A stretch of DNA of 64,000 nucleotides from Clostridia bacterium (GTDB lineage Bacteria > Bacillota > Clostridia > Acetivibrionales > DSM-27016), in contig JAOAIJ010000009.1 of assembly GCA_026414765.1 (NCBI GenBank), forward strand, positions 186,001 through 250,000, in the 5' to 3' direction. Positions 1 to 64,000 of the stretch are shown here, one piece after another. The first letter of the stretch is position 1, and every line of letters begins with the position of its first letter. Position numbers and translations under genes: made by a program. The notes under the pieces are model-generated. The model was not told where the DNA came from, made no database searches, and was given only the letters and a program-made list of their open reading frames with translations.

Positions 1-1
1 A

Positions 2-2173
2 GAAAAAAGAACTGTTCAAAGGCCGAGAGGAGGTGCACACGGAGGAGGTCCTGGAGGTGCTCTTGGAATGCCCGTTGAGAAAGCTAAGAATTTCAAGGGA
101 ACACTCAAGAGATTGCTTGGTTACCTGAAACCTCATAAAGTAAACCTCATTGCTGTACTTATATTTGCAATTATTGGAATGGGTTTCACAGTTATATCAC
201 CCAAAATTACCGGTAAGGCTATGAACAAGCTGACAGATGGCATTTCTGCAAGGATGGTCTTAAAGGAGATTTCCGGCCAACAGAAGAAATTTCAGGAGCA
301 GATAAAGCTGCAAATGCAAAAAGGTACTCAGTCACAACAGAATGCTAGCCAGCTGGACCCTGAAGCGTTGAAGGCTATTCAGGAAATGATGCAGCTGCCT
401 TTACTGGATACAATCGAAGATCCCGAACAAAAGGCCGAAATATGCAAGAAACTGATGTCTTTAAGCAAAAAGCTGCCAAATGCCACTCAGGCTTCAGAAG
501 GCCAGCAGAAAATGAACTATTCGGAAGAACAGATAGACAGAGTAATAAAAGCAATAGAAGAAACTGACGGCAAAGTGGATTATACGTATATCGGAAGAAT
601 ACTTCTGATATTATTGGGTTTCTACTTATTGAGTTCAGCTTTCACTTTTATCATGCAGTATGTTATGTCTGGCGTCGCTCAAAAAACAGTATATAATATG
701 CGTAAGGACGTAGACAACAAACTACCCAGATTGCCACTCAAGTATTTTGACTCAAAGACCCATGGAGAAATTTTAAGCCGCGTGACCAATGATATAGATA
801 CTATATCTCAGACGCTGCAGCAAAGTTTGACCCAGTTGATTACTTCCATTGTACAGATTCTTGGCTACATCATAATGATGCTGACCATAAGTCCGGTGCT
901 GACACTAATAGTGCTTGCTACACTGCCGCTTTACATTTTCTCAACAGCTTTTGTTGCAAAAAAATCACAGAAATACTTCGCAGCACAGCAAAAAGAACTC
1001 GGACAGCTCAGCAGCCATGTTGAAGAAATGTATACCGGACACAAAATAGTAAAAGCCTTTGGTCATGAAAAAGATTCTATTGAAAAATTCAGCGGAATAA
1101 ATGACAAACTGTATGAATCTGGCTGGAAAGCACAGTTCGTATCAGGTATAATGTTTCCTCTGATGAATTTTGTAAGCAATTTGGGGTATGTACTGATTTG
1201 TATTGTGGGCGGACTGTGGATGACCAAAAACAGACTTAATCTGGGAGACATCACAGCATTCATCCAATACTCAAGATCATTTACCATGCCTATAGTGCAG
1301 ACTGCAAACATCGCAAATATCATTCAATCTACAATTGCATGTGCTGAAAGGGTTTTTGAAATACTTGACGAGCAGGAGGAAATCCCTGACAGTCCGGATG
1401 CCAAAGTAATAAAGCTGCCAAAGGGCGAGGTTGAGTTTAAAAATGTTAAATTCAGCTATAAGGAAACAGAGCCCCTTATAGAAAGCATGAACCTTGATGT
1501 AAAACAAGGCCATACCATTGCTATTGTAGGTCCTACTGGTGCGGGTAAAACTACTCTTGTAAATCTGTTGATGCGTTTTTACGAAATCAATGAGGGAAAA
1601 ATTACAATTGACGGTATAGATATAAGAGATATCAAGCGAGGCGCTTTAAGGAGTATGTTCGGTATGGTGCTTCAGGATACATGGCTTTTTAACGGAACGA
1701 TAAAAGATAATATTGCATATGGCCGTGAAGGTGCAACTATGGATGAAATTGTAAGGGCTGCCAAAGCAGCTCATGCAGACCACTTTATCAGAACACTGCC
1801 TGACGGTTACAATACAATATTAAATGAGGAAGCCACCAATATATCTCAAGGGCAAAAGCAGCTACTTACTATAGCACGTGCAATACTGGCTGACCCTGCT
1901 ATCCTTATTCTTGATGAGGCTACCAGCAGCGTTGACACAAGGACGGAAGTTTTGATACAGAAAGCTATGGCAAACCTTATGAAGGACAGAACTAGCTTTG
2001 TAATTGCACACAGATTATCCACGATACGGGATGCTGAGATGATACTTGTTATGAATCATGGAAGTATTATAGAAATGGGTAATCACAAAGAGCTGCTGTC
2101 AAAGGGCGGTTTCTATGCGGATCTCTACAACAGCCAGTTTACAGGTGCCAATCTCGAAAATGAAGCTGTATAA
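2..2173 (+). CDS. ABC exporter, fused membrane and ATPase domains (5' end outside window)
   Basis: Half-size ABC exporter of the MsbA/LmrA type: an N-terminal six-helix membrane domain followed by an ATPase domain. The ATPase shows Walker A GPTGAGKTT, an SQGQ-type signature loop (ISQGQKQ) and Walker B ILILDEATSS. About 110 hydrophilic Gln/Lys-rich residues sit between the first two helices, an insertion I know from clostridial members. The reading frame is open from base 2 through a Gly/Pro/Arg-rich stretch, which is how the N-terminus of this family usually looks, so the first ATG at 68 is probably internal and the true start lies upstream of the window. Such proteins often work as heterodimers with a preceding gene, which is not visible here. 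Substrate unknown; drug or lipid export is the family norm. A terminator follows. Confidence 0.88.
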   Translation, partial: EKRTVQRPRGGAHGGGPGGALGMPVEKAKNFKGTLKRLLGYLKPHKVNLIAVLIFAIIGMGFTVISPKITGKAMNKLTDGISARMVLKEISGQQKKFQEQIKLQMQKGTQSQQNASQLDPEALKAIQEMMQLPLLDTIEDPEQKAEICKKLMSLSKKLPNATQASEGQQKMNYSEEQIDRVIKAIEETDGKVDYTYIGRILLILLGFYLLSSAFTFIMQYVMSGVAQKTVYNMRKDVDNKLPRLPLKYFDSKTHGEILSRVTNDIDTISQTLQQSLTQLITSIVQILGYIIMMLTISPVLTLIVLATLPLYIFSTAFVAKKSQKYFAAQQKELGQLSSHVEEMYTGHKIVKAFGHEKDSIEKFSGINDKLYESGWKAQFVSGIMFPLMNFVSNLGYVLICIVGGLWMTKNRLNLGDITAFIQYSRSFTMPIVQTANIANIIQSTIACAERVFEILDEQEEIPDSPDAKVIKLPKGEVEFKNVKFSYKETEPLIESMNLDVKQGHTIAIVGPTGAGKTTLVNLLMRFYEINEGKITIDGIDIRDIKRGALRSMFGMVLQDTWLFNGTIKDNIAYGREGATMDEIVRAAKAAHADHFIRTLPDGYNTILNEEATNISQGQKQLLTIARAILADPAILILDEATSSVDTRTEVLIQKAMANLMKDRTSFVIAHRLSTIRDAEMILVMNHGSIIEMGNHKELLSKGGFYADLYNSQFTGANLENEAV

Positions 2174-2187
2174 ATAATACAAATCTG

Positions 2188-2280
2188 AAGCAAAAACTCT
2201 ATCTTAACGCGTTGTACCAGATAAATTCTGTTATTGAACTGGGTAATACAAGGGTTAAGTTAGCAGTTTTTGCTTTTTTT
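2188..2280 (+). terminator. Rho-independent terminator after the ABC exporter
   Basis: An 11-bp perfect stem joins 2188-2198 (AAGCAAAAACT) to 2265-2275 (AGTTTTTGCTT) and runs straight into a T-tract to 2280. The inner part (about 2201-2262) also pairs imperfectly, giving a long terminator hairpin. Confidence 0.75.
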
Positions 2281-2425
2281 CTTCCGATATCAGGCCATCA
2301 GGGTTTAGCAGTAGCACATATCTCCTAATGCTCCTGTATAGATTTTGATTAGCAGATTTTCTTGACCTAAACCCCAGCTATACTATAATAATGTATACAA
2401 ACATTAATTTAAAAAGGAATTTCAC

Positions 2426-3595
2426 ATGAACACACTGAGCTATGTATCTTCATTCATTATCGGAGCAGGCATACTTCAAGGAGTATTTCTTGCAGTCATA
2501 TTATTAAGTATTGGAAAGGGAAACAAAAGAGCCAACCGCATCCTTGCTTTTCTTCTGCTGACATTTTCCATCAACATCACCCACTCCGTATTGTTTGCAG
2601 ATTTGATTTACAAACAGAATAACCCGCTTATGAAAATAAATGAGCCTTTTCAACTGCTGCTGGGACCGCTTACCTTCTTTTACATAAGAGAGCTGACTAG
2701 CCCTTTAAACCGTTTTAAAAAAGCAGATATTTTTCACATTTTACCCTTTGGACTTTACAGCCTTATGATTTTATTTTCACCCAAAATTGAGGCATGGCAC
2801 TCATTTTTGAAGCAATATTCGAGCACAGCCACAGTTTTCATATGGAGTATCATACTAACCCATATAGTATCCTATACAATAGCAGCAGTACACTGCTCCG
2901 AATTGCACCGGAAACGGATAAAGGAATGCTATTCCGATATTGACAGGATTAACTTGAACTGGTTGAAATACATGCTTTGTATTCTACTTGCAGTCTATTT
3001 AATATATTTTGTACTGCTTGTCTGGCTGATTCACGGAAGCAATCCATTCCCCCACTTTCAAAAGGTTATTTGCATTATCCTGTCTATATCTGTATTTGGC
3101 TTTGGTTACCGCGGTCTTACGCAGCCTGAAATTTTCAACAACAATTTGCCGGACAATGAGATAAGCCTGGAAAAAATGCAACTAGAAAGCATATGTACAG
3201 ATGAAAACCCAAGTCCAAAATATGAGCATTCCGGTCTTGATGCTATGGAAGCAGATGAAATTTCGAAGAAGCTGTCAGCTTTTATGGATGAAGAAAAGCC
3301 TTATTTAAATCCTGAACTGACGCTGCCTGATCTCGCCTCAATGCTGGAAATACCACGGAACCGCCTCTCACAGGTATTGAACGAAAAATTGGGCATGAAC
3401 TTTTATGATTTCATTAACGGGTATCGCATAAAAAGGGTTCAGGAGCTGATGGCTGATCCCTCTTATCAATATATGAAAATACTTGCCGTTGCATTTGATG
3501 CAGGTTTCAGCTCTAAAGCAACTTTTAATAATTTCTTTAAGAAGTATACCGGCGTTACCCCTTCAGAGTACAGAAGACAACTGGAAACTAAATAG
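2426..3595 (+). CDS. Membrane-anchored AraC-family transcription regulator
   Basis: 389 residues. The N-terminal 240 or so form about seven hydrophobic helices. A short linker leads to a C-terminal AraC double helix-turn-helix (about 290-389) with the usual ending GFSSKATFNNFFKKYTGVTPSEYRR. Regulators of this build probably sense a signal in or at the membrane and act on nearby genes. The next genes, reading the same way, are a MacB-like ABC pair, the likely target. The start is supported by AAAGGAA upstream, and a TATAAT-like box lies near 2385. The ligand cannot be read from sequence. Confidence 0.85.
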   Translation: MNTLSYVSSFIIGAGILQGVFLAVILLSIGKGNKRANRILAFLLLTFSINITHSVLFADLIYKQNNPLMKINEPFQLLLGPLTFFYIRELTSPLNRFKKADIFHILPFGLYSLMILFSPKIEAWHSFLKQYSSTATVFIWSIILTHIVSYTIAAVHCSELHRKRIKECYSDIDRINLNWLKYMLCILLAVYLIYFVLLVWLIHGSNPFPHFQKVICIILSISVFGFGYRGLTQPEIFNNNLPDNEISLEKMQLESICTDENPSPKYEHSGLDAMEADEISKKLSAFMDEEKPYLNPELTLPDLASMLEIPRNRLSQVLNEKLGMNFYDFINGYRIKRVQELMADPSYQYMKILAVAFDAGFSSKATFNNFFKKYTGVTPSEYRRQLETK

Positions 3596-3658
3596 GACGG
3601 GTCCTAACCTACCCGGATATTACAAATTCATACGTCTATTCCTATCCGCTAAGACGAC

Positions 3659-3713
3659 TAAATCCTCCTTACAGCTTACAATTACAACATAAAACACTTT
3701 TAAGGAGGATTTA
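3659..3713 (+). promoter_or_regulatory. Stem that buries the Shine-Dalgarno of the ABC ATPase gene
   Basis: Bases 3659-3671 (TAAATCCTCCTTA) are the exact reverse complement of 3701-3713 (TAAGGAGGATTTA), a 13-bp perfect stem with a 29-base loop. The right arm contains the entire ribosome binding site AAGGAGG of the gene starting at 3717. There is no T-tract after it, so it does not look like a terminator. In the mRNA it should hide the ribosome binding site unless opened by another structure, a ligand, a protein or temperature. Confidence 0.7.
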
Positions 3714-3716
3714 TCC

Positions 3717-4457
3717 ATGCAGCAAAACAAAATAGAAAAACCCTTTATTAAATTAACTGAAGTGGTTAAAGAATTTAGTAATGAAAGAGGAAAGTTTACA
3801 GCTCTCGATCGAATTAATCTCTCTATTTCCAAAGGGGAGTATGTCGGTATCGTAGGAAAATCCGGCAGCGGAAAAACTACCCTGCTTAATATGCTTACAG
3901 GAATTGACCGTCCCACATCAGGGGATATTGTTATAGACAACCGGGTTATCACTTCCCTGTCTGAAAGCCGAATGGCTGTATGGCGCGGTAGAAACATAGG
4001 GGTGGTTTTTCAGTTCTTTCAGCTCCTTCCTACACTGACTGTTCTGGAAAATGTAATGCTTCCAATGGATTTCTGCAATTCATACCCCTATACTGCCAGA
4101 AAGACCAGAGCTTTATCCCTTCTTGATAAGGTGGGTATGAAAAGCCATGCTGATAAAATACCTTCCAGTCTTTCAGGCGGCGAGCAGCAGCGGGTGGCAA
4201 TAGCACGCGCGCTGGCAAATGATCCGCAGATTATTGCAGCTGATGAGCCCACCGGAAACCTTGACAGCCGGACAGCAGGAATGATATTCGGAATTTTTGA
4301 TAAACTGGTGGAAGAAGGTAAAACAGTAATAATTATTACCCATGATAAGGAAGTCGGCATGCGTGTAAACCGATGCGTCACAGTAGCCGACGGTAAAATA
4401 ACTGAAGATATACCCACAGAAAGGGATTCTTCCAAGTATTTCAGGGGGGTGAACTGA
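3717..4457 (+). CDS. ABC transporter ATPase, MacB/LolD type
   Basis: 246 residues. ATP-hydrolysing subunit for the FtsX-like permease that starts two bases after its stop. Walker A GKSGSGKTT is near residue 47, signature LSGGEQQRVAIARAL near 152 and Walker B IIAADEPTGNLD near 172. LolD/MacB-type ATPases drive mechanotransmission by FtsX-fold permeases rather than ordinary transport, and in Firmicutes they often confer resistance to antimicrobial peptides. It is related to, but clearly more divergent than, the two ATPases at 31982 and 38825. Its ribosome binding site is enclosed in a perfect inverted repeat, so translation is probably controlled. Confidence 0.9.
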   Translation: MQQNKIEKPFIKLTEVVKEFSNERGKFTALDRINLSISKGEYVGIVGKSGSGKTTLLNMLTGIDRPTSGDIVIDNRVITSLSESRMAVWRGRNIGVVFQFFQLLPTLTVLENVMLPMDFCNSYPYTARKTRALSLLDKVGMKSHADKIPSSLSGGEQQRVAIARALANDPQIIAADEPTGNLDSRTAGMIFGIFDKLVEEGKTVIIITHDKEVGMRVNRCVTVADGKITEDIPTERDSSKYFRGVN

Positions 4458-4458
4458 C

Positions 4459-6840
4459 ATGTTCAGACTTTGTTGGAAAAAGAGTATTAAAGATTTTTTA
4501 TCCAGTAAGTCAAGGACACTGCTTGTGCTTCTTGCAATGATTGTAGGAATTACCGGCATGGGAGCAGTATTGAACGCCCAGGCTATACTCACCAGAGAAA
4601 TGACTGCCAATTATCTGAATACAAATCCGGCTTCAGCCACTCTTTGGGTAGAAGCCCTGAACAAAAATATAGTCGAACAAGTACGGCAAATGCCCGGAAT
4701 AAAATATGCCGAGCAAAGAAGAACTGTACCTGCGCGTGTAGTTTCAGAAACTTCCATAGGAAAAGAAATATATCTGTTTGTAATAAGTGATTTCAACGAC
4801 TTGAGCATAAGTACCTTTACCTCTGAAAAGGGCAGCTGGCCTCCTGCAAAAGGAGAAATCCTTATCGAAAGATCAGCAGTTGATGTGCTGAAATGTAAGA
4901 TTGGAGACATAATTAACGTAAAGCTGCCAGACCTGCCTGCTGCAAAACTGAACATCACCGGGATACTGCATGCTCCGGCACTTTCCCCTGCCTATATGGA
5001 AGGCTTTGCATACGGCTTCATTACACCGGAAACATACCGGATGCTCGGTGGAAAAAACGGTATGAATGAGCTAAAATTTGTCGTTTCGGATAACCAGATG
5101 GACAAAAAGCATATCCGGGATATTACTAATAAACTAAAAGACTGGCTGGAAAAACAGGGAAAAAGGGTTGAGAGGATCGAAATTCCCAAACCGGGAAAAC
5201 ACCCGCATGCAAGTCAGATGGAGACGCTGCTCTTCCTTATAGGCTCTTTTGGGATACTCACTTTAATCCTAAGTGTCATCATTGTAGCCAATATGATTTC
5301 AGCTATATTATCACAGCAAATCCGGCAGATAGGCATAATGAAAGCTGTGGGCGGAAGACCTCTTCAAATCGCATCAATCTACTTGACATCAATCCTGATC
5401 CTTGGAGGTATAGCTATAGTTGTGGCGATCCCGCTGGCTGTCATAGGGGGAAGGGCATATTCAAACCTGGCAGCGGAAATGCTGAATTTCAAAATATTTG
5501 ACAACAGTATCCCGTTAGGAATATATCTTATTCAAGTGCTGGTAGGTCTGCTGCTGCCTTTGACAGCTGCGGTCTACTCCATAATAAAAGGGAGCTTTGT
5601 CACTGTAAGAGAAGCACTTCAGGACTATGGGGTTTCTTTGAAAGGGAAACATACAAAAGAGGTCTTGCTATATAAGATAAAAGGTATTTCACGCCCATTT
5701 CTTCTATCCATAAGAAATACTTTCAGAAAAAAGGGCAGGTTGTTATTCACATTCGGTGTTTTATCCATAGGAGGAGCCCTGTTTATCACTGCCATGAATG
5801 TTTCAGCATCTATGAATTCCAGTACTGTAGGATTTATCAAATCATTCCGTTTTGATGTATCGGCTATGCTTGCGCGGCCTTATGACAAGACAGATATAGA
5901 AACCGCGGTAAAAAAAATTCCAGGTATAAAGTATATGGAGGTTTGGGGAGGTTCCCAAGCTGCACGTATGCATCAGGACAGCATGAAGGGCAATAACTTC
6001 ACCATACTGGCTGTTCCCCCTGATACCAAAGCAATTGCTCCTATACAGCCAAGCTCAGGCCAGTGGCTGAAATACGAAGATACAAATGCAATAGTCATAA
6101 ACCAGATGGTGCTATCACTGGAGCCTGACATAAAACTGGGTGACACAATCACATTAAGTATCAACGGCAGGGAGTCAGACTGGAAGATTACCGGAATTGT
6201 GCAGGAAATAATGTCTGAACCCAAAGCATATGTTAATATGGAGTATTTCCAGAATGTAACAGAGCAGGACGGTCTTGGCCAAAATGCAGTGATAGTTATC
6301 GATAAGAAAGAAGCGAAAAGCATAAACAATATGGCAAAGATAATTGAAACTGAATTGGAGTCTTCCGGTTTTCAGATAGTAAAAGTCCAAAGGCTGGCTG
6401 ATATACGTGAAAAGGTAGAAGAGCATCTTCTCATAATAGCCAGCATGCTGGTAATAATGTCGTTCCTCGGAGTTACAGTCGGAGGTCTTGGACTGTCAAC
6501 TACCATGAGCATCAATATTCTTGAACGCACACGTGAAATAGGTATTATGCGCGCTGTTGGAGCCTCCACCAAATCAATATTCCGTATAATACTGGGTGAA
6601 GGTATTGTTATAGGACTGCTCAGCTGGGTATCTGCCGTATTGATAGCAGCTCCGGTAAGCATTTTCATGAGTATTACCTTTGGAAATGTCTTCTTTGAAA
6701 CGCCTCTGAAGATTTCATTTTCACCATTGGGCATTTTCATTTGGTTGGGGCTGGCTTTAATACTGGCAGCACTCTCAAGTCTTTATCCGGCTTGGAAGGC
6801 TACAAAAATGGGCGTACGCGAAGTCCTTGCCTACGAATAG
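4459..6840 (+). CDS. MacB-like ABC permease with two FtsX domains
   Basis: 793 residues. Two repeated halves, each with one N-terminal membrane helix, an extracytoplasmic MacB-type domain and an FtsX block of three helices. The FtsX blocks carry the typical cytoplasmic phrases QIRQIGIMKAVGG and RTREIGIMRAVGA. It pairs with the ATPase just upstream and is probably translationally coupled, since the two are separated by one base. The role in this organism is not readable; resistance to membrane-active compounds or lipid/lipoprotein handling are the family options. The neighbouring AraC regulators and MATE pump fit a defence or export cluster. Confidence 0.88.
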   Translation: MFRLCWKKSIKDFLSSKSRTLLVLLAMIVGITGMGAVLNAQAILTREMTANYLNTNPASATLWVEALNKNIVEQVRQMPGIKYAEQRRTVPARVVSETSIGKEIYLFVISDFNDLSISTFTSEKGSWPPAKGEILIERSAVDVLKCKIGDIINVKLPDLPAAKLNITGILHAPALSPAYMEGFAYGFITPETYRMLGGKNGMNELKFVVSDNQMDKKHIRDITNKLKDWLEKQGKRVERIEIPKPGKHPHASQMETLLFLIGSFGILTLILSVIIVANMISAILSQQIRQIGIMKAVGGRPLQIASIYLTSILILGGIAIVVAIPLAVIGGRAYSNLAAEMLNFKIFDNSIPLGIYLIQVLVGLLLPLTAAVYSIIKGSFVTVREALQDYGVSLKGKHTKEVLLYKIKGISRPFLLSIRNTFRKKGRLLFTFGVLSIGGALFITAMNVSASMNSSTVGFIKSFRFDVSAMLARPYDKTDIETAVKKIPGIKYMEVWGGSQAARMHQDSMKGNNFTILAVPPDTKAIAPIQPSSGQWLKYEDTNAIVINQMVLSLEPDIKLGDTITLSINGRESDWKITGIVQEIMSEPKAYVNMEYFQNVTEQDGLGQNAVIVIDKKEAKSINNMAKIIETELESSGFQIVKVQRLADIREKVEEHLLIIASMLVIMSFLGVTVGGLGLSTTMSINILERTREIGIMRAVGASTKSIFRIILGEGIVIGLLSWVSAVLIAAPVSIFMSITFGNVFFETPLKISFSPLGIFIWLGLALILAALSSLYPAWKATKMGVREVLAYE

Positions 6841-6909
6841 AACATTTTTTTCAATTCTTTAATTTATTTCAAAATTATCTATAGACATTTATGTAAATTA
6901 AACTTAAAA

Positions 6910-6936
6910 TAGTATGATAATTCATTCTACATACTA
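6910..6936. promoter_or_regulatory. Short inverted repeat upstream of the MATE gene
   Basis: TAGTATG at 6910-6916 and CATACTA at 6930-6936 form a 7-bp inverted repeat between the ABC permease and the MATE gene, just ahead of the GGAGG ribosome binding site. It could be an operator; nothing else supports it. Confidence 0.3.
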
Positions 6937-6954
6937 CGGAGGATATTACACAAA

Positions 6955-8322
6955 ATGAGCCGGCTGGGAGATAAGGAATTTTACAAAACACTGGTGCATC
7001 TGGCTGTTCCTATAGCGTTACAGAGTCTTGTTGCATCATCTCTGAATATGATAGATGCCATTATGGTGGGACAGTTGGGAGAAAAAGCAATCGCAGGTGT
7101 GGGTATAGCAAATCAGGTTTTCTTTCTGCTAAACCTGATTCTGTTTGGTGCTTACAGCGGAGCAAGCATATTTGCATCACAATACTGGGGCAAGGGTGAT
7201 ATCGGCGGAGTAAGGACAGTGCTCGGTATTTGTCTGAAAATAGGCTGCGGAATATCTCTAATATTCACTCTCGTGTGTCTGATATTCCCTAAACACATTA
7301 TCGGGCTGTTCAACAGTGATCCTATTGTTATCGACCTTGGCGTACAGTTTTTAACAATAAATGCAATGAGCTTTGTAATAATGGCAATTTCCTTTTGCTA
7401 TGCAGCATTATCCAGAAGTACCGGTTATGTCAAACTGCCAATGTTTGCCAGCATTATTGCTTTGTCATTAAATACGGTACTAAATTTCCTTCTCATCGAG
7501 GGCAATTTAGGATTCCCGTCCATGGGGGTACGCGGCGCTTCAATTGCTACACTGATCTCACGTATAGTGGAAGCGCTAATAATAGTTCTGGTAATATACA
7601 CTGCAAAACACCCTGTAGCCGCAGGTCTCAAGGAATTGATGAGCTTCGACACGGATTTCCTGAGGAAGTTTATCAAGACTACTTTGCCGGTTATTTTACA
7701 TGAAGGCCTATGGTCTCTGGGAGTAACATTTTACACGTTCATTTATGGACATATGGGTACTCCTGAAGCCGCTGCCATGAATGTTGCCGCCTTGAATATC
7801 GTTTCAAACATTGACAGGATCGCTTTAGTCTTATTCTTTGGTTTGTCCAATGCCTGTGCCATCATGGTCGGGCATAAGATCGGAGAGGGTAATAAGGATC
7901 ATGCATACCGTGACTCCGGAAGATTACTGATTATAGGCCCTCTTTTAGGTGTAGCTACGAGCATAATGCTGCTTTTATCCTACAACAGCATACTGTCGTT
8001 ATTTCACGTCTCAGCCGATGTCAAGCATCTTGCTGCCCAAGTACTTACTGCCATGGTTTTCGTATTTCCGATAAGAACATTTAATTTTGTCATGATTGTA
8101 GGCGTAGCAAGAGCAGGTGGTGATACAAAATTTTCACTGTTTATGGAGATTTTGCCCCTATGGCTGTTTGCAATACCTTTGACTGCCCTGGGCGGGCTTT
8201 ATTTTAATCTCCCGCTCATATACGTATATCTTCTGTCGACTACCGAAGAGTTTATAAAAGCCTCTTTGGGCTTACGCAGATATTTCTCCCGCAAGTGGAT
8301 ACACAATGTAACTCATACTTAA
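6955..8322 (+). CDS. MATE-family multidrug efflux transporter
   Basis: 455 residues with about twelve hydrophobic helices in two homologous halves, the DinF/NorM fold. The opening AVPIALQSLVASSLNMIDAIMVGQLG is typical of the first helices, and the second half repeats the pattern around residue 235. MATE proteins exchange Na+ or H+ for cationic drugs. It stands alone with its own GGAGG site, about 115 bases after the ABC permease, and is followed by a hairpin and a cupin AraC regulator that may control it. Substrate unknown. Confidence 0.9.
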   Translation: MSRLGDKEFYKTLVHLAVPIALQSLVASSLNMIDAIMVGQLGEKAIAGVGIANQVFFLLNLILFGAYSGASIFASQYWGKGDIGGVRTVLGICLKIGCGISLIFTLVCLIFPKHIIGLFNSDPIVIDLGVQFLTINAMSFVIMAISFCYAALSRSTGYVKLPMFASIIALSLNTVLNFLLIEGNLGFPSMGVRGASIATLISRIVEALIIVLVIYTAKHPVAAGLKELMSFDTDFLRKFIKTTLPVILHEGLWSLGVTFYTFIYGHMGTPEAAAMNVAALNIVSNIDRIALVLFFGLSNACAIMVGHKIGEGNKDHAYRDSGRLLIIGPLLGVATSIMLLLSYNSILSLFHVSADVKHLAAQVLTAMVFVFPIRTFNFVMIVGVARAGGDTKFSLFMEILPLWLFAIPLTALGGLYFNLPLIYVYLLSTTEEFIKASLGLRRYFSRKWIHNVTHT

Positions 8323-8332
8323 TTCAATACAA

Positions 8333-8364
8333 TGAGGTAAACTCACTTCAGTGAGTTTACCTCA
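8333..8364. terminator. Near-perfect hairpin between the MATE and AraC genes
   Basis: Arms TGAGGTAAACTCACT (8333-8347) and its reverse complement (8350-8364) leave only two bases between them. It could end the MATE transcript, though no good T-tract follows. Because it sits about 18 bases before the next start codon it could equally be an operator or translation-control element of the AraC gene. Confidence 0.55.
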
Positions 8365-8381
8365 AGTTTATACGATAAGTG

Positions 8382-9275
8382 ATGAATATGAGAGATACAG
8401 CCAGAAAAAACATTGAAAAAATCAGAAATCTTGTAGGTGATATTACTGAAGATCAACTCAGGCACGTAGACTGCTTTGTCGGAGACAAGATAGCCATGTT
8501 CATGCCTGTGACCGGCCCATGCCTTTATTCCATTTCTCCCCTACATACACATCCATCATATATGTTTGTACTGTCATTTGACAACACTACTGTTGTTAAA
8601 ATTCATGGAAATACAATACGTTCGGAGCAGGGAAAACTCAGTGCGTTATCCCCCGGAATTCCTCATCAGGAACTTAATGACGGCTTCACTTCAAGGTACA
8701 TAGCAATATTTATTGATAAGGAACTCTTTGAAGGTGAGTTGGGTGAGTATATAAATAAAAATATAGTATTCCCGGGAGAATACTATAAGGCTCCCGAAGC
8801 GCTTCTTCCCAGGCTGAGGAGCTTTATGATAGAAGCAGATAATAATATGCCCGGGCAAAAAACTCTTTTATATACTATCGGCCTGGAAATATGCCATACA
8901 ATCATAAGGTCTGTCCTGAATCTTAACCATGCACATGATAGGGTTTCCTACAGGCTTGAAATTGATAAAGTTATTCACTATCTGCACAATAACTATAACA
9001 GAAGAATATCAGTTAACGAACTTTCGAAGATAGCAAACATGTCGCTGTCACATTTCTCAAGGGTATTTAAAAAAGAGACCGGACAATCAGTATTGGATTA
9101 TCTTTTAGAACTCCGTTTTGAAAGGGCGCGGAAAATGCTTACCCATGAAAATATGCCTATAACACAGATAGCTATGGAATGTGGCTTCGGAAGCTCAGCC
9201 TACCTGTGTTCAGGTTTTAAAAAGAGATATAATCTAAGTCCGCTGGAATATAAAAAACAGTTTGGCAGTAGTTGA
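8382..9275 (+). CDS. AraC-family regulator with N-terminal cupin domain
   Basis: 297 residues. An N-terminal cupin-like ligand pocket (HTHPSYMFVLSF, later ALSPGIPHQE) is followed by a C-terminal AraC DNA-binding domain from about residue 195, with LSKIANMSLSHFSRVFKKETG and CGFGSSAYLCSGFKKRYNLSPLEYKK. It probably senses a small molecule and controls the MATE pump or other nearby genes. Three starts are close together (GTG 8379, ATG 8382, ATG 8388) and none has a strong Shine-Dalgarno; I chose the first ATG. The preceding hairpin may affect its expression. Confidence 0.85.
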   Translation: MNMRDTARKNIEKIRNLVGDITEDQLRHVDCFVGDKIAMFMPVTGPCLYSISPLHTHPSYMFVLSFDNTTVVKIHGNTIRSEQGKLSALSPGIPHQELNDGFTSRYIAIFIDKELFEGELGEYINKNIVFPGEYYKAPEALLPRLRSFMIEADNNMPGQKTLLYTIGLEICHTIIRSVLNLNHAHDRVSYRLEIDKVIHYLHNNYNRRISVNELSKIANMSLSHFSRVFKKETGQSVLDYLLELRFERARKMLTHENMPITQIAMECGFGSSAYLCSGFKKRYNLSPLEYKKQFGSS

Positions 9276-9325
9276 TTACAGCAGCTAAATGATAGATATT
9301 TTTGAGGAGATATAGCTTGCATAGC

Positions 9326-9359
9326 TGGCTTGATTCTACTATAAAGTAATATCAAGCCA
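9326..9359. terminator. Weak hairpin between convergent genes
   Basis: TGGCTTGAT (9326-9334) pairs with ATCAAGCCA (9351-9359) across a 16-base loop. It lies between two convergent genes, so a shared terminator is reasonable, but neither side has a clear T-tract. Confidence 0.4.
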
Positions 9360-9365
9360 ACCTTA

Positions 9366-10403
9366 TTAACGTTTTATTACTATCTTTTTACTCAGCAGAA
9401 ACCGTTTCAAGGCAACCATGAATCCGCGCGGCACTTCCCTTTTCTCCTGAACGGGCTCTGCTATCGCTATTTCAGCCATTTTCATAATACTCTCAAAGGA
9501 ACCGGCCCCTGCTATAAATCTTGACGGATGACAAAACACTGCATCATCGATTCCGACTATTTTTCCAAGTTCCTCTTCTCTTTTTCCTGCCCAAGCCTTC
9601 GGAAGTCTTTTCCTGTCTCTGAATGAGCTTCCATTATCCCTGACAGTTTGTAGTAGATACTGCTCTTCCCTTGGATAAATAACGAATAAAACTTCCTTCT
9701 CCCTGTCTATTCTGGATAAAGTGTTTGCCCAGGGATAAGCTGCTTCCAGTATAAGAAGCTCCGGCCTTACCCGGTTATTATATGCATATACGACATACTC
9801 TCTTGCTTTAATATTGGAAATACGCTGATTGATTGTATTTCCAAGTGTAGCAGAAGCAAATTCCACTGCTTTGCTGAAAGCTTTTTCTTCAGATATACCG
9901 TCATCCCAGGGCGGGTTAAAACCTGCAATGATAGAAGTAATATTCATTGTGGGGATAATGGTTTCAGTAGTCCTAATACCATTATCCGCTGCATCAATAC
10001 TCTCAATCAGGACGGCATCTATATCTGAAAAGATTTCATCAACTTCTTTCTCCTGTAATTGCGGCTCTCTTGAAACTATAACTTCCTTACCGAATTTTCT
10101 CCATATCAAACCACATGCGGCATATGGAGTTCCGTTTTCACGATATTCCTTTTCAACCTGATGGTGGTCAAATTCCCCGTCTCCTACATCATATACCAGA
10201 TCAAGCTTGCTGAGGATCTCAGTATCTCTGGTCCTTACAACCTCTACGTCGAATAATTCCTTAAGTATGGCTGTTGCCATTACCTCATCCGCATGAAACC
10301 TGCCATTATGAGTACCTACTTTTCTAAATTGCTTCTTTGTATCGATTATAACCCCTTCTCTCCATAAGGTGATCTTACATGAATCAATCCCTCTTAAAAG
10401 CAA
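9366..10403 (-). CDS. MYG1-family (UPF0160) putative metal-dependent hydrolase
   Basis: Up to 345 residues. The opening GTHNGRFHADEVMATAIL and the later DVGDGEFDHHQ match the MYG1 family, DHH-like phosphoesterases with an HxD/DHH metal site. The eukaryotic member is a mitochondrial/nuclear 3'-5' RNA exonuclease; the bacterial role is not established. The start is uncertain. The only usable in-frame start is a TTG at 10403 without a ribosome binding site, while a purine-rich GGAGAGAAGGGG (complement of 10352-10363) lies just before an ATA-ATC stretch nearer the conserved core. The gene stands alone, convergent with the AraC gene. Confidence 0.8.
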   Translation of the reverse strand: MLLRGIDSCKITLWREGVIIDTKKQFRKVGTHNGRFHADEVMATAILKELFDVEVVRTRDTEILSKLDLVYDVGDGEFDHHQVEKEYRENGTPYAACGLIWRKFGKEVIVSREPQLQEKEVDEIFSDIDAVLIESIDAADNGIRTTETIIPTMNITSIIAGFNPPWDDGISEEKAFSKAVEFASATLGNTINQRISNIKAREYVVYAYNNRVRPELLILEAAYPWANTLSRIDREKEVLFVIYPREEQYLLQTVRDNGSSFRDRKRLPKAWAGKREEELGKIVGIDDAVFCHPSRFIAGAGSFESIMKMAEIAIAEPVQEKREVPRGFMVALKRFLLSKKIVIKR

Positions 10404-10621
10404 GAAAATATGTTGTCAAAACTATTATTAGCTGTGCGGAAAATTTGATTCAGGTATAACCATGTAGAAAATGAAAAAAGAACAAATATGTTTTCATTGA
10501 AAAGATTCATCCTAAAATTTGTATTCATGAATGTTCACAATTTATTAATATTGTAATCACAGAACACACACATTGACAGGATAGAATAAAATCATCAAAT
10601 GATGAAAGGAGTTATATAAAA

Positions 10622-11527
10622 ATGAGTAAAAAGAAAGTACTTATAGCACTTGCAGTTACTACTGCACTTACCCTTCCTCTCTCAGTTTTTGCTGCCACTT
10701 CAGATACCCAGGTTGCAAAAAGCATACGCGGTTTCTTTGGAATTGACTTTTCCAAACTAACCGAAAAACAAAAAACAGACGCTAAGGATTATGGCAAAAA
10801 AATGGCTGATCTGCAAAAAGATTTCATTAACAAGATGGTTGAGAATGGATCAATGACAAAAGAGCAGGGTGATGCGGAAATCAAAAGAATAGACGAAGCT
10901 ATTAAGAACGGGGAAGAACTCAATTTCCTGTCAGGTTTCGGAAGAGGAAGGGGCGGTTTTAGCGGTCCTGGAATGAAGGGTGGTTTGGGCATTGGAAAAA
11001 TCGACACTTCAAAGCTTACTGACCAGCAAAAAGCTGATCTGAAGGATTCCCGCAAAAAAATAATCGAACTGCAAAAGGAATCTATCAGCAAATTAGTTGC
11101 AAACGGTCTTCTTACCAAAGAACAAGGCGATGCTGTTATAAAGAAAGCTGAAGAGACAGCAGCCGAAATTGAAAGCGGCGACCTGACTGCGGGAATGGGT
11201 CTTGGAAGAGATAGTTTCGGTTTCTTTGGTATGTATAGAACTGATGCTTCCACGTTGACTGAAAAGCAAAAAACAGACCTGAGTGAAATAAAAACTAAAA
11301 TGACTGCACTACACAAGGAATTGATAAACAAACTCGTTGCCAATGGTACTATTACCAAGGAAGAGGGCGATGCCGCCATCCAAAGGCTCGACAATATGAA
11401 AGATTTTGACGGACAATACGGTATGCACGGTAAAAAGGGAATGAAAAAAGGACGCTTTGGCAGTCCCGGGAGACAGGGCAACACAACGACAACCAACAGC
11501 TCAATCACAACACAGGCTGCTTCATAA
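10622..11527 (+). CDS. Secreted protein with three DUF2680-type repeats
   Basis: 301 residues. A clear signal peptide (MSKKKVLIALAVTTALTLPLSVFA) is followed by three copies, about 80 residues apart, of a charged helical unit. Each has the pattern LTxxQKxDLxDxxKKMxxLQKExINKLVANGxxTKEQGDAxI, which I recognise as DUF2680 (YckD-like). Gly/Phe/Arg-rich linkers (for example FGRGRGGFSGPGMKGG) separate the units and the tail is Thr/Ser-rich. The function is unknown; small DUF2680 proteins occur widely in spore-forming Firmicutes. GAAAGGAG precedes the ATG, and a strong bidirectional terminator follows. Confidence 0.85.
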   Translation: MSKKKVLIALAVTTALTLPLSVFAATSDTQVAKSIRGFFGIDFSKLTEKQKTDAKDYGKKMADLQKDFINKMVENGSMTKEQGDAEIKRIDEAIKNGEELNFLSGFGRGRGGFSGPGMKGGLGIGKIDTSKLTDQQKADLKDSRKKIIELQKESISKLVANGLLTKEQGDAVIKKAEETAAEIESGDLTAGMGLGRDSFGFFGMYRTDASTLTEKQKTDLSEIKTKMTALHKELINKLVANGTITKEEGDAAIQRLDNMKDFDGQYGMHGKKGMKKGRFGSPGRQGNTTTTNSSITTQAAS

Positions 11528-11532
11528 ATAAA

Positions 11533-11591
11533 AAAAATAAACCCTTTATGACAGGAATTTTATAATTCACAATCATAAAGGGTTTATTTTT
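11533..11591. terminator. Bidirectional terminator
   Basis: A 19-bp perfect stem, 11533-11551 with 11573-11591 (core AAACCCTTTATGA / TCATAAAGGGTTT). It has A-rich and T-rich flanks on both sides and ends both the DUF2680 gene and the convergent hydrogenase operon. Confidence 0.9.
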
Positions 11592-11621
11592 GTATTAAGA
11601 GCATTACTATGACACTATTGT

Positions 11622-13346
11622 TTACCTTGCTTCATAGTGAGTGTGCAAGAGATGATGTGCCTTATGACTTCCCGGCTCTCCAAGGTATTCCTCATATAAC
11701 TTTTTGATCTCAGGGTTATCGTGGGATTTCCTTTTTTCACAAGCCTTGTCTATTGCATAAATACCTTCTATCCTCTTTTGCTTGACTTCTTCAGTTTTCG
11801 ATTTATCCATTATGATAGGTTGTCCGCCCCCATTTATACATCCACCCGGACAGGCCATAACCTCAACGAAATGGTAATCAGCCTCTCCAGCCTTTATTTT
11901 ATCCAGAAGCTTAGCTGCATTTGCAGTACCGCTTGCTACAGCTACTTTTATTTCCATACTGTTAATATTTATCACAGCTTCCTTGATACCGTCAATTCCC
12001 CGGACAGCAGTATATTCTACCTCCTTCAGGTCTTTGCCCGTAAGCCTGTCCGCCACTGTACGCAGTGCTGCTTCCATTACACCACCGGTATTTCCGAATA
12101 TGACCCCGGCACCTGAGTAAGTACCCATTATGCTGTCATAGCTGCTGTCAGGCAGTTCCTGAAATTCTATCCTTGCCTGCTTTATCATTTTTGCCAGTTC
12201 CCTTGTAGTAATAACTGCATCTACATCCCTCAGTCCGTCTGTTCCCATCTCTTTCCTCTCAGACTCGTATTTCTTAGCTGTGCACGGCATTACTGAAACT
12301 ACAAATATATTCCTGGGGTCAATACCGGACTTCTCTGCATAGTAAGACTTTGCTACTGCACCAAACATCTGCTGCGGTGATTTGCAACTGGAAAGATTTC
12401 CAATGAAATCATGATATTTATGCTCACAAAACTTGACCCATCCAGGAGAGCAGGAAGTTATCAGAGGAAGCTTGCCGCCGTTATTTATCCTTTGAATCAG
12501 TTCATTACCCTCTTCTATTATAGTAAGATCCGCACTGAAGTTCGTATCAAATACCTTGTCGAAACCTAGTCTTCTCAGAGCACTAGTCAATTTGCCTTCT
12601 ACATTTGTACCTACAGGCATACCAAACTCTTCACCAAGAGCTATTCTTACAGCAGGTGCAGTCTGTACTACAACGTGAAGATCAGAATTTTCCAAAGCAT
12701 CCCAGACCTTATCCGTATCATCTCTTTCCTGAAGTGCACCGACAGGACAAATTTTAATACACTGACCACAGTTTATGCACTCATACTCATTCAAGCTATT
12801 CTCGTAGGGAGTCGTAACTGAAGTATGAGCACCTCTGTAAGCATAGTTTATAACTCCCACACTCTGTGTTTTGTCACATACACTTACACAACGTCCGCAA
12901 AGTACACACTTGCTTGGATCCCTCACTACAGGTGCCGATGTATCTATCAACCCACGGTCTGATTTCTTTTCATAAGGAATATCATTTATTCCCATTTCAT
13001 TGCAAAGTTTCTGAAGCTCGCAGTTCATATTTCTTGAACATGATAAACATTCCCTGTTATGGTTTGCCATAATAAGTTCTAAAATATTCTGTCTTGCTTC
13101 CCTGACAGTTTTATTTGCGGTCCTTACTTCCATTCCCTCACAAACCTTTGTTACACATGCGGGATGTAATCCCCTCCATCCTTCTACTTCAACAACGCAA
13201 ATTCTGCACGAACCAACCTCGTTAATACCCTTCATATAGCATAATGTAGGAATGTCAATCTTTAACTGTTTAGCCGCCTGCAATACGGTAGTATCCTTAG
13301 GTACTGAAATTTCAAGACCATCTATCTTAATATTAATCATATCCAT
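11622..13346 (-). CDS. hydA: [FeFe] hydrogenase catalytic subunit (NADH-linked, HydA)
   Basis: 574 residues from the ATG at 13346, which has AAGGGGG upstream; the longer frame to 13409 overlaps hydB and is unlikely. Domains in order: an N-terminal plant-type [2Fe-2S] domain (CYMKGINEVGSCRICVVEV, then C); a His-ligated [4Fe-4S] segment (HNRECLSCSRNMNC); two ferredoxin clusters (CVLCGRCVSVC, CINCGQCIKICP); then the H-cluster domain. The H-cluster domain has TSCSPGW with Cys near residue 299, MPCTAKKYE, and ACPGGCINGGG, so all H-cluster cysteines are present. It makes or uses H2 with electrons from NADH through HydB and HydC. The trimer resembles the NADH-dependent group containing Syntrophomonas Hyd1ABC. 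Last gene of the operon, two bases after hydB. Confidence 0.92.
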   Translation of the reverse strand: MDMINIKIDGLEISVPKDTTVLQAAKQLKIDIPTLCYMKGINEVGSCRICVVEVEGWRGLHPACVTKVCEGMEVRTANKTVREARQNILELIMANHNRECLSCSRNMNCELQKLCNEMGINDIPYEKKSDRGLIDTSAPVVRDPSKCVLCGRCVSVCDKTQSVGVINYAYRGAHTSVTTPYENSLNEYECINCGQCIKICPVGALQERDDTDKVWDALENSDLHVVVQTAPAVRIALGEEFGMPVGTNVEGKLTSALRRLGFDKVFDTNFSADLTIIEEGNELIQRINNGGKLPLITSCSPGWVKFCEHKYHDFIGNLSSCKSPQQMFGAVAKSYYAEKSGIDPRNIFVVSVMPCTAKKYESERKEMGTDGLRDVDAVITTRELAKMIKQARIEFQELPDSSYDSIMGTYSGAGVIFGNTGGVMEAALRTVADRLTGKDLKEVEYTAVRGIDGIKEAVININSMEIKVAVASGTANAAKLLDKIKAGEADYHFVEVMACPGGCINGGGQPIIMDKSKTEEVKQKRIEGIYAIDKACEKRKSHDNPEIKKLYEEYLGEPGSHKAHHLLHTHYEAR

Positions 13347-13348
13347 GG

Positions 13349-14656
13349 TTATTTTACCCCCTTGCTGCTCGTGCCGCTTGTCCCAAAAGTGCATTTCCCG
13401 GTAGAACACTTGCCTGCAGTATGCGCTTCAAATTCTTCTTCAAAAAACTTAAGCAAAGTGATTACAGGTACAGGAGCGCTTTGTCCCAATCCGCAGAAGC
13501 TTGTAGTTTTCATTGTCTGAGCCAGACTCTTCAGCTTTTTGATATCCGCAGCAGTTCCTTTGCCCTCTGTCAGTCTCTCAAGTATTTCTACCATTCTTTG
13601 ATTTCCTTCCCTGCACGGGGTGCACTTGCCACAAGACTCTTCCTCGAAAAATTCCATTACTGTCTTAAGATAATCCACCGGACAGTGGCTGTCATCCACT
13701 ACTAATACTGCACCTGAGCCGAGTGATAATCCGTTCTTTTTCAGATCATTATAGCAGATTTTTGTATCTAACAAGCTCTCAGGAAAACAAGCACCGGATG
13801 ATCCACCCAAATGTACAAATTTAAGTTTTCCACCGTTTGGAATTCCTCCACCGATGTCATATATAAGTTCCCTGAGCGTAATACCGAAGGGGACTTCATA
13901 TACACCTCTGTTTACTACATTTCCCGAAAGACACATAAGCTTGGTGCCACCGCTGAAATCCGTTCCAAAAGAACTGAACTTGTCTCCACCCTCACTGATT
14001 ATCCAGGGAATGCAGGAGTAAGTTTCAACATTGTTCAGTATGGTCGGCATCTGATACAGTCCACAGTTTTTAATATATGGCGGCTTTTGCCTTGGCCTTC
14101 CGGGCTTACCCTCAATAGATTCAACAAGTGCAGTATTTTCACCACATACATAAGCACCCGCCCCGGATACTACAAAAAGATCGAAATCAAAGCCTGCGCC
14201 CAGAATGTTCTTACCCAGGTAACCGGATTTTTTTGCATTCTCTATTGCGCTCTTTATAGTTCTCTGTATTGCTGTGTATTCTCCCCTTACATATATGTAA
14301 CCTTCTGTAGCTCCCATTATAAATGCGCCGATAGTCATACCTTCAATCAGCATCAAAGGGTCTTCCGCCATTATGTGCCTGTCCTTGAATGTACCGGGTT
14401 CACCTTCGTCAGCATTGCAAACCATATACTTGGGACCCTTTTTAATAGCATATGCCTGCTCCCACTTTATGCCAGTAGGATAAGCAGCCCCTCCCCTGCC
14501 AAACAGATTGGCTTTCTTGATTTCTTCTATAATATCCAAATGCTGCATGGTAATTGCTTTCTTAAGGCCTTTATACCCACCGTTTGCAATGTATTCCTCC
14601 ACAGAGTCAGGCTTTATCCTGCCGAATCTTGCACTTAAAATCCTAGTTCTTTCCAT
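13349..14656 (-). CDS. hydB: Hydrogenase NADH-oxidising flavin subunit (NuoF-like, HydB), short form
   Basis: 435 residues, essentially only the NuoF core. It has the NADH-binding phrase NLFGRGGAAYPTGIKW, the FMN segment CNADEGEPGTFKDR, and the [4Fe-4S] motif ESCGKCTPCREG near residue 345. The HydB of classical electron-bifurcating hydrogenases is about 600 residues, with an extra N-terminal thioredoxin-like [2Fe-2S] domain and two C-terminal [4Fe-4S] clusters; both are missing here. The protein ends in a short tail with two cysteines (AGKCSTGKCTFG). This size fits the NADH-only, non-bifurcating enzymes, which is an inference. Its start overlaps the end of hydC by 14 bases and uses GGAGGGG inside hydC. 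Confidence 0.9.
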   Translation of the reverse strand: MERTRILSARFGRIKPDSVEEYIANGGYKGLKKAITMQHLDIIEEIKKANLFGRGGAAYPTGIKWEQAYAIKKGPKYMVCNADEGEPGTFKDRHIMAEDPLMLIEGMTIGAFIMGATEGYIYVRGEYTAIQRTIKSAIENAKKSGYLGKNILGAGFDFDLFVVSGAGAYVCGENTALVESIEGKPGRPRQKPPYIKNCGLYQMPTILNNVETYSCIPWIISEGGDKFSSFGTDFSGGTKLMCLSGNVVNRGVYEVPFGITLRELIYDIGGGIPNGGKLKFVHLGGSSGACFPESLLDTKICYNDLKKNGLSLGSGAVLVVDDSHCPVDYLKTVMEFFEEESCGKCTPCREGNQRMVEILERLTEGKGTAADIKKLKSLAQTMKTTSFCGLGQSAPVPVITLLKFFEEEFEAHTAGKCSTGKCTFGTSGTSSKGVK

Positions 14657-15119
14657 AGTTAAGCCCCTCCCTGTAAGAAATCACTATATCTTTCAAACTT
14701 CCTTCCGTAAGGTTTCCATATACATTTTCACCTATCTTGATTGCGGGAGCTATGTCACAAGCCCCAAAGCAACTGGAAAGCATCAAAGTAAAAATTCCAT
14801 CTCCTGTGGTTTGTCCCGGCTTTATCCCAAGCTCCTTTTCCAGCATGTGTATTACATTTTCCGCACCTGATACATGACATGGACCACTTTTGCAAACTTC
14901 AATAAGGTATTTGCCCCTTGGCTCCATTCCAAACATAGCGTAAAAAGTAATAACCCCATATACCTTACTCAGTGGTAAATCAAGTGATTCAGCAACGTAA
15001 GACACCCATTCAGCCGGCAGATAGTTCTTTCCTGAAAGCAGCTGAAGTTCCAACATGATCTGGATAAGATTTTCCTTTGCATTCCCGAATTTGTCCAATA
15101 CCTCTTTGACCTTTTCCAT
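14643..15119 (-). CDS. hydC: Hydrogenase [2Fe-2S] subunit (NuoE-like, HydC)
   Basis: 158 residues with a helical N-terminal domain and a thioredoxin-like [2Fe-2S] fold. The four ligands are visible as CKSGPC (two cysteines four apart) near residue 76 and SSCFGAC near 117. It passes electrons between the HydB flavin and HydA. It is the first gene of a three-gene operon and has AGGAGG seven bases before its ATG. No Rex-like operator was found by eye in the upstream spacer. Confidence 0.9.
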   Translation of the reverse strand: MEKVKEVLDKFGNAKENLIQIMLELQLLSGKNYLPAEWVSYVAESLDLPLSKVYGVITFYAMFGMEPRGKYLIEVCKSGPCHVSGAENVIHMLEKELGIKPGQTTGDGIFTLMLSSCFGACDIAPAIKIGENVYGNLTEGSLKDIVISYREGLNYGKN

Positions 15120-15889
15120 TTTAACCTCCTATGTCCCCAGTGCACCAAATGAATCATCCCACCGGGCACACAAAAAGCTTTACTATACTTTCTATTGGGG
15201 TAAATGTATTTATTTCACTTCTTTGTTCATTCTAAAAATTAGCCTGCTTAATCATTCCCACCTTGATATATTAATTAAAATCCAACCGATCCTTTAAGTG
15301 TATACCAGTTTTACATGCCTAATTTTCCAAATAGCGCCAAGCTCTGCAACACTCTGCTATCAAGTTTCGCTTATGCACATAGTATATTGTATACATTGTA
15401 CCTCATCATTTACCTAATAATAGTTGTTTTTGCGGGCACTGATGAATTTGCGCTTGAAGAGCAGGATTCCGAAGGCACTTCTTAAGACCCATGCAAAGAA
15501 GCTTTTATCAGGTGTGTGGCAGCTGCAAATGCCCACATACCCTGATAGATTCGTTATTCATTATTTACAGGGAATAATCAGTGATTATCAGTGGAATATT
15601 TTACTGCCGCCATTGACAGGATTATTAAAACTTATCTACTTTATATTTTATATTATTATAAGTTTATGTCAATCAAAACTTTGATATTTTTTTCACATAT
15701 ACTGCGTTTTTGCTTTATTTTTCTGTCAATTATATCATTTTTCTTATATTTTTGACTTAATTTTCAATATAGACCGAGTAAATCGGATGCTATTCATGTA
15801 TACATTCCAAATTGCTTTACATTCGTGATGAAACATAATAAAATTAATACATAAATACTTACTTAAAAAACGAATTGGAGTTGATTGTT
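15120..15889. other. 770-base spacer upstream of the hydrogenase operon, no supported gene
   Basis: Strongly AT-rich except for a patch at about 15430-15560 with higher GC and codon-like composition. That patch is open from a TTG at 15424 (86 codons) but has no ribosome binding site and matches no family I know. It may be a decayed gene fragment or part of a long hydrogenase leader on the minus strand. The rest must hold the divergent promoters of hydC and the small zinc-ribbon gene at 15890; I could not place these confidently. Confidence 0.5.
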
Positions 15890-16093
15890 ATGAATAATAC
15901 TACAATCGATCTCTCTCATCACAATTCTCGTCATACCGAATGCTGTACCTGTATGAAAGGCTATCCGAAAAAATGCAGCTGCGGCGGATTAATTCATGCT
16001 GAATCAACTGATAGTGAGTCCTTTGGATTACTGGTTGTGTATAGGTGTGACTCTTGTAATTTTGTTTATGATGTTCAGGAAGAAGAGTACTAA
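15890..16093 (+). CDS. Small zinc-ribbon-like protein
   Basis: 67 residues with eight cysteines. They include a CCTC pair, a CSCG pair, and CDSC near the C-terminus in YRCDSCNFVYDV, so a zinc ribbon is likely. The ATG at 15890 is chosen because GGAG lies nine bases upstream; the frame is open to a TTG at 15875. I do not recognise the family. It is a single gene with its own terminator. The role is unknown; small Cys-rich proteins of this kind bind zinc or nucleic acid. Confidence 0.7.
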   Translation: MNNTTIDLSHHNSRHTECCTCMKGYPKKCSCGGLIHAESTDSESFGLLVVYRCDSCNFVYDVQEEEY

Positions 16094-16138
16094 AAAACGT
16101 ACCGTGTTTTTCTTATATTAATGTCAATTAGTACATTT

Positions 16139-16176
16139 AAGCATATGTTAACATATTGTTTTCATATGCTTTTTTG
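16139..16176 (+). terminator. Terminator after the zinc-ribbon gene
   Basis: AAGCATATG (16139-16147) pairs with CATATGCTT (16163-16171) and is followed by a T-tract. Confidence 0.75.
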
Positions 16177-16365
16177 TTGTCCACGAAAGTTCGTTTATTT
16201 GTGTATATCCATGATTCTGGGGGCAACTGACAAATTTATATTCTGACAAGCCTTTTCTACACTATTTTCATCTTTTATTGAATAAAATCTATATATACAT
16301 ATCGTTGCATTAGTAAATTAATTTTAGCTTACTAAGCATGCGACAAAACAAAGGAGGTTTTTCTT

Positions 16366-18690
16366 ATGAAGAGGATTTTAACCCTACTGCTGGTAGTATC
16401 ACTGTTAGTCGGTTCCATCTCATTTGCCGCCTGCCCAATTGAGGGTTCGCTGCAGAAGTCTGCAATAAGTCTTGTTCCTCCAAACGAGGGAAAAATAGCT
16501 GCTATGCTTATAAAGCAAGGTGCAATAAGCAAAAGTGCTACCCCTGAGGAAATTGAAAGTGCAGTAAATACATATCTCCACAAAAAAATGACAGCCGCTG
16601 CTGTAATAAATTCAGAGGCTGATAAGCAAAGTTTGCTCCGAAGTATTGTAACCTGTGGGGAAAAAAATCTCGACTACACCAACCTTCTTCACGGAAAAAA
16701 ATTTGGCAAAGGTATGACAACACCTCAGGGAGCATCGAATATTCCCTGGAATGGAGAAGTAAAAAAAGCCAGGCTACTGATACTTCTTGCTGAGTTTGGC
16801 AATGACGTGTATGACGATGGACCCCTTCATAATAATATTGAAAAGCCAGGTGTCCAAAACAACTCGGATATGTGGGTAAAGAATTTCAGCCTGGAACACT
16901 ACAACAGAATGTTGTTCACCAAAGGTGGCTATGACGCTGTTGACAAAGATGGCAGCAGTTTGCATCTGGATAGTATGATAGACTACTATCTTGAACAATC
17001 AGGAGGAAGTTTCAGGGTTGAGGGAAATTCTTACGGCTGGTTCAAACTTCCACATTCTGAAGCCTACTACGGCGACAATACGGAAGACGGTACTGATGAT
17101 AAAGCTCCAGGAAACCCAAGGGATCTGGTCAAGGATGTATTGTCAGAAGCGGCAAAAGCTGGAGTACCCTTTGAAGATTATGATTTGGAAGATCCTTATG
17201 ACCTGGACACTGACGGAAATTTTTATGAGCCTGATGGAATAGTCGACCGCCTCGTTATTGTGCATGCTGGAATCGACGAAAGCGGTGGAGGAGGAGCACA
17301 GGGAACAAATGCACTTTGGGCTCACAGTTGGGATCTGGGAGGTTTATACAAAATACCCGGTACAGAAATAAGGGCGTATAATTACATAATGCAAGGAGAA
17401 AACGGAAGTATAGGTGTATTCTGCCATGAGTTTGCGCATGATCTCGGAATCCCTGATGAGTATGATACCAGGTATAGCGGCAATGGAGATGCAGTGGGAT
17501 TCTATTCGCTGATGTCAAGCGGCAGTTGGACGGGAAAACCTCTGGGAACCAAACCGGCATCAATCAGCCCATGGGGACGGATAATGCTCCAGGGAATTTA
17601 TGGCGGTAACTGGATAAGAGTAAAGGAAGTTGATTCATCTGCCATTACAAAGGACGGGGTTAGTTTAAACCTGGATCAGTCAACAGTTAGAGGCACCAAC
17701 AGCCAGGTTATCAAAGTTAACCTGCCAAAACAAGCCGTACAGACAGTAGCACCATTTGAAGGCAGTTATGAATGGTTCAGTCAGAATAAAAATGATCTTA
17801 ACACATCTATGGCCACTACTCTTACTTTACCTGAAAGCAGTCATATTACACTTGATTTTTGGACCTGGTTCTTTATAGAAGAAGGATATGACTATGCATA
17901 TATTGATGTCTCAACAAATAACGGAATAAATTGGACTAATTTGAAAACCTATAACGGCAGCAGTAACGGTTGGATAAACGAGAAAATAGATTTATCCCCT
18001 TATTCCGGCAAACAGGTAAAAATCCGATTCATGTGCACTACTGACGGCGGATATCTGGAAAAAGGTATTTATCTGGATAGTATAAAGGTTGTTACATCTG
18101 ATGGAAATGTGATTTTCCAGGACAATGCCGAAACCGACACCGGCAGTTGGGAATACAGAGGTAACGGCTTTACCCGTTATCAGGGCTTTGAACACAAGGA
18201 CAATTATTATCTTATTGAGTGGAGAACTCCAAAAGGAACAGATGCAGCACTTAACTACGGGTATAACTGGGTTGATCCAATAGCCGGAACAGTAGAGTTT
18301 TTCCCGCAGGAACCTGGTATGCTTGTATGGTACGCAAATGATGCTTACGTGGACAATTGGGTAGGTATCCATCCTGGTTATGGTTTCCTGGGAATTGTAG
18401 ATTCACATCCTACACCAATTGTAGCTAATGGAGTTGACATCAGAACAAGAATACAAATCCATGATGCTTCTTTCAGCTTGACTTCCGTTCCGGACAAAGT
18501 ATTTACATTTTTCGGCAAGACCAAGCTTTTGCAGGGAAAACAGGCAGTTCCTGAGTTCAGCGATTCGCAAAGCTATTGGAATAACAAAGCCCCAAGTGCA
18601 GGTCTCCAGCTTCCGAAATTTGGGCTTAAGTTCAAGGTAGCAGGACAATCGCAGGATAATTCGACTACAGAGATTGTTCTTTATAAATAG
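16366..18690 (+). CDS. Secreted M6-family metalloprotease (immune inhibitor A-like)
   Basis: 774 residues. A signal peptide (MKRILTLLLVVSLLVGSISFA) and a propeptide of about 100 residues precede the M6 catalytic domain. The zinc site HEFAHDLGIPDE is at 354-365, with His354, Glu355 and His358, and the following Gly and Asp as in the family. A jelly-roll/MAM-like region around 490-600 (DFWTWFFIEEGYDYAYIDVSTNNG) and a C-terminal domain follow, as in Bacillus InhA. The ACP right after the signal could be mistaken for a lipobox, but Phe at -3 argues for ordinary secretion. AAAGGAGG precedes the ATG. It probably degrades extracellular proteins. Monocistronic, with a strong terminator. Confidence 0.9.
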   Translation: MKRILTLLLVVSLLVGSISFAACPIEGSLQKSAISLVPPNEGKIAAMLIKQGAISKSATPEEIESAVNTYLHKKMTAAAVINSEADKQSLLRSIVTCGEKNLDYTNLLHGKKFGKGMTTPQGASNIPWNGEVKKARLLILLAEFGNDVYDDGPLHNNIEKPGVQNNSDMWVKNFSLEHYNRMLFTKGGYDAVDKDGSSLHLDSMIDYYLEQSGGSFRVEGNSYGWFKLPHSEAYYGDNTEDGTDDKAPGNPRDLVKDVLSEAAKAGVPFEDYDLEDPYDLDTDGNFYEPDGIVDRLVIVHAGIDESGGGGAQGTNALWAHSWDLGGLYKIPGTEIRAYNYIMQGENGSIGVFCHEFAHDLGIPDEYDTRYSGNGDAVGFYSLMSSGSWTGKPLGTKPASISPWGRIMLQGIYGGNWIRVKEVDSSAITKDGVSLNLDQSTVRGTNSQVIKVNLPKQAVQTVAPFEGSYEWFSQNKNDLNTSMATTLTLPESSHITLDFWTWFFIEEGYDYAYIDVSTNNGINWTNLKTYNGSSNGWINEKIDLSPYSGKQVKIRFMCTTDGGYLEKGIYLDSIKVVTSDGNVIFQDNAETDTGSWEYRGNGFTRYQGFEHKDNYYLIEWRTPKGTDAALNYGYNWVDPIAGTVEFFPQEPGMLVWYANDAYVDNWVGIHPGYGFLGIVDSHPTPIVANGVDIRTRIQIHDASFSLTSVPDKVFTFFGKTKLLQGKQAVPEFSDSQSYWNNKAPSAGLQLPKFGLKFKVAGQSQDNSTTEIVLYK

Positions 18691-18707
18691 ACCAAAGACA
18701 GAAAGGA

Positions 18708-18750
18708 GAACCACTGATAGGATATATATCCCGTCAGTGGTTCCCTTTTT
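18708..18750 (+). terminator. Terminator after the M6 protease gene
   Basis: GAACCACTGA (18708-18717) pairs with TCAGTGGTTC (18734-18743). The loop itself contains the palindrome GGATATATATCC. CCTTTTT follows. Confidence 0.9.
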
Positions 18751-18869
18751 GTACACACAATCCGCAATTCCCATCTTAAGGCATGCCCATATATTTTCCC
18801 TATAACCACAAAGTATAGGTTTTATGCTCTGTTGAAATCGCTACTGCAGGTGGCTGCATCTGATTTGAT

Positions 18870-19562
18870 CTAATTTTCAACATCGGCATGTTCAATATTC
18901 CTTATGGTCAGATATGCAACCAGTATCCCTACAGCGGCAAGCGTCATAGGTATTGCTATAATTGAACCCAGGGAGAAATCATTACTGCTGGAGCTGAGGA
19001 TGGATGTAATCAGTATCGAAGATACTATAGTTGCAGGAAAGGATTTTTTCCTCATTCCGAAAAAGAGAGGTATCAGACCTGCACCGGAAAAAGCCAAAGC
19101 ATTCATAAAAAATTTGATTGAGCTGTTTACAATTACCGTGCTTGTAAGTTCCTCCGTGACAAAGCTGAATATTGAATTTAAGAAGTAGTAGGAAAAACTC
19201 ACAATAATATCCGACAATATTATAGATGTAAAAGAAAATACTAAAACTATAACCAGTTTGGCAGCAAACAGCTTTTTCCTGTTTATCGGATACATGAACA
19301 TTACATTGATTGTTTTGCTTCTATACTCGTCTATAATAATATTTGCTATCAATACAGATGAAAAAATCATAAATGTACCTTTGACAAAGGTGTCAATAAT
19401 GGCAAAAGCTTCGTCATAACTTCTTATTATATCTCCTTCAGCCTTTCCGGTATAGTTCATAAGGAACAAAAATCCTATAATGACCAGATTGGCAATCAAT
19501 GCCCCCCGTATATATCCTTTTATTTTATATTTTCTAATTTCCAGCTTAATCAGTTTAAGCAC
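18870..19562 (-). CDS. ABC-2 type transporter permease (BcrB/LanE-like)
   Basis: 230 residues with six hydrophobic helices and the usual cytoplasmic N-terminus (MLKLIKLEIRKYKIKGY). This is the build of the permeases that pair with BcrA/LanF-type ATPases in bacitracin or lantibiotic immunity. It starts with GTG at 19562, inside the last codons of the ATPase gene, with GGAGG just upstream, so the two are translationally coupled. Part of a four-gene unit with the two-component system upstream. The actual substrate is unknown. Confidence 0.82.
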   Translation of the reverse strand: MLKLIKLEIRKYKIKGYIRGALIANLVIIGFLFLMNYTGKAEGDIIRSYDEAFAIIDTFVKGTFMIFSSVLIANIIIDEYRSKTINVMFMYPINRKKLFAAKLVIVLVFSFTSIILSDIIVSFSYYFLNSIFSFVTEELTSTVIVNSSIKFFMNALAFSGAGLIPLFFGMRKKSFPATIVSSILITSILSSSSNDFSLGSIIAIPMTLAAVGILVAYLTIRNIEHADVEN

Positions 19563-20478
19563 CTACACCGCCTCCATTCAATAAATTCAGGAAGTAATCC
19601 TCCAGCGAATTGCTTTTGCTGTTAATAGATTCTATTGCAATATCATTTAGAATGAGAGCCTTTGAAATACTGCTCTGTGGTATCCCTGAATCGTATATTC
19701 TTATAACGCTGTTATCCATAATTCTGAAATTGGATATCCCAAGGTCATTGGTCAGGATATATGCCGCTTTTTTACAGTCTCCGGTAACTATTTCTACATA
19801 CTCGGTATTGCTTTCTCTTATGCTGTCCATAGATATTTCTTTTATCAGTATCCCATTGTTTATGACGCCTACCGTATCTGCTATCTGTTCTATTTCTCCA
19901 AGAATGTGACTTGAAATAAGCATGGTAATGCCATATTCCTTACACAGCATCCTGAATAGGTTTCTAAGCTCTTTAATGCCTATAGGATCAAGCCCGTTGA
20001 TAGGTTCATCCAGTATCAGAAACTCCGGCTTTGTAGTAATGGCCCTGGCTATTCCCAGTCTCTGCTTCATCCCCAGCGAAAAGTCTTTTACGGCTTTGCT
20101 TTTTGTATCTTTCAGGTTAACCAGTTCCAATGCCTTATCAATAGCCTTCTTATCATGGTATCCCATATATTCACAGTGAAGATCCAGATTTTCTCTGGCA
20201 GAAAGCTTATCATAGAATACGGGATATTCTATGATTGACCCTATTCTTTTAAGAACCTCATAAGACTTATCCGTAAGCTTTTCCCCAAATATCTCAATCT
20301 CTCCGCCGGTAGGCTTGATAAGGTTTGCAATCAATTTCATTACTGTTGTTTTTCCTGCTCCATTTGGTCCCAGAAAGCCATATATCTCACCTTTTTTTAT
20401 ATGCATACCCACATTTGACACAGCTGCTTTTCCGTCAAAGGTTTTTGTAAGGTTATTTGTTCTTAATATATACGACAC
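19555..20478 (-). CDS. ABC transporter ATPase (BcrA-like)
   Basis: 307 residues from a GTG at 20478, with AAAGGAG six bases upstream; a TTG six codons earlier lies before that site and is rejected. It has Walker A GPNGAGKTT, signature FSLGMKQRLGIARA and Walker B FLILDEPINGLD, plus the C-terminal extension usual for BcrA/NatA-type ATPases. It powers the permease that overlaps its end. A histidine kinase and response regulator lie directly upstream on the same strand, the common arrangement for peptide-antibiotic sensing and detoxification modules. Confidence 0.88.
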   Translation of the reverse strand: MSYILRTNNLTKTFDGKAAVSNVGMHIKKGEIYGFLGPNGAGKTTVMKLIANLIKPTGGEIEIFGEKLTDKSYEVLKRIGSIIEYPVFYDKLSARENLDLHCEYMGYHDKKAIDKALELVNLKDTKSKAVKDFSLGMKQRLGIARAITTKPEFLILDEPINGLDPIGIKELRNLFRMLCKEYGITMLISSHILGEIEQIADTVGVINNGILIKEISMDSIRESNTEYVEIVTGDCKKAAYILTNDLGISNFRIMDNSVIRIYDSGIPQSSISKALILNDIAIESINSKSNSLEDYFLNLLNGGGVGA

Positions 20479-20622
20479 ACTGACATCTCCTTTCAATTTG
20501 TACTATACCTTTATATTAAACTCCGGAATTCTCTTTTTTCTTAATCAATTCTTACAAATTTATTAAGTTACTCGTTCTTCAAGCCAATTTTTACTTCTGG
20601 AATTGAATGCTTTGAATAATTC

Positions 20623-20661
20623 AAAAAAAACGGACAAGATCCTTAAATCCACATCTTGTCC
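20623..20661 (-). terminator. Terminator after the histidine kinase (minus strand)
   Basis: GGACAAGAT (20632-20640) pairs with ATCTTGTCC (20653-20661). Reading leftward it runs into eight Ts (the A-run at 20623-20630). It ends the kinase transcript, so the ABC genes beyond it probably have their own promoter in 20480-20620. Confidence 0.88.
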
Positions 20662-20685
20662 ATTTCAACTCACAAACCGGCTGGC

Positions 20686-21621
20686 TTAGTAACAAATCCT
20701 TCTTAAAGCAAACGTAAATACTGTCTTTTCATAAGGCTTGCTGTATAGAATGATTTCTCCTCCCATTCTCTCAACAAGTCTCTTAGTTATGGTAAGACCA
20801 AGCCCGCTCCCCTGGTGAAGCTTGTTTCTTGAATCCTCAATGGTATACATTCTCTCAAACACCCTGTCTTTATCCGGCTCACTGATTCCTTTGCCCCTAT
20901 CCCAGATATCCACATACACAGACTCCTCATCACCCCTAAGGGTCAATCCTATAACCTTTCCTTCACATCCATACTTGATTGCATTGGATATAAGGTTATT
21001 CATTATCCTCCCAAGCGCTTCCTCATTCCCTGATGCATAAATATTTTCATCGGGAATCTCAATCATAACTTCAAGACCCTTCGAGGTTAAAGTATCATAG
21101 AAAACCAGAATGTTTTTCCTGCATACCTCATTCATATTTATCCTGGTCAGTGGAATCTCCTTGTCTCCTGACTCCAGTCTGGCCAGGTCAAAGAACTTAT
21201 TTATAAGTTCCAGTATTTCCAGCGTTTTGTTCTGCACTCTGGACAGCAATACCTCCCTGTCTTCCTTGCTGATATTGCTATCCAGCCTGATGGTCTCTAT
21301 GTATCCCAACACTACAGTAAGAGGAGTTTTGAGATCGTGAGAAATATTTGAGAGCATTTTTCTCATGGATATTTCAGTCTTGTTATAGTCTGCAAATGCT
21401 TTCTGATTATAATCCAGAAGACTGTTGATCTCTATGAGAAGCCCTCTTAACTCGGTGTCATCAGTCACAACCAGCAGCTTTTCACCGGTTTTATCACTTA
21501 TAATGCTATTCAGCTTCTCACATACGTATTTAAGATCTGAGCTTCTGTCCTTTTTTGCTTTATACTGGATATAGATAATGCTTAGCAGTACAGCAACAAT
21601 TATCAATAAAATCAATTCCAT
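20686..21621 (-). CDS. Sensor histidine kinase
   Basis: 311 residues. One N-terminal membrane helix and a short linker, but no real extracellular domain. The HisKA phospho-acceptor is at MLSNISHDLKTPLTVVLGYIET, followed by an ATPase domain with the N box NLISNAIKYG, G1 DIWDRGKGIS and G2 SGLGLTITKRLVERMGG. Kinases with almost no sensor domain, next to BcrAB-type transporters, usually sense through the transporter itself. The start overlaps nothing; it lies two bases after the response regulator stop. Confidence 0.9.
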   Translation of the reverse strand: MELILLIIVAVLLSIIYIQYKAKKDRSSDLKYVCEKLNSIISDKTGEKLLVVTDDTELRGLLIEINSLLDYNQKAFADYNKTEISMRKMLSNISHDLKTPLTVVLGYIETIRLDSNISKEDREVLLSRVQNKTLEILELINKFFDLARLESGDKEIPLTRINMNEVCRKNILVFYDTLTSKGLEVMIEIPDENIYASGNEEALGRIMNNLISNAIKYGCEGKVIGLTLRGDEESVYVDIWDRGKGISEPDKDRVFERMYTIEDSRNKLHQGSGLGLTITKRLVERMGGEIILYSKPYEKTVFTFALRRICY

Positions 21622-21622
21622 G

Positions 21623-22318
21623 TCAAAATTCCCCTAGCTTATATCCAATTCCCCACAGGGTTTTTATGTATTTGGGATTTGAAGCATCATCCTCAATTTT
21701 TTCTCTCAATCTTCTCATATGTACATTGATTACATTTTCATCTCCGAAATAGTCATCATTCCAGACAAGGCTGTAAACTTGAGCTTTGGTAAATACCCTG
21801 CTGGGGTTGGTTGCAAACAGCCTGAGAATCTCAAATTCCTTTGATGTAAGTTTTATATTCTCACCGTTTTTGCTTGCGGAAAAATTATCCAAATCTATAA
21901 CAAGGTCGTTAAGCTTAATCACCTTGGTTTCTTCCTTCTTCACACCGGCCGAATACCTGGTTGCCCGCCTTATGGCAGCTTTTACCCTTGCAGAGATTTC
22001 TATCATTGAAAACGGCTTGGTGATGTAATCATCGGCCCCCAATCCCAAGCCTATAGCTTTATCCACATCACTATCTTTTGCCGACATGATGAGTATGGGT
22101 ACCTGGCTTTTCTCCCTGATAACTCTCATTACTTCCATGCCATCAAGCTTAGGCATCATAATATCCAGTATAATCAGATCAAACGAGCCGTTTAAAAACC
22201 TGGCAATGCCTTCTTCTCCATTAAAAGCACAAGTAATGGAAAAGCCCTCTTTAATCAGATAGTCTTTTACCATCTCGCTTATGGAAACTTCATCTTCAAC
22301 AAGCAAAATACTATGCAT
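21623..22318 (-). CDS. OmpR/PhoB-family response regulator
   Basis: 231 residues. Receiver domain with phosphorylation site LIILDIMMPKLDGMEV, Thr/Ser switch (ILIMSAKDSD) and Lys (YITKPFS), then a winged-helix DNA-binding domain ending VRTLWGIGYKL-like (IKTLWGIGYKLGEF). It acts with the kinase that follows and probably controls the BcrAB-like ABC genes downstream. GGAAGGTG precedes the ATG. Confidence 0.92.
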   Translation of the reverse strand: MHSILLVEDEVSISEMVKDYLIKEGFSITCAFNGEEGIARFLNGSFDLIILDIMMPKLDGMEVMRVIREKSQVPILIMSAKDSDVDKAIGLGLGADDYITKPFSMIEISARVKAAIRRATRYSAGVKKEETKVIKLNDLVIDLDNFSASKNGENIKLTSKEFEILRLFATNPSRVFTKAQVYSLVWNDDYFGDENVINVHMRRLREKIEDDASNPKYIKTLWGIGYKLGEF

Positions 22319-22381
22319 GGTTCACCTTCCCAAAAGCCTTAAACGAAAAATTCTATTATTCATCTAGTAAAATCATACCAT

Positions 22382-22406
22382 AAGAAAAGGAGGTTATCAA
22401 ACCTCC
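22382..22406 (-). terminator. Terminator between the flavoprotein and response regulator genes
   Basis: GGAGGTT (22389-22395) pairs with AACCTCC (22400-22406). Reading leftward it is followed by TTTTCTT. It ends the flavoprotein gene on the minus strand. Confidence 0.75.
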
Positions 22407-22444
22407 AAAGCTCTTGCTGTTTACAAATCCTCGGTTAAAGTTCC

Positions 22445-23206
22445 TTATACTGCATTTCTTTTCAAGCCTTCCTCAATAATTTTCGCCCTTAAAGGTTTAA
22501 ACTTCATCAATAACCTGACAAGTGGAGGCATTTTTACTACATTCTGATTCGCCCGTTTCTGAGTTCTTTTACTGACTTTTCCTTTTATGGCTATCTCTTT
22601 GCCTGCATCAAAAAAAGCGTCAAATACTGACTTCTTTTCCGCCAGCTCTCTATCACTTTTGCTCTGAAGTATAAAGCTTGATTGTCTGACAAGTGTACCA
22701 ACCATAGGCGCATCCATGAATCTTGAAAATGTTCTGAAATATGATACAACGTTTTTCGTAGTCTCGTTTTCTATGTTTCCGCAGGTAGTCAGCAGTACAA
22801 AGGGCTTTGAACATATATCCCGGTTTATGTGATGAAAGAACAATCCTTTTTTTGAAACCTGCATTTTATGAATATCAGCTGTTGAGTTAATCCTGTCAAT
22901 AAAATTCTTCATCAATCCGGACATGTTAAAGACATATACAGGGGTAGCATAAACTATGATATCAGCTTCCTTCATATTTTGAAAGATTTCTGCCACATCG
23001 TCCTTATCCTCAAATACACATTTCAAATAGCTCTTCTCAGTGTGGCATACTTCACAGCCCAGACAAGGCTTGATCCTTCGTTTAGCCAGAATTGCCGTAT
23101 CAAAGTCTGCACCTGCCGCAACTGCTCCTTCTCTCATCTTGTTAAGCAATGTTTGTGTAAAACCCTTCTCACCCATATGGCTTCCGTTTATAGCTAATAT
23201 CTTCAT
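22445..23206 (-). CDS. Flavodoxin-fold NADPH-dependent FMN reductase-like protein
   Basis: 253 residues. It starts with the flavodoxin-like FMN loop MKILAINGSHMGEKGFT and has a cysteine cluster (CLGCEVCHTEKSYLKC) around residues 48-63, as in iron-sulfur flavoproteins and related quinone/metal reductases. YATPVYVFNMSGLMKNFIDR is the second flavin-contact region. The C-terminal 60 residues are basic and not typical. GGAGGG sits before the ATG. The substrate is unknown; it is the minus-strand neighbour of the RND gene and may share its transcript (65-base gap). Confidence 0.8.
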   Translation of the reverse strand: MKILAINGSHMGEKGFTQTLLNKMREGAVAAGADFDTAILAKRRIKPCLGCEVCHTEKSYLKCVFEDKDDVAEIFQNMKEADIIVYATPVYVFNMSGLMKNFIDRINSTADIHKMQVSKKGLFFHHINRDICSKPFVLLTTCGNIENETTKNVVSYFRTFSRFMDAPMVGTLVRQSSFILQSKSDRELAEKKSVFDAFFDAGKEIAIKGKVSKRTQKRANQNVVKMPPLVRLLMKFKPLRAKIIEEGLKRNAV

Positions 23207-23270
23207 ATAGTTCCCTCCATACCTGAATACTTTTCTTATAGTTCTTTACCCCCAGCACTTCAATCTTCTG

Positions 23271-26200
23271 TCAAAGCGCTTCTGTACCTTTTCTGTTTAC
23301 GCCGCTTATACTCCTTATTCCTTCCAGATAACTAAAGACTACAGGCACAATAATCAGTGTCAGAAGGGTACATAAGCTAAGGCCTCCTAATACAACCAGT
23401 GCAAGATCTGCAGACATATCCCCGTTACCTCCGGAAAAACCGAATGCAGTCGGGATCAAGGCTATAATTGTAGCTATCGCAGTCATAAATATAGGTCTCA
23501 GCCTTACCGCCCCTGCCTCTTCAAGAGCTTCATTCACCGGCATGCCTGAGTTCCGGTTTGTTTTTACCCTGTCCAAAAGCACTATAGCGTTTGTTACAAC
23601 AATTCCTGTCAGCATAAGCATTCCTATCATAGCTGTCATTGTTATGGGTTTGCCCATTATGAAAAGAGTAAATATTCCTCCCACACCTGCAAACGGCAAG
23701 GATACCATTATTGCCAAGGGGTAAATTATGCTCCCGAAGGTTATTACTATTACTATAAACACCATACACACTGCTGTCAGTATGGCAATACCCATCTGTC
23801 CGAATCCCTCGGTTATGTTTTTATTACTTCCTCTCAAATCATATGTAGTTCCTTCAGGAAGCTTCGCTTTAATTTTATCGATTCTATCCAATACCTCTCT
23901 GGATACTTTCTGTGTATCCTGTCCTGCAATGTCGGCTTCTATAGAAGCATATAGCTTTCCATCCTCTTTGGAGATGCTCACCGGAGTTTTCTGGACACTT
24001 ACGTCTGCTATATCACCCAGCTTTAAGATTCCGTTTGCACCGTTAAACTCAAGTTGTCTGATTTTATCCGTACTGTCCATATCCTCCTGCTTTATTCCAA
24101 GCCCGACATTTATGTCAGTGCTGTCTTTTTCTATTTTCATTATATTATCATAATTCAGAGCGCTTCTTATGAGCCCCCCTGTTGCTGTAGGATTCAAACC
24201 CTGCTGTGAAGCCTTCTCCATATTTACCTTAATCACTATTTCATTCTTTTCATCAGCCAGGTTATTGCTGATGTTTTTCAACCCCTTGATATCTTCTATT
24301 TCTTTTCTGATGAGCTCCGATGCTGCTCTGATATCATCGGTATTATTACCCTGTACCATCAGATCAAGGGTTTCACCTGTACCTACATCAAGCTGTGATG
24401 ATACTGTTATACCCGCATTTTCATCTTCAAGAGTGCTCAAGCCTTCACGGATTTTATCAACGGCTTTGCCGATATTAACATCATCTTTGAGAATTACTTT
24501 GAAGGAAGCCTGATTTACACCCTGCATATTAACTTTTGCACCCTGTGAAGCACTTGTATCTCCAACAGCTGAAACAACCGTCTTCACATTTTCATCTGCT
24601 GTCAGGTATTCTTCTATCTTCATAGCCTTATGGTTTGTTTGTTCAAAGGCTGTTCCCGGCTTCATATTCAGCTTTATACTCAACAGCTTGCTTTCAGTGG
24701 CAGGAAGGAATTGTATACCTGTTTTACTTATCAGTCCAAAAGACCCGATTACAAGTGAAAGTGACACAACTGTTACAGCAAGCCTGTGAGAGAGACAGAA
24801 TCTCAATATTCTTTTATAAAGCATCTGAATTCTTCCTGTTCCCTCCACATGCTTCATTTTGCTGTTTAGCAGCATAAGCTTGCTCATGGCCGGTACTACG
24901 GTTATTGCAACCAGAAGTGAAGCCAGCATGCATACAACGACAGTTATTGCAAAAGCAGTGAATATTTTTCCAACAACGCCTGTAACAAATCCCAGTGGAA
25001 TAAATACAGCAATTGTAGTAATGGTTGAAGAGGTGATTGCCGAACCTACTTCATTTGAAGCCTCGAGCAGAAGTTTTTCCTTTTCTGTCCGTTTTTCCGC
25101 TGCTGAAGCCTGAAACCTTCTGTAGATATTTTCCATAACAACTATAGAGTCATCTACAATCCGTCCGATAGCAACAGAAATACCTCCTAGAGACATGGAA
25201 TTCAGAGTTATGTCAAACCATGGCAATATAATGATTGCAGCTAAAATGGATATAGGTATGGAAACAACAGAAATTATAGTTGCCCTCAAATCTCTAAGAA
25301 ATATAGCAATGACAAGCACAGCAAGAACAGCCCCTATCAGCCCCTCTCTCGCCATACCGTTTACAGATTCTTCTACCCCCTCTGCCGAATCGGAGATAAG
25401 GTTAAAATGCAGACCTTCGTTTTCACTCTTTATCTTGTCTAAAACACTCTTTACTCTCTCAGATATTTCTATGGTATTTGCATCATTACTTTTAAATACG
25501 TTTAGTATCATGCTTTTCTTTAAGTTATTCCTTGAATAGAACTGAGTATTCTCAGGTGCTATTGTAACATCTGCCAGCTCGGATAAAAATACCGTTTTTA
25601 TCAATCCTGCTTCACTGGTGTCTTGAGTGTCGCTGTCAGAATTTGATTCAACAGTGTTTTTAGCCGGTATATCACTAAAATTTGTTTTTCCACCCACATT
25701 CTTAGCGTTGGCATTGGCTGCTGCCCTGGTATTTGTTGTGTGCCTTAAAGCTTCATCAAGCAATAACTTTAGTTCTGTCTGCAGTGCCTCTATTTCCTTT
25801 TGAGCACTGCTGATCTGAGCAATAGCAGCATTTCTTTGCTGTTCATTGGTCTTCGGATTTGCAAGTATCTCCTTCTGAGACTGGATTACGCTCTGATTCC
25901 TTTGAAGACCGGCAAGTATTGCAGACTGTCTGTTATTATTGCCTATCATTTGCCCCATACGCTCCATTTGCTGCTGAAGCAAGCTCATACCGTTGCCTAT
26001 CTGCCCCACTGCTTCACTCGTTTGCTCTAATCCCTGACCAATGCTGCTGACCGCCTTCCCCATATCAGAGATGGCTTTTTCAACACCTTTGAAGCCGCCT
26101 CCCACTTTTTCCATAAATGATTTTTGACTGAAGGGGACAATAATAGGAACCGACTTAATATCGTTTACAGTCAGCAGTTTGTTTGTCAGGCGTATACCAA

Positions 26201-26870
26201 AAGCAGCTCCGTTTTGCGATACCTGCCCCAGAGGAAAGGAAATATCATTCATTGAAAAGGCATCTTTTACATCCCTGACAGTCAGTCCGTGTTCTCTCAA
26301 TTTTTGTTCGTCCAGCCTGATATAAATTTTTTCTGCCTGGTTCCCCTGTATATCAACAATAGAAACGCCTTTTATGCCCTCCAGTTCAGCAATGACTTTT
26401 TCCTGTACAAGGCGGGAAATATCTTTTTCAGGCATATCACCTTCTATAGAATATGTGATTATCGGGTACATATTAAATCCTGCACTCAACACCTGGCTCT
26501 TCTGCGCCCTTTCAGGCAGTTTTACCTTGTTTACGGCTTCTTCTACCTGTCTTTTTACATCCTCAATATCAGAATTGTCCGACAATTCCACTACAGCAAT
26601 TGACATATTGTCCGTAGAATATGTTTGTACGCTCTTAACATCTTCAATGCCGGAAAGAGTTTTCTGGATATGTCCCGATACTTCATCCTCTACATCCCTG
26701 GGATTTGCTCCAGGGTAAAGAGTTGATACTAATAAAGTAGGAATGCTTATGTCCGGCATACTTTCCTTGTTTATCGTACTGGTTGAAATCAACCCTCCGG
26801 AAATAATCATTATGACGAGGATAATGATTACCAGAACATTCTTTAGCGAAAATTTAGTAAATATACCCAT
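23271..26870 (-). CDS. RND-family efflux transporter with an inserted coiled coil
   Basis: 1199 residues, HAE1/AcrB-like, closest in style to Gram-positive SwrC/YerP. Two halves, each with one helix, a large extracytoplasmic porter region and five more helices; the first block has SMSLGGISVAIGRIVDDSIVVMENI, with the Asp residues of the proton path. The family is usually about 1030-1060 residues. The excess is a segment of about 175 residues (roughly 250-425) predicted to be helical and coiled-coil, rich in Gln, Met and Glu, inside the first porter domain. No membrane-fusion protein gene is next to it. AGGAGG precedes the ATG. A TetR gene is divergent, with an operator-like palindrome between. 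Confidence 0.9.
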   Translation of the reverse strand: MGIFTKFSLKNVLVIIILVIMIISGGLISTSTINKESMPDISIPTLLVSTLYPGANPRDVEDEVSGHIQKTLSGIEDVKSVQTYSTDNMSIAVVELSDNSDIEDVKRQVEEAVNKVKLPERAQKSQVLSAGFNMYPIITYSIEGDMPEKDISRLVQEKVIAELEGIKGVSIVDIQGNQAEKIYIRLDEQKLREHGLTVRDVKDAFSMNDISFPLGQVSQNGAAFGIRLTNKLLTVNDIKSVPIIVPFSQKSFMEKVGGGFKGVEKAISDMGKAVSSIGQGLEQTSEAVGQIGNGMSLLQQQMERMGQMIGNNNRQSAILAGLQRNQSVIQSQKEILANPKTNEQQRNAAIAQISSAQKEIEALQTELKLLLDEALRHTTNTRAAANANAKNVGGKTNFSDIPAKNTVESNSDSDTQDTSEAGLIKTVFLSELADVTIAPENTQFYSRNNLKKSMILNVFKSNDANTIEISERVKSVLDKIKSENEGLHFNLISDSAEGVEESVNGMAREGLIGAVLAVLVIAIFLRDLRATIISVVSIPISILAAIIILPWFDITLNSMSLGGISVAIGRIVDDSIVVMENIYRRFQASAAEKRTEKEKLLLEASNEVGSAITSSTITTIAVFIPLGFVTGVVGKIFTAFAITVVVCMLASLLVAITVVPAMSKLMLLNSKMKHVEGTGRIQMLYKRILRFCLSHRLAVTVVSLSLVIGSFGLISKTGIQFLPATESKLLSIKLNMKPGTAFEQTNHKAMKIEEYLTADENVKTVVSAVGDTSASQGAKVNMQGVNQASFKVILKDDVNIGKAVDKIREGLSTLEDENAGITVSSQLDVGTGETLDLMVQGNNTDDIRAASELIRKEIEDIKGLKNISNNLADEKNEIVIKVNMEKASQQGLNPTATGGLIRSALNYDNIMKIEKDSTDINVGLGIKQEDMDSTDKIRQLEFNGANGILKLGDIADVSVQKTPVSISKEDGKLYASIEADIAGQDTQKVSREVLDRIDKIKAKLPEGTTYDLRGSNKNITEGFGQMGIAILTAVCMVFIVIVITFGSIIYPLAIMVSLPFAGVGGIFTLFIMGKPITMTAMIGMLMLTGIVVTNAIVLLDRVKTNRNSGMPVNEALEEAGAVRLRPIFMTAIATIIALIPTAFGFSGGNGDMSADLALVVLGGLSLCTLLTLIIVPVVFSYLEGIRSISGVNRKGTEAL

Positions 26871-26919
26871 ACGTTTATACCTCCTATTGATTCATGGAAA
26901 TTACTATGTTATAATGTAA

Positions 26920-26939
26920 GCGACTAATCGGTCGCGACC
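26920..26939. promoter_or_regulatory. Probable TetR operator in the RND/TetR divergent promoter region
   Basis: GCGAC-N6-GTCGC (26920-26935) contains GACTAATCGGTC (26922-26933) and overlaps the perfect palindrome GGTCGCGACC (26930-26939). It lies about 50 bases before the RND start, just upstream of a TATAAC-like -10 for the minus-strand promoter. Almost the same core is found twice near the second TetR gene (60957-60968 and 61580-61591). Confidence 0.7.
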
Positions 26940-27060
26940 TTATGGTCTAAATATAACACCCTAAAATCCTGCTGTCAATACCGATAAAATAAATTTTATT
27001 GATTATTGGGCAGTATTACTTTTATAATAAGAATAGCTAAGGAAAAGCGGAGGATGTACC

Positions 27061-27711
27061 ATGCCTAATAAAACCTTCTTGAATCTACCTATAGAAAAAC
27101 AGGAAGAAATAATTGAGATTTCATTGCAGGTATTTTGCAAGCATGACTATGAATCAGCTTCTTTAAATGAAATAATAAGCAAGCTTGGTATAGCAAAAGG
27201 CAGTTTTTACAGATATTTTGATACAAAGAGTGAGTTGTACTCATACCTGATAGAGTATTCGGTAAGGAAAAAATCCGCCTATATTGATGAACATGTAGAT
27301 TTAACTACTACTGACGTATTTGAGTTATTCAAAAATACAATGTTTCATCATTTGAAGTTTGACTTGATATATCCTATATACGGAAAATTTCTCTTACAGG
27401 TTTTTACTCAGGATAATCTAAGGCGGCAAGCATTTTCAAAGCATCTGAAAGCCCCGTCAATAATCAGAGGCCTGATAATCAGGGCTCAAAATGAAGAAAC
27501 TTTAAGAAAGGACATGGATGTGGATTTTATCATGCATTGCATGTTCAGAGCAGCAACAGGCCTTGACGATTATATGGCTGAAATGACGGGCATAAACCAT
27601 AAAAGATTGATTGATGAGGCTGCTGATCTTGATATAAATGATGATGAATTAATGAGTATATTTGATATGCTGGTTAAGTTTCTGAAGCATGGATTTTTGA
27701 CAAAACAGTAG
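27061..27711 (+). CDS. TetR/AcrR-family regulator, probably of the RND exporter
   Basis: 216 residues. The N-terminal helix-turn-helix is clear (LNEIISKLGIAKGSFYRYFDTKSELYSYLIEY), and the rest is a helical ligand-binding domain. It is divergent from the RND gene across 190 bases that hold an operator-like palindrome, so it most likely represses the exporter and itself. CGGAGGATG precedes the ATG. Exonuclease III starts 13 bases after its stop and may be cotranscribed. The ligand is unknown. Confidence 0.88.
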   Translation: MPNKTFLNLPIEKQEEIIEISLQVFCKHDYESASLNEIISKLGIAKGSFYRYFDTKSELYSYLIEYSVRKKSAYIDEHVDLTTTDVFELFKNTMFHHLKFDLIYPIYGKFLLQVFTQDNLRRQAFSKHLKAPSIIRGLIIRAQNEETLRKDMDVDFIMHCMFRAATGLDDYMAEMTGINHKRLIDEAADLDINDDELMSIFDMLVKFLKHGFLTKQ

Positions 27712-27724
27712 AAGGAGAGTTTGT

Positions 27725-28480
27725 ATGATAAAGCTGATTTCGTGGAACGTAAACGGACTTAGGGCGTGTATGGAAAAAGGGTTTCTGGACTTTTTCAGGA
27801 GTGTGGATGCCGACGTTTTCTGCATACAGGAAAGCAAGCTGCAGGAAGGTCAGATCAGTCTTGAGCTTGACGGATACCATCAATACTGGAATTATGCTGA
27901 AAAGAAAGGGTATTCGGGTACAGCAGTTTTTTCCCGTATAAAGCCTATAAATGCATCGCATGGTCTTGGCATGCCGGAGCATGACAGCGAAGGCCGTACA
28001 ATAACCCTTGAGTATGATGAATTTTTTCTCGTAAACGTTTACACCCCTAATGCAAGAAGGGGATTGGAGCGGTTGGATTACAGAATGAAGTGGGAAGATG
28101 ATTTCAGATGTTATTTAAAAAATCTTGATTCAAAGAAACCAGTCGTTATTTGCGGAGATCTGAATGTTGCACATAAGGAAATAGACTTGAAAAATCCATC
28201 CTCAAACAGAAAAAATGCAGGTTTTACAGATGAAGAAAGAGGTAAATTTACTGAGCTTCTTTATACGGGCTTCATAGATACCTACCGGTATTTCTTCCCT
28301 GATAAAAAGGATGCATACACCTGGTGGTCTTATATGTTTAATGCACGGGCCAAGAATGCAGGCTGGCGTATTGACTACTTCTGTGTTTCTGAAAGGCTTA
28401 AAGACAGTCTGTTTCAGGCAACTATTCATTCTGAAGTGCCAGGATCGGACCACTGCCCGGTAGAACTTGTTATTAAATAG
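27725..28480 (+). CDS. xth: Exodeoxyribonuclease III / AP endonuclease
   Basis: 251 residues of the ExoIII/APE1 family. The catalytic landmarks are all present: ISWNVNGLRA, QESKLQ (metal Glu), NVYTPNA, ICGDLNVAH (Asp/Asn) and the C-terminal GSDHCPV (Asp-His). It cuts at abasic sites and removes nucleotides 3'-5' in base-excision repair. The length is normal. AAGGAGAG precedes the ATG. Confidence 0.95.
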   Translation: MIKLISWNVNGLRACMEKGFLDFFRSVDADVFCIQESKLQEGQISLELDGYHQYWNYAEKKGYSGTAVFSRIKPINASHGLGMPEHDSEGRTITLEYDEFFLVNVYTPNARRGLERLDYRMKWEDDFRCYLKNLDSKKPVVICGDLNVAHKEIDLKNPSSNRKNAGFTDEERGKFTELLYTGFIDTYRYFFPDKKDAYTWWSYMFNARAKNAGWRIDYFCVSERLKDSLFQATIHSEVPGSDHCPVELVIK

Positions 28481-28495
28481 CTTGGAGGGAATAAA

Positions 28496-28870
28496 ATGAG
28501 AAACCAGTATTCACCTGATAGTAGAATTGTAATTAATTGTGTAAATTGCAGGAATAAGCTAAGAGTTCCTCTGGATAAGGGAAAAATATCCGTCACATGC
28601 CCTGTATGCAGACGGGAATTCCGGTATAACCCAAATTCCATCATTGATACACTCAGACAAATTGTATTATCTATCGTATCGTTGGTATCAAAAAGCCGTA
28701 GAAACCTGTTAATTTTCATAGCTGCAGCATTAATACTTGTGGCAGTATTGTTCTTCATGCTTTTTGGTTCTGACAGGCAAAACATGGATAAAAGCAATGA
28801 ACAGGGCATAGAAGCATACAATAGCATACAGACACTCTATAACATGCCTGCTCCTCACTCCCAGCTATAA
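28496..28870 (+). CDS. Small zinc-ribbon membrane protein
   Basis: 124 residues. The N-terminal zinc ribbon is CVNC (near residue 16) and CPVC (near 36), followed by one hydrophobic helix (about 69-90, LLIFIAAALILVAVLFFMLFG) and a short hydrophilic tail. The function is unknown; such proteins are often called zinc-ribbon domain-containing proteins. It is 15 bases after xth with its own GGAGGG site, so probably in the same operon. Confidence 0.7.
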   Translation: MRNQYSPDSRIVINCVNCRNKLRVPLDKGKISVTCPVCRREFRYNPNSIIDTLRQIVLSIVSLVSKSRRNLLIFIAAALILVAVLFFMLFGSDRQNMDKSNEQGIEAYNSIQTLYNMPAPHSQL

Positions 28871-28871
28871 G

Positions 28872-28912
28872 AAAAACCGTTTGCCGGCTATTTTTAATAG
28901 CTGACAAACGGT
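28872..28912. terminator. Shared terminator of two convergent operons
   Basis: ACCGTTTG (28876-28883) pairs with CAAACGGT (28905-28912), with further inner pairing of GGCTATT and AATAGC. On the minus strand it is followed by TTTTTC, so it is best as the terminator of the histidine kinase gene. Confidence 0.8.
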
Positions 28913-28965
28913 ACTATATCTTAAAATCTGGCTTTATTAGCTTGATTCATATGTTTATGAAATAC

Positions 28966-29892
28966 TCACTTCTGGTCTAAGACCTGAAGTAAAACAGTGA
29001 ACCTTGTACCCTTCCCCGGTGTGCTTTCCACTTTTATCTGTCCCTTATGCTCATCCACAATCCATTTTGCTATAGCAAGCCCCAATCCTGAACCACCTTT
29101 ATTTCTGGACCTGGCTTTGTCAACCCTGTAAAAACGGTCAAAAATTCTTGATAGATGCTCCTTTTCTATTCCTACACCGGTATCTTCAACTGCTATTTCT
29201 ACATGTTTATCCCTTCTTTTCATTACTACCTCTATCCGCCCTCCATTGCCGGTATACTTTAACGCATTGTCGATCAGTATTATAATAAGCTGCTTTATTC
29301 TGTTTCTGTCTCCAATAAACTCGACTCCAGAAAGCGAGTTGTGTTCCAAGGTCATCCCCTGAGCGGCTGCGATAGGCTTGTAAGGATCGACGGCTTCATG
29401 TAAAGCTTCATCCAGCATGAAACGGTTCATTTCAAGAGTCTGCTGATTTGCATCGGATCTTGACAGTGTGAGCAGATCGTCTATCAGTTTGGACATTCGC
29501 TTGCTCTCGTTAAGCATATTCTCCAGCCACTTGTTCTGGCTCTCTACAGTTTCATCCGGATTCCCCATGACCAGCTCAAGATTTGTCTGTATTACTGCCA
29601 GTGGTGTACGCAATTCGTGTGAAGCATCAGCCGTAAAATCCACCTGCTTCTGCCAGGCTTTTTTTATGGGAACTATGACTCTACCCGATATAAACAGACT
29701 ACCGAAAAAAACAAATACAAGGCATAAAATAACAGAAAAAATAATTCTGACCGTAAGCTCATGTTTGCGGATATCGTTTTGTTCCGCAACATAGGAAGAA
29801 CCGGTTAGTATCGCTAGCGCAAGCAAAACCAGCATAACGCCTATTACACATATAATAAAAAAAGTCAATCTCAATCTCAGCTTCCTGAACAT
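28966..29892 (-). CDS. Sensor histidine kinase
   Basis: 308 residues. Two membrane helices separated by only about 20 residues, so there is almost no outer sensor domain. The HisKA motif ASHELRTPLAVIQTNLE is followed by the N box ILIDNALKYTGNGG, G1 EDTGVGIEKEHLSRIFDRFYRV and G2 GGSGLGLAIAKWIVDEHKG. It acts with the response regulator upstream. This pair is divergent from the methyltransferase-ABC-FeS unit starting at 30747, its most likely target. Confidence 0.9.
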   Translation of the reverse strand: MFRKLRLRLTFFIICVIGVMLVLLALAILTGSSYVAEQNDIRKHELTVRIIFSVILCLVFVFFGSLFISGRVIVPIKKAWQKQVDFTADASHELRTPLAVIQTNLELVMGNPDETVESQNKWLENMLNESKRMSKLIDDLLTLSRSDANQQTLEMNRFMLDEALHEAVDPYKPIAAAQGMTLEHNSLSGVEFIGDRNRIKQLIIILIDNALKYTGNGGRIEVVMKRRDKHVEIAVEDTGVGIEKEHLSRIFDRFYRVDKARSRNKGGSGLGLAIAKWIVDEHKGQIKVESTPGKGTRFTVLLQVLDQK

Positions 29893-29893
29893 A

Positions 29894-30568
29894 TCACGCC
29901 TCCTTCAGACAGTATCCTATTCCCCTGACTGTATCTATGCTTATTCCTGATAGGGACGGGTCAAGCTTTTTTCTTAAGTAATATATATATATTTCCACAT
30001 TATTCATTTCTACTTCACTGTCAAACCCCCATACTCTTTGCAATATCTGCTCCTTTGTAAGTACCTGCCCATAGTTTCTCATCAGAAGCTCCAGTAACTG
30101 CGCTTCTTTCAAAGTGAGCTTTATTGTTTCGCTTCCGCAGACTGCTTCGCAGCGTAAGGGGTCTAATGAAAGAGAGGCAATACAAATCTTATCACCCAGC
30201 AGTTCTTTATCATAACGTCTTCCAAGTGCTCTGACTCTCGCCAGAAGCTCTTCTGTAGAAAATGGTTTCACAAGGTAGTCATCTGCTCCGGCATCCAACC
30301 CTTCAACTCTGCAACCTATAGAATCTCTTGCTGTTAGAAATATTACAGCCGTTTTTATGCCCTTTGCCCTGAGGTTTCTTAGTATTTCTACGCCTTCCCT
30401 GCCTGGCAGCATCCGGTCTAAAATAATAAGATCATATATATCACTCTCAGCCATATCCTGACCTGTAATTCCATCGTAAGCCACATCTACCGGAAACTTG
30501 TTTTTCTTCAGTATGTATTCAAGGGCATCTGCCAGCCCCTGCTCATCCTCCACCAGTAGTATCCTCAC
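29894..30568 (-). CDS. OmpR-family response regulator
   Basis: About 224 residues from a GTG at 30568, giving the usual opening RILLVEDEQGLADALEYIL; GAAGG lies eight bases upstream. Alternative starts are ATG 30574 and GTG 30577. The receiver has LIILDRMLPGREGVEIL (phospho-Asp) and DDYLVKPFS (Lys), followed by a winged-helix domain ending IDTVRGIGYCL. GGAGG for the kinase is in its last codons. A direct repeat TTCTAAG with 11-base spacing in the divergent promoter region is a candidate binding site. Confidence 0.9.
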   Translation of the reverse strand: MRILLVEDEQGLADALEYILKKNKFPVDVAYDGITGQDMAESDIYDLIILDRMLPGREGVEILRNLRAKGIKTAVIFLTARDSIGCRVEGLDAGADDYLVKPFSTEELLARVRALGRRYDKELLGDKICIASLSLDPLRCEAVCGSETIKLTLKEAQLLELLMRNYGQVLTKEQILQRVWGFDSEVEMNNVEIYIYYLRKKLDPSLSGISIDTVRGIGYCLKEA

Positions 30569-30649
30569 ATCCATCACCTTCTTTTAATACTATCTTATCT
30601 TACATTCCTTAAAATTTCATTAGAAAATTTCTTTACATAAACATAAAAA

Positions 30650-30667
30650 TTCTAAGCTGATTCTAAG
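30650..30667. promoter_or_regulatory. Direct repeat TTCTAAG, candidate response-regulator site
   Basis: TTCTAAG at 30650-30656 and again at 30661-30667 are exactly 11 bases apart, one DNA turn, the spacing OmpR-type regulators bind. It lies in the divergent region between the response regulator and the methyltransferase operon. Confidence 0.5.
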
Positions 30668-30746
30668 ATTGGTATGTAAAAATCCTTATATGAAATCAAA
30701 TTAATGTATTGTGCCAGGTTAAGAAAATAAAAAGGAGAGAAAAAAA

Positions 30747-31895
30747 ATGACAACTGTAAAAAAAGAAAAGGCAGTAAAAAGGACATTTTGGGGTGTAGCT
30801 GTATTCTATTTCCTGATAGCTTTTGAATTCCTATACATGGCTAGTCCCTTTGCAGTATACTTCTATTCGGCTTACAAGCCTGCACTGGATTTTTTCAACC
30901 GGTCTCCCGTATTATCGTGGCTTGTATCCTACTTTCTTCCACATAACGTAAGAGAAACCACATCCACACTCGTAAACTTGCATAATAAAGTGGGTATTAT
31001 TTTAGCTCTTTCCGGCTTTCTGGGGTTCTGCATCGGTGCATCCCAGGTATACTACCACAAACTTGCCAGGAAAGGAGCGGTTACCGGAGGTATTTACAAT
31101 TTTATAAGACATCCTCAATATGCTTCATTTATCATATGCAGCTTCGGGTTATTACTAATGTGGCCCCGCTACATCGTTCTGATCATGTTCACTACCATGC
31201 TGTTCGCATACTATTTGCTTGCAAAGGCTGAAGAAATGGAATGTGAGGAAAAATTCGGCCAGTCGTATACGGATTATAAAAATAAGACCAACATGTTCTT
31301 CCCCTTTAAAATACCCTTTGCCAAAAAAACACCTGCCTCACCTGTATCAAGGTCTAAAAAGCTTATTACCATTCTCTGTACTTATATACTTACACTGGCT
31401 GTTGTACTCATTATTGCAAAGGGCTTGAACACACTCGCCCTGAACAGCCTGTATGCTGTCTATACTGGTAATTCTGCAAACATTTCACTTTGTAAGATTG
31501 AACCCGGAAAGCTAAACAGTATACTGGACATTGTCAACTCAGATACCAGGGTAAAAGCTATTATGGAAAAGGTAGAAAAGGACAGGGATACCAAATATCT
31601 GAATTACGTTCTGCCCAGTGAATGGTTCGCAGCAGAAGTCCCGATGAACGGTATAAAGAGAGGATCCGGACATTATTCTCCTTCAGATTATGACAATAAT
31701 TCATTCAAAGTTATACTGACCAAAGCAGACATCAGGCCAGGCAAATCAATATCCAGCAAGGAAATCCTTACCAACGTTGTAAAGAGACACGCCATTATTG
31801 AGGTATGGGTTGATGTATCCGGGCAAAAGGTCACGAAAATAATGGAAATGCCAGAAAAGATAAAGTATGAGAACATACCTGTTGCAGTCTATTAG
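30747..31895 (+). CDS. ICMT/PEMT-like membrane methyltransferase with an extra C-terminal domain
   Basis: 382 residues. The N-terminal half has about five membrane helices and the isoprenylcysteine/phospholipid methyltransferase signature GGIYNFIRHPQYASFI, followed by EEMECEEKFGQSYTDYKNKT. Family members use S-adenosylmethionine to methylate lipids or prenylated or other membrane substrates. After another helix (about 205-225) comes a domain of about 150 residues that I do not recognise, likely outside the membrane, with NYVLPSEWFAAEVPMNG and IIEVWVDVSGQKVTKIM. A paralogue at 42890 has the same two-part build. First gene of a unit with an ABC pair and a NapH/FMN protein; AAAGGAGAG precedes the ATG. 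Confidence 0.8.
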   Translation: MTTVKKEKAVKRTFWGVAVFYFLIAFEFLYMASPFAVYFYSAYKPALDFFNRSPVLSWLVSYFLPHNVRETTSTLVNLHNKVGIILALSGFLGFCIGASQVYYHKLARKGAVTGGIYNFIRHPQYASFIICSFGLLLMWPRYIVLIMFTTMLFAYYLLAKAEEMECEEKFGQSYTDYKNKTNMFFPFKIPFAKKTPASPVSRSKKLITILCTYILTLAVVLIIAKGLNTLALNSLYAVYTGNSANISLCKIEPGKLNSILDIVNSDTRVKAIMEKVEKDRDTKYLNYVLPSEWFAAEVPMNGIKRGSGHYSPSDYDNNSFKVILTKADIRPGKSISSKEILTNVVKRHAIIEVWVDVSGQKVTKIMEMPEKIKYENIPVAVY

Positions 31896-31981
31896 TTTTG
31901 TACAAGTTTCCGGCAAGTCCATTTTACTAAATACAGCAGCTTCTCAGCATCATATAGTTTTAGCATACAAGGAGGATTAAT

Positions 31982-32680
31982 ATGATCAGTATTAAAGGTA
32001 TTAATAAAGTTTATCAGCATCAATCTCTCAGTAACAAGGTTTTGAAGAATATATCCTTTGATATAGGTAAAGGCGAATTCGTACTGATAATGGGTAAATC
32101 AGGGAGTGGCAAATCAACGCTTCTGAATATTATGACTGGAGTTGACAAGCCAACAAGCGGGGATGTTATTATAAACAACTCCAGTATAGTTAATCTGGAT
32201 GAAGGAAGTATGGCCGGCTTCAGAGGGAAGAACATGGGAATAATTTTTCAATTCTTTCAGTTGATACCTACCCTGTCTGTCATTGAAAACATTCTGCTCC
32301 CTATGGACCTTGTTAAGAAGATTCCTGTGAAAGACAGAAAAGCCAGAGCAATTCAATTACTTAAAAAGGTGGGGCTTTCAGAGCATGCAGACAAAATGCC
32401 CAGTGCCCTTTCCGGCGGAGAGCAGCAGCGCGTGGCCATAGCAAGAGCTTTGGCTAACGATGTCCATATCATTGTAGCTGATGAACCTACAGGGAACCTT
32501 GATACTAAAAATGCAGAAATAATTTTCGAGCTATTCAACAAGTTAAAGCAGGAAGGCAAGACAGTAATCATGGTCACTCATGAAAGGGAGATAATCAAGG
32601 GAGCCAGCCGGAGAATCCTTATAAGAGATGGAGAAATCATTGAAGACACTCTTCTTGAAATGGGGGTTAGTGCAGGATGA
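31982..32680 (+). CDS. ABC transporter ATPase, MacB/LolD type (copy 2)
   Basis: 232 residues. Walker A GKSGSGKST, Q-loop IIFQFFQLIPTLS, signature LSGGEQQRVAIARAL and Walker B IIVADEPTGNLD. Very similar along its whole length to the ATPase at 38825, from which it probably arose by duplication, and less close to the one at 3717. Its stop overlaps the permease start (ATGA). AAGGAGG precedes the ATG. Confidence 0.92.
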   Translation: MISIKGINKVYQHQSLSNKVLKNISFDIGKGEFVLIMGKSGSGKSTLLNIMTGVDKPTSGDVIINNSSIVNLDEGSMAGFRGKNMGIIFQFFQLIPTLSVIENILLPMDLVKKIPVKDRKARAIQLLKKVGLSEHADKMPSALSGGEQQRVAIARALANDVHIIVADEPTGNLDTKNAEIIFELFNKLKQEGKTVIMVTHEREIIKGASRRILIRDGEIIEDTLLEMGVSAG

Positions 32681-35055
32681 AAAGGTTGTTTATAAAAGTT
32701 ATCCGTGATTTGTTCAAGGATAAATTCAGAGCTGTCATGTCACTTCTTGCTATAACAGTCGGTATGATAGCCTTTGGGGTCATGTTATTTTCCTACGATA
32801 TAGTCAACAGGGAGATAGTGAATGTTTTTTCAGCAATCAACCCTTCTTCTGCCACTGTTACAGTTGACAGGGTTGATGACAAACTTGTGTCTTTAACCAG
32901 AGAATTCAAGGGTTTCAATGACTTTGAAGAAAAAGGCTTCTACGAATTGAGAATGAAGACAAGTGATAACAAATGGAAAACCCTTCATTTGTTCGCTGTG
33001 AAAGATTTCAGCAAGATGAAAATAAATAAAATCCGTAGTCTGTCCGGTGATTTCCAACCTCACAGGGGTGAAATTCTTATTGAAAGAGATGCCCTGGGAG
33101 TAGCAGATGCGGTACTGAATGACACCATATCCATCCTCCTCCCTGATTCCCGTCTGCAAGAATTCAAGGTAACAGGTGTTGTCAACGATATCAATCTGCA
33201 CCCTGCTTCAATTCACAACACCGTATATGCATATGTAGCATACGACACGCTGGCAGAATTGGGACTGCAAGGTAACAGGATTGATTTTATCATTGCAGGC
33301 AACAAATATGAAAAGTCCGATATATTGGCAATAAGCAATGAGTATATGAAATTGTTGGAACACAACGGTTACAAGCTAAAGGGCCTGGACATATCAAAAA
33401 ATCCGGGCGTCAGTATTCATATGGATGAATATGATTCAGTACTCTTCATATTGCGTATTTTTTCAGTAGTGTCCTTTATATTTGGATGCATGATTATGAG
33501 CGGCCTTCTGTCAACCATTCTATCGAATCAAATCAGACAGATTGGAATTCTTAAAGCTATCGGAGCAAGGACAAAAAATATATTCCCGGTATATATGCTT
33601 GCAATCCTCCTCTTAGTGCTGATTACAGTAGCGGTGTCATTTCCCTCGTCTGTACTTATTTCCAAAACCCTCTCTGTTCTCTTTATGAGGCTGGGTAATA
33701 TGCCACTCCCTGATAGCGGTATACCAGGGTATTTATATGTGCTATTCTGCGTTTCAGGAATAACTGTCCCACTTTTAGTCTCTTTCTTTCCAATAAAAAG
33801 AGGCATACGGGCGACAGTCAAAGATGCGCTAAGCAATTATGGCATAAACGGCATAAAAGCAAGCAGTAATTTATCTTCACCCCAGCTTGGTATATTCAAA
33901 GCATTTTCCAGACCAGTAATTATGTCACTCAGAAATGCACTAAGACGTAAAGGCCGGCTTTACATGAATATTGCCACTCTGACTCTGGGTGGAGCTATTT
34001 TTGTGGCAGTAGTGACATCCATGATGTCTCTCCAGGGTACTCTGTCAAAAAGTATAAAAACACTCGGGTACGACTATCAGATTACTACCAGTTCCTATAT
34101 TGATGATGCGAGACTGGCTCATGCAGTAAAAAAAATTCCGGAAATAAAACAGTACGAAAGCTGGGGGGTCAGTGGCGGCAAGCATAAATACAAAGACGGC
34201 AAGCTCGGTAATCTTTACACTATCATAGCCCCTTCCCACGATACAAAAATGATGAAGCCAGAAATTATGGATGGCAGGTGGTTTATAGAAGGTGATACAA
34301 ATGGAATCATAGTCGGGCATAAGTTTTTTCTTTCAGAACCTGACTATAAACTTGGGGATACAATTACTTTTCTTATCGGAAATTCCGAAGAACAGTTTAA
34401 AATCATCGGAACAGTAAAAGAACTGGGTTCTCCAGCTATTTTACTGAACAAAAAAAGCTTTGACCGGCTTATCCCTGAAAAAGCAAGACAGAACTGCATT
34501 AAATTATCAATCGCCCCTGGTAATGCAAACAAGGATATTTTATATCATAGAATTGAGGATAGCTTTGAAAAACAAAATATAAATATCTTCCAGGGTGAAA
34601 GTAAAAATGAACAGTACAAAATTCTGTCAGGTCACTTTATGATTATTCTGGTATCTTTTCTTATAGTTTCATTAATGGTAGTAGTTGTTGCTTCTTTTGG
34701 ACTGACCTCCACAATGAGTGTACAGGTTTCAGAGAGGACAAAAGAGATAGGTATAATGAAAGCCATGGGAGCAACAAAGTTACAAATAAGAAGAGTTGTT
34801 ACAGCAGAGAGTATATTCATATGTATCTTAAGCTGGTTAATTTCCATCCTTGTTGGTATTCCTGCGGGAATAATGGGAGCATATGTTTTTGGATACATAA
34901 TCATTGATACCCCGCTTAATATAGATTTCACATCTTTTATCGTCCCCTTTATGATCTGGCTTGTCTTGACAGTCACAACAGGCTATTTTTCAAGCAGGAC
35001 CGCAGCCAGGAGGGCATCAAGCCTGAGTATAAAAGATACACTGGCTTATGAATGA
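32677..35055 (+). CDS. MacB-like ABC permease with two FtsX domains (copy 2)
   Basis: 792 residues with the same two-repeat build as the permeases at 4459 and 39520: helix, extracytoplasmic domain and FtsX block, twice. FtsX phrases are QIRQIGILKAIGA and RTKEIGIMKAMGA. It is a near paralogue of the 791-residue permease at 39520 (shared KDFSKMKINK, ERDALGVA, SIHMDEYDSVLFIL). Works with the ATPase that overlaps it. Substrate unknown; neighbours suggest a lipid- or envelope-linked role. Confidence 0.88.
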   Translation: MKRLFIKVIRDLFKDKFRAVMSLLAITVGMIAFGVMLFSYDIVNREIVNVFSAINPSSATVTVDRVDDKLVSLTREFKGFNDFEEKGFYELRMKTSDNKWKTLHLFAVKDFSKMKINKIRSLSGDFQPHRGEILIERDALGVADAVLNDTISILLPDSRLQEFKVTGVVNDINLHPASIHNTVYAYVAYDTLAELGLQGNRIDFIIAGNKYEKSDILAISNEYMKLLEHNGYKLKGLDISKNPGVSIHMDEYDSVLFILRIFSVVSFIFGCMIMSGLLSTILSNQIRQIGILKAIGARTKNIFPVYMLAILLLVLITVAVSFPSSVLISKTLSVLFMRLGNMPLPDSGIPGYLYVLFCVSGITVPLLVSFFPIKRGIRATVKDALSNYGINGIKASSNLSSPQLGIFKAFSRPVIMSLRNALRRKGRLYMNIATLTLGGAIFVAVVTSMMSLQGTLSKSIKTLGYDYQITTSSYIDDARLAHAVKKIPEIKQYESWGVSGGKHKYKDGKLGNLYTIIAPSHDTKMMKPEIMDGRWFIEGDTNGIIVGHKFFLSEPDYKLGDTITFLIGNSEEQFKIIGTVKELGSPAILLNKKSFDRLIPEKARQNCIKLSIAPGNANKDILYHRIEDSFEKQNINIFQGESKNEQYKILSGHFMIILVSFLIVSLMVVVVASFGLTSTMSVQVSERTKEIGIMKAMGATKLQIRRVVTAESIFICILSWLISILVGIPAGIMGAYVFGYIIIDTPLNIDFTSFIVPFMIWLVLTVTTGYFSSRTAARRASSLSIKDTLAYE

Positions 35056-35113
35056 AGAGTTAAAAAATAAAAGTGATTAACAAATATTCATTATGACTTA
35101 ACAAGGTGAGCTT

Positions 35114-36319
35114 ATGTGGACGAAAAAAAATACCATACTTAGAACAGTAGTAAAAATCCTATCTTTCATTCTTGTTTCAGAAATGTTCTCCAGAGCATTT
35201 GATGGCCTTAAAGCCATTTATGGTATGCTCCTGATACAAAGTCTAAACATCACAAAGCTGAGTATATCACTGAGTCCGATTATTTCGGTGGTTTTCTTGT
35301 GCATACTGTTCGGAAGGTTTTTCTGCGGCTGGTTTTGCGCTTTTGGATCACTGAATGATTTTCTATATTTGATATCAAGTAAAGTGTTTGGAAAGAGATT
35401 TACAATCAGCCCTCTGGCAGATGCTCTGTTAAAATACCTTAAATATGCCATCCTTCTTTTCATCTTCGGCTTTGTGTGGACATTGAAGCTGCTTCCGTCC
35501 GAAAACTATAGTCCATGGCTTGCTTTTGACCAGATAACACAAGCTCCAGGTATTTTTTTTGTTAGACCGGCGGCTTACATTTTGTTATTGCTGATACTTA
35601 TAGGCTCAATGTTTGTTGAAAGATTTTTCTGCAAGTATCTGTGCCCGCTTGGAGCAGTATTGTCGATAATCTCCAGATTAAGGTTTGTAGAAATAAGCAA
35701 ACAGGTATCTTCTAACTGTAGTAGTTGCAGTGTCTGCAAGTCAAAGTGTCCCATGAATATAAACCTTGATGATATGGAGCAACAAAAGAGCGGTGAATGT
35801 ATAGACTGCCTAAAATGCATTGATTATTGTCCGAAAGATAACATAAAGATACATTTTCTATGCAGAAATATTACTAGAAGCAAGTATATTACTTTTGCAG
35901 CTCTAACTATAATTTTCTCCTACCTTTCAAGCAGCTATATAAGTTCATACGCTAATGCAAAAGGCTATTCCGTATCAAATCCGTATACTGCTTCTTACAC
36001 TGATAATACTTGTCAGAGTGATTCAGGCATCGATATTCCGGAAGAATTGACATACAAGGATGGTGTGTTCAAAGGTGTATCCCGTGGCCGCCGCAAAAAC
36101 CTCACAGTCCTGGTTAAAGTGAAAAACGGCCGTGTTTCCGAAATAGAAATATTGTCACACAAGGAATCTAGAGGCTATTATGAAGAACCTTTCAGGACGA
36201 TTCCAAAGAAAATTATTTCTTCCCAATCTCTTGATGTTGATGTGGTTTCAGGTGCGACCCTTACAAGCAACGGGATAATCAACGCTGTTAAAGATGCGTT
36301 AAGCAATGCAAAAGAATAG
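35114..36319 (+). CDS. NapH-like Fe-S membrane protein fused to an FMN-binding domain
   Basis: 401 residues. The N-terminal part has about four or five helices with two CxxxC motifs at membrane edges (CGWFCAFG, CKYLCPLG), as in NapH/NosR/RnfE-type proteins. Two ferredoxin [4Fe-4S] clusters follow (CSSCSVCKSKCP, CIDCLKCIDYCP), then another helix. The C-terminal FMN-binding domain has the flavinylation motif DVVSGAT, with Thr382 as the expected covalent FMN site. Such proteins carry electrons across the membrane to extracellular acceptors. It lies 58 bases after the ABC permease with an AAGGTG site, so it is probably in the same transcript. Finding it with an ABC exporter and a methyltransferase is unusual. 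ApbE would be needed and is not in this window. Confidence 0.85.
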   Translation: MWTKKNTILRTVVKILSFILVSEMFSRAFDGLKAIYGMLLIQSLNITKLSISLSPIISVVFLCILFGRFFCGWFCAFGSLNDFLYLISSKVFGKRFTISPLADALLKYLKYAILLFIFGFVWTLKLLPSENYSPWLAFDQITQAPGIFFVRPAAYILLLLILIGSMFVERFFCKYLCPLGAVLSIISRLRFVEISKQVSSNCSSCSVCKSKCPMNINLDDMEQQKSGECIDCLKCIDYCPKDNIKIHFLCRNITRSKYITFAALTIIFSYLSSSYISSYANAKGYSVSNPYTASYTDNTCQSDSGIDIPEELTYKDGVFKGVSRGRRKNLTVLVKVKNGRVSEIEILSHKESRGYYEEPFRTIPKKIISSQSLDVDVVSGATLTSNGIINAVKDALSNAKE

Positions 36320-36320
36320 G

Positions 36321-36360
36321 CTAAACCCACTCATGTGAAAATATACTTGAGTGGGTTTAG
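36321..36360 (+). terminator. Terminator after the Fe-S/FMN gene
   Basis: CTAAACCCACTCA (36321-36333) pairs perfectly with TGAGTGGGTTTAG (36348-36360). The T-tract after it is weak. Confidence 0.75.
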
Positions 36361-36400
36361 TTTATGTTTACGTTTTTCACCGTCTGTAAAAAATCCAGAT

Positions 36401-36422
36401 CTTTATGAATTCTTTATATTCA
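36401..36422 (+). promoter_or_regulatory. Direct-repeat motif upstream of the second response regulator
   Basis: CTTTATGAATTC followed directly by TTTATATTCA, two copies of a TTTAT-led unit 11 bases apart. Nearly the same motif recurs at 38719-38740 and 42013-42035, ahead of the ABC pair and the SDR operon. Likely binding site of the response regulator at 36570. Confidence 0.55.
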
Positions 36423-36569
36423 CTATCTAAAATAGAAAATAAGACAAAAAATTTGTAGTTATATGCACAAATAAAATATAATTAACTTAGTACGCCATGT
36501 TAGGTGAATTTTACCTGTTATACTTAATCAACAGCCTGAGATAGTTTGATTTCATTAAGGAGATGGAAT

Positions 36570-37259
36570 ATGCCAGAAAAAATACTGATTGCCGATGACG
36601 AAGAAGGAATAATATCTTTTATAAAAGATGCACTGATTTGCGAGGGATATGAAGTAATGACCGCAACCAATGGTGACCAGGCTGTAAGCTGTGCTATGAA
36701 GCACCCGGATCTTATAATCCTGGATATCATGATGCCGGGTAAAGACGGATATGAAGTTTGTCAAGCCATAAGGGACATCGTATCCTGTCCGATAATTTTT
36801 TTAAGTGCTCTTCAGAGTGAGTCCGACAAGATTAAGGGTCTTGCGATAGGAGGAGATGACTATCTGACAAAGCCTTTTAGTCTGAGAGAGCTAAAAGTGC
36901 GCATTCAGGCCCATCTCCGGCGGGAAAAGAGAACTTCCTCAGTTCTTCATAAAACTTTTTTAAAGTACAGAAATCTTGCTATAGATTTAAAAGGGCGTGA
37001 GGTATTCTGCAAGGATAATAAAATCGTGTTTACAAAGCGTGAATTTGATATCATTGAACTTCTGGCCCTACACCCCGGTATTACATTTTCCAAAGACCAG
37101 ATTTATGAGAAGGTATGGGGATATGATGCTATGGGGGATTCAGCAGGTGTAGCGGAGCATGTAAAGAAAATCCGTTCAAAACTGAATGCTGCCGATTCAC
37201 AGAATGAATATATTTCTACCGTATGGGGGGTGGGCTATAAATGGGAAAGAATAAAATGA
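36570..37259 (+). CDS. OmpR-family response regulator
   Basis: 229 residues from the ATG at 36570, chosen because TAAGGAG lies upstream and the protein then opens MPEKILIADDEEGI; the frame extends to 36546. Receiver with LIILDIMMPGKDGYEV and DDYLTKPFS, then a winged helix ending ISTVWGVGYKWE. It overlaps the kinase start by four bases. It likely regulates its own promoter, the ABC pair at 38825 and the SDR operon at 42086, through the shared CTTTATAAAATC-type repeats. Confidence 0.92.
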   Translation: MPEKILIADDEEGIISFIKDALICEGYEVMTATNGDQAVSCAMKHPDLIILDIMMPGKDGYEVCQAIRDIVSCPIIFLSALQSESDKIKGLAIGGDDYLTKPFSLRELKVRIQAHLRREKRTSSVLHKTFLKYRNLAIDLKGREVFCKDNKIVFTKREFDIIELLALHPGITFSKDQIYEKVWGYDAMGDSAGVAEHVKKIRSKLNAADSQNEYISTVWGVGYKWERIK

Positions 37260-38668
37260 AAAAAAGAATTACAATAGAAAAGGAATTTATCTCATCCTAC
37301 GTAATTGTTCTGATATTGAGCATAATTACGTCAATTGCTGCAGTAATGTCCTTCTATCTTATATTTCATTCCGTAAAAGGCTTCCATTCGTCAGATATAA
37401 AAAGGGCAAATATGACAGAGATTATAGAATATGCACATAGAAACAGCAGTTTTATTATAAATGGTAAAAGGATCGATGAACTAAACAATCTTGCAGACAC
37501 GCATAATCTCAGCTTCTTAATCAAGGATGCCGCTAATAATGTAGTATACAGTTCGGGTAAAGAAAACATAAGCATAGATCATGACGGTTTCCTTACAAAT
37601 ATGATACATGAAATAAGGAGCACCTTGATAAATTCATCAACCGTTGATATTCCCCTGATGCACCCTGATACCGGCAAAGTGCAGCAAATTCTGGTATTGA
37701 CACAAAAAAGCAACTCCTATTCCATACTATTTATACTTATTGATATCAGCATACCGTTTATATGTTTCATAACATTCACCCTCATAGTTTCCAGAAAGCT
37801 TAGTAGAAGAATTAAAACTCCTTTGCGGGAGTTAATGGATGCTGTTGAAAAAATAAAGGGCAGGGATCTGGATTTTACTATAGAAAACAGACAAAGTAAT
37901 GAAATAGGAGATCTGGCAAGAGCATTTGAGGAAATGAAGGCAAATCTCAAAACTTCTTTGTTAAGAGAATGGCAGCTTGAGCATGACAGACGTGAAATGG
38001 TCTCAGCTATAACACATGATTTGAGAACTCCCCTTGCCATCATTCAAGGGCATATAGAAGCCCTGCAGGACGGAATGAAGGAAAACAGGGATAAGCTTGA
38101 CGCTTATCTGAATACAATAGAACAAAATGCAAAGCGGGCAAAAAATCTTATAGATGAGATGAATCTGCTGGTTGAAATAGACAGTATGGATTTTACGCTG
38201 TCCCCTTCTCCATTGGATCTGGTACAGTTTATGAAAAACAGGGTACAAGAATATGAAGTACTGGCAGAACAAAAGGACATAAGAATTGTAAAAAGGATAA
38301 GTGACAACCGTAAGGAAAATTCAATGACCGCAGTAGATCCCAGTCGGCTTTCGCAGGTTCTCGACAATATCATGAGCAATAGTTTGCGATATACTCCAAA
38401 AGGGGGCACTATCAGCGTTAACCTGGAAATTTTAGAAACAGAGGCACACTTCAGAATATGCGATACAGGTGCCGGCTTTTCTGAAAAAGATTTGTCCAAC
38501 CTGTTTAAAAAGTTCTACAAGGGCGATGCATCAAGATCAGTGGTAAAAGGCCATTGCGGTCTCGGCTTGTATATCAGCAAATCAATAATCCAAAAACATG
38601 GTGGTGCTGTAAGAGCTTGTAATATGCCTGAAGGCGGAGCCTGCATAGAATTTAGTATCACATTCTGA
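37256..38668 (+). CDS. Sensor histidine kinase
   Basis: 470 residues from the ATG at 37256, which overlaps the regulator stop (ATGA). Two membrane helices flank an outer domain of about 110 residues, followed by a HAMP linker (SRRIKTPLRELMDAVEKI), HisKA (MVSAITHDLRTPLAIIQGH) and an ATPase domain (N box DNIMSNSLRYTPKGG, G1 CDTGAGFSEKDLSNLF, G2 CGLGLYISKSIIQKHGG). Unlike the other two kinases here it has a true extracytoplasmic sensor domain. Confidence 0.92.
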   Translation: MKKRITIEKEFISSYVIVLILSIITSIAAVMSFYLIFHSVKGFHSSDIKRANMTEIIEYAHRNSSFIINGKRIDELNNLADTHNLSFLIKDAANNVVYSSGKENISIDHDGFLTNMIHEIRSTLINSSTVDIPLMHPDTGKVQQILVLTQKSNSYSILFILIDISIPFICFITFTLIVSRKLSRRIKTPLRELMDAVEKIKGRDLDFTIENRQSNEIGDLARAFEEMKANLKTSLLREWQLEHDRREMVSAITHDLRTPLAIIQGHIEALQDGMKENRDKLDAYLNTIEQNAKRAKNLIDEMNLLVEIDSMDFTLSPSPLDLVQFMKNRVQEYEVLAEQKDIRIVKRISDNRKENSMTAVDPSRLSQVLDNIMSNSLRYTPKGGTISVNLEILETEAHFRICDTGAGFSEKDLSNLFKKFYKGDASRSVVKGHCGLGLYISKSIIQKHGGAVRACNMPEGGACIEFSITF

Positions 38669-38680
38669 CTAAACAAATTT

Positions 38681-38716
38681 AGGAGAAATAATCCATCAAA
38701 CCAGATTTTATCTCCT
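38681..38716 (+). terminator. Possible hairpin after the kinase gene
   Basis: AGGAGA (38681-38686) pairs with TCTCCT (38711-38716), with partial inner pairing. No T-tract. Could be a weak terminator. Confidence 0.3.
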
Positions 38717-38718
38717 GC

Positions 38719-38740
38719 CTTTATAAAATCTTTAAAAATA
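38719..38740 (+). promoter_or_regulatory. Direct-repeat motif upstream of the third ABC pair
   Basis: CTTTATAAAATC followed by TTTAAAAATA, 85 bases before the ATPase start. A further TTAAAATCT lies one more DNA turn downstream. Same motif as at 42013 and, with changes, at 36401. Confidence 0.6.
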
Positions 38741-38824
38741 TCGCTTAAAATCTGAATATAGCAGTTATTGATGTGATTTCGCATTAAACATCACTTCATA
38801 ATAACTTAATATAGGAGGATTTTG

Positions 38825-39523
38825 ATGATTAACTTAAAAGGTATTGAAAAGGTTTACAAAACTGGATATAAGGATTATTCAGTCTTAAAAAACGTATCAT
38901 TTGACATTAAAGCAGGCGAGTTTGTCATAATCATGGGAAAGTCAGGCAGTGGAAAATCCACTCTTATGAACATCATAACCGGAGTTGACAAACCAACAAG
39001 TGGCGATGTAGTTATTAATGGAATCGGCATAAATAGCTATAATGAAGGGAAAATGGCGCAATGGAGAGGACATAACGTAGGCATAATCTTTCAGTTTTTT
39101 CAACTGATTCCCACATTATCCGTTATAGAAAATATCTTATTACCTATGGATCTGGTAAAAAAAATCCCTGCTAAAGAAAGAGAGTCTAAAGCTGTAAAGC
39201 TATTGACCAAGGTAGGTCTTACTGAGCATGCACATAAAATGCCATCCGCCCTTTCAGGGGGAGAGCAGCAAAGGGTAGCTATTGCACGTGCTCTCGCAAA
39301 TGATGTGCCAATTATAGTTGCGGATGAACCTACTGGAAACCTTGATTCAAAGAATGCAGAAATTATTTATGATTTGTTTGATAAGATAAAAAAGGAAGGG
39401 AAAACCGTTATAATGGTTACCCATGAGAGAGAGATTATCAAAGGCGCTACCAGAAAACTTGTTCTGAGAGACGGAGAAGTAATTGAAGATGTTACTCTTG
39501 TGCCGGGGGTAAAAGCTGTATGA
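38825..39523 (+). CDS. ABC transporter ATPase, MacB/LolD type (copy 3)
   Basis: 232 residues from the ATG at 38825, with AGGAGG seven or eight bases upstream. Walker A GKSGSGKST, signature LSGGEQQRVAIARAL, Walker B IIVADEPTGNLD. A close paralogue of the ATPase at 31982: the central stretch from the Q-loop to the signature is almost unchanged. Four-base ATGA overlap with the permease. Probably controlled by the two-component system just upstream. Confidence 0.92.
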   Translation: MINLKGIEKVYKTGYKDYSVLKNVSFDIKAGEFVIIMGKSGSGKSTLMNIITGVDKPTSGDVVINGIGINSYNEGKMAQWRGHNVGIIFQFFQLIPTLSVIENILLPMDLVKKIPAKERESKAVKLLTKVGLTEHAHKMPSALSGGEQQRVAIARALANDVPIIVADEPTGNLDSKNAEIIYDLFDKIKKEGKTVIMVTHEREIIKGATRKLVLRDGEVIEDVTLVPGVKAV

Positions 39524-41895
39524 AAAGGTTGTTTGTAAAGATAATACGCGATTTACTTAAGGACAAACTTAGGACATTTCTTTCATTATTGGCTATCGCG
39601 ATAGGTATGACAGCCTTCGGTCTGGTAATGTTTTCTTACAATATATTGACAAGAGAATTGTCCGATATATTTACAGCCATAAACCCCGTATCAGCCAGCA
39701 TTATGGTTGACAAAATCGATGACAGGTTGATTGACCTGACTAGGGGATTTAAAGAAATTGGTGAGTTTGAGGAAAAAGGATATTATGAACTCAGACTAAA
39801 GCTGGGTGAAAACAAGTGGAAGACACTCCACCTGTATGCTGTTAAAGATTTCAGCAAAATGAGGATTAATAAAGTGAAGAGCCAGGAAGGAAGCTTCAGC
39901 CCTGGAAAAAACGAAGTACTGATTGAAAGGGATGCACTAGGAGTTGCTAACGCTGTACTAAATAAAAACATAAAAGTAGCTTTGCCTGACTCAAGCATCC
40001 GTGAACTCAAAGTTGTTGGAGTTGTTCATGACATAGTCGTCCACCCCGCTTCCATAGAAAACATCATACCGGTTTATATTTCTTACGACTCACTTGAAGA
40101 CTTAGGTCTCATAGGAAACCGGATGGATGTCATACTTGCAGATAACAAGTATGACAGAAAAAGCATATTGGCTGCCGGCAATGACTATATCAAGCTATTA
40201 GAAACTAATGGATATAAAGTAAGTGATATCGATATCTCAAGCACTCCCGGCAGAAGCATGCATCAGTCTGAATACGATTCTATCCTTTTCATCCTGCAGG
40301 TGTTTGCTATTATAGCCTTTTTACTCGGCTGCATGATCATGAGCAGTTTGTTGTCTTCCATACTTTCAAGCCAGATAAGGCAGATCGGAGTACTGAAGGC
40401 TATCGGAGCCAAAACGTCTAATATCTTCCTGTCATATATGCTTATAATGCTGGCTTTAGTATCGTTAACATCAGCAGTATCCGTACCTGCCTCAACAGCA
40501 CTTGCCAAAAGCTTCTCTGTTCTGATGATGCGGTTAGGCAACATGGAACTTGGCAGTAGCAGTATACCCGTAAACCTGATTGTATTGTTTTGTGTATTGA
40601 GTTTCGTAATACCAATGATTATTTCCATATTCCCCATACGCAGGGGGGTTAAAATAACTGTAAGAGAGGCAATCAACGATTATGGAACGGTTCAGCATGC
40701 GGGCAGCAGTAGGCAGGATATGCCAGGTGTTGATTTAAGATTATTCTCAAGACCGGTTATGCTATCTATAAGGAATGCAGCAAGGCGTAAAGGCCGTTTT
40801 TATCTGAATGTAATAAGCCTGACCTTAAGTGGAGCTATTTTTATTGCTGCAATAACTGCTATGGTTTCTATGAGCTACACTATATCAAAAGACCTTGAAA
40901 CATTTAATTTTGATTATCAGATTAGAACTAGCAATTCAGTTGATGATTCAAAATTGGATTATGTTATAAAAAACATCCCTGAAATAATTGGCTATGAAAA
41001 TTGGGGACATGCTACAGGGAAGCTGATATATAACGACGGAAAAGCTGGTAATTTATATGATATCATGGCTCTCTCTCCCAATACCAAAGCATTTAAGCCT
41101 GAACAGATGGAGGGCAGATGGCTCTCTGACCATGATACAAATGAAATCGTAGTAGGACATCAGTTTTTTTCAAATGAACCAGCTTTCAGGTTTGGCGATA
41201 CAATAGCTGTAAAATTTGGAAATAAAGAGCAACGGTTTAAGATAGTTGGCACCATCAAGGAACTTGGTTCTCCTACAATATATATGACAAAAAAAAGCTA
41301 TGATAAACTGGTTCCTGCCGAAAACAAAAAGAACAGTATAAAACTTATGATTCAGCCCGGTATTTCAGAAAAACAAAACTTGTATCAAAAAACAGAAGAC
41401 AGGCTTAGAGAAGCAGGAGTAATTATTTTTCAGAGCGAAAGCATGGAAGAATTGCTTGAGGTTTTGGAAGCACACGGCACACTGATTATTGTATTCTTTC
41501 TGGCAATTTCTATAATGGTGGTGGTAGTTGCAGGTTTCGGACTTTCATCAACAATGAATGTACAGGTCACTGAAAGAACAAGAGAAATCGGCATCATGAA
41601 AGCAATGGGGGCATCCAGGAGGCAAATCAAAAGAATTGTAACTGCTGAGAGTGTATTTATTTCCATTGTAAGCTGGTTGGTTTCAATCATACTTGGTATA
41701 CCTCTTGGTGCGCTGGTAGCTTTCGTAGTGGGCAACATCATGGTTAGCACCTCACTGGATGTTAACTATGCGCAAAGCTACATACCTGTTGTAATATGGT
41801 TAGTGTTAACGCTTACAATAAGTTATGCAGCGAGCAGGACTGCTTCTAAACGGGCATCAAAAATGAGTGTCAAAGAGACACTTGCATTTGAATAA
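39520..41895 (+). CDS. MacB-like ABC permease with two FtsX domains (copy 3)
   Basis: 791 residues, the same architecture as copy 2, with FtsX phrases QIRQIGVLKAIGA and RTREIGIMKAMGA. The two extracytoplasmic domains are conserved in outline with copy 2 but differ in detail, so the pair may handle related but distinct ligands. A strong terminator follows, separating it from the SDR operon. Confidence 0.88.
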   Translation: MKRLFVKIIRDLLKDKLRTFLSLLAIAIGMTAFGLVMFSYNILTRELSDIFTAINPVSASIMVDKIDDRLIDLTRGFKEIGEFEEKGYYELRLKLGENKWKTLHLYAVKDFSKMRINKVKSQEGSFSPGKNEVLIERDALGVANAVLNKNIKVALPDSSIRELKVVGVVHDIVVHPASIENIIPVYISYDSLEDLGLIGNRMDVILADNKYDRKSILAAGNDYIKLLETNGYKVSDIDISSTPGRSMHQSEYDSILFILQVFAIIAFLLGCMIMSSLLSSILSSQIRQIGVLKAIGAKTSNIFLSYMLIMLALVSLTSAVSVPASTALAKSFSVLMMRLGNMELGSSSIPVNLIVLFCVLSFVIPMIISIFPIRRGVKITVREAINDYGTVQHAGSSRQDMPGVDLRLFSRPVMLSIRNAARRKGRFYLNVISLTLSGAIFIAAITAMVSMSYTISKDLETFNFDYQIRTSNSVDDSKLDYVIKNIPEIIGYENWGHATGKLIYNDGKAGNLYDIMALSPNTKAFKPEQMEGRWLSDHDTNEIVVGHQFFSNEPAFRFGDTIAVKFGNKEQRFKIVGTIKELGSPTIYMTKKSYDKLVPAENKKNSIKLMIQPGISEKQNLYQKTEDRLREAGVIIFQSESMEELLEVLEAHGTLIIVFFLAISIMVVVVAGFGLSSTMNVQVTERTREIGIMKAMGASRRQIKRIVTAESVFISIVSWLVSIILGIPLGALVAFVVGNIMVSTSLDVNYAQSYIPVVIWLVLTLTISYAASRTASKRASKMSVKETLAFE

Positions 41896-41924
41896 TAATA
41901 AGTATCGGTAAACAATTGTCTTCC

Positions 41925-41959
41925 AGGCTGAGTAAAAGGTATTTTACTCAGCCTTTTTT
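41925..41959 (+). terminator. Terminator after ABC copy 3
   Basis: AGGCTGAGTAAAA (41925-41937) pairs with TTTTACTCAGCCT (41942-41954) around a four-base loop, followed by Ts. Confidence 0.93.
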
Positions 41960-42012
41960 ATTAACCGCTCCACAATCCCCCTTTTTCAAAAAATATCAAG
42001 AATGTATTCTGA

Positions 42013-42035
42013 CTTTATAAAATCTTTAAAATTCA
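42013..42035 (+). promoter_or_regulatory. Direct-repeat motif upstream of the SDR operon
   Basis: CTTTATAAAATCTTTAAAA is identical over 19 bases to the motif at 38719, then reads TTCA as at 36401. It lies about 50-70 bases before the SDR start. Identity at two separate promoters supports a shared regulator. Confidence 0.65.
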
Positions 42036-42085
42036 GTATTACCATTAATATATAAAATGAAAATAATCAGATGGAGGACAGAAAT

Positions 42086-42859
42086 ATGAAAGTTTTAGAA
42101 AATAAAAGGGCGGTTATTACAGGAGGCAGTGAAGGAATAGGTTTTTCAATTGCAAAATCCTTTGCAAAGAACGGGTGCGATGTTCTATTGATAGCCAGAA
42201 ACCGGGATAAGCTTGATAAAGCAGCTTCAGATTTATCAGTATATGGAACAAAAGTAGAGACCATATCTTTTGATCTGTCAAATACTGAGTCTATAATGGA
42301 ATTAGCAGGCAGTATTACGGATATTTACCCCAAAATAGATATACTTGTCAATAATGCCGGCGGAGCAGAATTTAAAGCCTTTGAAAGTGTATCCGCAAAG
42401 TGCTTCGACTATCTCTTTGATTTAAATGTAAAATCTATGTTCCTTCTTACACAAGGCTTATTGCCGGCACTCAAACAAAACAATGGCACCATTATAAACA
42501 TCTCTTCTTTTCATGCACAAAGAGTAATGCCGGGATACCCTTCTACAGTGTATTCCATAGCAAAAGCCGCCGTTAATGCCTTTACTAAAAGTCTGGCTTA
42601 TGAGCTGGGTCCCCAGGGTATAAGGGTGAATGCCATAGCTCCCGGTAATGTAAGCACTTCTAAAGTCAGAGCAGCTATGGAAAATATTCCTGAGCAAGCT
42701 AAGGGCAGGATGCAGGAAATGATACGGACTATATACCCGCTCGGAAGGGTAGGAACTCCTGACGAATTGGGTGGAATAGCAGTCTATCTGGCTTCCGAAC
42801 AGGCAGCATGGGTTACCGGAAGCATATTTAACATAGATGGCGGAATTACAACGAATTAA
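42086..42859 (+). CDS. Short-chain dehydrogenase/reductase
   Basis: 257 residues from the ATG at 42086, with TGGAGGAC upstream. Rossmann dinucleotide motif TGGSEGIGFSIAK, NNAGG, catalytic Ser (ISSFHA) and YSIAK-type YxxxK (VYSIAKAAVNAF), and IDGG at the end. NADPH-dependent reduction of a carbonyl is the family role; FabG-like 3-oxoacyl reductases look like this, but the substrate is not readable. First gene of a three-gene unit with a methyltransferase and a NAPE-PLD-like hydrolase. Confidence 0.88.
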   Translation: MKVLENKRAVITGGSEGIGFSIAKSFAKNGCDVLLIARNRDKLDKAASDLSVYGTKVETISFDLSNTESIMELAGSITDIYPKIDILVNNAGGAEFKAFESVSAKCFDYLFDLNVKSMFLLTQGLLPALKQNNGTIINISSFHAQRVMPGYPSTVYSIAKAAVNAFTKSLAYELGPQGIRVNAIAPGNVSTSKVRAAMENIPEQAKGRMQEMIRTIYPLGRVGTPDELGGIAVYLASEQAAWVTGSIFNIDGGITTN

Positions 42860-42889
42860 AAGAGCTGAACAAGAATTGGAGTGATACTC

Positions 42890-44035
42890 ATGAATAATAC
42901 TAATCAAATCAAAACTGTCAAAGGGACTTTCTGGGGGGCAGCAGCCTTCTATCTTCTTATAGCTTTTGAATTTTTCTATATGGCAAGTCCCTTTGCCGTC
43001 TATTTTTATTCCGTTTACAGACCCGTATTGAACTTTTTTAATGATTCACCGTTATTAGCCGGGCTGATAATTTACTTTATGCCTCACTTTACTGAAACAT
43101 CTTCAGTAATCATTAATTCACATAATATTTTAGGAGGGATATTGGCTTTATCAGGTTTCCTAGCCTTTTGTGTAGGGGCGTCACAGGTTTACTATCACAA
43201 GCTTGCAAAAAAAGGAGCTGTCACAGGCGGTATCTATAACTTCATACGCCATCCTCAATATGCATCCTTTATAGTATGCAGCTTCGGCTTGCTCTTGTTA
43301 TGGCCCAGATATATAGTTCTTATAATGTTCATTACCATGATTTTTGCATATTACCTGCTGGCAAAAGTAGAAGAGAAGGAATGTGAAGCAAAATTCGGAC
43401 AGACTTATTTAGACTATAAAAACAAGACCAACATGTTCCTTCCATTCAGATTGCCTTTCAAAATAGCACCTCTCTTCAGGTTTAAGAGAAAATCCGCAAA
43501 ACTCCTTGCTCTGGTCGGAATATATATTCTTACACTGACCATCGGTATCGGCATCGCAAAAGGTCTGAATACTCTCACTCTAAACAGCCTTTATGCCGTA
43601 TATACAGAAAACTCCGCAAGCATTTCAATGTCCGGTATTGATATTGATAAACTACATAAGATTATAAACATAGCAGGCAAAAATAAGGATGTAAAGGCCA
43701 GGCTTGAGAAATTCACATCTGGCACGGATTCAAAATTCCTCAATTATGTACTGCCCAGTGAATGGTATGCCGCAGAAATACCAATGAACGGAATGGGTCC
43801 CATGGGCAGGCACACTGCTGCTTCAAATTATAATAAAAATGAATATAAAATTATTTTTACAAAAGCTCATATGAGGACAAATGACAGAATCCAAGGAAAG
43901 GATATAATTATGAATGTTTCCAAAAGAGAGGCTATTGTTGAAGTATGGGTTGATGTTGCAGACGGTAAGGTCACAAAGATAATGGACATGCCGAAAAAAA
44001 TAATGTATGAAAACATTCCTGTAGCACTGTATTAG
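42890..44035 (+). CDS. ICMT/PEMT-like membrane methyltransferase with an extra C-terminal domain (copy 2)
   Basis: 381 residues from the ATG at 42890 (GGAG upstream). Clear paralogue of the protein at 30747: same opening KGTFWGAAAFYLLIAFEFFYMASPFAVYF-like block, same GGIYNFIRHPQYASFI methyltransferase core, same unrecognised C-terminal domain with NYVLPSEWYAAEIPMNGMG and EVWVDVADGKVTKIM. The C-terminal domain is kept in both copies, so it is functional rather than decay. It sits between an SDR and a NAPE-PLD-like hydrolase, a lipid-flavoured context. Confidence 0.8.
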   Translation: MNNTNQIKTVKGTFWGAAAFYLLIAFEFFYMASPFAVYFYSVYRPVLNFFNDSPLLAGLIIYFMPHFTETSSVIINSHNILGGILALSGFLAFCVGASQVYYHKLAKKGAVTGGIYNFIRHPQYASFIVCSFGLLLLWPRYIVLIMFITMIFAYYLLAKVEEKECEAKFGQTYLDYKNKTNMFLPFRLPFKIAPLFRFKRKSAKLLALVGIYILTLTIGIGIAKGLNTLTLNSLYAVYTENSASISMSGIDIDKLHKIINIAGKNKDVKARLEKFTSGTDSKFLNYVLPSEWYAAEIPMNGMGPMGRHTAASNYNKNEYKIIFTKAHMRTNDRIQGKDIIMNVSKREAIVEVWVDVADGKVTKIMDMPKKIMYENIPVALY

Positions 44036-44078
44036 TCCTATGAAAGTAATCAATATGTCTCATTAATGGAGGGTGAAA

Positions 44079-45125
44079 ATGTTTCCTCTGAAAATCAAAG
44101 TAATATTATTGATTTGCATATCCATAACAAGTATATATCTGGTTATCTCCGGAAGTTTCAGAATTCTTTATAAAGGACTACCCTCAGACCATTTTGATGG
44201 AAGACGGTTTTTTTATAAAGGTTCCACCCACTCCTTCACCGATATGGTTAAGTGGATATGGCAAATGGAAACTGTGGAATGGCCTGCCTGGGTAGATGAT
44301 CCTCCCCAGGCAAAACCTGTAGAGCATGTTAAAGCCGGAGAACTTAAAATAACCTACATCAACCACGCTACACTGCTGATACAGATAGATGGAATAAACA
44401 TACTGACTGACCCTATCTGGTCAGAAGGTGCAGGCCCTATTTCATTTTTAAGCACAAAAAGGGTAAGGGCACCGGGCATAAAATTAGATGACTTACCCAG
44501 GATTGATGTTATTCTGATAAGCCATGACCATTATGACCACCTGGATCAAAAAACTTTGTCCGGGCTTTCAAAGACTCATAAGCCGAAAATTCTTGCAGGG
44601 TTAGGTGTAAAATCCCTACTAAATGAAAAGAAATTCCCTGACATAACAGAGCTGGACTGGTGGCAGTATTCTGTATATAAAAACCTGAAAGTCACCTTTG
44701 TACCCGCCCGTCACAACTCAGGCAGGGCTTTTACAGGAAGCAACAAAACCTTATGGGGGGGATTTGTTATTGAAAGTCCGGAAGGAAAGGTATATTTTGC
44801 TGGTGATACGGCTTATGATGACTTTATACCGGAGATAGGAAAGAAATTCGGTCAATTCCGCTTAACTGTTTTGCCTATAGGAAGTTATGAAAAACGCTGG
44901 TATATGAAAACCCAGCATATGAATCCAGAGGAATCTGTAAAGACCCATATACTGTTAAAATCAAAGCAAAGTGTAGGCTTTCATTACGCAACTTTTAAAG
45001 AGCATCCGGAGCAAGCTATTAATGCCCATGAAAAGGATTTGTCCATAGCTCTGAAAAAGTATGAGGTTCCCGAAACGGCTTTTTGGGTTCTTCAGTTCGG
45101 TGAAGGAAGATATGTCCGAAAATGA
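44079..45125 (+). CDS. Membrane-anchored NAPE-PLD-like metallo-beta-lactamase-fold hydrolase
   Basis: 348 residues from the ATG at 44079 (GGAGGG upstream). One N-terminal membrane helix (VILLICISITSIYLVISG) anchors a metallo-beta-lactamase domain with HxHxDH in SHDHYDHLD, and later metal ligands in PARHNSG, GDTAYDD and HYATFKEHP. INHATLLIQIDGINILTDPIWSEGAGP is typical of the N-acyl-phosphatidylethanolamine phospholipase D-like group (UlaG-related). Activity in bacteria is mostly unproven; a phosphodiesterase acting on lipids at the membrane is a fair guess. Last gene of the SDR unit. Confidence 0.82.
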   Translation: MFPLKIKVILLICISITSIYLVISGSFRILYKGLPSDHFDGRRFFYKGSTHSFTDMVKWIWQMETVEWPAWVDDPPQAKPVEHVKAGELKITYINHATLLIQIDGINILTDPIWSEGAGPISFLSTKRVRAPGIKLDDLPRIDVILISHDHYDHLDQKTLSGLSKTHKPKILAGLGVKSLLNEKKFPDITELDWWQYSVYKNLKVTFVPARHNSGRAFTGSNKTLWGGFVIESPEGKVYFAGDTAYDDFIPEIGKKFGQFRLTVLPIGSYEKRWYMKTQHMNPEESVKTHILLKSKQSVGFHYATFKEHPEQAINAHEKDLSIALKKYEVPETAFWVLQFGEGRYVRK

Positions 45126-45272
45126 ATATTTTGTTGATATGAATATAACTCTATATTGCGTTTCTGCTCATCAATCGTATTCCTGTCCTTCGTCACCACT
45201 CTTATATAGCCGCTTGCCTTTGTCTATCCATACAGTCTCCTAATGAAATACTAGATTTTTTAAAAGAAAAAA

Positions 45273-45327
45273 GCCTTACATTAAAGTTATTAATCCACCT
45301 ATACCTGGATTAAATCACTTATAAGGC
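45273..45327. terminator. Hairpin between the hydrolase and L25 genes
   Basis: GCCTTA (45273-45278) with TAAGGC (45322-45327) and, inside, TTAATCCA (45290-45297) with TGGATTAA (45306-45313). Read on the minus strand it ends in TTTTTTCTTTT, and on the plus strand in AATTTTATT. It probably ends the hydrolase operon. Confidence 0.5.
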
Positions 45328-45413
45328 AATTTTATTGGATTAACCAACGTTTATTTATCTTAAATATTGGCAATAACTAATCTAAGTAGTTTTACTAGGA
45401 GGTTCTTTTAAAA

Positions 45414-46049
45414 ATGGATAGTATATTTTTAAACCTTGAAGAGAGAAAGAATATCGGTGGAGGAAAAGTGAAAAGATTGAGAAAAGCAGGCTATATACCT
45501 GCTGTAATTTATGGGCGCAGTATGGAATCCATACCCACTCAGATAAAAGCGTCGGAATTCAGGGAGTTTTTAATGAAACACGGCAAAAATTCAATTTTCA
45601 CTACTGAATTTGCAGCAGAGCAGGATATGTCCGTTTTGGTTAAAGATATCCAATATGACATGTTGAAAAACGCTGTTTCTCACGTGGATTTCCAGCGGGT
45701 TTCCATTAATGAAAAGATACATGCTGCAATACCCGTCAGAATAACAGGAGATAACAGGCTTAAAGGCACCGGTAGTGTAATCGTTCATCAGCTCGATGAG
45801 GTTATTGTAGAATGTCTTCCGCAAAATGTTCCCCATCATCTGAATGCAGACGTATCCGGCATGACACCCGGCCATAGTCTGACAGCAGCACAACTGCACC
45901 TTCCTCAAGGAGTGACGCTTGTAACGGAACCCGGCAGTGTAATACTGGCAGTTACTGGAGGCAAATCAGCTGATTTGCAGGTTGAAAAGACAGATGAAGC
46001 CGTTGTGCCCAAAGGTGAAGAAGGAAATGTTCATGCAAAAAGAATATAG
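45414..46049 (+). CDS. rplY: 50S ribosomal protein L25/general stress protein Ctc
   Basis: 211 residues: the 5S-rRNA-binding L25 domain (about 1-92, KVKRLRKAGYIPAVIYG) plus the C-terminal TL5 beta domain (about 93-185), the long Ctc form normal in Firmicutes. It binds 5S rRNA in the large subunit; in Bacillus the gene is stress-induced. It stands alone with its own AGGAGG site, not in a ribosomal operon, which is usual for ctc. An acidic tail (VEKTDEAVVPKGEEG) ends the protein. Confidence 0.93.
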   Translation: MDSIFLNLEERKNIGGGKVKRLRKAGYIPAVIYGRSMESIPTQIKASEFREFLMKHGKNSIFTTEFAAEQDMSVLVKDIQYDMLKNAVSHVDFQRVSINEKIHAAIPVRITGDNRLKGTGSVIVHQLDEVIVECLPQNVPHHLNADVSGMTPGHSLTAAQLHLPQGVTLVTEPGSVILAVTGGKSADLQVEKTDEAVVPKGEEGNVHAKRI

Positions 46050-46086
46050 AAATATATTCACCATAAGATTTTTACTTAATTAAGCA

Positions 46087-46121
46087 TTAAAGAGCCAGTA
46101 AATAACTCCCTGGCTCTTTAA
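46087..46121. terminator. Hairpin between convergent L25 and chemotaxis genes
   Basis: TTAAAGAGCCAG (46087-46098) pairs perfectly with CTGGCTCTTTAA (46110-46121). It serves both convergent genes. Confidence 0.7.
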
Positions 46122-46124
46122 CCT

Positions 46125-47840
46125 CTAAACACTAAACTTATGAATACTATCCTGCAAATTTGTTGCCAAACTTGTCAGTTCTTCGGCAAATGTCGATATT
46201 TGCTGGATTACAGACATCTGCTCCTCAGCCGAAGCAGCAACCTGTTGAGTGCAGGCAGCAGCATTTTCTGCTATATCTGCAATATTGCTAATATCAGTTC
46301 CGGTTTCCTTTGCATTTGAGTTTAGCAGGTTTGCAGCCGCTGTAACCTCTTTTACTTTTTCAGTTATCTTAATAACGGTATCTGTAATATGCCAAAACGC
46401 ATTTACAGTATCTGCCATAGCCTTTTCCTGATCCGCTGCGGAAACCCTGACTTTATCCACTTCTTTAACAGTGTGTTCGATACTTGCTTTAACCTCTTTT
46501 ACAATATCCTGTATCTTTTTTACTGATCTGCTAGACTGCTCAGCCAGCTTCTTAACCTCTTCTGAAACTATAGCAAAGCCTCTTCCATGTTCTCCTGCAC
46601 GTGCTGCTTCAATTGCGGCATTCAACGAAAGCATTTCTGTCTGAGCTGCTATTCCTCTGATTGTATCCACTATTAACCCTATTTCCTTTGATTTTTCCGA
46701 TAATTCTGTTATAGATGCACCTACATTTATCACTATAGCCTTGTTTTCAAGTATCTTTTCCTTCTGGTACCGGACAGATATTTCGCCAGATTTTATGGTT
46801 TCTTTCGACCTTTCAGCCAATTCTTCCGACTTCTCCATATCAGCCGCAATTTTATCCAGTCCTGTTATTATTTCTGTAATGCTTGACTTACCCCTATCAG
46901 ATGACACAGCCTGCTCTGAAGCCCCTTTTGCCAGGTCAGACGTAGCTGTTGCAACCTGTTCGGACATTTTCAGAATAACAGATGTAGACGACATCACTTC
47001 TTTGGAAGATTCTGCGACACTGGCCCCCATGACTCTCACATCTTTTAGCAGTGCCTGAACGTTCATTATCATGCTGTTAAATGCCCGTGAAATTATACCT
47101 ATTTCATCCTTCTGATCAATATCTATCAGTTTTGAAAAATCATATTCCGCGAGTCTGTCCAGATGTTTCAAAAGCTTCCTGATGCTTCGATTCAGTGGAA
47201 TTGTGATTAAAGCAGCCATTGCTGCAGCTAAAATTACAAAGGCTAGTGTAAATATATGAATTCTGTTAATAACGGAAGCCTTCATCTCATCCAGATCATC
47301 TATATAAATCCCGCTTCCGACTATCCATTTCCATGGTTCAAACCCCTTAACATATGACATTTTCGGCTGAGGTTTTTCCCTGCCGGGCTTTGGCCACTGA
47401 TACTTAACAACTCCTTCTCCACTTTCTTTAACCTTGTCAACAAAAGCGGAAAAAAGCCTAAAACCGGTAGGATCCTTGTATTCTGAAAGATTTTGCCCGT
47501 CTAATTCAGATTTAGTAGGATGCATTATCATTACAGGAGTATAGTCATTTATCCAAAAATAATCATTACTGCCGTAGCGCATTCTGTTTATTTCAGACCG
47601 AGCCATCTCCTTTGCTTTTTCCTCGGATACTATGCCTTTCCGGACCTGGTCGTAATAATATTCCATCGTACTGTAAGGCACCTCAACGAGATTCTGCATC
47701 TTATTAATCGACCGTAACTCTATAGTTTTTTCAATGGTTGGAATTATAAAGACTTCAATTAATGCAATAAATGAAAGCAATAATATTGCACAAAGGATAA
47801 AAATTTTATTGCTTAGCCTTAGATTTTTCAATAGCTTCAT
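46125..47840 (-). CDS. Methyl-accepting chemotaxis protein with a single Cache sensor
   Basis: 571 residues from the ATG at 47840 (AGGTGGG upstream). Membrane helix, then an outer single-Cache domain (about 35-190, with [15 protein letters not shown] and [13 protein letters not shown]), a second helix, HAMP, and the long cytoplasmic signalling coiled coil. The hairpin tip reads [18 protein letters not shown]. Single-Cache receptors of this type often sense small organic acids. A promoter resembling the flagellar sigma-D (sigma-28) type lies just upstream, so the gene is probably coexpressed with motility genes. Confidence 0.92.
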
Positions 47841-47878
47841 CTTGTATCCCACCTAACATTTATTTAAAACTACTATTT

Positions 47879-47906
47879 TTATCGGAATAATAACAGAAAT
47901 TCTTGA
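47879..47906 (-). promoter_or_regulatory. Sigma-D (sigma-28)-like promoter of the chemotaxis gene
   Basis: On the minus strand, TCAA (complement of 47903-47906), 16 bases, then TCCGATAA (complement of 47879-47886). The flagellar consensus is TAAA-N15/16-GCCGATAA, so the -10 part matches 7 of 8. It lies about 40 bases before the ATG. Confidence 0.6.
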
Positions 47907-47959
47907 GCATATGACGCTTATCCAGTATAAATTACCAGATACAGGCTTTTAGTACAAAC

Positions 47960-48008
47960 AAAAACACGGTCAGTTCTTAAAGCAAACTTAGGAACTGACC
48001 GTGTTTTT
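47960..48008. terminator. Strong terminator of the small Cys-rich gene
   Basis: A 17-bp stem joins 47960-47976 (AAAAACACGGTCAGTTC) to 47992-48008. A- and T-runs are inside the arms, so it can work in both directions. It ends the gene at 48023 on the minus strand. Confidence 0.9.
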
Positions 48009-48022
48009 AGTAATAATAAGCA

Positions 48023-48211
48023 TTAAAGATTCTTTTCCGTTTTCTTCAGCTTTTCTGCAAGTTTTAAAGCTTCTTCATAGGATACAGGTTTTTTGAAATC
48101 CATAACCATTCCACCCGCAACCCAATCCTTACGCTTTTGATTCTTTTCCGGACAGTGCTGGTTACTGCACTTCCCGTTTTTCTTCATAGATCCGCACTTG
48201 CAAAAATCCAT
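48023..48211 (-). CDS. Small Cys-rich, probably zinc-binding protein
   Basis: 62 residues from the ATG at 48211, which sits nine bases after GGAGG; an ATG three codons earlier is too close to the site. FCKCGSMKKNGKCSNQHCPEK has four or five cysteines spaced like a small zinc knuckle, followed by a charged helical C-terminus (SYEEALKLAEKLKKTEKNL). Family not recognised with certainty; function unknown. It has its own terminator. Confidence 0.65.
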   Translation of the reverse strand: MDFCKCGSMKKNGKCSNQHCPEKNQKRKDWVAGGMVMDFKKPVSYEEALKLAEKLKKTEKNL

Positions 48212-48334
48212 AAATAACATTCCTCCACATCTTAAGCTATGCCTATTTTAGATTCCATACTATATTTTTACTCCCCCTCAAATAATAGCAGCCCATACTC
48301 CCCTTGACAGCTATCATGCGCTATTAGTATATTC

Positions 48335-48368
48335 AAAAAAGGGAAGCTGCTTATAGAAGCCTCTTCCC
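48335..48368 (-). terminator. Terminator of the DUF1540 gene
   Basis: GGGAAG (48341-48346) pairs with CTTCCC (48363-48368), and the inner GCTT pairs with AAGC. On the minus strand six Ts follow (48335-48340). Confidence 0.75.
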
Positions 48369-48374
48369 ACTGAT

Positions 48375-48542
48375 TTATCTTTCATCTTTAAAGGTTGTAC
48401 AACATGTATCATCACTTATGTCTGCACGTCTGCCACCCATAGGGTTCACTTCAAGTGCTTGCGCATGACACATATACTCTTCGTTAAACACACAGTTTGT
48501 AACACCGCATTTTACCTGCATACATGGTGATTTTGCATCCAT
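48375..48542 (-). CDS. Small DUF1540-domain Cys-rich protein
   Basis: 55 residues, found by reading the minus strand: ATG at 48542-48540, stop at 48377-48375, with AAAGGAGGTGAGG just upstream. It reads MDAKSPCMQVKCGVTNC, then VFNEEYMCHAQALEVNPMGG and ends DISDDTCCTTFKDER. The cysteine pattern and the EVNxMG...DTxCxTF ending are those of the DUF1540 family, short, probably metal-binding proteins common in clostridia. The function is unknown. The gene has its own terminator. Confidence 0.85.
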   Translation of the reverse strand: MDAKSPCMQVKCGVTNCVFNEEYMCHAQALEVNPMGGRRADISDDTCCTTFKDER

Positions 48543-48747
48543 TTGCCTCACCTCCTTTGGCCGGAGAAAATAGTAATATTTCTAGCACCTTCAGACAATA
48601 AATTTGTCTCTTGCTCCAGTTAACTTTATTTCAATGCAATTGTTTTTGTTTTTCTTACAATTATTATGTTAACATGCTTACTATTATATGCTGAAAAAAA
48701 ATTATATTAATAAAATTTTTTGGCATAATGAAAATTTAATATAAACA

Positions 48748-48778
48748 AAAAAAGACTCGTACCAACCGAGTCTTTTTT
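48748..48778. terminator. Bidirectional terminator after the Fpg/Nei-like gene
   Basis: AAAAAAGACTCG (48748-48759) pairs with CGAGTCTTTTTT (48767-48778). On the minus strand it ends the gene at 48819. Confidence 0.85.
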
Positions 48779-48818
48779 GCTTATATCAGCAGATTATTGA
48801 CTAGCAAAACGGGTTAAC

Positions 48819-49646
48819 TTATATCGTCTGGCAGCCATTACAATAATATATGCTGCCACCCATGTAGTTTTCTTTTTTGATAGTATTTCCACATATATCA
48901 CACTGTCTGCCTGCTGTATTCTTGCTCGCTTTTGTCCTGTAACCCCCAGGACAACCGAACAAATCTCTTTCGGTGTCTCTTCCTCCCTGAAATGTCATCT
49001 CGGCAAGAGTAGATTTTATAGTATCAAAAAGCTTTTCCTTATCTGCTATGGATAAGGTATTCATTTTCCTTTTAGGGTGTATCCCGGCAATATAAAGTAT
49101 GTCCTGCAAAACACCGTTACCAAGCCCGGGTATTCTTTGTTCGGTAGCAAGAAAGGCTTTGGCGCTTAACTTCTGAACCTCAGGTATTGTAGCAAGTCGG
49201 TCAAAATATACTTTACTAAACTCTTCAGATAAGGGAGACGGTTTCTCTTTTGCAGTTTTATAGTAGATATTGTCATATTCACCTTCACCGAAACTGCATA
49301 AAGCTCCATACATCTGAACACATGCACTGACAGCAGAAAAGTCCTCAAACTCTATCAGGAGCTGGTGTTTCTGGGGTCGCTGTTCATTTTGGTTATGATA
49401 CCGTACTCCTACCCCTTCACTGAACAGCACTCTTTTGTCCTCTGCTTCAATTTCTACCATGCTGCCAAAACCTCTGACTCCTTTTATAGTTTTACCGTAA
49501 AGCAGCTCATGGTAACTCTGCGGATCTCCATGATACCAGGCAAACTTATGCGGTGTCTGTGCTGCAGTCACATTAGCAATTTTTTTTCCCTTAATACTAT
49601 CATTAAGTTGACATGCAATGGTCAAAGCTTCAGGTAATTCAATCAT
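48819..49646 (-). CDS. Fpg/Nei-family DNA glycosylase homologue lacking the N-terminal proline
   Basis: 275 residues from the ATG at 49646 (GGAG eight bases upstream). N-terminal beta-sandwich, helix-two-turn-helix (around LSAKAFLATEQRIPGLGNGVLQDILYIAGIHP) and a C-terminal zinc finger CDIC...CNGC. Active Fpg/Nei enzymes begin MPE, and the proline exposed after Met removal is the Schiff-base nucleophile. Here the protein begins MIELPEA, so the Pro is Ile while the Glu is kept, and Met would not normally be removed before Ile. DNA binding is likely; classical glycosylase/lyase activity is doubtful. Possibly a divergent subfamily. Confidence 0.85.
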   Translation of the reverse strand: MIELPEALTIACQLNDSIKGKKIANVTAAQTPHKFAWYHGDPQSYHELLYGKTIKGVRGFGSMVEIEAEDKRVLFSEGVGVRYHNQNEQRPQKHQLLIEFEDFSAVSACVQMYGALCSFGEGEYDNIYYKTAKEKPSPLSEEFSKVYFDRLATIPEVQKLSAKAFLATEQRIPGLGNGVLQDILYIAGIHPKRKMNTLSIADKEKLFDTIKSTLAEMTFQGGRDTERDLFGCPGGYRTKASKNTAGRQCDICGNTIKKENYMGGSIYYCNGCQTI

Positions 49647-49726
49647 AGACAAAACTCCTTTACAGTAAATTGAGGAACAGTCCTTGTCTTAAGTTTGTAT
49701 ATTTAATAAATTCAATCCAGGTCGGG

Positions 49727-50182
49727 CTATTTCAATGGCATTACTATTCTCGTCAGCAGCTCACTCTCAGGCACATCATTAGGCGAATTAAGATAATACT
49801 CATAGTACACACCCTGTTTCTCATAGCCATTTTCGTCTATCCATCCGAACATCTCGTTGTAAGGCTGTTCCATTCCGGCATATGCGCCTTTATATACATA
49901 CGAGACGTATTTACCCTTAGGCAATTCTCCTGATCTGATTTCGTCTTTTCCAGGCAAGATCCTTGATACCGGAAATCCCATCTCAACATCCAGATCATTC
50001 ATATCCAGATTGTGATAAGCTGTAAATGGAGCATCCGACGGCTGCTCTCCAAGCTCATTCATATATTGTATTATTCTGTCATAGCACTCTCCGATCAAAG
50101 CAGATAAATTTTCAAACGCTGTTCTCGTTCTAATGGACAGCACAGGTTGTTCTTTTTGCTCATTCAGTTCAATTTTTGACAT
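49727..50182 (-). CDS. GyrI-like small-molecule-binding protein
   Basis: 151 residues from the ATG at 50182 (GGAGGAAAGG upstream). Matches the GyrI-like/AraC effector-binding (SOUL-type) fold: an early PVLSIRTRTAFENLSALIGECYDRI, then GFPVSRILPG and GKYVSYVYKGAYAGMEQPYNEMFGWIDENGYE. Stand-alone members bind drugs or other hydrophobic molecules, and some detoxify them. It follows the WYL regulator gene on the same strand; a TGACA-N6-TGTCA repeat between them may be the operator. Confidence 0.8.
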   Translation of the reverse strand: MSKIELNEQKEQPVLSIRTRTAFENLSALIGECYDRIIQYMNELGEQPSDAPFTAYHNLDMNDLDVEMGFPVSRILPGKDEIRSGELPKGKYVSYVYKGAYAGMEQPYNEMFGWIDENGYEKQGVYYEYYLNSPNDVPESELLTRIVMPLK

Positions 50183-50286
50183 ACACCTTTCCTCCACTTC
50201 TCCCGATCCGTATCAGTTAACAAAACCGGCTTACTTAATGTGTATTTCCTCATATATGAAGTGTATTAATCATATATCAAAAAATT

Positions 50287-50302
50287 TGACAACTGTATGT
50301 CA
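50287..50302. promoter_or_regulatory. Inverted repeat, candidate WYL-regulator operator
   Basis: TGACA (50287-50291), six bases, TGTCA (50298-50302). It lies in the 128-base gap between the WYL regulator and the GyrI-like gene, upstream of the latter. HTH-WYL regulators often bind short TGACA/TGTCA-type repeats near GyrI-like genes; that is recalled, not shown here. Confidence 0.45.
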
Positions 50303-50310
50303 TATTAATA

Positions 50311-51222
50311 TTAATTATCATAGAATTTCAAAGTTTTTTTCATCCTGTCGGTTAAAATCTTCCGTATATGTTTCGGCTCAAGCACCTCAAGAAAGTACCC
50401 GAAGGACATCAGGTACCCGTATACCCACTCGTCCTCTGGAAGTGCTATGTCTACCCGGTAGGTCCCGTCTTCATTTCTGGTTATCATGTCCTCATCAAAA
50501 TCGTCATAAATTCTATATAAAACCTCAGGAGAAAACTTCAGTTTTAGATTCACCGGCGGCTTCTGGCTTCCATCCGACTCTTCTTTCCTTACGCTTTCCG
50601 GCCTTTTTCTTTCAAAGATTTCATTTGTCAGAAGTAATTTTTTAATCCTTGAAATCCGGAAGACCCGAAAATCCTGTCTGCCTTTGCAAAACCCCCATAA
50701 ATACCATGCCTGCCCCTTGAATATCAGCTTCATCGGCTCCATGCTTCTCAGGCTTTTATTTCCTTCTGCATTTATATACTCAAATGAAATTACCCTTCTT
50801 TCCAATACTGCCCTTTTAATATTTATAAACTTATTATATTCATTCGGTTTACTGCCCCACTGTGAAAAATCAATGTAAACCCAGTCGGCAGCTTCAGTAT
50901 TTTTGAAAACAGACCCAATCTTATCGATGATCATATCGATTTCCGGGTATTTTATTGCCTGTAGGGTTTTTAGGGCAAGAAGCAGACTGTCTATTTCATG
51001 GTCAGATACAAGTGTCCTATTCAGGGAGTAATTTTCCAGAAGCGCTATTCCCCCTCCGCTGCCTTTGTTTGTGAAAACAGGTACTCCCGCTGAAGACAAA
51101 ATATCTATATCCCTGTATATTGTTCTGGTGGAAACCCCAAACCTGTCAGACAGTTCTCTTGCTGTAATACTCTCTCTGTTAAGCAATATTATCGTTATTT
51201 CAAGCAAGCGGTTAATTTTCAT
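50311..51222 (-). CDS. HTH-WYL transcription regulator (YafY-like)
   Basis: 303 residues from the ATG at 51222 (AGGTGGGTG upstream). N-terminal winged helix of the DeoR/HTH_11 type (ITARELSDRFGVSTRTIYRDIDILSSAGVPVF) and a WYL domain around 130-200 (WYLWGFCKGRQDFRVFRISRI), then a WCX C-terminal part. WYL domains bind nucleotides or other effectors. It probably controls the GyrI-like gene downstream. Confidence 0.88.
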   Translation of the reverse strand: MKINRLLEITIILLNRESITARELSDRFGVSTRTIYRDIDILSSAGVPVFTNKGSGGGIALLENYSLNRTLVSDHEIDSLLLALKTLQAIKYPEIDMIIDKIGSVFKNTEAADWVYIDFSQWGSKPNEYNKFINIKRAVLERRVISFEYINAEGNKSLRSMEPMKLIFKGQAWYLWGFCKGRQDFRVFRISRIKKLLLTNEIFERKRPESVRKEESDGSQKPPVNLKLKFSPEVLYRIYDDFDEDMITRNEDGTYRVDIALPEDEWVYGYLMSFGYFLEVLEPKHIRKILTDRMKKTLKFYDN

Positions 51223-51294
51223 TGTTATCACCCACCTGCCTCAATTATACCCTACAAATGCGACAGCATATAGTCATATTTGAGAAATATTTCC

Positions 51295-53268
51295 TTACCG
51301 TTCTGCATTACCGTTTTCTATAATACTGAAAAGGCTAATACTATTCCCTTTATCACTCTTCTTCACTTTTTCTATTGTCCTGTTAATATATGAATACAGC
51401 TTTTCCTGAAATACCTCTTCAGTTGTCTCCCTGTTTTCGATCATCACAAGGCCCTTTTCCCAGCTTGCAGTCAATGAGGGATTCAGTAGTTCTTTCGCTG
51501 TACGGCGGACCAGCTCCACAATAGCTTCGCCCTTTAAGGTAGGGGTTACTACCTGTGTTTTATTCTGTATTTTTATATATCCTATTTCCTTCAGCTTCTT
51601 GATGATACCCGAACGTGTCGCAGAAGTCCCTATGCCACAGGTTTTTATTTGCTCTCTCAATTCTTCATTTTCTATAAACTTTCCTGCTTTCTCCATGGTT
51701 ATTATAAGAGAACCGTCGGTATATCTCGGAGGCGGCTTCGTTTCCTTCTCTTCCAGATCAAAGCCTTTGACAATGCTCTTTTCATTCTTTACTAATTTGT
51801 GTATAGGCGAATCTGTTATTTCTTCTTCCCCTTTTTGGACATTTACTTCGTATACCTCTTTCCATCCCGCTTCTTTTAAAGTTTTTGCATTTGATATAAA
51901 GACTTCGCCGTTAATATGAGTCTCTGCTTTAACTGTATTGTATTCTGCAGGCGGATAAAAAATAGCCAGAAATCTCTTTACTATCAGGTTATATACATTC
52001 CGTGCATCAGAATCGAAGCTCGATAAATCGGCTGTTACATACGTCGGAATAATGGCATAGTGATCAGTAACCTTTCCATTATCTACATACCGCTTGGTTG
52101 TTTTATTTATTTTGAGTTCGCCGAACTCCTTAATCCTCTGTACATGCTCCTTGAATCCCTGATTCCTGAACAGACCGTTTAGTACCTTTGGTACTTCCGC
52201 TAAGACATCAGTAGAAATAACCCTGCTGTCAGTTCTGGGATAGGAAATCAATTTCTTCTCATAAAGACTCTGAGCAATCTCCAGGGTCTTATCCACCGGA
52301 ATTTTATACTTCTTGTTTGCTTCTGACTGAAGCTCTGCAAGATTAAAGAGCAGAGGCGGCTGCTCCTGTTTTACTTTTACATCAACCTTCTTAATAATGG
52401 CTTCATTCCCTTTGAGCTTTTCTATCAACTCCTGAGCTTCTTCCTTGCCGATGTATTTATCATTTTCATCCGTATCCTCAACTTCCGGTTTGGTACTTTT
52501 TTTCTTAGGCTGCCACCGGCCTTTATACTCTATATTACTGTCCTGGGAAAGAAAAGTCCCCAATACACCATAGTGGATTTTAGGCACAAAATTCCTGATT
52601 TCCTGCTCCCTGTCCACAACAAGTCCCAATACGCAGGTCATAACCCTTCCGATGGCAATAACCGAAGGTTTGCTCTCCTTTATAAAAGCAGAGAGACTTC
52701 TACCAAACTTGCAGGTATAAATCCTGCTGAAGTTCATGCCGAAAAGCCAATCCTCCTTGGCCCGGCTGTAAGCAGCCCTTGAAAGGGAGTCGTACTCACT
52801 GATATCTTTTGCAGTATCTATTCCCTTTTTAATAGCTTCTTCAGTCTGCGAGGAAATCCATACCCTTTTGGCTGGTTTACTACATCCGCTCTGACTATAT
52901 ACAAGCCTGAAAATGTATTCACCTTCACGGCCACTATCGGTGCATGAGTAAACCATATCCACATCATTTCTGCACAAAAGCCTGCTTATTACCTCAAACT
53001 GTCTTCCTATACCTTTATCATCAATAACTATATATTTATATTCACTCGGAATTATGGGAAGATGCTCAACCTTCCATTCCTTGTAGATAGGATCGTAAGC
53101 ATCCGGGTAAGCCATTGTTACGAGATGTCCGAAGCACCATGTAACGATTATGCTCTCCGACTCAGCAAACCCTTTCGCTCTATCGTTTTTAGAAATCTGC
53201 AAGCCCAATACACCTGCAAAACTTGCTGCTACAGACGGCTTCTCTGTGATAAATAGTTTTTTTCCCAA
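51295..53268 (-). CDS. topB: DNA topoisomerase III (type IA)
   Basis: 657 residues starting at a TTG (53268) with AAAGGGG upstream. N-terminal Toprim domain (FITEKPSVAASFAGVLG, later CTDSGREGEYIF) and the topoisomerase IA core with active-site Tyr343 in YPRTDSRV. It relaxes and decatenates DNA through a 5'-phosphotyrosine link. In the Toprim acidic motif the usual DxD reads DSG, as in a clostridial branch of these enzymes. There are no C-terminal zinc fingers. Single gene. Confidence 0.92.
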   Translation of the reverse strand: MGKKLFITEKPSVAASFAGVLGLQISKNDRAKGFAESESIIVTWCFGHLVTMAYPDAYDPIYKEWKVEHLPIIPSEYKYIVIDDKGIGRQFEVISRLLCRNDVDMVYSCTDSGREGEYIFRLVYSQSGCSKPAKRVWISSQTEEAIKKGIDTAKDISEYDSLSRAAYSRAKEDWLFGMNFSRIYTCKFGRSLSAFIKESKPSVIAIGRVMTCVLGLVVDREQEIRNFVPKIHYGVLGTFLSQDSNIEYKGRWQPKKKSTKPEVEDTDENDKYIGKEEAQELIEKLKGNEAIIKKVDVKVKQEQPPLLFNLAELQSEANKKYKIPVDKTLEIAQSLYEKKLISYPRTDSRVISTDVLAEVPKVLNGLFRNQGFKEHVQRIKEFGELKINKTTKRYVDNGKVTDHYAIIPTYVTADLSSFDSDARNVYNLIVKRFLAIFYPPAEYNTVKAETHINGEVFISNAKTLKEAGWKEVYEVNVQKGEEEITDSPIHKLVKNEKSIVKGFDLEEKETKPPPRYTDGSLIITMEKAGKFIENEELREQIKTCGIGTSATRSGIIKKLKEIGYIKIQNKTQVVTPTLKGEAIVELVRRTAKELLNPSLTASWEKGLVMIENRETTEEVFQEKLYSYINRTIEKVKKSDKGNSISLFSIIENGNAER

Positions 53269-53574
53269 AGTAATCCCCTTTAAGACTTATTATGTCTAAT
53301 CATTATAGATAAAGTGAGGACTTTTTTCAAGTAAGAAACCTGTGTATAAAAACTTCCTCAGCATCCATGATAAACCTCTAGCTTTACTCACCCAGCCTGT
53401 TTGATATTTTTGTGAATAAAACGCATAGATAGCGGATATGAACACACTTTAATCCGGGCAAACCAGGGCTGTAATCCTGTAAATCACAGAATTCTATCCT
53501 TCATCATACTATATAGAAAAGAGTTATGTTAATTACAGATCATTGCCATTCTTCTGAGAGAGGTGACAGCACAT

Positions 53575-54462
53575 ATGTATACATTTTCCAGACTTAACGA
53601 AGTATATAAGGCATCTCATGAATTAATCATTGATGGTTCTTCAAAAATAGTTTTCTTCAGTGACTGTCACAGAGGTGATAACAGTAAGGCAGACAACTTT
53701 GCGCCCAACCGCAGCATCTACCTGTCTGCATTAGAATACTACTATACCCACGGATTTACCTATGTCGAAATCGGTGACGGTGACGAGCTGTGGGAAAACA
53801 AACACTTTTCATCAATTATTCAAGCACATCTGGATGTATACCTTTTGATGCAGAAATTCTATAACAAAGGCAGGCTTTATATGGTGTGGGGAAATCACGA
53901 TATTATGAAGAAGAACAGAAATTTTGTGAGGAAGAACCTGTATGAGTATTATAATCCTGTAACGCAAAAGTTCGATCCGCTTTTGGACGGTATAAGCATC
54001 TATGAAGGGTTGATACTGCGATACAAGGATAAGCCGAATAGTATTTTTGTAGTTCATGGCCATCAAGGTGATTTGCTCAATGATTTTCTGTGGCCTGTGG
54101 CCTGCTTTCTTGTAAGATATATATGGAGATATCTGGAGTCTTTAGGCTTTATTAACCCTGTCAGTCCGGCAAGGAGCACATCCAGAATGTATTCAATTGA
54201 GAACAATATAGTTGATTGGGTTAAAGCTAATAATCAAATGCTTATTGCAGGGCATACACACAATCCTGCCTTTGCCACACCCGGTTCACCGCCCTATTTC
54301 AACTCCGGGAGCTGTGTAAGCCGTGGATATATAACCTGTATTGAGGTACAAAACGGAGAAATATCACTATCGAAGTGGAGCAGAAAGCCTGACCGCAGCT
54401 GCCCTTTAAAAATTTCACACGAGGTTATTGCAGGCCCTGTAAAAGTTGAAGATTTCTCTTAG
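53575..54462 (+). CDS. Calcineurin-like metallophosphoesterase (LpxH-like)
   Basis: 295 residues from the ATG at 53575 (GAGAGAGG upstream; a GTG at 53563 is within that site). The metal-site motifs are in order: SDCHRGDN, GDGDELWEN, GNHD, VVHGHQGD and AGHTHNPAF. This set fits the UDP-2,3-diacylglucosamine pyrophosphatase-like branch, but a Gram-positive has no lipid A, so the substrate is another phosphodiester or pyrophosphate. Soluble, single gene. Confidence 0.87.
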   Translation: MYTFSRLNEVYKASHELIIDGSSKIVFFSDCHRGDNSKADNFAPNRSIYLSALEYYYTHGFTYVEIGDGDELWENKHFSSIIQAHLDVYLLMQKFYNKGRLYMVWGNHDIMKKNRNFVRKNLYEYYNPVTQKFDPLLDGISIYEGLILRYKDKPNSIFVVHGHQGDLLNDFLWPVACFLVRYIWRYLESLGFINPVSPARSTSRMYSIENNIVDWVKANNQMLIAGHTHNPAFATPGSPPYFNSGSCVSRGYITCIEVQNGEISLSKWSRKPDRSCPLKISHEVIAGPVKVEDFS

Positions 54463-55114
54463 CTGCGGCGATTTTCAGATATAAATCCCTTTGATATATT
54501 ACAGAATTTTACATGATATTTTTTCAAATACTGATTATATTTTACTCGTATTAAAAATCTTATAGCAACCATAATAATATGCGTAGGGTTCATAATAGTC
54601 GAGCCAAGGTTGTTATAGGGTCATATACGGCTTTATAACAGCCGGCCAAAGGCTAATGCCGGGTCATGTCAGGTTATAAGCACGGCTCGGTATTAGCCGG
54701 AGGGAAGAATGCTATATGTCCTGTAAGGCTGTGCTGCAGTAACAATGAAGGGGAATGTTGTCACTGTATGTTTTCATCTTACAAACGATATTCCCTTAAG
54801 TTATTGCAGTATGGTCAAAAGGGATGTATGGTATTCGAGCTGAGATTATCAACGTCACGCGTGATGTTTCAGGGTTCCGCAGGCATATGGAGTTCTTGTC
54901 CGGATTCTATTGTTTTATCAGTAGTTTTCGTTTATTTAGTCCATATGCTGGAGGTTTTCTGCAGTCTCATGATTGCAGCAGGCTTCTAAGGTATCCTTGG
55001 TAGTCGAGCAAAGGTTGGTGCAGGTTCCGTAATGCTTGCAGGCAGTCGGAAGATTGTTTGCAGGTATGCAGGGATTTGTATCAGCTGTAGCGAAGACTGT
55101 TATGGGCTCTACTT
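54463..55114 (+). other. 652-base gene-free stretch with imperfect repeats and hairpins
   Basis: The first 130 bases are AT-rich. From about 54597 the composition changes, becoming G-rich and C-poor on the plus strand. Related units recur: AGTCGAGCCAAGGTTGTTA (near 54598), AGCCGGCCAAAGGCTAATG (near 54641) and AGTCGAGCAAAGGTTGGTG (near 55002), with weaker ones near 54694 and 55043. Two hairpins are good: GGTTGTTATA (54609-54618) with TATAACAGCC (54635-54644), and 13 bp joining 54652-54664 with 54687-54699, using G-U pairs. A 107-codon frame at 54666 has no ribosome binding site. It may be a structured RNA or a decayed repeat element; unresolved. Confidence 0.5.
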
Positions 55115-55879
55115 TTATTTATAGTATCCACTTGCTTCGCTATACAGGCTATAACCTATCTCAAACTGGTTGTTATCCTGGTCCTCCCACTGCTTTGCGA
55201 AAGATATAACCCCAGTGCCTTCCATGATTTTCCTGATTTCATAATAGTCACTTCCAGTATCCTTATATGATACCGTATATACTTTAAGGTTGTTTTCCTG
55301 CCCTATATCCGTTATCTCACACTCGACTACATATTTTTTCCCGGATTTATCAGTCAGGTTTTGAATCCATTTATTGTTTTTATTTAACGGGGCTCTTATA
55401 AGCTCAATAGTATCAAATATTGAATCCATCATTGCCTGTTCGTTCTTGATCTGGTACAAAACTCCTTCCCTCACAGTATACTTTATTCCCAGGTTGTAGT
55501 AACCCGGCTCTTTACCCGCTTCACCTCCCGATACATCCTCTACGGTACCCTCTGTAATATATATAGTTTCCTTTGCTGATTTGTTAATGCTTTTTAAAAC
55601 CATTGTATGCCCATACTCAGCGAAACCGTTATATATCCATTTATAATTTTCCTTGTCCGGAAGCAAAGCAGTAAGCTGGCGGTTTATTTGCAGGTATTTC
55701 TGTTTGCTGTCCTTATCTGTTTTAATTTTAGTAATCTCATTATTCTTTACTTCCTTATTCTGTTGTCCGGGTGTGTTATTTTGCCTATACTTATTCCATT
55801 CGGTGGCTGAAAACAGTCCGACAGCAAGTACCAGAATTATCGCTAGGAGCATGGAAGTGTATAATTTGCGTCTGTTCAT
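55115..55879 (-). CDS. Membrane-anchored or secreted protein of unknown function
   Basis: 254 residues from the ATG at 55879 (GAGGAT upstream). One N-terminal hydrophobic segment (LYTSMLLAIILVLAVGLFSATEW) followed by a Lys/Asn-rich linker and an outer domain of about 200 residues. No lipobox. The domain has beta-strand-like stretches (YKWIYNGFAEYGHTMVL, KYTVREGVLYQI, NNQFEIGYSLYSEASGYYK). I do not recognise a family. Single gene between the repeat region and a spacer holding an isolated terminator. Confidence 0.7.
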   Translation of the reverse strand: MNRRKLYTSMLLAIILVLAVGLFSATEWNKYRQNNTPGQQNKEVKNNEITKIKTDKDSKQKYLQINRQLTALLPDKENYKWIYNGFAEYGHTMVLKSINKSAKETIYITEGTVEDVSGGEAGKEPGYYNLGIKYTVREGVLYQIKNEQAMMDSIFDTIELIRAPLNKNNKWIQNLTDKSGKKYVVECEITDIGQENNLKVYTVSYKDTGSDYYEIRKIMEGTGVISFAKQWEDQDNNQFEIGYSLYSEASGYYK

Positions 55880-56080
55880 AATTATCCTCATTTCTGTAAC
55901 ATATACTCGTGAAAATTATTTTATATTAGTTTTATCCAATTTTGCCAGATTAATTTACAGACAAGCATTATCACAACTAAATATGTAATAAATATTTTTT
56001 TCATTATTAATGTATATATCTCAGGATATGCGGCAAGACTATAAATGACCTCACAAAATACATTTTGACCCCCTAAAATG

Positions 56081-56110
56081 CCCCGGCAATGCTGCCGGGG
56101 TGTTTTTTTT
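56081..56110 (+). terminator. Strong plus-strand terminator without an obvious gene
   Basis: CCCCGGCA (56081-56088), loop ATGC, TGCCGGGG (56093-56100), TG, then eight Ts. The nearest plus-strand gene upstream ends at 54462, so it may end an unannotated plus-strand transcript. Confidence 0.85.
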
Positions 56111-56222
56111 CTCCTTATAATGTCCAGGAAAGATTTGTATTATTCTGCAAATGCCTACCTGACAAATACAATAACGATTACAAACATGATAAACTAAGTT
56201 ATCCTAGTCAATAAAACCTCAA

Positions 56223-56245
56223 GGGTTGTGAAATTTTCAAACCCC
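56223..56245 (-). terminator. Possible terminator of the serine hydrolase gene
   Basis: GGGTT (56223-56227) and AACCC (56240-56244) with inner TGAAA/TTTCA-type pairing. The T-tract on the minus strand is weak. Confidence 0.45.
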
Positions 56246-56265
56246 ATGTAATCTAGTATCTGTAC

Positions 56266-58086
56266 TCATCCTATAAGATTTAGCTGAATCAGCCATGATA
56301 TAAATATAGTGGTCGCAATACTCCATATAGTATAAAAAACACGGATAAACAAGCTTCGCTTCCTTATCCAGAAGTATACCGCCGACAATAACCCTAGTAT
56401 GCCAAACACAGCTATAGTAAATGCGCCAGCTCTGAACCAAGATACGACTTGCTCCATACCGGCGGGAGAATTGATACCGCCGAAAGTCTCAGTCAAATAC
56501 TGCATATGCAGCACAAACCTTGTTACCATTGATGCAAATACAGCGAACACAGCAATATACGGAATATGAATAAATATACTTCTCTTGCCTCTCTTATACC
56601 TTATTGCCGCCAAAAGCTCAATAACCGATACCACAAACCCTACAAAAGCAGTAATCACAAAAAAAACAACTGCAAACAGCTGCCATTCTATTCCCTCATA
56701 CCATGGCACACGAAAAAAAGATTCAGGATATCTTTCAAGTGAAAAGTATAATTTACCTTCTTTTTCGATGAATTTTACAGACCCGAACTTTTTTCCGCTA
56801 TAATAATCCTCGCCTACAGGCATAAGTTTCTCTCCATTCAGCATGAACCCATCCTTTGTATTTCCGGTTATGTGAACAGGCACTCCGAAGAAAAAGTTTG
56901 TAAATTTATCCGGACTCTTAAATGCATGTCTGGCTTTCATATAGTAACCGCTTATATCTCTTATATCTTTTCCACCCGTATAAGCCTCTTTTTCTTTTTT
57001 TACCCCGTATAACCTCTCTGCCAATGAATGAACAATATCCTCCAGCCCAAAATTGCTCATTTGATTGCATGAGATGAATATCCCCAGGTTGTGGTCGGGA
57101 AATATTCCTATATTTGATATGAAATTGCTCGAAGCACCGCTATGCGAATAAAAAATATGCCCGTTCAAATCAAACCTTGGCCACACATACCCATAACCGG
57201 GCAACTCCTTATCCATTGTGTACTGTTGACGAAACATTTCCAGCTTCCACTTGTTTTTAATAATTGCAGAGTCAATATCACTCAGCAGAAAGTTCATATA
57301 TGCCGCCATGTCCTGTGCTGTAGCAGTTGCAGAGGCTGAAGGATAATCATTTGCTTCTCCGTCAATATGTTCAGTTCCTAAAGGGCCGTAAGCTTTTGAA
57401 ACAAATGCTTTTCTGATCAGTTTATAGGTTGTATTGTTCATACTTAAAGGCTTGAATATTTTCTCTTCAGCATAGTCATAAAATGGTTTTCCCGCCAACC
57501 TTTCTATCACATAGCCCGCGAGTGATATGCCGTAATTTGAATATGCCGAAACCTCTCCAGGTTTGAAAAACTGATTAGGCCTGCAGTTTCTGACAAATTC
57601 CCTTAAAGGCTTCACTTCTTCAGCTGTTTCAACCTCCAATCCCGAAATCATTTCTTCAAAGCCCGCAGTATGAGTCAGCAGGTTTCTCATGGTTATAGGA
57701 TATTTGAACCCAGGAAAATCAGATTCCAGGTATTTGGTTACCGGTTCATCCATATCCAGCATACCCTGCTCCACCAGCTGCATTATGGCTAAAGAAACAA
57801 AGGTTTTTGAAACAGACCCAATTCTGAATGCCGTGGTTCTCCCATCTGAACGTATGCCATTCTTCTCATCGGCGTAGCCATATCCTTTACATAAGATTAC
57901 TTTACCGCCCTTCACAATTGAAACAATTGCACCCTTTGTTGATTTATTGTCTATCAGTTTGGATATTTCTGCATCGATATAGTCGGATATATCCCTGTCT
58001 GTAATTTTTGATGTCAATGCATTCAATGTGCTTGATGAGAAGCAGATCACCAATACGGATATCAATAATGATAAATACTTTTTCAT
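56266..58086 (-). CDS. Membrane serine beta-lactamase-family hydrolase (class C/PBP-like)
   Basis: 606 residues from the ATG at 58086 (GGAG nine bases upstream). Signal/anchor helix, then a class C beta-lactamase-like domain. It has SxxK in GSVSK near residue 94, YxN in YSNYG, and HSGASSN where KTG would be. An outer linker domain follows, then about four C-terminal membrane helices (from about 455). This build is the PbpX/FmtA/esterase-like family that modifies cell-wall polymers such as D-alanylated teichoic acids or peptidoglycan stem peptides. True beta-lactamase activity is unlikely. Single gene. Confidence 0.88.
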   Translation of the reverse strand: MKKYLSLLISVLVICFSSSTLNALTSKITDRDISDYIDAEISKLIDNKSTKGAIVSIVKGGKVILCKGYGYADEKNGIRSDGRTTAFRIGSVSKTFVSLAIMQLVEQGMLDMDEPVTKYLESDFPGFKYPITMRNLLTHTAGFEEMISGLEVETAEEVKPLREFVRNCRPNQFFKPGEVSAYSNYGISLAGYVIERLAGKPFYDYAEEKIFKPLSMNNTTYKLIRKAFVSKAYGPLGTEHIDGEANDYPSASATATAQDMAAYMNFLLSDIDSAIIKNKWKLEMFRQQYTMDKELPGYGYVWPRFDLNGHIFYSHSGASSNFISNIGIFPDHNLGIFISCNQMSNFGLEDIVHSLAERLYGVKKEKEAYTGGKDIRDISGYYMKARHAFKSPDKFTNFFFGVPVHITGNTKDGFMLNGEKLMPVGEDYYSGKKFGSVKFIEKEGKLYFSLERYPESFFRVPWYEGIEWQLFAVVFFVITAFVGFVVSVIELLAAIRYKRGKRSIFIHIPYIAVFAVFASMVTRFVLHMQYLTETFGGINSPAGMEQVVSWFRAGAFTIAVFGILGLLSAVYFWIRKRSLFIRVFYTIWSIATTIFISWLIQLNLIG

Positions 58087-58251
58087 ATTCAGATTCTCCA
58101 TTCTTCCTTAATCAACCATGGTTCAGTTATTAATCTACACTATAAAACTTAAGGAAAATCTGTTTTCTCTTAAAAATTCTTTATTAAATTCTTAAAATAT
58201 TATTAATAATACTATGCTAAATAAAAAAATAACATGTTTATACAATAAATA

Positions 58252-58294
58252 CGAACAAACGTTCTTGACACTATTTGTAATATAATGGTACTAT
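58252..58294 (+). promoter_or_regulatory. Promoter with a LexA-box-like palindrome
   Basis: CGAACAAACGTTCT (58252-58265) matches the Gram-positive LexA/DinR box CGAACRNRYGTTYC in all but the last base. It directly abuts TTGACA (58265-58270), followed 18 bases later by TACTAT (58289-58294). The box would cover the -35 region. Confidence 0.6.
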
Positions 58295-58359
58295 ATGTAT
58301 ACAACATTAATTATTATGTCAGATAAATATCGATAAAGTATATCTTCCGGAGGTGCATT

Positions 58360-59559
58360 ATGAAAACAGCATGGTCGTTTTTGAAGACAGGAGTTATCTT
58401 CTTATTGATTTGTGCCATATTACTACAGACTGCTGAAGCACAGGCTTCTTCTGCATTTAGAGCGGCAGATTCCATGGCTCCATCTGCGCCAAAAAAACTT
58501 ACAGTCACAAACAAAACCTGCACATCGGTTTCTTTTTCATGGACAGCTTCAACTGATAACAATGAAGTAAAGGGATATGAAGTCTACAGAGACGGCAAGC
58601 GGATAGTGACAGTCTCAAAGACATGCTATACAAATATGTGTCTGGTCCCGGGAAGAAATTATACATATACCATTAAGGCTTATGATTCTTCCGGAAACAT
58701 ATCAGTAAGCAGTGCTGTTTTGCATGTTACCACAAATAAAGATTTACAGCCCCCGGCAAGTCCTCACACACTGGCTGCAAATTCTCCGACCTGTACTACT
58801 ATAGCGCTGTCCTGGGCTTCATCAACGGATAATACAGGTATTAAAGGCTATGAGGTGTTTTGCAACGGCAAAAAGACGGCGCTAACTTCAGCTACCAGCT
58901 ACGTTTGCAAAAAACTCCTTCCTGGCACTACATATACTTTTACAGTAAAAGCATTGGATATAGCGGGTAACTACTCTCTAAGCAGTAATACCTGTTTATC
59001 AGGTACATTGCCCGATACAACAGCTCCATCAATGCCAGGCGGACTGAAAGCTGCCGAAGTTTCATATACGGAAGTGAATCTGGTCTGGAACTCCTCTTCT
59101 GAGAATGTAAAGGTTAAGAGCTATGAAATTTTTTGTGATGGCATAAAGAAAGGATCAACTACCAAGACATCCTATACCAGCAAAAACCTGATTCCAGGTA
59201 GAAGTTATACATATACTGTAAGGGCATTGGATACTTCCGGCAATATTTCAACTGAAAGCCCAAAACTCCACGTCCTGACAAAAGCAGATACAGAGCCACC
59301 TAAAGCACCAGACGGATTCAAGACCGGTTCCATCAGCAAATCTTCTGTTTCCCTTAAGTGGAAAGCTTCCAATGATAATACCAAAGTTAAAGGATATTAT
59401 GTTTACTGTAACGGCATTAAAATCGCAGAAACAATCAGAACCTCCTATACCGTGAAAGGATTGGGCAACTTGTCCATAGCCGTTTTTTATATAAAAGCAT
59501 ATGACATATCAGGAAACCTTTCAGAAAACAGTAAAACTATAGGCATAATAATAGTATAG
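58360..59559 (+). CDS. Secreted protein made of four fibronectin type III repeats
   Basis: 399 residues. Signal peptide (MKTAWSFLKTGVIFLLICAILLQTAEAQA), then four FnIII domains of about 90 residues each with no other domain. Each has a Trp in the second strand (SFSWTAS, ALSWASS, NLVWNSS, SLKWKAS) and a GYEVY/GYEVF-like core plus YTYTIKAYDxSGN-like ending. Each domain also has one or two cysteines, unusual for FnIII. FnIII domains in clostridia mostly act as spacers or carbohydrate/surface binders; a protein consisting only of them is less usual. CGGAGG precedes the ATG. Confidence 0.87.
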   Translation: MKTAWSFLKTGVIFLLICAILLQTAEAQASSAFRAADSMAPSAPKKLTVTNKTCTSVSFSWTASTDNNEVKGYEVYRDGKRIVTVSKTCYTNMCLVPGRNYTYTIKAYDSSGNISVSSAVLHVTTNKDLQPPASPHTLAANSPTCTTIALSWASSTDNTGIKGYEVFCNGKKTALTSATSYVCKKLLPGTTYTFTVKALDIAGNYSLSSNTCLSGTLPDTTAPSMPGGLKAAEVSYTEVNLVWNSSSENVKVKSYEIFCDGIKKGSTTKTSYTSKNLIPGRSYTYTVRALDTSGNISTESPKLHVLTKADTEPPKAPDGFKTGSISKSSVSLKWKASNDNTKVKGYYVYCNGIKIAETIRTSYTVKGLGNLSIAVFYIKAYDISGNLSENSKTIGIIIV

Positions 59560-59589
59560 CTGAAGAAATATGCATTCACATAATATAGA

Positions 59590-59650
59590 AAAAAGCTACC
59601 ATCCACTCTCAGGAGAGATATGAAAGGTAACTTATTAAGCTGTTTTTATT
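59590..59650 (+). terminator. Probable terminator after the FnIII gene
   Basis: AAAAGCTACC (about 59591-59600) pairs in part with GGTA and AGC, with an inner CTC/GAG stem, then TTTTTATTT. Confidence 0.4.
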
Positions 59651-59700
59651 TATTAATAAACATCTATCAGAAATTTATATTATTTCCTTGAAAACTCCAC

Positions 59701-59724
59701 CCTGACACGCTCTTGTCAGGTTTT
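59701..59724. terminator. Hairpin at the end of the aldo/keto reductase gene
   Basis: CCTGACA (59701-59707) pairs with TGTCAGG (59714-59720), followed by TTTT on the plus strand. It covers the reductase stop codon. Confidence 0.5.
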
Positions 59725-60933
59725 CCTTCTAGCTAGTTTATTACGTATAGCCAGATATTTTCTTAAAATCCAAAGTACCGGCTTCATCACCGGTTTTTCC
59801 ATATCTTTTGAGAGCTCTTTAAGCTTTTGTCTGATTTCTATGTGCTGTGGGCAAGCCTTTTCACACTTTCCACAGTTTATGCATAAAGATGCATTAGATG
59901 GCTTACCTCCTGACAAACCGCTTGTAAACGCCATATACTGAAAATTGGAGTGTTTTTCCTTAAAAAGATGCTTGCTGTTGTAATAATTAAAGCATAGAGG
60001 GATATCAACTCCTGCAGGGCAGGGCATACAATAACCGCATCCCGTACAGCCTACTCTCATAAGTCTGCTGTATTCCTGTTTCACTTTCCCGTACAACATA
60101 AGCTCTTCATCAGTCAGTGAACCGGCATACGCTTCTCCTGCTATCCTGATATTTTCCTCAATATGGCTCTCTTCATTCATCCCCGAAAGTACGACTGCTG
60201 CCTGTGGATGATTCCATATCCAGCGCAAGGCCCATTCAGCCGGAGTTCTTTGAACTGAAGCACTGCTCCATATTTTTTTAATTTCCTCAGGCATCCTCCC
60301 TACAAGAGAACCACCCCTGAGAGGTTCCATAATAATAACCCCCAGGCCCTTTGAAGCGGCGTATTCAAGTCCTTCCTTCCCTGCCTGGACATTTTCATCA
60401 ATATAATTATACTGTATCTGACAGAAATCCCACGGGTAATCATCCACTATCTTTTTAAAATCTTCCTTATCCCCATGATATGAAAAACCTACATATACCA
60501 ATCTTCCATCCTTTTTAGCCTTCGCGAAAAACTCGACTATACCCAGTTCTTTCAATCTGTTCCAGCCGGCTATATCATTCAGGGCATGGACAAGATAATA
60601 GTCAATGCGATCAGTTTGAAGCTTTCTTAACTGATTCTCCAGTATAGAATCCATATCTTTTTGAGAATGCACAAGATAAGGCGGAAGCTTTGTAGCTATT
60701 TTAACCCTATCCCTGTATCCCTTTGACAATACCTTACCGAGTATAGTTTCACTCTTCCCTGCATGATAGACATATGCTGTATCAAAGTAATTTACACCCT
60801 GCTCAATAGCCTGGATAATTTGTCTTTCTGTGCGTTCTTCATCAATTCTCCCATTCTTTTGAGGATAACGCATGCAGCCAAACCCGAGTATGGATAACTT
60901 ATCCCCTGTTTTCCCCATTTCACGGTATAACAT
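59716..60933 (-). CDS. Aldo/keto reductase with C-terminal 4Fe-4S clusters
   Basis: 405 residues from the ATG at 60933, chosen because AAGGGGGA lies upstream and MLYREMGKTGDKLSILGFGCMRYP is the usual opening; the longer frame reads through an operator. TIM-barrel AKR with catalytic Asp and Tyr in FDTAYVYHAG, Lys in KIATKLPP and His in YYLVHAL. The C-terminal part has CTGCGYCMPC and CINCGKCEKACP, so one or two [4Fe-4S] clusters. Substrate unknown. The TetR gene is just upstream, and a TetR-type operator lies in between. Confidence 0.9.
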   Translation of the reverse strand: MLYREMGKTGDKLSILGFGCMRYPQKNGRIDEERTERQIIQAIEQGVNYFDTAYVYHAGKSETILGKVLSKGYRDRVKIATKLPPYLVHSQKDMDSILENQLRKLQTDRIDYYLVHALNDIAGWNRLKELGIVEFFAKAKKDGRLVYVGFSYHGDKEDFKKIVDDYPWDFCQIQYNYIDENVQAGKEGLEYAASKGLGVIIMEPLRGGSLVGRMPEEIKKIWSSASVQRTPAEWALRWIWNHPQAAVVLSGMNEESHIEENIRIAGEAYAGSLTDEELMLYGKVKQEYSRLMRVGCTGCGYCMPCPAGVDIPLCFNYYNSKHLFKEKHSNFQYMAFTSGLSGGKPSNASLCINCGKCEKACPQHIEIRQKLKELSKDMEKPVMKPVLWILRKYLAIRNKLARRKT

Positions 60934-60956
60934 AAAATCCCCCTTCAGTCTATATC

Positions 60957-60968
60957 GACTAGTCAGTC
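60957..60968. promoter_or_regulatory. TetR-type operator upstream of the aldo/keto reductase
   Basis: GACTAGTCAGTC, in the 52-base gap between the TetR stop and the reductase start. It differs by one base from the site upstream of the TetR gene (61580-61591). Confidence 0.65.
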
Positions 60969-60985
60969 TACTATTTATAAAAAAA

Positions 60986-61546
60986 TTAATTCTTAATGCT
61001 TTTCCAGAGGAAACTGAAGGTTTCTTCAACAAAATCTTTGTCTTCCAACAGCTCCCTATTGTTAATGAAATAATTAATATTGGACATCATCATGGCGGAA
61101 GTAATGCTCAGCAGATAATTCTCTGGAACCTTCTTTATGATTTCCGCCTCCATACCTTCTCTGAAAATATCCATCAATACCTCAAACTTACTCTTGCCTT
61201 CAGTCCTGGTGGCATCATATATGTGGACTGAACTGCTGAATTGCTGAAAAAACAGGAATTCATCGGTAAATTCCATACCCCATTCCAGAAAGTTCACATA
61301 TATGCGTTTTACTTTTCTTATATAGGTTTTTTCCTCGTTTACACCGGAAATTGTCCTGTTTATCATGGATTCTTTGCACTTCAGGTACAAACTGTTGATC
61401 AGTTCTTCCTTTGTTTTAAAATAATGAAAGAGCGTTCCAATGGCTACACCTGCTTCCTTTGCTATTTGTGAAGTAGGCGTTTTGTCAAATCCATTTTTAT
61501 TGAAAAGCTTAATGGCTGCTTCATAAATCTGATCCTTCTTATTCAT
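60986..61546 (-). CDS. TetR/AcrR-family regulator of the aldo/keto reductase
   Basis: 186 residues. Helix-turn-helix TSQIAKEAGVAIGTLFHYFKTKEELINSLYLK, then a helical ligand domain. One GACTNNTCAGTC-like site lies upstream of it and one between it and the reductase, so it probably represses both. GGTGAT precedes the ATG. Confidence 0.9.
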   Translation of the reverse strand: MNKKDQIYEAAIKLFNKNGFDKTPTSQIAKEAGVAIGTLFHYFKTKEELINSLYLKCKESMINRTISGVNEEKTYIRKVKRIYVNFLEWGMEFTDEFLFFQQFSSSVHIYDATRTEGKSKFEVLMDIFREGMEAEIIKKVPENYLLSITSAMMMSNINYFINNRELLEDKDFVEETFSFLWKSIKN

Positions 61547-61579
61547 TACATAATCACCAATTATATTTTAAATTATTTC

Positions 61580-61591
61580 GACTGATTAGTC
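61580..61591. promoter_or_regulatory. TetR-type operator upstream of its own gene
   Basis: GACTGATTAGTC on the plus strand, GACTAATCAGTC on the minus strand. About 35 bases before the TetR start. The same core, with one change, is at 60957 and in the RND/TetR region at 26922 (GACTAATCGGTC). Confidence 0.65.
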
Positions 61592-61672
61592 AATATAATA
61601 TTTGAAGTATATCCCAATAATATTATTGTACAATATTGTGAGGAAAAACGATAGGAAAATAATTTTATCTAC

Positions 61673-61701
61673 TTGACATTATATCGTAATAATAATAAAA
61701 T
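61673..61701 (+). promoter_or_regulatory. Promoter of the TetR-flavoprotein operon
   Basis: TTGACA (61673-61678), 17 bases, TAAAAT (61696-61701). The -10 box lies inside the left arm of the 52-bp palindrome. Confidence 0.7.
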
Positions 61702-61739
61702 AACATATGTTATATAACATATGTTATTTTATTATTATT
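61688..61739. repeat. Perfect 52-bp palindrome, probable double operator
   Basis: Both 26-base halves are exact reverse complements. Each contains the smaller palindrome AACATATGTT, so there are two such sites side by side (about 61702-61711 and 61716-61725). It overlaps the -10 box and ends 16 bases before the TetR start. Likely the binding site of that regulator; in RNA it could form one long hairpin just before the ribosome binding site. Confidence 0.8.
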
Positions 61740-61755
61740 TTTGTAAGGAGAAAAA

Positions 61756-62397
61756 ATGCCACCGAGAATAATATTCACCAAAGAACAAATAACCGATGAA
61801 GCTTTTGAAATTTTCAAGGAAGAAGGCTTAGAGAGTGTATCGGTCAGAAAACTAGCAGCAAAACTAAACAGTTCAACTGCTCCGATCTACACAAGCTTCA
61901 AAAACATTGAAGAAATAAAAAAACACCTGCTTGAAAAATCTCTTGCTATCCTTTTAAATTATACAGAAAAAGAGTATACAAAAGATGCTTTCCTGAATAT
62001 CGGAGTTGGAATGCTGGAGTTTGCAAAAAATTATAAGATTATTTACAAAACACTCTTTATTAGTAGTAATGATCATCAATATATTCTTGATGAATTTAAT
62101 AAAAAGAACCTTGAGCAGATGAAAAAACTGAAAATTCTCAGTTTGTTTGATGAGCAGGATTTAAAGCATATTCTAGAGAAAATGTGCATTTTTACACATG
62201 GTATTGCTTCATTCCTGTGTGCCGGAATGCTTGAAGAAGATTCTCTGGAATACTTTATAAATACGCTGAGTGAAATGGGCGCTGATGTTATAGAGATTAC
62301 AGCTTATAGGAAGGGCCTTCTTGAAAAACTTACAAATGCTTTAGAGGAGGGGTGTAGAATTGAAAAAAATAACTATTCTGAATGGAATTACAGATGA
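61756..62397 (+). CDS. TetR/AcrR-family regulator
   Basis: 213 residues. Helix-turn-helix in ITDEAFEIFKEEGLESVSVRKLAAKLNSSTAPIYTSFKNIEEI, followed by a helical C-terminal domain. TAAGGAG precedes the ATG. The perfect palindrome over its promoter points to self-repression. The next gene starts inside its last codons, so it and two flavoproteins form an operon that it probably controls. The inducer is unknown. Confidence 0.88.
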   Translation: MPPRIIFTKEQITDEAFEIFKEEGLESVSVRKLAAKLNSSTAPIYTSFKNIEEIKKHLLEKSLAILLNYTEKEYTKDAFLNIGVGMLEFAKNYKIIYKTLFISSNDHQYILDEFNKKNLEQMKKLKILSLFDEQDLKHILEKMCIFTHGIASFLCAGMLEEDSLEYFINTLSEMGADVIEITAYRKGLLEKLTNALEEGCRIEKNNYSEWNYR

Positions 62398-62911
62398 AAA
62401 ATATATAAACTTTGAAGATGCACTGGAAAAGATAAATGAAAGGAACCAGAGAAAATTTAGCTGCGAATGCTTTACACTACGCAAAATAAATATCAATTAC
62501 TGCTGCGGCTGCTGGAACTGCTGGGTTAAGACCCCCGGAGAGTGTACACAAAAGGATGAAATGCCCAAGATTCTAAGAAGTATAATCAATTCAGACCTGA
62601 CTGTGTTCATATCACCTATCCTTATGGGTTTTAGCAGTTCATACCTCAAAAAAGCAACTGATAAGCTCCTTCCCTTGCTCCATCCCTATATCGGTATTTA
62701 TGAAAATGAATGCCATCACAAGGAAAGATATGACAGATATCCCAAATTAGGACTTATGTTACTTGATGATAAAACAAATGCTCTGAGTGATTTAAGCATA
62801 ATTACGGATATTTACAAAAGAATATCTGTCAACATGAGATCTGAGCTTGCATTTACTTGTATATCGGCTGGAAATGTGGAGGTGTTGGAAAATGAAATTA
62901 ACCGTGTTTAA
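62360..62911 (+). CDS. Flavodoxin-fold FMN reductase-like protein with Cys cluster
   Basis: 183 residues starting at a TTG (62360) with AGGAGGGG upstream; it overlaps the TetR gene by 38 bases. The FMN loop region is weak (ILNGITDEKYIN), but NYCCGCWNCWVKTPGEC has the cysteine pattern of iron-sulfur flavoprotein-like reductases. IVFISPILMGFSSSYLKKATDKLLPL-like (SDLTVFISPILMG) is the second contact. Probably acts with the partner flavoprotein that overlaps its end. Confidence 0.75.
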   Translation: MKKITILNGITDEKYINFEDALEKINERNQRKFSCECFTLRKININYCCGCWNCWVKTPGECTQKDEMPKILRSIINSDLTVFISPILMGFSSSYLKKATDKLLPLLHPYIGIYENECHHKERYDRYPKLGLMLLDDKTNALSDLSIITDIYKRISVNMRSELAFTCISAGNVEVLENEINRV

Positions 62912-63557
62912 CGGCTCCCCAAGGGGAAAGAACAGTAATTCCGCCATTATTGCAAAATGGCTATTGGAAAACTCATGCGATTTCCCGGATGTAACAACTG
63001 AAGTAGTTTACCTGAACAAGCCGGAGAATCATGAAAATCAAGCAAAGATAGCTCAAGACTCAGATATCATCCTGTTTGTATTCCCTCTATACTTCGATTG
63101 TATGCCTGGTATAGTTAAAGCATTTATAGAAAAGCTCCAGCCCTTCTCAGGTGCATTGAAGGAAAAAAAACTGGGGTTCATCGTTCATTCCGGGTTTCCG
63201 GAAGCTATTCATTCAAGGTGTTTGGAAAAGTATCTGGTATGGCTTGCAGGAGAACTGGGTACCGGCTATATCGGGACAGTCATAATGGGAGGCAGCGAAG
63301 GGATAAGGATCATGCCGGAATCTATGACTAAGAAAAAAAGAAAACTGTTTAGTGGACTAGGTGATAAATTGCTTAGAGAAAGTGTTTTTGATACACAGAT
63401 CGTAAGTGAACTGGCAAAGCCTGAGAGGTTATCCAAAACATCAATTCTTATTTATAAAATACTGGCTAAAATCGGGATCTCGAATTTCTACTGGAACGGA
63501 ATGCTAAAAAAGAACGGTGCCTATAAAGCCCGTTTTGCCAAACCCTATATAAACTAA
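62892..63557 (+). CDS. NAD(P)H-dependent FMN reductase / flavodoxin-fold protein
   Basis: 221 residues from the ATG at 62892 (GGAGG upstream), overlapping the previous gene by 20 bases. It opens MKLTVFNGSPRGKNSNSAI, the FMN phosphate loop, and has FVFPLYFDCMPGIVKAFIEKL for the second flavin contact. It lacks the cysteine cluster of its neighbour, so the two may form a heterodimer in which only one has the cluster. The substrate is unknown, perhaps a quinone or nitro compound that also induces the TetR gene. Confidence 0.83.
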   Translation: MKLTVFNGSPRGKNSNSAIIAKWLLENSCDFPDVTTEVVYLNKPENHENQAKIAQDSDIILFVFPLYFDCMPGIVKAFIEKLQPFSGALKEKKLGFIVHSGFPEAIHSRCLEKYLVWLAGELGTGYIGTVIMGGSEGIRIMPESMTKKKRKLFSGLGDKLLRESVFDTQIVSELAKPERLSKTSILIYKILAKIGISNFYWNGMLKKNGAYKARFAKPYIN

Positions 63558-63705
63558 CCTGTTGCGATATAATTATTTCCACTACCTCACTGTCTGATAT
63601 ATCCGGATTTTTATTGTCATAAATTGGTCTTACATATACAATAGTATTAGAGATACTTTATGTATTTAATTACGTTTTAGCAGCAAAATAAATGCAGGTG
63701 ATAAT

Positions 63706-64000
63706 ATGCTATTTTTATTCCTGTTTCTGCTTGTTGTATTTATGCTGATTCATGGATGTATGGTTATAATCCGGAGCTTTTTTTACAAGGTTAAAATTAA
63801 TGCTATCCTTGAAGATATCAGCACAGTGGAAGATCTGGTTTATATACGTTTTAAGGATTTTTTGAACGTAACAGCCGAGGTGTTTAGAAGGAAGGGCTAT
63901 AATGTCAGTGTCACGGATAAGTGTGGAGAAGAAGGACGAGGCCTGATATTGAACGACATCCAATTTGTTGAAATATGGAAACATGCAAGAAGTCAACTCG
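63706..64000 (+). CDS. Membrane protein with an Mrr-like restriction-endonuclease-fold domain (3' end outside window)
   Basis: 98 codons visible, running off the window end. ATG at 63706 with AGGTG upstream. N-terminal helix (MLFLFLFLLVVFMLIHG), then a short linker and the start of an Mrr-type domain: FLNVTAEVFRRKGYNVSVTDKCGEEGRGLILNDIQFVEIWKHARSQL (split here: FLNVTAEVFRRKGYNVSV, later GRGLILNDIQFVEIWKH). In active Mrr enzymes this region is GxDxGxDl ... VECK. Here the Asp is missing and E and K are separated by two residues, so the nuclease site looks degenerate. Confidence 0.65.
   Translation, partial: MLFLFLFLLVVFMLIHGCMVIIRSFFYKVKINAILEDISTVEDLVYIRFKDFLNVTAEVFRRKGYNVSVTDKCGEEGRGLILNDIQFVEIWKHARSQL

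Follow-up and report, generated by a model that had tools for sequence, protein, structure and literature searches.

Several large or sporulation-associated structured RNAs have been described in bacteria. OLE RNA (ornate, large, extremophilic) has an elaborate conserved fold, is found in hosts among Gram-positive bacteria, has a length of 577 nt for the C. acetobutylicum RNA and remains of unclear biochemical function; like GOLLD and ROOL, it forms RNA-only multimers (PMC12286853). The raiA motif (ModT RNA) is a structured RNA widely conserved in the Bacillota, with a reported role in growth and sporulation-related traits (PMC11706538). Sporulation-specific non-coding RNAs are also known in Bacillus, and include Bvs196 (294 nt; PMC9147052) and, most likely, CsfG. 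Finally, the smtA motif ("Soda Lake RNA") is a large (>350 nt) unexplained RNA listed as a high-ranking candidate (PMC11109978). Here we analyze a gene-free locus within a 64,000-nucleotide stretch of Clostridia DNA (hereafter the window; GCA_026414765.1, contig JAOAIJ010000009.1, positions 186,001 to 250,000) and compare it with these systems.

The locus lies between a metallophosphatase-like gene (PF00149) ending at 54462, itself preceded by a bacterial topoisomerase-type gene (PF01131 with Toprim; 51298-53268, minus strand), and a convergent gene without Pfam match ending at 55115. An earlier note had reported repeated units, two hairpins of 10 and 13 bp and no convincing coding frame at 54597-55060, and had proposed a structured RNA or, alternatively, the remains of a mobile repeat. 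Our analysis confirms the observation and supports the structured RNA interpretation, while placing the gene at about 54583-55116 on the + strand, so that the coordinates in the note are a little too short at both ends; the note did not identify the promoter-like sequence, the six-way architecture or the spread reported below. The repeated unit is present as TAGTCGAGCCAAGGTT at 54596, TATTCGAGCTGAGATT at 54832 and TAGTCGAGCAAAGGTT at 55001, with a weaker copy at 55083. The hairpins are longer and more numerous than the note described, with the minimum-energy fold presenting eight uninterrupted helices of 13-17 bp, with many G-U pairs, inside one closed structure of 526 nt (54585-55110). Folding of positions 54580-55110 yielded -248.9 kcal/mol, against -153.4 (sd 6.2) for 100 dinucleotide shuffles, none of them as low (z -15.35), whereas the minus strand gave z -2.37, indicating that the + strand carries the RNA. 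The two ORFs tested, 54666-54989 and 54824-55003, are open in 1 of 43 and 2 of 43 homologues, respectively, and lengths are not multiples of three in more than half of the copies, arguing against a protein-coding gene. No tRNA or tmRNA was detected in the window.

Searches for relatives revealed a broad distribution of this RNA. The genome of origin (4.56 Mb, 53 contigs) holds two further full-length copies, and the three copies are 61-65% alike where they align (50-63% with gaps counted). Matches were identified in 26 of 60 neighbouring genomes, own genome included here and in the samples below, and 43 full-length copies were extracted from 25 genomes, leaving out six partial ones; two further loci held no match. 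An exact degenerate pattern, which fits 28 of these 43 copies, found 27 stretches in named genome records, including Acetivibrio straminisolvens, A. mesophilus, many Clostridia MAGs and, unexpectedly, Desulfosporosinus fructosivorans, whose copy is full length (nhmmer E 3.1e-36) and folds with z -11.08. The presumed A. thermocellus genome carries a second, partial or strongly diverged copy (positions 922072-922398 of its contig C1) besides the full one at 3574636. A covariance model of the 3' domain (155 positions) then found matches in 44 of 391 genomes of the class and in 156 of 398 genomes of the phylum (112 of 267 genera). In several genomes this model matches twice within one RNA, with an offset of about 80-95 nt, which hints that neighbouring arms are internal duplicates of one module. 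In the last round of a profile search, 77 of 80 loci taken from these hits, some of them places represented twice, held the whole RNA. These loci came from the best-scoring hits, plus 20 that we chose, and the resulting copies therefore lean to good matches; the main counts below were obtained on 108 distinct copies, but the groups of 50 and 67 copies used for some of the flanking-sequence comparisons, and the 67 divergent loci used for neighbour analysis, still include places seen before.

The conservation of the fold is strongly supported by covariation. On 44 copies, a structure of 146 pairs has 98.4% of 6403 cells paired, with 97 pairs showing changes on both sides; 0 of 500 shuffles reach any of the five measures used, and structures slid by 1-3 columns fall to 36-42% paired. 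On the 108 distinct copies (355-568 nt between the P1 ends, median 418.5; identity to the window copy 50-80%), 15148 of 15492 cells (97.8%) are paired and 113 of 144 pairs have at least three doubly changed copies. The structure was derived from these same sequences and the alignment includes the best-scoring hits, but the size of the covariation leaves little room for doubt about a conserved RNA fold.

The predicted architecture is a six-way junction in which six arms (P1, H2, H3, H4, H5 and H6) meet. P1 is formed by the two ends of the RNA (54585-54600 pairing with 55095-55110), with 16 pairs, 10 of them with changes on both sides, and 99.6% of cells paired on 44 copies. It is followed by arm H2 (54608-54643), a 15-bp hairpin with 98.6% of cells paired; arm H3 (54651-54698), a hairpin of 15 conserved pairs with 97.7% paired; and arm H4 (54707-54836), comprising a lower helix of 16 bp, an internal loop, an upper helix of 15 bp (99.7% paired) and an extra apical hairpin in this copy. 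Arm H5 (54844-55005) has a lower helix of 8 pairs followed, after a variable insert in this copy, by 7 more, and includes hairpin H5b (54951-54986), with 95.5-99.1% of cells paired across its helices. Arm H6 (55013-55086) consists of a lower helix of 16 bp, an internal loop and an upper helix of 14-16 bp capped by a GNRA loop (97.7 and 99.0% paired). The lower helices of P1, H2, H3, H4 and H6 have 15-16 pairs. GNRA loops cap H5b in 89 and H6 in 96 of 108 copies, although the H5b loop of the window copy is not GNRA.

The six linkers between arms have a similar form, roughly [GA]-[2-nt core]-[nAA], and the repeats described in the earlier note correspond to these linkers with the helix strands beside them. 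In the window they are L12 (54601-54607, GAGCCAA), L23 (54644-54650, GGCCAAA), L34 (54699-54706, GGAGGGAA), L45 (54837-54843, GAGCUGA; consensus GAGCUAA), L56 (55006-55012, GAGCAAA) and L61 (55087-55094, GTAGCGAA). With one flanking base included on each side, the commonest forms among 108 copies are CGAGCCAAG (40) and UGAGCCAAG (33) for L12, CGGCCAAAG (72) for L23, CGGCGGGCAG (37) and CGGAGGGAAG (21) for L34, CGAGCUAAG (85) for L45, CGAGCAAAG (53) for L56 and UGUAGCGUAG (25) for L61, the most variable linker. The cores can pair two by two (L61 with L12, L23 with L34 and L45 with L56), which would give a three-times-two pseudo-symmetry. The L23-L34 pairing, between CC of L23 and GG of L34, is supported by covariation (first pair CG 81, UA 21, GC 4 of 108), but the other two are mostly invariant, mismatched in some copies and not supported by covariation. 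An alternative pairing of the GC dinucleotides around H6 (L56 with L61), called by RNAalifold, competes with the symmetric one that we prefer, and the counts do not separate them.

The helices contain a three-pair wobble motif, 5'-GNU/5'-GNU (G.U, N-N', U.G), which is kept in P1, H2, H3, upper H4 and upper H6 in 84, 91, 91, 103 and 102 of 108 copies, respectively, and in lower H6 in 59 of 108. In H2, H3, H4 and H6 the middle pair changes in a compensating way, whereas in P1 it is nearly invariant (GC in 107 of 108). Of all 144 pairs, 17 are one kind of wobble in at least 85% of copies, while the median pair is wobble in 9%. This suggests selection for the wobbles themselves, possibly for helix packing or minor-groove contacts, and there may be a resemblance to the UAA/GAN internal loop and the along-groove packing motif.

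The upstream sequence is conserved up to the start of P1, and outlines a promoter-like element resembling those of the forespore sigma factors F and G. In 44 copies, a GNATW-like box lies 17 nt (32 of 44) or 18 nt (8 of 44) before a CANAATA-like box, whose end is mostly 8-10 nt before the GGG of P1; in the window these correspond to GTATT (54548-54552, +) and CATAATA (54570-54576, +), and the 5' end of the RNA was inferred from them. Using strict forms of what we take to be the B. subtilis consensus, with spacing ranges that we set after seeing the first copies, 11 of 108 upstream regions match sigma F (100 dinucleotide shuffles: mean 0.03, max 1) and 15 of 108 match sigma G (mean 0.33, max 3), whereas sigma E (1), K (0), H (0), B (0) and A (3) are at chance. 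A relaxed joint pattern, made after seeing the data, hits 57 of 108 (shuffle mean 3.5), and the window copy fits only this relaxed form. Saujet et al. (PMC3789822) report a G conserved just upstream of the -10 for sigma F and an A downstream for sigma G, and a G three bases before the -10 box is found in about 80% of the copies. A promoter scan also listed four + strand sigma-A sites at 9 of 12 upstream of the window copy, but sigma-A-like sites are at chance across copies. As a positive control, a weight matrix from the RNA promoters scored the upstream regions of 30 SASP genes (of 46 matches in nine of these genomes) above those of 173 control ORFs (p 6.7e-5; 6 of 30 against 1 of 173 above 12). 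The strict patterns, however, do not separate these sets (1 of 30 against 4 of 173), so they are insensitive or the organisms differ, and in the own genome the bare box pair is not enriched over its reversed control (10 sites, two of them at the other copies of this RNA, against 11). At the opposite end, a U-rich tail (55111-55122) overlaps the end of the convergent gene and could be a termination site; the sequence just after P1 is T-rich across copies, but no terminator consensus site was found here by the scanner.

The RNA is also strongly associated with genomes encoding the spore formation protein SpoIVA (PF09547), which was found in 336 of the 398 phylum genomes. Of the 156 RNA carriers, 151 have SpoIVA, against 185 of 242 non-carriers (odds ratio 9.3, Fisher p 4.7e-9, without correction for relatedness). 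Three of the five exceptions are at most 80% complete, and the other two are 90 and 97% complete. Within the class, SpoIVA was found in 42 of 43 tested carriers and in 28 of 37 tested non-carriers (of 347). In the three sampled genomes of one family (genome:contig:positions G472:C6:228638-230332, G720:C1:956695-958419 and G781:C27:50949-52656), the 3' domain of the RNA lies about 0.8-0.9 kb from spoIVA on the same contig, pointing towards it. Nonetheless, 185 of the 336 SpoIVA-positive genomes show no match to the RNA, which is hence an accessory of sporulation at most, and not part of its core.

The genomic context of the RNA is not conserved. The downstream ORF is on the opposite strand in 45 of 67 divergent loci (same strand in 21, unknown in one), and the largest groups of alike neighbour proteins hold 9 of 43 and 7 of 67 loci. 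The former group derives from one locus shared by nine genomes, with an alike protein next upstream in nine, a second in eight and one downstream in seven, which is not the locus of the window copy. On inspection, without a target search, we see no long conserved single-stranded stretch of the kind used for target pairing, and conserved unpaired bases are mainly purine-rich linkers and internal loops.

Overall, these results support a stand-alone gene encoding a large structured non-coding RNA. The RNA itself is near certain, and its transcription in the forespore by sigma F and/or sigma G is likely, although it rests on sequence evidence alone. We infer that six helical arms of similar length radiate from one junction, joined by six alike linkers that resemble A-rich internal-loop motifs, and that the conserved wobble pairs and GNRA loops serve as helix-helix and loop-helix contact sites, so that the RNA packs into a compact body, alone, as a multimer or with proteins. 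It would then work in trans in the developing or dormant spore, as a scaffold or shield for a spore component, rather than by pairing to messages or by controlling a neighbouring gene. We consider this explanation, taken as a whole, to be probable. A bolder and rather doubtful possibility is that this is an old, phylum-wide structural RNA of the endospore, made only in the forespore, built as a pseudo-symmetric six-armed (three times two) wheel from six copies of one helix-linker module, and assembling through its wobble-pair and GNRA contact sites into an RNA body (cage or scaffold) packed into the spore core.

Among the alternatives, the one that best survives, although we deem it unlikely, is that the RNA is real but made in growing cells, with both its link to spoIVA and the appearance of its promoter reflecting shared ancestry. 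The lack of correction for relatedness, the limited number of copies fitting the strict forespore patterns, the absence of box-pair enrichment in the own genome and the five carriers without a SpoIVA match are compatible with this view, but sigma-A-like sites are at chance (3 of 108, shuffle mean 3.26) while forespore-like ones far exceed it, and SASP upstream regions score above controls with the same matrix. A ribozyme in which the conserved junction forms an active site, for instance one processing RNA during sporulation, is less likely still, although it could hold together with forespore expression. The large complex fold and the strongly conserved unpaired purine-rich linkers are reminiscent of large ribozymes, but the RNA does not match any Rfam family, ribozymes included, and the sixfold repetition of the conserved elements arguably suits a scaffold better than one active site.

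A non-autonomous mobile element, or its remains, is not supported and appears very improbable. Several copies per genome are observed at differing neighbours, with up to seven full-length copies in one genome, three of them 95-98% identical, so recent duplication occurs. However, the own-genome copies are diverged, one locus is shared by copies of nine genomes, whole copies with conserved ends and promoter persist, with pairs kept by compensating changes, across a phylum, and no match was found in phage and plasmid collections queried with one sequence or in viral contigs scanned with an exact pattern that fits 28 of 43 known copies. A cis-acting leader or riboswitch, suggested only by the 21 same-strand loci, is refuted for the window copy by the convergent downstream gene and rejected by the orientation and lack of conservation of neighbours; the two RNA ends also pair with each other ahead of a U-rich tail.

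With regard to known RNAs, no Rfam 15 family matched at gathering score in the window, in 13 related loci or over the RNA in 20 divergent loci, where the only three hits (rRNA, c-di-GMP-I and tRNA) lie outside the RNA, and permissive scans returned only below-threshold matches. No description of this RNA was found in the literature surveyed (including PMC6429828, PMC8632094 and PMC7438776), although a listing in a supplementary table is possible. An RNA of ribozyme-like size and conservation in about 40% of sampled genomes of a major bacterial phylum, absent from Rfam 15, would be one of the larger gaps in the catalogue of bacterial RNAs; its forespore-type promoter points to a developmental role and, if the forespore and assembly readings hold, it would be a new kind of spore component. 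We regard it as a new family among the large ornate bacterial RNAs, given its several hundred nucleotides, many helices, own gene and high conservation. The smtA motif is likewise large and unexplained, but is found only in Thioalkalivibrio, beside smtA. CsfG and Bvs196-like RNAs likely share a sporulation-specific character, but are much shorter and simpler, and no homology to them emerged from the searches made here, which did not compare them directly. The raiA motif shares with this RNA a wide conservation in the Bacillota, but its Rfam family does not match here. ROOL and GOLLD, which appear to be largely phage or plasmid borne, also differ in this respect, since no phage, plasmid or viral match was found in the searches described above. 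OLE RNA resembles the RNA described here in its size, its elaborate conserved fold, its Gram-positive hosts and its unclear biochemical function, and probably differs from it in lacking a forespore-like promoter and a six-linker junction. The RNA matches none of the OLE, GOLLD and ROOL families, but it resembles them in size and elaboration and, given that they form RNA-only multimers (PMC12286853), the same is plausible here.
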